From: a virus
DNA: 20,592 bases
Virus record (IMG/VR): IMGVR_UViG_3300026184_000118
Span: 1-20,592 of that record
Direction: 5' to 3' (one strand)
Shown here: in pieces, positions 1 to 20,592 of the stretch
Numbering within the stretch: the stretch's first letter is position 1
How the letters are laid out: each line of letters begins with the position of its first letter
The notes under the pieces: model-generated
What the model was told of the DNA's origin: nothing
The model's database searches: none
Seen by the model: the letters and a program-made list of their open reading frames with translations, nothing else
Made by a program: the position numbers and the translations under genes

Positions 1-1
1 G

Positions 2-52
2 TCACGAACCTACCCGGGGCTTGCGCAAGCCATAGCGGAGCAATGGGGGTGA
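2..52 (+). CDS. 3' end of a truncated upstream gene
   Basis: The reading frame is open from the window edge to a TGA at 50-52 and encodes the last 16 residues of a protein, ending GLAQAIAEQWG. The helical, non-repetitive end and the 4-base GTGA overlap with the next gene look like a real gene end in a tightly packed phage operon. Too little remains to name the protein. The other open frame at the edge is the one that continues into the next gene. Confidence 0.45.
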   Translation, partial: SRTYPGLAQAIAEQWG

Positions 53-216
53 GCAACTGCTGCAACAAACCCCGCACCGTCGATCTAATGTACGGTCGCG
101 GGGAAATTATCAACGCCCTATGCCTGATCTGTAAAACGCACTGGTACGGGCCAAGACATAACCCCACGCAGTACACGCGCAAGCAGTGGGATGATTGGAT
201 TAACTCGGAGGATTAA
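49..216 (+). CDS. small cysteine-rich protein, possible zinc finger (55 aa)
   Basis: A 55-residue protein. GTG at 49 is preferred as start because it forms a GTGA overlap with the upstream stop and lies 8 bases after a GGAG (37-40); the in-frame ATG at 43 is only 2 bases from that site. A Cys-Cys pair at residues 4-5 and a CLIC pair at 25-28 could bind a metal. The C-terminal half is rich in Trp, Tyr and charged residues. I do not recognise the family. It is the first complete gene of the small-gene train, and its end carries the SD site of the next gene. Confidence 0.6.
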   Translation: MSNCCNKPRTVDLMYGRGEIINALCLICKTHWYGPRHNPTQYTRKQWDDWINSED

Positions 217-219
217 GAT

Positions 220-423
220 ATGGAAGCAAGAGATTTTTTTGACAAGAGGCTTGTTGAGGATTCGACTATAGGTAGCGTGCAATTAATGGAGGAATACGCG
301 AAGCATATTATTGAGACCGTTTTCTGCGATGGCTCTCCAACAGATTTTGATAAATTAACGGTTGGCGAATTAAGAAGCCAGCACGATAAAATTAACCGTT
401 GCGTTGAATGGGTTAACACATGA
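220..423 (+). CDS. hypothetical acidic phage protein (67 aa)
   Basis: A 67-residue protein with a strong GGAGG (207-211) 8 bases before its ATG, sited inside the end of the previous gene. It is mostly charged and predicted helical, with one Cys near the middle and one near the end. There is no signal peptide or membrane segment. Its stop overlaps the next start as ATGA (420-423), implying translational coupling. I cannot assign a family. Confidence 0.6.
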   Translation: MEARDFFDKRLVEDSTIGSVQLMEEYAKHIIETVFCDGSPTDFDKLTVGELRSQHDKINRCVEWVNT

Positions 424-698
424 ACAACAAACAACACGCCCTAAACCTCTACATCTCCACATTTGACGGAGATGGCTACAAACGGATGGAGCGGGTTACA
501 AAATACATCAACGAGGGGCTAGGCACTAACCACCAGCCGGAAAAGCTCTATCGCTGGCTGAAAGGCACACGCCCTATCCCGGCAACCGTGATTATCCACG
601 CCCGACATGGAAGGCCCTGGCCGTGCGATCGCTGTGAGAAGTACGTCAAACCCGAAAACGACAAATGCCCGCATTGCGGATTGGAGGTAGTGAAATGA
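420..698 (+). CDS. small DNA-binding-like protein with C-terminal zinc ribbon (92 aa)
   Basis: The N-terminal two-thirds is helical. Residues about 22-58 could form a helix-turn-helix (a YKRMERV helix, a loop, then EKLYRWLKGTRPIPA). The C-terminus carries two cysteine pairs, CDRC and CPHC, spaced like a small zinc ribbon. A DNA- or RNA-binding or regulatory role is the natural inference from that layout, but I do not recognise a named family. It is coupled by ATGA to both the gene before and the gene after. Its last ten residues resemble an orphan coding fragment downstream at 829-873. Confidence 0.65.
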   Translation: MNNKQHALNLYISTFDGDGYKRMERVTKYINEGLGTNHQPEKLYRWLKGTRPIPATVIIHARHGRPWPCDRCEKYVKPENDKCPHCGLEVVK

Positions 699-829
699 AG
701 GATCGATTTATCCAGTTCTTGCTTCGTAGGCTATCGTATCAGCCTGGAAAGATCGTTCAAGTTGATAACGCAAAGTATGTGATAGACCAGCGAGGGCGTT
801 ATCTGAGAGTACGAAAAGACGTAAAATAA
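695..829 (+). CDS. small basic hypothetical protein (44 aa)
   Basis: A 44-residue protein coupled to the previous gene by an ATGA overlap (695-698), with a GGAG at 683-686 as SD site. It is basic (many Arg and Lys) and reads like a short beta-rich fold, with VQVDNAKYVIDQ followed by GRYLRVRKD. It ends in AAA TAA. In the -1 frame just after this stop, a cysteine-pair tail continues to 873, so frameshifting or past decay is possible. Family unknown. Confidence 0.5.
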   Translation: MKDRFIQFLLRRLSYQPGKIVQVDNAKYVIDQRGRYLRVRKDVK

Positions 830-873
830 CTAACGGACAATGCCCCGTATGTGGGCTGGAGATTGAGACATGA
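829..873 (+). pseudogene. orphan zinc-knuckle tail fragment
   Basis: In frame 1, directly after the stop of the 44-residue gene, the sequence encodes TNGQCPVCGLEIET and then TGA. This closely parallels the end of the zinc-ribbon gene at 420-698, which reads NDKCPHCGLEVVK. The frame is open from 769 but has no ATG, GTG or TTG start with an SD site. It may be a decayed tail left by rearrangement of a paralogue, or it may be reached by -1 slippage on the A-run at 823-826. Neither can be settled from sequence alone. Confidence 0.3.
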
Positions 874-1064
874 CCCAATGCGAAAAACTACTCAAGGCGC
901 TAAAGAAGCGCAATCTCACAAAGGCCCAGATATGGAGCCAGCTAGGCATCCTGAACGCAGGCGGGCGAATCCATGAGCTGCGTCAGTACCACAAAATCGA
1001 CACCCACTTCGTAAGACGCAACGGCACAGAGGTGGCACAGTATCACTACAGAGGGAGGAAGTAA
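870..1064 (+). CDS. helix-turn-helix protein, HTH_39-like (64 aa)
   Basis: A 64-residue protein with GGAG (858-861) 8 bases before its ATG. The pattern is a leading helix (CEKLLKALKK), the TKAQIWSQLGI helix-turn-helix core, then AGGRIHELRQ and a beta-hairpin-like end. This matches the small winged-helix proteins common in phages and prophages (Pfam HTH_39 type), in which RIxELR sits in the recognition region. The likely role is sequence-specific DNA binding in phage regulation. The family call is from pattern, not from a search. Confidence 0.7.
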   Translation: MTQCEKLLKALKKRNLTKAQIWSQLGILNAGGRIHELRQYHKIDTHFVRRNGTEVAQYHYRGRK

Positions 1065-1066
1065 TC

Positions 1067-1357
1067 ATGGCTAAGTTTGAGGTGGGGGAGATTGCTGTTT
1101 TTGCTGGAACGCCAGCCAAGAGCTCTCCGGCGATGGTTCCGCTTATTGGCACTGATGTTGAGATCATCGGAGTTGTCGGTAACGGGACATACGATGTAAT
1201 AATGGCAGATGGAGACGGAGCATTTGTTCAGGAACATTCTCTGCGCAAAAAGAAACCGCCAGAAGAATCCAAGGATATCACAGAAACACGCCAGAAAGGC
1301 GCTCCATCATTCACCCAACTAATGCAAGACATGAAACGAGAGGAGATGGTAAAATGA
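1067..1357 (+). CDS. small beta-barrel-like hypothetical protein (96 aa)
   Basis: A 96-residue protein with a purine-rich SD region (GGGAGG, 1052-1057) before its ATG, starting 3 bases after the previous stop. The first 60 residues alternate hydrophobic and polar positions with turns (FEVGEIAVFAG, VEIIGVVGNGTYDVIMADG), as expected of a small SH3-like barrel. The remainder is a charged linker and helix. No catalytic motif is visible. Function unknown. It couples to the next gene by ATGA (1354-1357). Confidence 0.7.
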   Translation: MAKFEVGEIAVFAGTPAKSSPAMVPLIGTDVEIIGVVGNGTYDVIMADGDGAFVQEHSLRKKKPPEESKDITETRQKGAPSFTQLMQDMKREEMVK

Positions 1358-1518
1358 AGCACAATGTTATCAACGCAATATTAGGCGGCACTTTAGGCTT
1401 AGTGCTGGCTGAGCTGGATGGCGGCCTATTGAATCCTTATGTGTGGGTTGGCTTTGCCGCAATGTTTGGACTTATTGTCAACAGCTTTATTCATGGGGCA
1501 AAGAAGGCGACAAAATGA
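1354..1518 (+). CDS. small two-helix membrane protein (54 aa)
   Basis: A 54-residue protein. There are two hydrophobic stretches, residues about 5-27 (AILGGTLGLVLAEL core) and about 28-47 (VWVGFAAMFGLIVNSFI), separated by a short turn, with a basic tail (KKATK). It is likely an inner-membrane protein. A holin-like role is possible from size and topology, but no endolysin or spanin is recognised nearby, so I leave it unnamed. ATGA overlaps at both ends place it firmly in the operon. Confidence 0.6.
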   Translation: MKHNVINAILGGTLGLVLAELDGGLLNPYVWVGFAAMFGLIVNSFIHGAKKATK

Positions 1519-1712
1519 AACAAGTCACAGACCCCGAAGAACTGGCGCGGCATATTTTGGGCGGGAAAGGCATAATTTGTATGCCACAAGAAAATAATGG
1601 CAGGTTTTGGGAGAATGTCCCGAATCATGAGTGCATGGAATTCAGCGTCCATAATATAAAACAGGCCGCGAAATCAGGCGAATACTACTACCCGGAGGCC
1701 ACCAATGACTGA
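1515..1712 (+). CDS. hypothetical protein (65 aa)
   Basis: The ATG at 1515 is chosen because it forms an ATGA overlap with the membrane-protein gene; a longer in-frame extension to 1443 would lie entirely inside that gene. The protein starts MKQVTDPEELARHILGGKG and looks globular, with two Cys, several aromatic residues and a YYYPEA end. It has no membrane segment. I do not recognise the family. Its end contains the strong GGAGG SD site for the broken zinc-finger gene that follows. Confidence 0.6.
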   Translation: MKQVTDPEELARHILGGKGIICMPQENNGRFWENVPNHECMEFSVHNIKQAAKSGEYYYPEATND

Positions 1713-1902
1713 AGACCACGACTGGCTAGACGTAGCCGCCCGCACTACAGAGTAATGGACTATCCAGGCTGTCGAGGCGGTAAGGGCAGATATACCCGAA
1801 GGCAACCCCGGCGATTGTATGGATTGCGGAAACTGGAGCGGGAGACTGGTAGGCGGGATCTGCGCCCAGTGCCGGGAGCTTATAGAGCAGAGGCGCAAAT
1901 AA
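1705..1902 (+). pseudogene. C4 zinc-finger gene interrupted by an in-frame TAA
   Basis: Translation should start at ATG 1705, which has a GGAGG (1694-1698) 6 bases upstream, and would stop after 16 codons at TAA 1753-1755. The same frame continues open to TAA 1900-1902 and encodes a convincing C4 knuckle: DCMDC, 11 residues, CAQC, then a charged helix ELIEQRRK. The layout (short acidic helix, linker, C4 finger, basic helix) recalls phage TraR/DksA-like proteins. However, the gap between the two Cys pairs is 11 residues, against about 17 in TraR, so the family call is tentative. There is no usual start codon between the stop and the first Cys. Nonsense mutation, readthrough and sequencing error are all possible. 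Confidence 0.5.
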
Positions 1903-1925
1903 GCAGAGTTTCTATTGGTAAATAC

Positions 1926-1953
1926 TTGATATCTGGATAGAAAAGACTAAAAT
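1926..1953 (+). promoter_or_regulatory. candidate sigma70 promoter for the small terminase gene
   Basis: A TTGATA box (1926-1931) and a TAAAAT box (1948-1953) are separated by 16 bases. The expected transcription start falls on or within a base or two of the ATG at 1960. That gene has no SD site at proper spacing, because the AGGG at 1955-1958 abuts the ATG. Transcription from here would give a leaderless or nearly leaderless message. Confidence 0.4.
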
Positions 1954-1959
1954 CAGGGT

Positions 1960-2424
1960 ATGGAAGAAGAAATTAAAACGTTCGATATTGATGAGGCCCT
2001 GGCGTCCCTGAGTTCCAAGCAATACGCTTGGTTCATCGGGATGCTGGAGGGGAAGACCGATATCGCTGCGTATCGTGCCGCGTATGACGCCGAAAACATG
2101 AATGACGCGCAGTGCTCCATCGAAGCCCACCGGCTACGCAATAACCCTAAGATTGCCGAATTGATAATCTACATGAGAATGAATGGCATTTACCAAGCCA
2201 TCGACGACCGCTTATCCCATCTAAGACGCCTCCGAGAACTCAGCGCCAGAGCAGAAAGTACGGGTAACTTCGGAGCAGCGGTAAACGCTGAAGTGAGCGC
2301 CGGGAAGGTCGAAGGCCACTATATTGAACGCCGGGAAGACGTGACCCCAACCAAGGCCAGAGACGACTGGCACGAAGAATTTGAGAAGTTCACCCGCATC
2401 GACACACCAAAGACCGTACAATGA
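1960..2424 (+). CDS. terS: terminase small subunit
   Basis: A 154-residue protein, typical in length for phage small terminases. Residues 17-70 carry the recognisable N-terminal DNA-binding pattern: LSSKQYAWFIGMLEGKTDIA, then AYRAAY, then an EAHRLRNNPKI helix. Small terminase subunits form rings that bind the packaging start site and regulate the large subunit. The middle is helical and oligomerisation-like; the C-terminus is charged and probably contacts the large subunit. Unusually, the large subunit lies 4.4 kb downstream at 6864 rather than next door. The start has only a poorly placed SD site; see the promoter entry. It couples by ATGA to a tiny membrane-protein gene. Confidence 0.85.
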   Translation: MEEEIKTFDIDEALASLSSKQYAWFIGMLEGKTDIAAYRAAYDAENMNDAQCSIEAHRLRNNPKIAELIIYMRMNGIYQAIDDRLSHLRRLRELSARAESTGNFGAAVNAEVSAGKVEGHYIERREDVTPTKARDDWHEEFEKFTRIDTPKTVQ

Positions 2425-2528
2425 CGCTCATCAGCGCATTAGCCATCTTGGGAGCCACAATTCTAGGCGGGCCGTTTGCAGGGGCTGTCACAATCCTCCT
2501 GGTCTTATTCGCTACCCATGATTTCTAA
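2421..2528 (+). CDS. tiny hydrophobic membrane protein (35 aa)
   Basis: A 35-residue peptide overlapping the small terminase stop as ATGA. Almost the entire length is hydrophobic with Gly and Ala (ALAILGATILGG, AGAVTILLVLFA), so it would form one long or two short membrane helices, ending in ATHDF. No function can be named. It may be a membrane-active phage peptide. Confidence 0.5.
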   Translation: MTLISALAILGATILGGPFAGAVTILLVLFATHDF

Positions 2529-2543
2529 CGCTACAGCAGGGCA

Positions 2544-2714
2544 ATGAGCGCAGAACCTAGCAAAGAGGTTGCGAGCGACCTATTCACGGCACTGCTTGAG
2601 GCCGAATGGGAATTACCTACGGACCATCACATTACTTCGGCAGATAAACAGGGAGACCGTTATATATTCACCATAACCGGGCCAGATGGAAGCTACACTG
2701 TCGAGGGGTACTAG
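2544..2714 (+). CDS. hypothetical acidic protein (56 aa)
   Basis: A 56-residue protein with a CAGGG purine stretch a few bases before the ATG. It has an acidic N-terminal helix (VASDLFTALLEAEWEL), followed by a short beta-hairpin-like section (DRYIFTITGPDGSYTVEGY). It has no Cys and no membrane segment. I do not recognise the family. The gene follows the tiny membrane-protein gene by 15 bases and is the last of this transcription unit before a 193-base gap. Confidence 0.55.
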   Translation: MSAEPSKEVASDLFTALLEAEWELPTDHHITSADKQGDRYIFTITGPDGSYTVEGY

Positions 2715-2850
2715 GCCCACAAGATGACATATAGCCCTATCGGGAATAGGCGGAAGGCTAAAAGAGTGTTGTTTGGTAGAGGGTAAAGAAGGCGAAAAGG
2801 CTGTCAAACCGGCATGTTCCCGCTCATTTTCAAATGAATCACAAAAATCC

Positions 2851-2878
2851 TTGACAATGCCACATCAGGCGCTATACT
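2851..2878 (+). promoter_or_regulatory. strong sigma70 promoter
   Basis: A perfect TTGACA (2851-2856) and a TATACT (2873-2878) are separated by 16 bases, with an A-rich stretch just upstream. The predicted transcription start is about 2885, giving a leader of about 23 bases before an AGAGGAG SD site and the ATG at 2908. This is the best promoter-like sequence in the window and should drive the 94-residue protein, and perhaps the genes beyond. Confidence 0.75.
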
Positions 2879-2907
2879 TACCCAAACACACACGAGAGGA
2901 GAACGAC

Positions 2908-3192
2908 ATGGAACGCATCACACAGAAAATGCTGGAAATCCGGGTAAAACACCTGAACGAAATCACCGGCAACCCGGTAACATCCTATACCCGCACAGAT
3001 AGTGGCATGAAAGCCAATCCTGGAAACTACCACCTTGATTTTGCTTATGGCGGCGTGGCCCTGGAGCAGATGAGCACAGAAGGTGGCGGTGTCCACGATA
3101 TCTTCGGTGGCCATATGCCTAAACGCGAGCTGTTTGAGCGCCTGACCGCTTACATTGCCGGCATCGAGGAAGGCCAGAAGCTGGCTGGGTAA
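2908..3192 (+). CDS. conserved-type phage hypothetical protein (94 aa)
   Basis: ATG 2908 is chosen because it sits 6 bases after AGAGGAG (2895-2901) and downstream of the strong promoter; an in-frame extension upstream to 2773 would run through that promoter. The protein has a basic N-terminal helix (QKMLEIRVKHLNEITG), a central GNYHLDFAYGGVALEQM section, a Gly-rich GGGVHDIFGGHMPKREL turn and a C-terminal helix. This pattern is familiar to me from small phage and prophage proteins of Gammaproteobacteria with no known function. Having its own strong promoter suggests high expression. Confidence 0.75.
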   Translation: MERITQKMLEIRVKHLNEITGNPVTSYTRTDSGMKANPGNYHLDFAYGGVALEQMSTEGGGVHDIFGGHMPKRELFERLTAYIAGIEEGQKLAG

Positions 3193-3235
3193 CAATGAGA
3201 GGCCACGGACGGCCTATAATCGGAGGGCTTACGCG

Positions 3236-3364
3236 ATGAAATACGAAATCTGGATAGATACCCACAAAGTCGGGGAGGCCGAGAGCCTGCTAATTGCTGA
3301 AGCAATAGCCGACATGGCCGGGGGATACGTGATAGACACCGACAGCAAACTGGAGGCAGTATAA
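3236..3364 (+). CDS. hypothetical protein (42 aa)
   Basis: ATG 3236 follows GGAGG (3222-3226) by 9 bases and gives a 42-residue acidic protein (MKYEIWIDTHKVGEAESLL, helix, then GGYVIDTDSKLEAV). An overlapping 14-codon reading frame at 3195-3239, with its stop forming ATGA with this start, could act as a short coupling leader but has no good SD site. The stop overlaps the next start as TAATG. Family unknown. Confidence 0.5.
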   Translation: MKYEIWIDTHKVGEAESLLIAEAIADMAGGYVIDTDSKLEAV

Positions 3365-3456
3365 TGTTTGATAAACCTTCTGAGCTGGCCGTGGTGGCCT
3401 TGATGGTGGCCGAGATTTCCTTGCTGCTGGCATCGGCCACAATCCTGCTGCTGTGA
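3364..3456 (+). CDS. tiny single-helix membrane protein (30 aa)
   Basis: A 30-residue peptide starting at the TAATG junction with the previous gene. After MFDKPSE it is almost entirely hydrophobic (LAVVALMVAEISLLLASA and on to the end), consistent with one transmembrane helix. An SD-like GGAGG is missing, but GGAG (3352-3355) and the coupled junction could allow translation. No function can be named. Confidence 0.4.
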   Translation: MFDKPSELAVVALMVAEISLLLASATILLL

Positions 3457-3630
3457 CTGAGCGTTTTTGGTCAGTCCTGGATGGCTGGCCGGGGATGTCC
3501 CGTTATCCGGGGATGAGGTTTATCTGCCTGCTAACGATTGGGAGCCGGTACGGTCATGTGGTGGGTGCTTCACGGTCGGGAGGCTGTGTCCTGATGTGCT
3601 GACCACGATCAGGCCCACTGAGAGCCAGTT

Positions 3631-3717
3631 ACAGGACACAACAGGCAAAAGCAAAGGGTAGGCAAGGGTAACAGCAGAGAGCGCGAGAGAGGCGCAGAGA
3701 AGGGGCCGGGACACCCC
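3631..3717 (+). repeat. T-depleted purine-rich tract with 10-base quasi-repeats
   Basis: Only two T residues occur in these 87 bases. Two consecutive decamers (GCAAAGGGTA at 3651 and GGCAAGGGTA at 3661) match at 8 of 10 positions. Three further decamers from 3676 to 3705 (AGAGAGCGCG, AGAGAGGCGC, AGAGAAGGGG) repeat in the same 10-base phase. A 10-base period places every unit on the same face of the helix, which suits cooperative protein binding. The function is inference only. Confidence 0.45.
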
Positions 3718-3775
3718 TTTGGAGTCCGGCTACGGGTGCTATACCCCCTCTTTAATCCAGCGAAATCAAAATGCC

Positions 3776-3804
3776 TTTCCCTCCCCTTATTCTTGTCATA
3801 CACT
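3776..3804 (+). promoter_or_regulatory. weak promoter-like sequence before the packaging and glycan operon
   Basis: TACACT (3799-3804) could serve as a -10 box, with a poor TTTCCC (3776-3781) 17 bases upstream. The layout after the -10 box resembles the strong promoter at 2851: a short AC-rich leader, then AGAGGAG and ATG. The -35 match is poor, so this may need an activator or may not be used. Confidence 0.25.
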
Positions 3805-3827
3805 AATCGAAACAGAGGAGACCTATC

Positions 3828-3998
3828 ATGGCGAAGAAAAAGTATGTTCCGATCCCTGATTTAATCACGCCCAAGAATCGGCCTAAAACGGCCAAGGATG
3901 TCAATTTAGGCTCTGGTATGGCGGATAACGCCAAAAATGCCATTCTAAAGCGCAAGCGCGAGATGGAGAAGCGGCTCAAAGAATTTAACAGTAAATGA
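3828..3998 (+). CDS. small basic lysine-rich phage protein (56 aa)
   Basis: The ATG at 3828 has an AGAGGAG (3814-3820) 7 bases upstream. The 56-residue protein begins MAKKKYVPIPDLITPKNRPK, has a Gly-containing turn (VNLGSGMADNAKNAI) and ends in a highly charged helix (KRKREMEKRLKEF). It could bind nucleic acid or another phage protein, but no function is known to me. It is the first gene of the overlapping operon that runs through the glycan enzymes into the large terminase, coupled by ATGA to the first glycosyltransferase. Confidence 0.65.
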   Translation: MAKKKYVPIPDLITPKNRPKTAKDVNLGSGMADNAKNAILKRKREMEKRLKEFNSK

Positions 3999-4621
3999 GC
4001 ATCCTTATTGCGACCCCTGGGTATGGTGGCCAAGTCACCCTCCCTTATTTCCATTCCTGCATGAATCTCAAGGAGGAGTTTCAGCGGGCGGGAATCGACC
4101 ATGACTGGCTAACGAATGCCCATGAGTCCCTAATTACCCGCGCACGCAACACAATGGTCTCGACCTTCCTGAAAACCCGATTTGACACCCTGCTTTTTAT
4201 TGATGCCGACATTGAGTTTCAGCCCGAAGACGTGGCTAAGTTGTGGAACCTCGACTGTGATATTGCCGTCGGGGCTTACCCGATGAAGCGTCTGGATAAA
4301 CCCTTATCCGCATGGCGAGGAGGGAAATTGGTCTCGATAGAAGGAGAGACAGAGCCTTTCGAGGTAGATTATGCTGGAACGGGGTTTATGATGATCAAAC
4401 GCGACTTATTGAACGAGATGATAAATCGCCACCCTGAGCTGGAGCATGAAGAGGGCTTTGTCGGGAAATGCTGGGCGCTGTTTAATACTATGGTATGGAA
4501 TGGGGTCTTTCTCTCTGAGGACTATGCTTTCTGTCAGCGGGCTCGGGATATGGGGAAGAAGATCATCTGCGATCCCACTATTAAGCTAATCCACCACGGT
4601 TCATATGCCTATGGGGCTTAG
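3995..4621 (+). CDS. GT-A fold glycosyltransferase, family 2-like
   Basis: A 208-residue protein that should transfer a sugar from a nucleotide-sugar donor to an acceptor. Visible marks are the N-terminal strand MSILIATPGYGG; an ESLITRARN stretch (44-52); the metal-binding DxD, DAD at 70-72 inside LLFIDADIEF; the YAGTGFMMIKR acceptor-side motif (126-136); an SED at 174-176 in the usual catalytic-acid position; and IHHGS (199-203). This arrangement matches compact phage and bacterial GT2/Anp1-like transferases. There is no membrane segment, so it is cytosolic. It overlaps the next gene by 17 bases. Donor and acceptor are unknown. Confidence 0.8.
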   Translation: MSILIATPGYGGQVTLPYFHSCMNLKEEFQRAGIDHDWLTNAHESLITRARNTMVSTFLKTRFDTLLFIDADIEFQPEDVAKLWNLDCDIAVGAYPMKRLDKPLSAWRGGKLVSIEGETEPFEVDYAGTGFMMIKRDLLNEMINRHPELEHEEGFVGKCWALFNTMVWNGVFLSEDYAFCQRARDMGKKIICDPTIKLIHHGSYAYGA

Positions 4622-5186
4622 TGCGCTAGGAATTAACCTTGCCCGCTGTCCCGAGGTTAAATCTCGCTCAGGGGTTTTATTGATCGTTGGGTCTGGGCGA
4701 TGTGTCTGGGATGATCTGGATAAAGTTCTCTCCAATGACGGAAACTATTACCGGGTCGGACCGGATGTGATGTGTCTCAATGATATGGTGATGCACTTCC
4801 CTGGAAAAGTCGATCATGTCTACTCCAATGACGAAAAAGAACTCCCAAAATGGATTGAAGCGCGAAGACCTCGGGCATTAAAAGACTTTCCTCACGCAAT
4901 CCTCCAACACACCTGCCAAAAGGGCAAAGGAAATCAAATTGTATGGCCCTGGCCGGGACATGGGACTTCAGGGTTGAACGCAGTTTATACCGGGCTTGCT
5001 CTGGGTTACGATGAGATTATTCTTGCGGGTATTCCGATGGACGGGTCGGGTCACTATTTCGACCCACCGTGGAAAGAGACTAACTACATTCCGATGGGGC
5101 GTTACTGGAAGATGGCCGCCGAAAAAGTCTTTGACGGCAAAGTGAAAAGTTTATCAGGACAGACCAAAGAGATTATCGATGGATGA
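4605..5186 (+). CDS. Rossmann-like glycan enzyme, DUF115/sialyltransferase-like
   Basis: A 193-residue protein. After a short N-terminus there is a hydrophobic strand with a Gly turn (VLLIVGSGR, 24-32), a CLNDMV segment (57-62), a central HGTSGLNAVYTGLALGY (119-135) and a strand IILAGIPMDGSGHYF (138-152). The GTSG turn and the IIL-x-GI-x-MDG strand recall the MAF/DUF115 proteins and the bacterial GT42 sialyltransferases, which share such a nucleotide-binding half. I cannot separate these from sequence alone, so a nucleotide-sugar-using role is an inference. The overlapping position between a glycosyltransferase and a sulfotransferase supports a glycan role. The ATG at 4611 is an alternative start. 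Confidence 0.55.
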   Translation: MPMGLSALGINLARCPEVKSRSGVLLIVGSGRCVWDDLDKVLSNDGNYYRVGPDVMCLNDMVMHFPGKVDHVYSNDEKELPKWIEARRPRALKDFPHAILQHTCQKGKGNQIVWPWPGHGTSGLNAVYTGLALGYDEIILAGIPMDGSGHYFDPPWKETNYIPMGRYWKMAAEKVFDGKVKSLSGQTKEIIDG

Positions 5187-5787
5187 GCCAATTTTAATCG
5201 TGATGATGGGTCGATCTGGGTCGTCATTAACCGCAGGGATTTTTGCCAATCATGGAGTGTGGGTGGGGAAGCAATCTAATCCTTCCGAGATCAATCCCAA
5301 GGGATTCTTTGAGAATAAAGAATTAAAGGCCACGCTACGCAACTGGTTTGGTATGTCCTACCATACAATCCCCGATCCGATAGAGGGCTGGCGGGGAAAG
5401 GTGGAGCAAATTATAACAAAGCAAGGCTACACGGAAGGCCCTTGGCTGTATAAGCACGGGGCGAACTTCTGGAAGGTCTGGAATGAATTTAACCCTAAAT
5501 GGGTCTTGGTATGGCGAGAACCCGAAGCGATTTTACGCTCAATACGACGCGCCAGAATCCTTAATAAGTTTTCAGATGAAGAAATCCGCCACTCAATCGC
5601 GCTTCACCATCAACAAATGGGGTTGATTAAAAATGTTCATGGTGCGGTCGATGTGTACCCTGATGAGGTCGTAAAAGGCGACCACACGTCTATTGCAAAT
5701 GCAATCGAGTATTGCGGAATTGAATATAATCCTTACATAACAGAACAATTTATTGAACCGGAGTACTGGCATGAAGCGAGTCGGTGA
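5179..5787 (+). CDS. sulfotransferase
   Basis: A 202-residue cytosolic protein of the PAPS-dependent sulfotransferase family. At the N-terminus, ILIVMMGRSGSSLTAGIF (5-22) has the P-loop-like 5'-phosphosulfate-binding motif GRSGSSLTA (11-19). WVLVWREPEAILRSIRRA (108-125) has the Arg and Ser that bind the 3'-phosphate (R113, S121). The family moves a sulfo group onto hydroxyl or amino groups of sugars, lipids, peptides or small molecules. The substrate is unknown, but glycosyltransferase genes on both sides favour a sugar. It overlaps its neighbours by 8 bases upstream and 17 downstream. It is short but carries both cofactor motifs, so it may be active. Confidence 0.8.
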   Translation: MDEPILIVMMGRSGSSLTAGIFANHGVWVGKQSNPSEINPKGFFENKELKATLRNWFGMSYHTIPDPIEGWRGKVEQIITKQGYTEGPWLYKHGANFWKVWNEFNPKWVLVWREPEAILRSIRRARILNKFSDEEIRHSIALHHQQMGLIKNVHGAVDVYPDEVVKGDHTSIANAIEYCGIEYNPYITEQFIEPEYWHEASR

Positions 5788-6316
5788 AGTTATAAAACGT
5801 GTTAAGCATATTCAAAGACCAGTCGTTTGTGAGATCGGTATTTTTAGAGGTCGCATGTCAAGAATGTTGTTAGAACAGCACCCTATGATGTTATATATGA
5901 TTGACCCGTGGTCAGCGCAGTACGGCGATGACTATAAGGATACCGGGGATTTTCACTCGGAGCTTTCTGAGCAAGATCAGAACCGTTACTATCGAATGGC
6001 GAAAGATGCGGTGCAGGGATTTGATGCGCATATAGTAAGAAAGTTCTCCTCACAAGCCGCGAGTGATTTTGACGATGGCTTTTTTGATTTAGTTTTTATT
6101 GACGGCGATCACTCATATCGAGGCGTAAGAGACGACATTCAGAACTATTCGCCAAAAGTAAAAAATGGCGGATATATAGGCGGGCATGACTACGCGAATT
6201 TTGATGGTGACTGGAAGTTCGGTATCTCTGTTTGTCAGGCCGTCAATGAATTTATCGAACAAAACGGGCTAGAACTTGAGCTTGGAGAGGATTATACATG
6301 GTTCGCGCAATTATAG
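5771..6316 (+). CDS. class I SAM-dependent methyltransferase (Methyltransf_24-like)
   Basis: ATG 5771 is chosen because GGAG (5760-5763) precedes it by 7 bases; a TTG at 5753 in the same frame has no such site. The 181-residue protein shows VVCEIGIFRG (motif I, 18-27), an acidic motif II region (MIDPWSAQ, 43-50), LVFIDGDHSYRGVRDDI (107-123) and GGYIGGHDY (133-141). This FIDGDHSY and GGHDY pairing is typical of the Methyltransf_24 type, which often acts on sugars or other small molecules. A sugar O-methyltransferase role is the likely reading given its neighbours, but the substrate is not shown. It overlaps the next gene by 19 bases. Confidence 0.8.
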   Translation: MKRVGEVIKRVKHIQRPVVCEIGIFRGRMSRMLLEQHPMMLYMIDPWSAQYGDDYKDTGDFHSELSEQDQNRYYRMAKDAVQGFDAHIVRKFSSQAASDFDDGFFDLVFIDGDHSYRGVRDDIQNYSPKVKNGGYIGGHDYANFDGDWKFGISVCQAVNEFIEQNGLELELGEDYTWFAQL

Positions 6317-6885
6317 TCCGACAAGGCAATAAATACGACGAATGCTATACAAAAGCCCTGAAGAGACAGCTCAAAGAACAAGGTATCGACGCGCTTGTCC
6401 TTGGCGATGGACCAGACGCAGACGTTAAATTAAGGCACGGATACGAGGGTTGGTGGGCGAAGCTGGAATTATTTTCTCCTGATCTCAAGGCCTACAGGCC
6501 GTTTCTCTATCTCGATCTGGATTCTATTGTTCTTGGGGCGATTCCCGATATTGATTCTGAAAAGTTTATGATGTGTGAAGAATGGAATCCGACCTGCCAT
6601 AAGCGAAATGTTTGCCAGTCATCAATGATGTGGATTCCCAAAGAAGTGGATTATATCTGGGAGTCGATAGATGCGCAGACAATTAAAACGAAAGGTGGCG
6701 ATCAAGCCTGGCTCTGTCAATTTAATGAGGAATTTTTAACCGAAAAATATCCTTATCTTGTTGGATCGTATAAATTCGGGGATATGGAAGAGCCAAAACA
6801 CAATGTTGTGACATTTCACGGGCGCCCAAAAATGAAAGACGCGGGCGGCTGGGCGGAGATGGTATGGAAAGCCTACAGTACCTAA
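6298..6885 (+). CDS. DxD glycosyltransferase, GT8-like
   Basis: A 195-residue protein. Recognisable blocks are GWWAKLELFSP (51-61), the strand and metal motif FLYLDLDSIVLG (69-80) with DLD at 73-75, GGDQAWL (133-139), SYKF (157-160) and VTFHGRPK (171-178). These are the ordered motifs of a small GT-A transferase group seen in phages and marine bacteria, related to GT8. It should be a cytosolic metal-dependent transferase; donor and acceptor are unknown. It is the last cassette gene, and its final 22 bases overlap the large terminase gene, so its expression is probably tied to packaging genes. Confidence 0.75.
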   Translation: MVRAIIVRQGNKYDECYTKALKRQLKEQGIDALVLGDGPDADVKLRHGYEGWWAKLELFSPDLKAYRPFLYLDLDSIVLGAIPDIDSEKFMMCEEWNPTCHKRNVCQSSMMWIPKEVDYIWESIDAQTIKTKGGDQAWLCQFNEEFLTEKYPYLVGSYKFGDMEEPKHNVVTFHGRPKMKDAGGWAEMVWKAYST

Positions 6886-8408
6886 GAGAGCTTCACTTTT
6901 TATCCCAGTGGAAGCCTCAAGAATTTCGTAAAGAGGCCCAGAAGCTGATTGATAACGGGGTCGCGGATTCCGCGATCAAAGCCCTTGAGGAGATGCGGGA
7001 TTATGGGAAACTCGATCTCTACACCCCTTATGGACTTCCAAAGACACTCGAAATACCCGGCTGGTCAAAAAAGCCCTGGCAGCTCGACTTTCATAACCTT
7101 GGCTCGACCCACAAAGAGCGCATGATAATCGCGGCCAACGGGACCGGAAAAAGTATCTCCGGAGCCTATGAAACCGCACTTCATCTAACCGGGTTATACC
7201 CTGATTGGTGGGAGGGGTATCGGTTCAAGCGTGCTCCTAAATTCTGGGTTGGGTCGATCACCAACGAAATCCAGCGCGACTATATCCAAACCCTGCTGAT
7301 TGGCCCCGACCTGAATGATGGCCTGGGGCAAGGATTCGTCCCCAAGGAGCGTATCTCCGGGAAGATCCACGTTCGCCAATGTGGACTGAACGGAGTTGTC
7401 GATACCTTCCGTGTCAAACACGTCTCAGGGGGAACGTCAGTATGCCAGATGAAGACGTATGAGCAGGGCTGGCGTAAATGGCAAGCCTCGGCTCCTGACG
7501 GGATATGGCTTGACGAGGAGCCTGATGAGAACGTATCTGACCAGAAAGATATTTTCACTGAGGTTCAAACCCGTTTGGTCCGAACATCGGGGATTCTTTA
7601 TGTCACATTTACCCCTCTATTGGGGATGACGACCTTGACAGACCACTTCCTTAACCCTAAAGCTAAGGGAATCACTGCAATTACAGCGACTTGGGACGAC
7701 GTGCCTCATTTACAGGAAGAAGACAAACAACGCTTGATTGATACCTACCCAGATTATCAGGTCGAGGCCCGCACCAAGGGCGTTCCGATGATGGGTGAAG
7801 GGCGTGTATTTACGACGGCAGAAAGCGAAATTACCGTTCAGCCCTTTGATATTCCAGCACATTTTGCAAGGATTAAGGGCATCGACTTTGGGATAGACCA
7901 CCCTGCCGCGGTCGTGGATGTAGCATGGGACCGGGACAAAGAAATTATGTACCTAACCCGAGCCAAGAAAAAACGAAATATGGAGTCGGAGGAACATGCA
8001 GAGCTGATTAACGAGGTTGACTCATGGGTGCCCGTGGCCTGGCCGCACGATGGGACAAACCGGGATAAAGGCTCAGGAGAAAGACTAAAAGACCGCTATG
8101 CGAAACATGGTTGTAAATTGCTTTCTAAATCAGCACGATACAAAAACGATAAGGGCGGGGGACAGCCAGTTGAGCCGATTATTATGGAAGTTCAGGAAAT
8201 GTTGAAGTCTGGAAGCCTTAAAGTTTTCTCAAATTGCTCTGATTTCTTCGATGAGTATCGAAATTACCACAGAAAAGACGGAAAATTGTCAAAAACACGG
8301 GATGACGTATTAAAAGCGTTGTTTTATGCTATTATGATGAGACGATATGCGGCGACAAGAGCCGCTGGACCTCCAAAAACAGCAAACATGGTGCCGATGC
8401 GAGCATGA
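6864..8408 (+). CDS. terL: terminase large subunit
   Basis: The ATP-driven DNA packaging motor and headful or site-specific nuclease. In 514 residues it shows a helical N-terminus, the Walker A motif AANGTGKS (90-97), Walker B with catalytic acid GIWLDEEP (213-220, D217 and E218), a coupling-type YVTFTP (246-251), and an RNase H-like nuclease domain starting KGIDFGIDHPAA (338-349, first acid D341), with likely further acids at D396 (WPHDGT) and D480/D481 (TRDDVLKALFYA). All the expected catalytic positions are present. GGAG (6855-6858) sits 5 bases before the ATG. It works with the small subunit at 1960 and the portal at 8734. Confidence 0.93.
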   Translation: MESLQYLRELHFLSQWKPQEFRKEAQKLIDNGVADSAIKALEEMRDYGKLDLYTPYGLPKTLEIPGWSKKPWQLDFHNLGSTHKERMIIAANGTGKSISGAYETALHLTGLYPDWWEGYRFKRAPKFWVGSITNEIQRDYIQTLLIGPDLNDGLGQGFVPKERISGKIHVRQCGLNGVVDTFRVKHVSGGTSVCQMKTYEQGWRKWQASAPDGIWLDEEPDENVSDQKDIFTEVQTRLVRTSGILYVTFTPLLGMTTLTDHFLNPKAKGITAITATWDDVPHLQEEDKQRLIDTYPDYQVEARTKGVPMMGEGRVFTTAESEITVQPFDIPAHFARIKGIDFGIDHPAAVVDVAWDRDKEIMYLTRAKKKRNMESEEHAELINEVDSWVPVAWPHDGTNRDKGSGERLKDRYAKHGCKLLSKSARYKNDKGGGQPVEPIIMEVQEMLKSGSLKVFSNCSDFFDEYRNYHRKDGKLSKTRDDVLKALFYAIMMRRYAATRAAGPPKTANMVPMRA

Positions 8409-8737
8409 AAGTCCCAAAAACGACCAAAGAACTCGAAGAATTTTGCCGGATTAAGGGATTGCGCCTACAAGATCGCATTTCTCATCCCGGTGGAGAAATT
8501 TATATAGCTGAAACCGATCTGGAGATGGATAACCGCCGAGAATTTCCGTGGGGTTATTACCAGGTTGGTTATTTTCTAGTCAACAAGCTATCCAAAGGCA
8601 AGTTTCTTGGCGGGAGATGGATGGATTTTGACGCCATGCACGATTCTGATAAGGGGTGGACGCAAGAGACGAAGCGAAAAGCCCGAATTAACGTAGCAAA
8701 AGAGGAAGCGGCCAAAGTCCTTGAGGTTTTACAATGA
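8405..8737 (+). CDS. hypothetical protein between terminase and portal (110 aa)
   Basis: A 110-residue protein, ATGA-coupled at both ends, to the large terminase and to the portal. It has an N-terminal charged helix (TTKELEEFCRIKGLRL), a beta-rich middle with many aromatic residues (GEIYIAETDLEMD, PWGYYQVGYFLVNKL, GGRWMDF) and a long C-terminal helix (KARINVAKEEAAKVLEVL). No catalytic or membrane motif is visible and I do not recognise a family. Its position suggests a role in packaging or head assembly, but that is only context. Confidence 0.65.
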   Translation: MKVPKTTKELEEFCRIKGLRLQDRISHPGGEIYIAETDLEMDNRREFPWGYYQVGYFLVNKLSKGKFLGGRWMDFDAMHDSDKGWTQETKRKARINVAKEEAAKVLEVLQ

Positions 8738-10527
8738 AAAAACTCCACAAAAAACATTTTGACACGCTGGCCGAGTATATCCAGCAGGAATACACTCGAA
8801 GAAGCAAGAAGCGGGGCGATCTGGAAAAACAATGGGAGGATATTGACCGACAGCTTAAAATGAAGCCGGATACCTACCATAAGCTCGACGCCAAGGGGAA
8901 TCCTGATAAAAACAAAGCATGGATGCCCGAGATGGAACTTCCATTGCAGGCCCAGGCTCTTGAAATATTGACCGCTGATGCACGCAGACTGCGATCTGCT
9001 AATACCCGCCCGTGGTTTGCTGCTCACTCAGTCTTAACTGATGATTTTCTTGACGAAATTGACTTCACATCGATTGCCGCAGGGGATAAAACGGGCGTCC
9101 CAACGCAATTCGATCAAAACGACATCGACCAAATTATTGCTGGAACAATGATGCACTGGCAACGCCAGTACAATTTCCATGACAACGTGGATATGATTGA
9201 TGCCGAAGCATTCAAGTATGGGCTTGGGGTCGGCAGAGGTCGGTTGGTCACAAAAAGCGTCTTTATGCACACCGCAAAAGGGGTTGTTAAGCAGGACCAG
9301 AAAATTCCGGTTTTGTTCCCTCGCTCGATAAAAAATACCTATCCTGACGACCGCTCACACGTCCTGATGAACGAGGGCTATATGTTGGGCGGGATGGAAA
9401 TCACAGCCAAGTCACAACTCCTTGAAGACGTAAAGATGGCAGCCAAGAAGGGCAAAAAAGACCCTGCCGATGAGGATGGCGGCTGGATGACTGAACCCTT
9501 CAAGAATCTCAAGGGCAAAAAGGACGGCACGATCGAGGTGATTGAGGCTGAGGGTGACTTCGTAATCCCAAGAAGCTCCGATACCATTACTTTGAGTAAC
9601 TATATTATTACTGTGGCAGTGGGAGAAAGTAACCCAACAATTATTCGGGCGCGTCGCCGAAATACTCCTTACAGCACATTGATCTACTTCCCCTATCACA
9701 TTGAGCATATAGATAGCCCTTACGCCACCTCTCCGCTGATGAAAGGTCGCCCAATTCAGATTGCGGCGACAGACTCAATGAACCGCCTGAGTATGCTGGC
9801 AGCCATGCACTCTCAACCGCCGGTCAAGTACGACAAAGACAATCCAGATTTTGCCTCTACAGGAGGGCCCTTGGTTTACCCTGGAGCGCAATGGCCGGAC
9901 ACGAACGTCATAATGGAGGTGATTGGCGACCCTTCAGCTATGATGCAGCTCTATATTAACTACATCAAACAGTACGAGGATGTGACAGGGGTAAATTCTC
10001 CGAGATTGGGCGCACAGACAAAATCCCACACCACCGCCTACGCCAAAGACGCGGAATTGACCCGTGGAACCATGAGAACCGTTGACTACTCAACGAGTTG
10101 CCTGAATGGCCCATTGGCAAAATGGCTAACGATGGCCTATGATATGGGCAGGCGGGAAATGAAAAATGATACGGTTTATATTGACAAATACCGTTCATTC
10201 GTCGAAATTGGCAAAAAGCACCTTCCTGAGAAGGTCATTTTCGAGGCATTTGGGGCCGGAGCCCCAGCCGACGAGCAGGTCAAACAGCAAGAGCGAATGA
10301 ACGCCTTGAAACTGGCGATGCAGGTTGACCAGATGGAAGTCCAGCTTGGCAGAGAGCCTCAGATGGACTTACAGGCGGTCAAAGAAGAAATCTTGAGAAA
10401 CGGAGGTTGGACAGACATTGAATCTTTCTTCAAAGCAGAGGCAATTTCTGGTCTCCCTGAAGGCGGACCCGCGATGGGAGGAACTCCTGGATTTGTTACG
10501 CAGGAGCCCGGAGACATGCCGGTATAA
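8734..10527 (+). CDS. portal protein
   Basis: A 597-residue protein in the classical place after the large terminase and before scaffold and capsid. Portal proteins form a 12-fold ring at one head vertex through which DNA enters and leaves. The N-terminal helices (IQQEYTRRSKKRGDLEKQWE), the central IEHIDSPYATSPLMKGRPIQ and TDSMNRLSMLAAMHSQPPVK stretches, and the TGVNSPRLGAQTKSHTTAYA region correspond to podovirus-type portals. The final part is a helical EQVKQQERMNALKLAMQVDQ barrel-like segment, then a Gly/Pro-rich flexible end. The last 110 bases are also read in a second frame by the next gene. The call rests on size, order and pattern. Confidence 0.88.
   Translation: MKKLHKKHFDTLAEYIQQEYTRRSKKRGDLEKQWEDIDRQLKMKPDTYHKLDAKGNPDKNKAWMPEMELPLQAQALEILTADARRLRSANTRPWFAAHSVLTDDFLDEIDFTSIAAGDKTGVPTQFDQNDIDQIIAGTMMHWQRQYNFHDNVDMIDAEAFKYGLGVGRGRLVTKSVFMHTAKGVVKQDQKIPVLFPRSIKNTYPDDRSHVLMNEGYMLGGMEITAKSQLLEDVKMAAKKGKKDPADEDGGWMTEPFKNLKGKKDGTIEVIEAEGDFVIPRSSDTITLSNYIITVAVGESNPTIIRARRRNTPYSTLIYFPYHIEHIDSPYATSPLMKGRPIQIAATDSMNRLSMLAAMHSQPPVKYDKDNPDFASTGGPLVYPGAQWPDTNVIMEVIGDPSAMMQLYINYIKQYEDVTGVNSPRLGAQTKSHTTAYAKDAELTRGTMRTVDYSTSCLNGPLAKWLTMAYDMGRREMKNDTVYIDKYRSFVEIGKKHLPEKVIFEAFGAGAPADEQVKQQERMNALKLAMQVDQMEVQLGREPQMDLQAVKEEILRNGGWTDIESFFKAEAISGLPEGGPAMGGTPGFVTQEPGDMPV
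10402..10406 (+). promoter_or_regulatory. ribosome binding site that decides a TTG start
   Basis: A perfect GGAGG inside the portal gene lies 11 bases before the TTG at 10418, which opens the following gene in another frame. It is the only strong SD site in the region, and no in-frame ATG occurs before 10568. Confidence 0.45.
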
Positions 10528-10654
10528 ACCCGATCCGACCGCCGAAGAAGAAAAGGTAAAAAGCAAAATGATTTACGAAAGTGGCCGTTTTGACGAAAAC
10601 GACCGCTTACTAACCATCCTCAAGGGTGAAAATTTGGAGGAAAACAATGAGTGA
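10418..10654 (+). CDS. small phage protein, TTG start inside the portal gene (78 aa)
   Basis: A 78-residue protein whose first 110 bases overlap the portal gene in another frame. The N-terminus reads SSKQRQFLVSLKADPRWEEL followed by LDLLRR; the C-terminus reads EEEKVKSKMIYESGRFDENDR then LLTIL. This KQRxFL-LKxxPxWxxL helix with a later SGRxDE motif is a pattern I associate with small uncharacterised phage proteins in the portal-scaffold interval, which supports translation from the TTG. An ATG further down (10568) would remove most of it. The stop overlaps the scaffold start by 8 bases. Function unknown. Confidence 0.65.
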   Translation: MNLSSKQRQFLVSLKADPRWEELLDLLRRSPETCRYKPDPTAEEEKVKSKMIYESGRFDENDRLLTILKGENLEENNE

Positions 10655-11231
10655 GCAAGCCGTGGCTAACGAAACCGATGGCTCTGAAAATCAGAGTACT
10701 GAGGAAAGTGGCGCACAGGACGAGCTGGATTCCCTGTTAAGTGAATATGAGCAGGAGACCAGCGAAACTGGTGGACAACAGCAACAGGAAGACTCAAATG
10801 AGAACAATCAGGGGTATATGTCTCCTGATGTTCAGCGGATTCTTGAGCGTGAGACGCAAAACGACATTAAAGATGCGTCAAACGCGATAAAAGAGGAATC
10901 CGGTTTAACGCTTCCTGATTCGGTATTCAAGGGCGTACTCCATGCGAGCGTGGAGGGTGATCCAAGAGCAATGCGACTGTGGGCAAACAGGCATAATGAC
11001 CAGAAAGGCTGGAACGCCTATTTGTCGAAGGTCGCAAAGAATCTCGCGGACGAAATGAAGTCCCTCCCCGATCAAGGGGCCACGTCAGACCGTGAAGCCG
11101 TCGAAGCTGCTGTCCGAAATGCGTCAACGCATCAGCCCAGCGCGCAGGATGAGCCCGATGTAGCGAGTATGTCCGATGTGGACTTTGCTCAATACAAAAT
11201 GAAGCTCGCTCGAGGCGCTAAAAAGGGGTGA
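10647..11231 (+). CDS. putative scaffolding protein (194 aa)
   Basis: ATG 10647 follows GGAGG (10636-10640) by 6 bases; an earlier in-frame ATG at 10626 lies inside the previous gene without such a site. The protein has a strongly acidic, Gln- and Glu-rich disordered first 60 residues, a helical centre (VQRILERETQNDIKDASNAI, then a DPRAMRLWANRHNDQKGWNAY stretch), and a basic C-terminal helix (FAQYKMKLARGAKKG). An acidic head with a short basic C-terminal helix that docks on coat protein is typical of phage scaffolds. The position just before the major capsid gene supports the call. No protease motif is seen. Confidence 0.75.
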   Translation: MSEQAVANETDGSENQSTEESGAQDELDSLLSEYEQETSETGGQQQQEDSNENNQGYMSPDVQRILERETQNDIKDASNAIKEESGLTLPDSVFKGVLHASVEGDPRAMRLWANRHNDQKGWNAYLSKVAKNLADEMKSLPDQGATSDREAVEAAVRNASTHQPSAQDEPDVASMSDVDFAQYKMKLARGAKKG

Positions 11232-11252
11232 TGCTCATTTAGGAGAGCTATC

Positions 11253-12332
11253 ATGGCACTTACTGTATCAGCAACAGATAGTGAACTGCCGAAGCCGGTC
11301 AACACTATCTTTAAACAAACTTTGCTTCGTAACGCCAAGGTCCGGTGCCCCTATTTCATGGGAACTCAGCCTGGCAATGTGGAACGTAATCGCGGGACCG
11401 CTACCTGTACCTGGCGGCGTATTGAAAACCTGTCGGCCTCAACTTCGGCACTGTCTGAGTTGACTGGCAACGCTTCGTACATGCAGGGCAGAACCCCCGC
11501 CGCACTGTCCGTCACTGATGTGACTGCTACGGTTTCCAAGTACGGCAACTTCGTTATTCTTAATGAAGAAGCTGACTTGTTTAACTTTAACGGTCAGATG
11601 GATAAAATCATGGAGGTTATCGGGATCAATGCAGGGCAGTCCTTGAATCAGCTACAGCGTAATATTGTCGAAGACAACATTACCTTGATTCAGGCCAGCG
11701 GCGATTCTTCTGACGGGGCTACCGATTCCGCCATCACGCTCAATGATATCAAGAAGGTTGTGAATACGCTGGATAAGAACTCAGCGATGACGTTCACTCC
11801 GATGTCAATGGGCTCCGAGAATATCGGCACAACCCCGATGCTGCCCGCTTACTGGGCCTTAACTCACCCTGACGTGGCGATTGATGTTGCTGGCCTAACA
11901 GGCTTTAAGTCTGTTGAGACCTACGCAGGTCAACTATCTACTGCAATGGGCGAGTTTGGCGCTCTGACTGTGGCTGGCCGGGCTGTACGGTTCATCTCAT
12001 CCGAGGATGCCTCAGTGGACGCCGACGCCGGTGCAACGCTGGGCTCAACCGGGCTGAATGGTACGTCTTCCGTTGACCTCTACACCACTGTCATCTACGG
12101 GCGCGATTGCGTCGGTTCTGTTGGCTTTGGGGAAGAGTACCCGGATGGCACCTTCAGCGCCGGGGATGAGCTCGGGCCGGTAGATCTGATCGTCAAGGGA
12201 TTAGGCTCTGGCGGCACCTCCGATCCGTATGATGAAATCGCTACCATTGCTTGGAAAGCCTGGCATACTGGCGCAATTCTCAACCCCGCCTGGGGGCGAG
12301 GTATTCGCTCGGGTGCTACCGATCTGGGCTAA
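11253..12332 (+). CDS. major capsid protein, N4-gp56 family
   Basis: A 359-residue protein forming the head shell, HK97-like fold. The N-terminus (PKPVNTIFKQTLLRNA), the central E-loop-like region (NLSASTSALSELTGNASYMQ), the LNQLQRNIVEDNITL spine-helix region, and the C-terminal block DEIATIAWKAWHTGAILNPA followed by WGRGIRS correspond to the N4-gp56-type capsid family. AGGAG (11241-11245) lies 7 bases before ATG. By eye its GC content is higher than that of many neighbours. A strong terminator follows directly, consistent with high and separately controlled capsid expression. Confidence 0.9.
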   Translation: MALTVSATDSELPKPVNTIFKQTLLRNAKVRCPYFMGTQPGNVERNRGTATCTWRRIENLSASTSALSELTGNASYMQGRTPAALSVTDVTATVSKYGNFVILNEEADLFNFNGQMDKIMEVIGINAGQSLNQLQRNIVEDNITLIQASGDSSDGATDSAITLNDIKKVVNTLDKNSAMTFTPMSMGSENIGTTPMLPAYWALTHPDVAIDVAGLTGFKSVETYAGQLSTAMGEFGALTVAGRAVRFISSEDASVDADAGATLGSTGLNGTSSVDLYTTVIYGRDCVGSVGFGEEYPDGTFSAGDELGPVDLIVKGLGSGGTSDPYDEIATIAWKAWHTGAILNPAWGRGIRSGATDLG

Positions 12333-12336
12333 CTTT

Positions 12337-12361
12337 AGGGCCCTTCGGGGCCCTTATTTTT
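12337..12361 (+). terminator. intrinsic terminator after the capsid gene, TTCG loop
   Basis: A perfect 7-base stem, AGGGCCC (12337-12343) with GGGCCCT (12348-12354), closes a very stable TTCG tetraloop and is followed by a T-rich run (TATTTTT, 12355-12361). It begins 5 bases after the capsid stop and ends just before the AGGAGG SD site of the next gene. It should end most, but not all, transcripts, so the downstream genes depend on read-through. Confidence 0.9.
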
Positions 12362-12371
12362 AGGAGGATTT

Positions 12372-12899
12372 ATGGGACTTGAACGACTTATTTCTGACGA
12401 TTCACGAACACCGATTGAGAAACTTCGCAGGAAACAATTATGGGATATCGCAGATGCGTATGATCTGCCTTATCCTTCTGCTGCACCGAAAACAGTGATG
12501 ATACCGATTATTGAGTCAGCCGGGATTGATGTAACAAGACCTTTACCGACGGGTGAGAAACTGGTTCAGGAAATTCAAGTTGAAGACGAGGACGGAAAAG
12601 TCCATACAGATTTTGCGCCTGTGGAAAAACCACACGCCACACAAAACAAACAGATTGACTATAACGCTGTCATCGAAGCAAAAGCCAAAGCCGCAGAATC
12701 ACAAGACGAGCTAAAAGAAGCCAAAGACGAAATTGCCCGGATGCGAGAAAAGCTAGCTGAATTGGAGGCAGGAGAAAAATCGTTCTCTGATATGAAAATG
12801 CCAGAGCTACGTAAAGCCGCCAAAGAGAGCGGGATTAACTCCTTTGGTTTGAGCAAAAAAGATATTATAGAGAAGTTGGAAAATGGCGATAATCGTTGA
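12372..12899 (+). CDS. hypothetical coiled-coil protein with SAP-like ends (175 aa)
   Basis: An AGGAGG (12362-12367) sits 4 bases before ATG. Residues about 14-50 (PIEKLRRKQLWDIADAYDLP region) and 139-171 (SFSDMKMPELRKAAKESGIN then LSKKDIIEKLE) both look like short SAP or Rho-N-like helix-extended-helix modules. Between them lies an acidic linker and a clear heptad-like coiled coil (100-135, KAAESQDELKEAKDEIARM). Such modules bind nucleic acid or serve as protein anchors. The position after the capsid gene suggests a head-associated or head-completion role, but that is inference. It overlaps the adaptor gene by 17 bases. Confidence 0.65.
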   Translation: MGLERLISDDSRTPIEKLRRKQLWDIADAYDLPYPSAAPKTVMIPIIESAGIDVTRPLPTGEKLVQEIQVEDEDGKVHTDFAPVEKPHATQNKQIDYNAVIEAKAKAAESQDELKEAKDEIARMREKLAELEAGEKSFSDMKMPELRKAAKESGINSFGLSKKDIIEKLENGDNR

Positions 12900-13632
12900 A
12901 AGCGAAACCGGCTCAACCCCATCAGGCGGGTCGAAAACCTTGCTTAATGGGGTTAACGAGGTTCTAAAGCGCACTCAGGCTATCAGCAGTCAGAGTGAGC
13001 TGACCTCTTTGACCAGTTCAGCTAAACAGCCGAGCGTTGATATTGCGATTCAGGTTTTGAATGAGCTTGTCCACCAGCTTTATGACGAGGCAAAAATACC
13101 TACGCCCAATGGCGTTGGAACAAGCACTATAACGCTTATTGCAGACGACCGAGACTATGAGCTCCCTTCAGACCTCCTCCGTATCAGATACCCTCTGATC
13201 GACCAAACTAATTCGGATACGATCTACGAATACCCTGGCGGGTATAGTCAGTTGTTCAGCGATCAGGAAGAGCCCTCAAATTATACCGGCCAGCCTCATC
13301 TTGCCGCAATCCGCCCAACTGATGGGTATTTGTATCTTGACCGCGTACCAACCTCTACAGAAGCCGGGAAAACCTACACCTTCCTGTACGATAAAGAGTT
13401 AACTTTGGCGGAGGCTGGAGACACCTTTCCTTTTCGGGACACAGTATTTTGGGCTTTAATTCCCGCTGCCGCTCAAATGGTAAAATCTGAGATGCAAAAC
13501 AAGTTCAACGGCGGTCTATTTAAAATGAGTATGGGGCGGGCTGCAAGACTTTTAACGAGGACAGTTCCACAAAGCAGCTGGCTGCCTGACAGGACGGTGA
13601 CTGTTAAGGGAACCGACCCCTATGCCAACTAA
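12883..13632 (+). CDS. head-tail adaptor protein, SU10/gp6-like
   Basis: A 249-residue protein that should sit beneath the portal and join head to tail. It shows GVNEVLKRTQAISSQSEL near the N-terminus, then a helix AIQVLNELVHQLYDEAK, the core ADDRDYELPSDLLRIRYPLI, and a late helical block (FWALIPAAAQMVKSEMQNKF). The N-terminal LNxVLxRTGxI-like helix with a YxLPxDxLRI strand is typical of podovirus adaptor proteins. Overlaps with both neighbours (17 and 11 bases) and the order capsid, adaptor, nozzle support it. The family name is from pattern, not a search. Confidence 0.75.
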   Translation: MAIIVESETGSTPSGGSKTLLNGVNEVLKRTQAISSQSELTSLTSSAKQPSVDIAIQVLNELVHQLYDEAKIPTPNGVGTSTITLIADDRDYELPSDLLRIRYPLIDQTNSDTIYEYPGGYSQLFSDQEEPSNYTGQPHLAAIRPTDGYLYLDRVPTSTEAGKTYTFLYDKELTLAEAGDTFPFRDTVFWALIPAAAQMVKSEMQNKFNGGLFKMSMGRAARLLTRTVPQSSWLPDRTVTVKGTDPYAN

Positions 13633-15220
13633 ATTCGGGCCAGAGGAAAATGCCGTCATTATCCGCTTTGGCGGAGGGGTTAATAGCACGGCAGCCGACG
13701 ATGAGATAGCAGAACGCGAGGCTGCTGCCGGAGATAATTTTACGCTCGATGTGCAATCCTCTACGTTCCAACCAAGGTCTGCATTCGATAAACTTGGAAC
13801 AACCCCTAATGGCTCGGAGATTCGGGGATTTGCCAACCTGCAAAAGACAGACGGCACAGTTTCGATGCTTGTTCAGGCTGGCACGGAAGTCTATGAGTGG
13901 GACGGATCAAGTTTTTCTTCTTCCAAAGGGACGGTAAGCTCTACTGCGCAGCTTCGTGGGCCACTGTCGCAAAACTGGCTTTTGGACGATGAGGTCATAA
14001 TCACAGACCTGAATCTTCAGGAGCCCGTTATGAAGTGGGATGGTACGACATTATCGACCGTTTCATTCACCGACGAATCATCAGCATCATGGACAGGAGA
14101 ATTTCGGGCAAAATACGCCACAATATCCAGCGAGCGAGTTGTTTTCGGTAACGTTTATGACAATGGCTCGACCTTCCCTCATCTGATTGTCGGGGCAAAG
14201 CGAGGCGATTATACAGTACTATCTGTGTCTCAGCGCCCATCCTCTGCATTGAGCGCAGAAGATCCGTTTTTTCTTATCCAGCCTGATTACAAGCCTGTTA
14301 ACGGGCAGGTTCAGGCATTTGGAATACTAGTCACTTCATCGAAAAACGGTGAACTGTTCAAACTAACTGGCGCAAATGCCACTGACTTTGCTTTTGAGAG
14401 CTTTTATCCTCGTTCTGGTGTGGCTGGAGATGAGGGGATGGTCTTTACAGGTAACGATATAATTTATGGGCGGCCCGGCCGGATTGAGAGCCTGAAGGCT
14501 TCAGATAAGTTCGGCGATACCGAGAATGATGACCTCTCAATAAAAATCTCCAGTAGCATTGAAAGTATTGCTGGATGGACGTTGGCTTATAACCAGAGAA
14601 ACCAGCGAATTTATTGTTTCCCTGATGGGGATACGAAGATGTGGGTTTTGTTTAAGCCAATGTTAAACACAGAACTATCTCCATGGGCAAGATGGATAAC
14701 AGCTCACTCGACTTCATTTCAGCCGACGACTGTGATGAGCATGTTAGATCCTGGGGACAACCTTGAATATACTTTTTTTGGTGATTCCTCTGGAAACCTT
14801 TATAGGCTTGAGGGTTCTGGCTCATCAGGGGATGGCGGGACTGATATAATCAGGACAACTCGGTCTTCAGCGCAGTTTAGGGCAAATTTGGATGCAATCG
14901 CTTATCAGGTTCAAGGATGGATTAAATATAAGTCCCTTGATGAGGCCGATATTGACATTACGATACTATACAATGGCGTCGAGGTTTTTGACCAAAGCAT
15001 CTCAGTGACAATACCCGCATCATCGGGGAGGAAGGTTTACGGTGGAGGATACTATTACAGCGACGCGAACTACTACTCAGAATCCCTCTCTGGGCGACTC
15101 ACACGCAGAGAGTTCCAAATCCCGCACGGGGCGGAAGAGTTCCAGGTCAGGATCACGTACAACGGAACAGCTAGGCCAGAAATCCAGGAGATCGGACTCC
15201 GCTTCGAGGAAACCGCCTAG
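13622..15220 (+). CDS. tail nozzle / tail stabilisation protein
   Basis: A 532-residue, beta-rich protein with many short strands and turns. It opens with NAVIIRFGGGVNSTAADDEI and a DNFTLD block, which is typical of podovirus nozzle or DNA-stabilisation proteins (P22 gp10-like and SU10-like). The repeated EVYEWDG, VMKWDG and NLYRLEG-type strands suggest a beta-propeller. Its C-terminal third forms a jelly-roll-like end (IDITILYNGVEVFD to VRITYNG). It should close the short tail below the adaptor. It overlaps the adaptor by 11 bases, and its last 179 bases are also read in a second frame by the next gene. Confidence 0.8.
   Translation: MPTKFGPEENAVIIRFGGGVNSTAADDEIAEREAAAGDNFTLDVQSSTFQPRSAFDKLGTTPNGSEIRGFANLQKTDGTVSMLVQAGTEVYEWDGSSFSSSKGTVSSTAQLRGPLSQNWLLDDEVIITDLNLQEPVMKWDGTTLSTVSFTDESSASWTGEFRAKYATISSERVVFGNVYDNGSTFPHLIVGAKRGDYTVLSVSQRPSSALSAEDPFFLIQPDYKPVNGQVQAFGILVTSSKNGELFKLTGANATDFAFESFYPRSGVAGDEGMVFTGNDIIYGRPGRIESLKASDKFGDTENDDLSIKISSSIESIAGWTLAYNQRNQRIYCFPDGDTKMWVLFKPMLNTELSPWARWITAHSTSFQPTTVMSMLDPGDNLEYTFFGDSSGNLYRLEGSGSSGDGGTDIIRTTRSSAQFRANLDAIAYQVQGWIKYKSLDEADIDITILYNGVEVFDQSISVTIPASSGRKVYGGGYYYSDANYYSESLSGRLTRREFQIPHGAEEFQVRITYNGTARPEIQEIGLRFEETA
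15025..15035 (+). promoter_or_regulatory. ribosome binding site that decides a GTG start
   Basis: GGGGAGGAAGG is a strong SD-like run inside the nozzle gene, 6 to 10 bases before the GTG at 15042. It is the main support for translation of the next gene beginning inside the nozzle gene. Confidence 0.4.
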
Positions 15221-15689
15221 ACTAAATAGAACATTAGGGCGAAATGTCCTTATACAAGATTTAGATGAGGAGGGATTAAAGTATCTATGGGTTGCTTATA
15301 AAAAAGGGCTTTTACCTCTGGAGGAGGGGATGGGCGTACAACAATTTAATGAGCAGGCCGTCGAGTTTCTTCTGGCAAATTACGATTTTGCCTGGTTAAT
15401 TGGAGATAAGCCGTTCGGCATCATTTTCGGGCAAAGTGTCGGCCCGATGGTTATGCTGGGAGACGCAACATGGTTTCCGTGGGCCTCGAAGCGAAACATC
15501 ATGGAGGGCGTAGTTCAGATAATCAATGACTTGCGAAAGACCCTGAAACTGCTATTGTATTGTGATATGAAAGACAAGACTTTTTATGAGTATGTAGCCA
15601 AGCATGGCATTTTGCGCCGTGTCGGGCATATTCACGATGTAAAAAATGAGCCTATGGTGCTCTGGGAGTCAAAATCATGGGAGGCCTAG
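15042..15689 (+). CDS. GNAT-like acetyltransferase protein with Ser/Arg-rich overlap region
   Basis: The conserved part (about residues 66-215) has alternating strands and helices, LLANYDFAWLIGDKPFGIIF, a GDATWFPWASKRNIMEGVVQ stretch and LKLLLYCDMKD, then YVAKHGILRRVGHIHD, resembling the compact GNAT-like fold of phage proteins placed after the nozzle. The acetyl-CoA loop is not clear, so catalysis is uncertain. The frame has no ATG near the end of the nozzle gene. The GTG at 15042 with a strong SD site is the best start and adds about 60 Ser- and Arg-rich residues encoded antiphase to the nozzle. A later rare start or a +1 frameshift from the nozzle gene are alternatives. Confidence 0.6.
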   Translation: MEDTITATRTTTQNPSLGDSHAESSKSRTGRKSSRSGSRTTEQLGQKSRRSDSASRKPPRLNRTLGRNVLIQDLDEEGLKYLWVAYKKGLLPLEEGMGVQQFNEQAVEFLLANYDFAWLIGDKPFGIIFGQSVGPMVMLGDATWFPWASKRNIMEGVVQIINDLRKTLKLLLYCDMKDKTFYEYVAKHGILRRVGHIHDVKNEPMVLWESKSWEA

Positions 15690-16357
15690 TATCGTCAGTA
15701 TCAGATGCCATCACTGGCGGTTCAGATTCCGCCATGAAGCCGCTAAAGGACTTCAAACCGACGCCTTTTAGAACCGCCGGGTTGAGTGGATCGACGCAAG
15801 ATGGAACCTTTCAGCTCACTCGCTCTGGCCAGCTCACTAATGCGCTATCTGGCGTTCAGGGCTCTTTAACAGGCCGGGCTCAAGGATTTCGTGACCTTAT
15901 ACCTCAAACAGCAAGTGGTTTTGGTGCATTAACTGAGGCCGGGGTTAACCGCCTTCAGGACAAACGCCGACGCGCTGTGGGGAATCTCAGAGAAAACCTC
16001 GCTCGTAGACGTGTATCAGGGTCGTCTTTTGGTTCAGATGCGCTTGCCCGAGCTGAGGCAGAGTTTGCCCGTGAAGAAGAAGATTTCCGAGCCCAAACTG
16101 GACTACAGGAGATTGATACCACGATGCGGTTAATTGACGCCGCGACTCAAGCAGATACGCAGGCCGCTCAAACAACTTTGAAGCAGTTGAATTTTGAGTC
16201 TGAGTTAGGGGCTAAATTAAGCTCAGATATTAGCCAGCTCATGTCAAGAAACGCTGAAATGCAGTCCCAAGTTGCGACAGAGTTTGCTGGGGCAAGGGCA
16301 AATATTGTCGGCTCTTTGACTGGCGCAGCCACAACAGGATATATAGCGGGGTTATAA
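15677..16357 (+). CDS. internal virion (ejection) protein 1
   Basis: A 226-residue protein with GGGAG (15663-15667) before its ATG, overlapping the previous gene by 13 bases. It starts with a Gly/Ser-rich, hydrophobic-tinged segment (MGGLVSSVSDAITGGSDSA), then becomes mostly helical and rich in Ala, Gln and Arg (KRRRAVGNLRENLARRRVSG, then ALARAEAEFAREEEDFRAQT), and ends in a Gly/Ala hydrophobic helix (NIVGSLTGAATTGYIAGL). Podoviruses encode about three such proteins after the nozzle; they are ejected with the DNA and form a channel in the host envelope. The role is inferred from order and composition. Confidence 0.7.
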   Translation: MGGLVSSVSDAITGGSDSAMKPLKDFKPTPFRTAGLSGSTQDGTFQLTRSGQLTNALSGVQGSLTGRAQGFRDLIPQTASGFGALTEAGVNRLQDKRRRAVGNLRENLARRRVSGSSFGSDALARAEAEFAREEEDFRAQTGLQEIDTTMRLIDAATQADTQAAQTTLKQLNFESELGAKLSSDISQLMSRNAEMQSQVATEFAGARANIVGSLTGAATTGYIAGL

Positions 16358-16358
16358 C

Positions 16359-17552
16359 ATGGCATTAAGTTCAGCATTTGGGCAGGGCGCACAGGCGGGA
16401 TCTCAGGCAGTTACGAGAGGTATTGGCCTGCGTCAGTCTGAGCAGCAAATACAGCAGAAGAAGCAGGAAGCGATGCTCAGCTCGTTTAATGACATGCGTG
16501 AGCAGGCTTTGACTACCGCCAAGACCATTCGAGAAAACGCTACCCAGCGCCAGATGGCGGGTGAGCAAGTCGATATGGGCAAGGTTAATCAGTTGATTGA
16601 CACCATTAAGAACAAAGCAGTCCTCTCAGCGACTGCTTTGAGAGGCGGCGGGTTGCCAGTTGATCCAGATCTTACTTCTCAGCAGTTTGAGGCAATTAAG
16701 AGCGCCCCAACAGCTCAGCAACAGGCTCAAGTGGCAGGGCAGACCGAGGCCATTAAGCAAGCAAAAGTTGCAGAAGCTACAGGGGAAACCGCAACATTCT
16801 ATGATCCAGAGACGGACTCTTTTGAAGAAATCCGCGTAAGTGACAAGGCTTTGATAGATAAGGCGATTCAGGACGGAAAATTCAAGATGCCAGCAGAACT
16901 TAGTGCCGGCGATACGACGCGCCTAACAAAGAGCGGGGCGAACAAAATTGAACAGACGATGATCGATGATGAAATCTCGACCAAACAGAATATTAAAAAT
17001 ATTCAACCTATCATTGATCTTATTTCAAGTGATGATTATGTGGGCGGCGTTTCTGGCCAGTTGTTACAGAACATCAATAGCGCGGTTGCTCAGTATCGAC
17101 AACTTACCGGTCAGGACTCCGTTCTCACAGAAGATGGACAGTTAGATGAGTCCAAAGTTGATTTGTCTGAGGAAAATATGGGCAGGTTCCGAAGGGCCGC
17201 CGCAACAAGCGAAAGGACAGGCAGCGCGGTTCTTGAATTAGCTTATCTCCATGCAAAATCGCTTGATCCAGGCGGCCGCCTTTCTGATGCTGACGTGAGG
17301 AACGCCGAGCGTATTCTCGGGGATGGCGCAGATAAGGCAACAAGAATACGCCTTCTTAGAGACCTTCAGGAGCGAATGGTTAGAAATTACAACGTAGCTA
17401 ATAAGGTGAGATCAAGGGCGCTTGGGATACAGCCAGATCCTATATCTATTGACGAAATTAAAGGCGAAGAACGCCCTCCCATACCTACTAGTAACGGCGA
17501 TGATGCTGCTACATCTATTTTGCGTGACGCCGGGCTGTTGGATGAGGAATAA
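16359..17552 (+). CDS. internal virion (ejection) protein 2
   Basis: A 397-residue, almost wholly helical protein starting one base after the previous stop. The N-terminus is Gly/Ala-rich (MALSSAFGQGAQAGSQAVTR) and is followed by Gln-rich coiled-coil-like stretches (RQSEQQIQQKKQEAMLSSFN). The middle has a DDYVGGVSGQLLQNINSAVA section, and a C-terminal helical domain (LSDADVRNAERILGDGADKA) ends in an acidic tail. This resembles the second ejection protein of podoviruses and matches the order. No enzyme motif is visible. Confidence 0.7.
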   Translation: MALSSAFGQGAQAGSQAVTRGIGLRQSEQQIQQKKQEAMLSSFNDMREQALTTAKTIRENATQRQMAGEQVDMGKVNQLIDTIKNKAVLSATALRGGGLPVDPDLTSQQFEAIKSAPTAQQQAQVAGQTEAIKQAKVAEATGETATFYDPETDSFEEIRVSDKALIDKAIQDGKFKMPAELSAGDTTRLTKSGANKIEQTMIDDEISTKQNIKNIQPIIDLISSDDYVGGVSGQLLQNINSAVAQYRQLTGQDSVLTEDGQLDESKVDLSEENMGRFRRAAATSERTGSAVLELAYLHAKSLDPGGRLSDADVRNAERILGDGADKATRIRLLRDLQERMVRNYNVANKVRSRALGIQPDPISIDEIKGEERPPIPTSNGDDAATSILRDAGLLDEE

Positions 17553-17554
17553 TA

Positions 17555-20299
17555 ATGGGTTTTGAAACTGATATTACGCGCAATATTGTTAAAGAGCGCA
17601 AAGATGTGTTCCAGAAGCTCCCTAAAGAGGAGAGGTTAAAAGCTGTCCAAAAAATACAAAATATGCTCAAAGAGCGAAATCAGGATGAACTAATTGCTAT
17701 TGCCTCACAGCGAGCAAAAGTTTTAACTCCAGCGATGGCAGAGGAGTTGAAAACAGAACAGGAAATTACCCGAAAGGTTGAGCAGGAGTCTGGCGTTCAG
17801 CCCAGGCCTGAAGGCGAAACTGCGATTTTCACTGAGCAGGAAAGAGAGACTGGTCTACCTATCTCTGTTCAGGCTCAGCGCCGCGACCTACAAGAGAAGG
17901 AGCAAGAGGCAGCCCTACAAAGAAAAGGGGTTGCTACACGCGAAGAACTGCCCGCGGGCGATGTGGCAATGGGGTTCGGGGCAGATTCTCGTAAAGCACT
18001 AAGCGAGGCTTTATCAAATCACTTCAAAACCCCCGTGACGGTGGTAAAACATGGAGAAGATTTTTTATATCTCGATCCAGAAGACCAGATTATTAAACGA
18101 GCTAATCCGGGCGTTGCTGGGAGTATTGGTATAGGTCTTCCTATTGCCGGAGACATACTTGGCACAATAGCTGGCGGAATAGCGACAAAAGGGCGAGGGG
18201 CTCCTAAGATGCTCGCAGGAGAAACCGTGGGCTCGACAGCCGGGACAACTGCCGGAGAATTTACCCGCCTGATGATCGGCAAAGCTCTTGGAGTGCATGA
18301 CATGGATTTAGGAACTATGTTCGCAAAGGCCGGTATTGAAGGCACAAAGGCTGGCGGCATGACGCTTGCTACAGGTGGGTTAATATCCTCAGCGAAAGGG
18401 GTCAATAATTTTTTGAAGGGGCGCATATTCACGCGCGACGAGGCGCTAAGACACGGTCTGAGTCAAGAACAAGCCGACGCTGCAATAGAAGAGATCAATA
18501 AAATTCTTGGCAGAAAAGGCGTCAAAGGGACTTTATATACTCGAACTGGCGATCCCGTTATAGGTGCGAGAGAGGCTGAGGTGCGCAGAAATATTAGGCA
18601 TAACACAGACTTTTTTGAGCGCGATCTATCTGACCAAAGGGCCATTAAAGAGGCTCTAGACAAAGTTACACAACCCGGAAAGATGGATGGCGGAAGAAAA
18701 ATATCGTCTGTATTCAAAAAGCAGATTGGCGACCGTATCGACAAAGGGCGGAAAATCGCCGCAAAAACAGCGGAAGATTTTAAACGGCAACTCGACCAGA
18801 TTGGTAAAGTTAGCAAAGAGCAAGTAGGCGAGCCTACCAGGCAGGTCATCAAGGCAAAACGTGATGCTGCAAAACAAGTTGAAAACGATATGTGGGACAA
18901 TATCAGAAAATCTGCCGGGTACAACAAAACTTCAGAGACATACGGTATTGGGATTGACACAGGTGATGCTGTAGAGCAGTTAAAGACAAACCTTGTTCGC
19001 CGTTCTGACACGGCTTCAACTGTAATAACAAAGCGCGGAGCATCAAAGATATTTTCAGGCAAAGGCAAAAAGACGGCCGATCTCGCTGATTACAACAGAG
19101 AGCTATCAGACCTTCGCACAGAAATCCGCGCGGCAACAAAAAACAAACAATTTGGTGATCCCCAGATTCGTGACCTGAAAGCCGCAGAAGAAGCAATGGT
19201 TCAAGACCGCCGCCTGGCGCTCATTCGTCAGGGTAAAGGTGACTTACTTGCAAAGATTGAGGCAGCCGAAGACGCTACACGAAAATTCAACGAGAAATTT
19301 AATAGAAGTGTTATCGGCGATTTGATGGCGAAGAATGAAAACGATGTCTTCAAAATCAAGAGCAAAGACTTTGTTGATAAAACATTAAAAGGAAGTGCTG
19401 AAGAGGCCGATCAATTACTGGCTGTTATCGGTGACAAGCCTTCACTAATTGTCAAGTGGAAAGAGGGAATCGCAGACGCCTACAAGCGCGCTGCATTTAA
19501 AGGCGGGAAATTTAATAAAGAAGCTAGCGAGGAGTTTATTGGCAAACATCAGGATGTTTTATCAAAATTCTTTGATGAATCAGAATTAAACAGATTTCGC
19601 AAAGTCGGAGGTTTGTCTGAAACTGTTGAAAAACAATCAAAGCAGCTTGAACGTATTATAGCGACAGCCAACAAAAAATGGGGCCGTGGGAAGATGAAAT
19701 CCCTCGATCCAGATGCGCTAGTTAAGTTTGTTACAAATGACAGCGGTAGCTTTATTAAGCCTCTTGACGAGGGTGTGCAGACCGCCGTCAATAAGATCAA
19801 GTACGTCAAGAATATGACAAAAAATTACCCTGGTGCATGGAGTTCTTTCAAAGAAGAATTCGGAACATCACTGCGTAATGACTTGCTTGATAACAAGACA
19901 GGCTTTATAAATCCAACAAAAATGGCAAAGCTTGTAAAAGAAAGGGAATCGGTAATAAAAGAGATTATGGGGGATGAGTATTATAATAATCTTTCAGTAA
20001 TCAATGAGGTTGTGCAGCTTACCGCCAGAAAACCGCAGGTCCTTAGCGGCAGCGAGACGGTTTCCGGTATAAAACAAATATTCAGAAGCGCCGTTGCCCC
20101 ACCGCTGACTCGTCGAGGAAGGGCTTTTACTGCTGTCGTTATCTTCGATAACAAGCGCGCACATGATGTTATGGCGGAAGCACTTCTTAATCCAGAGTCG
20201 ATGAAAACAGTTGCCAAGTTGGCTGAGCATAATACATTAACTAGAGAGGCTCTTGAATTAGCGGCCTCTGTAGGCATCATAGGGGCCACCAATGAGTAA
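17555..20299 (+). CDS. internal virion (ejection) protein 3, large (914 aa)
   Basis: The largest protein in the window, in the position of the T7 gp16-like ejection protein. It is highly charged and helical except for residues about 185-285, a Gly/Ala-rich hydrophobic region (GVAGSIGIGLPIAGDILGTI, AGETVGSTAGTTAGEF, AGGMTLATGGLISSA) that could insert in or cross a membrane. An ordered block at 133-180 (VAMGFGADSRKALSEALS, then DFLYLDPED) looks like a small globular domain. I see no lytic transglycosylase or peptidase catalytic motif, unlike T7 gp16. Long coiled-coil-like segments fill the rest. The stop overlaps the tail-fibre start by 8 bases. Confidence 0.75.
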   Translation: MGFETDITRNIVKERKDVFQKLPKEERLKAVQKIQNMLKERNQDELIAIASQRAKVLTPAMAEELKTEQEITRKVEQESGVQPRPEGETAIFTEQERETGLPISVQAQRRDLQEKEQEAALQRKGVATREELPAGDVAMGFGADSRKALSEALSNHFKTPVTVVKHGEDFLYLDPEDQIIKRANPGVAGSIGIGLPIAGDILGTIAGGIATKGRGAPKMLAGETVGSTAGTTAGEFTRLMIGKALGVHDMDLGTMFAKAGIEGTKAGGMTLATGGLISSAKGVNNFLKGRIFTRDEALRHGLSQEQADAAIEEINKILGRKGVKGTLYTRTGDPVIGAREAEVRRNIRHNTDFFERDLSDQRAIKEALDKVTQPGKMDGGRKISSVFKKQIGDRIDKGRKIAAKTAEDFKRQLDQIGKVSKEQVGEPTRQVIKAKRDAAKQVENDMWDNIRKSAGYNKTSETYGIGIDTGDAVEQLKTNLVRRSDTASTVITKRGASKIFSGKGKKTADLADYNRELSDLRTEIRAATKNKQFGDPQIRDLKAAEEAMVQDRRLALIRQGKGDLLAKIEAAEDATRKFNEKFNRSVIGDLMAKNENDVFKIKSKDFVDKTLKGSAEEADQLLAVIGDKPSLIVKWKEGIADAYKRAAFKGGKFNKEASEEFIGKHQDVLSKFFDESELNRFRKVGGLSETVEKQSKQLERIIATANKKWGRGKMKSLDPDALVKFVTNDSGSFIKPLDEGVQTAVNKIKYVKNMTKNYPGAWSSFKEEFGTSLRNDLLDNKTGFINPTKMAKLVKERESVIKEIMGDEYYNNLSVINEVVQLTARKPQVLSGSETVSGIKQIFRSAVAPPLTRRGRAFTAVVIFDNKRAHDVMAEALLNPESMKTVAKLAEHNTLTREALELAASVGIIGATNE

Positions 20300-20592
20300 T
20301 CCATACACTTCACAATCCATTTCGGGCTATAACTCAAGCCCACCTTCGGATGACGGGTCGCAGAACTCTACGAACGAGATCACGTGGGCCAAGCATAAAA
20401 CAAAGCTCGCTGACCCGGTAAAGACGCTTTCCGAGGCAATTAACACCGAATTGCTGTCTGCCTTTGCATCTCTGTTTGGTGGCAATATCTCTACCCATTC
20501 TACTGCCTATACTGTCGTAGCAGGAGATAGAGGGAAATTCCTATCTGTAACAGGAACAACCACAATCACGCTTTTGGATATTTCTACTGCCG
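20292..20592 (+). CDS. tail fibre or tail protein, N-terminal part (runs off the window)
   Basis: The frame is open from the ATG at 20292 to the window end (100 codons). The start has AGGGG (20280-20284) 7 bases upstream. It begins SNPYTSQSISGYNSSPPSDD, then TNEITWAKHKTKLADPVKTL and SEAINTELLSAF, and passes into Thr/Ser-rich strands (YTVVAGDRGKFLSVTGTTTI). The WAKHKTKLADPxKTLxEAIN block is a pattern I recall from tail-associated proteins at this position in podoviruses, where the N-terminus attaches to the tail. Whether it is a host-binding fibre, spike or a short tail protein depends on the missing end. Confidence 0.7.
   Translation, partial: MSNPYTSQSISGYNSSPPSDDGSQNSTNEITWAKHKTKLADPVKTLSEAINTELLSAFASLFGGNISTHSTAYTVVAGDRGKFLSVTGTTTITLLDISTA

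Follow-up and report, generated by a model that had tools for sequence, protein, structure and literature searches.

A viral five-gene cassette between the terminase genes probably adds a sulfated, methylated glycan to the virus's own particle

The window analysed here is the whole 20,592-nucleotide stretch of the viral record IMGVR_UViG_3300026184_000118 (IMG/VR), and its packaging and head region is summarized in Table 1. Between the two terminase genes, at 3995-6885, all five plus-strand ORFs of a putative glycan cassette were confirmed at the coordinates given in an earlier note on this DNA. Successive genes overlap by 17, 8, 17 and 19 bp and the last one, GT5, runs 22 bp into TerL, bearing out the tight coupling described there, while at the 5' side a small basic ORF overlaps GT1 by 4 bp. 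The placement between the terminase genes is also correct, since TerS was located upstream of the cassette and the identity of TerL is certain from its sequence; about 1.5 kb filled with small ORFs intervenes between TerS and the cassette. Each of the five ORFs has independent homologues in other phages (E 1e-14 or better), which excludes chance ORFs. No transmembrane segment was found in the five proteins (maximum 19-residue hydropathy 1.41 or less), and an Rfam search gave no match.

Table 1. Features of the packaging and head region of the window
Feature	Position	Strand	Evidence or remark
TerS, small terminase subunit	1960..2424	+	phrog_1595 'terminase small subunit', E 2e-4; phrog_51, 0.03
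Sigma70-like promoter, TTGACA-16-TATACT	2851..2878	+	11/12 matches
56-aa basic ORF opening the overlapping gene chain	3828..3998	+	good Shine-Dalgarno, AGAGGAG
GT1, GT-A glycosyltransferase, DAD motif	3995..4621	+	phrog_1574
ROS2, putative Rossmann transferase, sialyltransferase (GT42/CstII)/MptE-like	4605..5186	+	profile comparisons; 0 curated families
ST3, PAPS-dependent sulfotransferase-like	5179..5787	+	GRSGSSL and R...S motifs; Foldseek; homologues in PF13469
MT4, SAM methyltransferase, Methyltransf_24	5771..6316 (ATG)	+	PF13578; TTG at 5753 as alternative start
GT5, GT8-like glycosyltransferase, LDLD motif, P1 PmgQ family	6298..6885	+	phrog_1962
TerL, large terminase subunit	6864..8408	+	PF17289, 2.5e-18; PF03237, 8e-16
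Portal / head-tail adaptor	8734..10527	+	phrog_332, 8.5e-7
Major capsid protein (MCP), candidate acceptor	11253..12332	+	phrog_1357, 5e-43

Family, profile and structure searches support the enzyme classes proposed previously, namely two glycosyltransferases, a Rossmann-like enzyme, a sulfotransferase and a SAM methyltransferase. GT1 matched the full-length profile of phrog_1574 (E 1.2e-42, residues 2-205) and showed weak matches to PF03452 and PF01501. Its homologues were found also in early or replication regions, a location that speaks against a role on the virion. GT5 matched the glycosyltransferase family phrog_1962 (3e-20 over residues 4-169), conserves the motifs LYLDLD (DxD-type), GDQ.W and SYK...FHG.PK, and has homologues in phage P1 (PmgQ, 4e-12), in phiNP (4e-13) and in the phage locus L090 (4e-20). 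Sequence searches of the PDB with GT5, ST3 and MT4 returned nothing relevant, single-protein scans of viral contigs with GT5 and ROS2 gave no usable match, and scans of genome contigs with ROS and ST detected no relatives.

The protein ROS2 matched none of the curated families. When an eight-member profile was used, its best PDB match was CstII (E 0.012), restricted to the segment [T]SG...LGY..I.L.G., and comparison with hhalign related it to the group of P1 PmgO and L084 (P 4.5e-5) and to the P1 PmgP group (0.01). The AlphaFold model obtained from three sequences (pLDDT 46.6) was too poor for meaningful fold matches in the PDB. In locus L125 a CMP-Kdo synthetase and an arabinose-5-P isomerase lie in one run with homologues of GT5, MT4 and ROS2, an arrangement that fits the use of a CMP-sugar donor by ROS2.

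ST3 displays the two sites of a PAPS-dependent sulfotransferase, the 5' phosphosulfate loop (R-S-G-[ST]-S) as an N-terminal GRSGSSL and the 3' phosphate site (R...S) as WREPEAILRS, with R113 and S121. Residues R12, S13, S16, R113 and S121 are invariant in alignment A2, and the pattern is repeated in an eight-sequence alignment. For its predicted model, of moderate quality (pLDDT 65.5), the nine top Foldseek hits were all sulfotransferases (best E 3e-3); structural comparison (VIA) gave a Z of 10.4 with 139 aligned residues at 3.0 Å, a small margin over the guanylate kinases, which reach 9.0. ST3 alone scored 12.6 bits against PF13469 (cut-off 27 bits), while its direct homologues in L142, L124 and L170 pass that cut-off with 40.3, 30.4 and 27.2 bits; a further relative, in L129, was matched by phmmer at 1e-29. 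A second scan of viral contigs with an ST alignment recovered only the three marine contigs already found.

MT4 belongs to PF13578 (8e-16; 59.2 bits against a curated cut-off of 26.3) and shares 36% identity with its homologue in L125. Considering that PHROGs labels its family 'DNA methyltransferase', that phage glycosyltransferases are able to glycosylate DNA and that the cassette adjoins packaging genes, the glycosyltransferases, the methyltransferase and the sulfotransferase might decorate a modified base before packaging. We regard such hypermodification of DNA or nucleotides as very improbable: Methyltransf_24 is a small-molecule-type family, and a thymidylate-synthase-like hydroxymethylase (PF00303) was absent from 12 module-bearing records in a search that detected its control. 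Neither was a hydroxylase-like gene present among the window proteins scanned, from a record that lacks most early genes; in the Tet_JBP search the control itself gave no match.

The expectation that related phages would share the cassette between TerS and TerL was not supported. None of 80 TerL relatives carries any of the five genes, and conservation of the block at this site was therefore rejected; in the close relatives that were inspected, a TerS-like ORF lies directly 5' of TerL. In unrelated phages, subsets of the five families are present as compact modules, and modules of ROS, GT5, MT and ST genes recur within head gene blocks. In L161, overlapping homologues of GT5, MT4 and ROS2 stand in a row directly after genes for the MCP and a head-tail adaptor, and in L102 GT5 and MT4 homologues lie directly 5' of TerS-TerL with a ROS2 homologue behind the MCP. 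In Pkon1, L090, L091, L098-L101, L137 and L179, ROS2 homologues likewise follow or adjoin the MCP, a GT5::ROS fusion lies between MCP and portal in L092, and in L124, L129, L142, L150 and L170 an ST3 homologue overlaps or directly adjoins a connector-type (head-tail) gene. A ROS-type gene was found near GT5, always on the same strand, at 48 of 80 GT5 loci (31 of 47 clusters at 70% identity), and at 0 of 80 control loci selected by TerL.

The marine contigs L084/L085 hold a ROS-ST-MT-GT5 run of the same classes in the same order. That unrelated phages repeat this order, or fuse members of these families, supports the proposal that the genes act together. The earlier note had also called a glycosyl, sulfo and methyl set unusual, which has to be corrected: at least 7 of the 80 GT5 loci, and three marine contigs besides, also hold a cassette with a sulfotransferase, so that a unique combination was rejected, and the pairing of methyl and glycosyl genes is known in mycobacteriophages. 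The complete five-gene set was seen only in this virus, whereas the cassette type is recurrent. No description of such modules was found in the literature searched, which lay mostly outside subscription journals and did not include Freeman 2023 itself.

Late expression of the cassette, for which gene overlap is the ground, is uncertain. The sigma70-like site in the gap between TerS and the cassette, of a kind expected 0.12 times per 20.6 kb strand, could let the block be transcribed separately from TerS; it could also uncouple its expression from the late genes, a point against a coat on the virion. The cassette might then be cargo of the moron type, transcribed from a promoter of its own and useful to a lysogen, either by changing the cell surface or by making a secreted glycoconjugate, with its overlap with TerL a matter of chance; this would agree with the TerL relatives devoid of the block and with P1 counterparts that are dispensable for plaque formation. 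We consider this quite improbable given the 22 bp shared by GT5 and TerL, the lack of terminator-like sites between them except for one weak internal match, and the several different points of late operons at which relatives are inserted.

What each enzyme does, the sequence in which they act, the acceptor, the time of expression and the advantage to the phage are all inferred from the genes; on this footing we propose that the virus probably covers its particles in a sugar chain bearing sulfate and methyl groups. The best reading, which we hold with somewhat better than even confidence, is a late cassette for building this glycan on a virion (head) protein. The particle is favoured as the target because related genes are found repeatedly within the head-building blocks of other phages, and the earlier preference for virion decoration gains support from this setting. 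Inserted into the packaging/head operon, the cassette would be expressed together with the head genes, and its soluble enzymes would act in the cytoplasm of the infected cell, assembling a short sugar chain on a protein of the virion, for which a capsid or other head protein is the most likely candidate. GT1 and GT5 would add sugars from host nucleotide-sugars, and ROS2, which resembles CMP-sugar-dependent sialyltransferases, would add a further one, probably acidic and CMP-activated. MT4 would O-methylate and ST3 O-sulfate the chain, with host SAM and PAPS as donors, and the resulting coat would alter the charge and the surface recognition of the particle.

The main rival is a late modification of the host surface. 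On this view the enzymes would change a glycan on the infected cell's surface, such as the O-antigen or the capsule, and so either keep sister virions from being wasted on that cell and its debris or shut out competitors. This is a common interpretation of phage glycosyltransferases, for example of those of pelagimyophages as modifiers of the host O-chain (PMC7029224), and cell-surface glycans also bear sulfation, methylation and Kdo-type sugars. Moreover, the closest syntenic cassette with four classes, that of L084/L085, adjoins curli genes (CsgF/CsgG) and not head genes, which counts against the virion as target. We nevertheless judge this rival rather unlikely, since the cassette encodes neither a membrane protein nor a flippase or lipid carrier enzyme and its relatives lie repeatedly among genes for capsid, connector, portal and terminase, as in the mycobacteriophage precedent for virion glycosylation. 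Serotype conversion of the gtrABC type was rejected, as neither a membrane flippase nor a membrane glycosyltransferase is among the five proteins.

To our knowledge, the only tailed phages with demonstrated virion glycosylation are a few mycobacteriophages. If decoration of the virion is true, the recurrence, within head gene blocks of unrelated phages, of a module of sialyltransferase-like, PmgQ-type glycosyltransferase, sulfotransferase and methyltransferase genes would mean that glycan coats, possibly sulfated, are general among phage particles, and the P1 genes pmgO, pmgP and pmgQ would gain a testable function. Such a coat could influence how stable the particles are, how they adhere to mucus or polysaccharide, how the immune system recognizes them and how phages are purified. 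More tentatively, we suggest as a possibility on the doubtful side that such 'head glycan' cassettes are widespread and undescribed, equipping the particles of tailed phages with glycans that are sulfated, methylated and CMP-ulosonate-containing. ROS2 would in that case found a new GT42-like, capsid-linked transferase family, the set reported here being the fullest so far.

Among known systems, the mycobacteriophages Corndog (gp35-38) and Che8 (gp108-110) likewise combine several glycosyltransferases with an O-methyltransferase, which in Che8 is, in our own reading of the sequence, the C-terminus of gp108. In Corndog an O-methyltransferase and three glycosyltransferase genes lie between portal and protease (PMC4351075), and both this cassette and that of the window virus are in or beside a structural operon, the glycan of the window virus being predicted from its genes. 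The virions of Che8, Corndog and Myrna are glycosylated (PMC12363180), and capsid and tail-tube proteins are reported to be glycosylated (PMC4351075, PMC12363180, PMC12619734 citing Freeman 2023). Unlike these genes, the present cassette adds a sulfotransferase and a ROS-type gene, and its insertion point is TerS/TerL. GT1, ROS2 and GT5 gave no phmmer match to Che8 gp108-110 at E<0.01, a dissimilarity that weighs against the virion reading; the cassette may therefore work like that system and is not filed as a member of it.

The P1 genes pmgO-pmgP-ppp-pmgQ, named 'putative morphogenetic', share with the cassette the homology between PmgQ and GT5, and PmgO and PmgP resemble sialyltransferases and MptE, apparently in common with ROS2; the phiNP pair lies just 5' of a minor tail gene, terS and terL. 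In contrast to the cassette, the P1 and phiNP genes include no sulfotransferase or methyltransferase, and P1 adds a protein phosphatase, ppp. That pmgO, pmgP and pmgQ are non-essential (PMC10695390) is a further point against the virion reading.

The glycosyltransferase islands of pelagimyophages (L084/L085-type), with their four classes in the order already described, carry ST and GT5 genes clearly homologous to those of the cassette (1e-23 and 3e-18). They differ in their methyltransferase, which is FkbM (PF05050) and not Methyltransf_24, in a ROS of the MptE/PmgO branch, in a GT8 as first glycosyltransferase and in their location. Finally, A197 of the archaeal virus STIV is a viral GT-A enzyme linked to the glycosylated STIV capsid; its similarity to GT1 is weak (E 0.006), with homology not established, and unlike the cassette it is a single gene.

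The window is a record of 20,592 bp from an uncultured virus. After TerS, its genes run through small ORFs, a gap of ~370 bp, the 56-aa ORF, the five cassette ORFs (GT1, ROS2, ST3, MT4 and GT5, in that order) and TerL, and continue with a 110-aa ORF and the portal/head-tail adaptor; a position probably occupied by a scaffold gene comes next, before the gene for the major capsid protein (MCP). All successive genes between 3828 and the portal gene start overlap, by 4-22 bp, and the cassette-internal overlaps of 17, 8, 17 and 19 bp (with MT4 starting at ATG 5771) agree with those given in the earlier note. No convincing terminator was found between the cassette and TerL. Since an unusually good sigma70-like promoter precedes the cassette (0.12 equally good sites expected by chance per strand of the record), the block might also be transcribed on its own. 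The gap itself (3456-3828) holds no convincing gene on either strand and no Rfam match.

Features surrounding the cassette in the window
Feature	Position	Strand	Remarks
TerS	1960-2424	+	phrog_1595, E 2e-4
35-aa strongly hydrophobic ORF	2421-2528		maximum 19-residue hydropathy 2.07; 4-bp overlap with TerS stop
sigma70-like promoter	2851-2878	+	TTGACA-16-TATACT; between TerS and cassette
56-aa ORF	3828-3998	+	directly 5' of the five cassette ORFs
TerL	6864-8408	+	directly 3' of cassette
Major capsid protein	11253-12332	+	phrog_1357

GT1 falls in phrog_1574 (1e-42), contains a DAD motif and matches GT-A families weakly; MT4 matches Methyltransf_24 (8e-16), and GT5 belongs to phrog_1962 (3e-20) and is homologous to PmgQ of phage P1. 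ROS2 matched no Pfam, PHROG or NCBIfam model. The best PDB match of a profile of eight ROS2 relatives is the sialyltransferase CstII (GT42; E 0.012), in an alignment covering the SG...LGY..I.LAG. signature, and hhalign linked ROS2 to a group comprising P1 PmgO and the ROS protein of the marine contig L084 (P 4.5e-5), the latter scoring near the MptE-like cut-off, and to PmgP (P 0.01). From these profile comparisons we label ROS2 as putatively GT42/MptE-like. ST3 has the sulfotransferase loop GRSGSSL and an R...S site, and sulfotransferases are the first structural matches of its predicted model (VIA: Z 10.4, against Z 9 for guanylate kinases, a small margin); its close homologues (1e-29 to 6e-25) match PF13469, three ST3 homologues exceeding the cut-off. 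By hydropathy, a membrane segment is absent from all five proteins.

According to the established biochemistry of these enzyme classes, GT1 and GT5 would transfer sugars from nucleotide-sugars, ROS2 would probably transfer a CMP-sugar, and MT4 and ST3 would perform O-methylation and O-sulfation with SAM and PAPS as donors, respectively. If ROS proteins use CMP-sugars, CMP-ulosonic acid synthesis is expected beside a CstII-like transferase, as in the viral stretch L125, whose order is TerL, CMP-Kdo synthetase (3e-28 to PDB 3jtj), arabinose-5-phosphate isomerase (1e-31; the pair at 3732-5897), GT5, an MT4 homologue (3e-35, 36% identity), a radical SAM and a GT2-like gene (both assigned by eye) and a ROS2 homologue (5e-15). 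This single case suggests that ROS proteins may use CMP-sugar donors.

Not one of the five cassette families occurs in 80 viral contigs whose TerL is related to that of the window, and in the closest relatives inspected a TerS-like ORF lies immediately 5' of TerL. The five-gene order that the earlier note proposed to look for at this site in related phages is absent from these 80 contigs and, because these relatives are without the five families, the block is most likely an insertion in the lineage of the window virus, not common by descent at the site.

Elsewhere, GT5 relatives are encoded by at least 560 stretches in viral contigs. A same-strand ROS-type gene occurs in 48 of the best 80 GT5 loci (31 of 47 clusters at 70% identity), within 1.5 kb in 42 of them, Methyltransf_24 in 10 and an ST3-type gene in 7; the same models gave 0/80 on control loci that were selected by TerL and had a comparable combined length, a contrast and not a calibrated probability because these controls come from one viral lineage group. 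Recognised same-strand structural genes occur in at least 28 of the best 80, a lower bound since just 23 structural models were applied. GT1 fits the set least well: its family is missing from the remaining module-bearing records, save that in which it was initially detected, and elsewhere occurs in early regions.

Two marine contigs found via ST3, L084 and L085, carry GT8, ROS (MptE-like), ST, FkbM methyltransferase and GT5, arranged from ROS onwards like ROS2-ST3-MT4-GT5; homology is clear for ST (1e-23) and GT5 (3e-18). Curli-secretion genes, CsgF and CsgG, lie near the glycan cassette (12752-13980 in the pelagimyophage-like L084; also in L085), and are likewise reported for pelagimyophages (PMC7029224). 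ROS2 relatives adjoin or directly trail the MCP gene in Paracoccus phage Pkon1 and in six viral stretches (L090, L091, L098, L099, L100, L101), L090 showing the run MCP, virion structural protein, ROS, GT5 and a second GT. In L092 one ORF between MCP and portal fuses GT5 to part of a ROS domain, and in L161 GT5, MT24 and ROS overlap in series 3' of MCP and head-tail adaptor. L102, from the contig of L099, has overlapping GT5 and MT4 homologues (the latter 2e-14) followed by another methyltransferase, TerS, TerL and portal, with a ROS2 homologue behind MCP; its TerL (10130-12160) contains a LAGLIDADG homing-endonuclease-like insert (PF14528 2e-7, PF05204 1e-5), probably an intein. An ST3 homologue overlaps or abuts a virion structural/connector-related gene (phrog_302, phrog_37884), followed by connector-type genes, in L124, L129, L142, L150 and L170, with an MCP-type gene also present in L124 and L170. 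Large glycan cassettes lie within the head gene blocks of L124, L129, L142 and L170; they comprise radical SAM and several GT and MT genes along with one or two sulfotransferases. In P1 (L095, 3144-5702), the glycosyltransferase gene pmgQ is preceded by pmgO, three genes away, and pmgP, two genes away, in what looks like a coherent glycan module among 'putative morphogenetic' genes; the pmgO and pmgP families (phrog_4603 and phrog_2111) cross-match, and the two appear to be paralogous sialyltransferase/MptE-like genes.

Module insertion points vary (TerS/TerL gap, before TerS, MCP/connector, MCP/portal, behind portal); many nonetheless recur within the head/packaging block, which points to a virion component as the acceptor of the cassette enzymes. 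Modification of the host surface is possible, given that the nearest four-class cassette, that of L084/L085, adjoins curli genes and that pelagimyophage GTs were interpreted as O-chain modifiers by Zaragoza-Solas et al. (PMC7029224). DNA modification is less likely, as a thymidylate-synthase-like enzyme was found in none of 12 module-bearing records.

Virion decoration by glycosyl and methyl genes of a structural operon is already known in principle. The literature searched, outside which most subscription papers (including Freeman 2023) lie, gave no description of the sulfotransferase or the ROS2 family, nor of a cassette placed between TerS and TerL or a ROS-GT5 module of this breadth. Between its portal and protease genes, Corndog encodes an O-methyltransferase alongside three GTs (PMC4351075), and glycosylated proteins are reported in Che8, Corndog and Myrna (PMC12363180), with capsid and tail tube named as the proteins concerned (PMC12619734). 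In mycobacteriophages, such a structural-operon context of GT and MT genes is borne out by glycosylated proteins.
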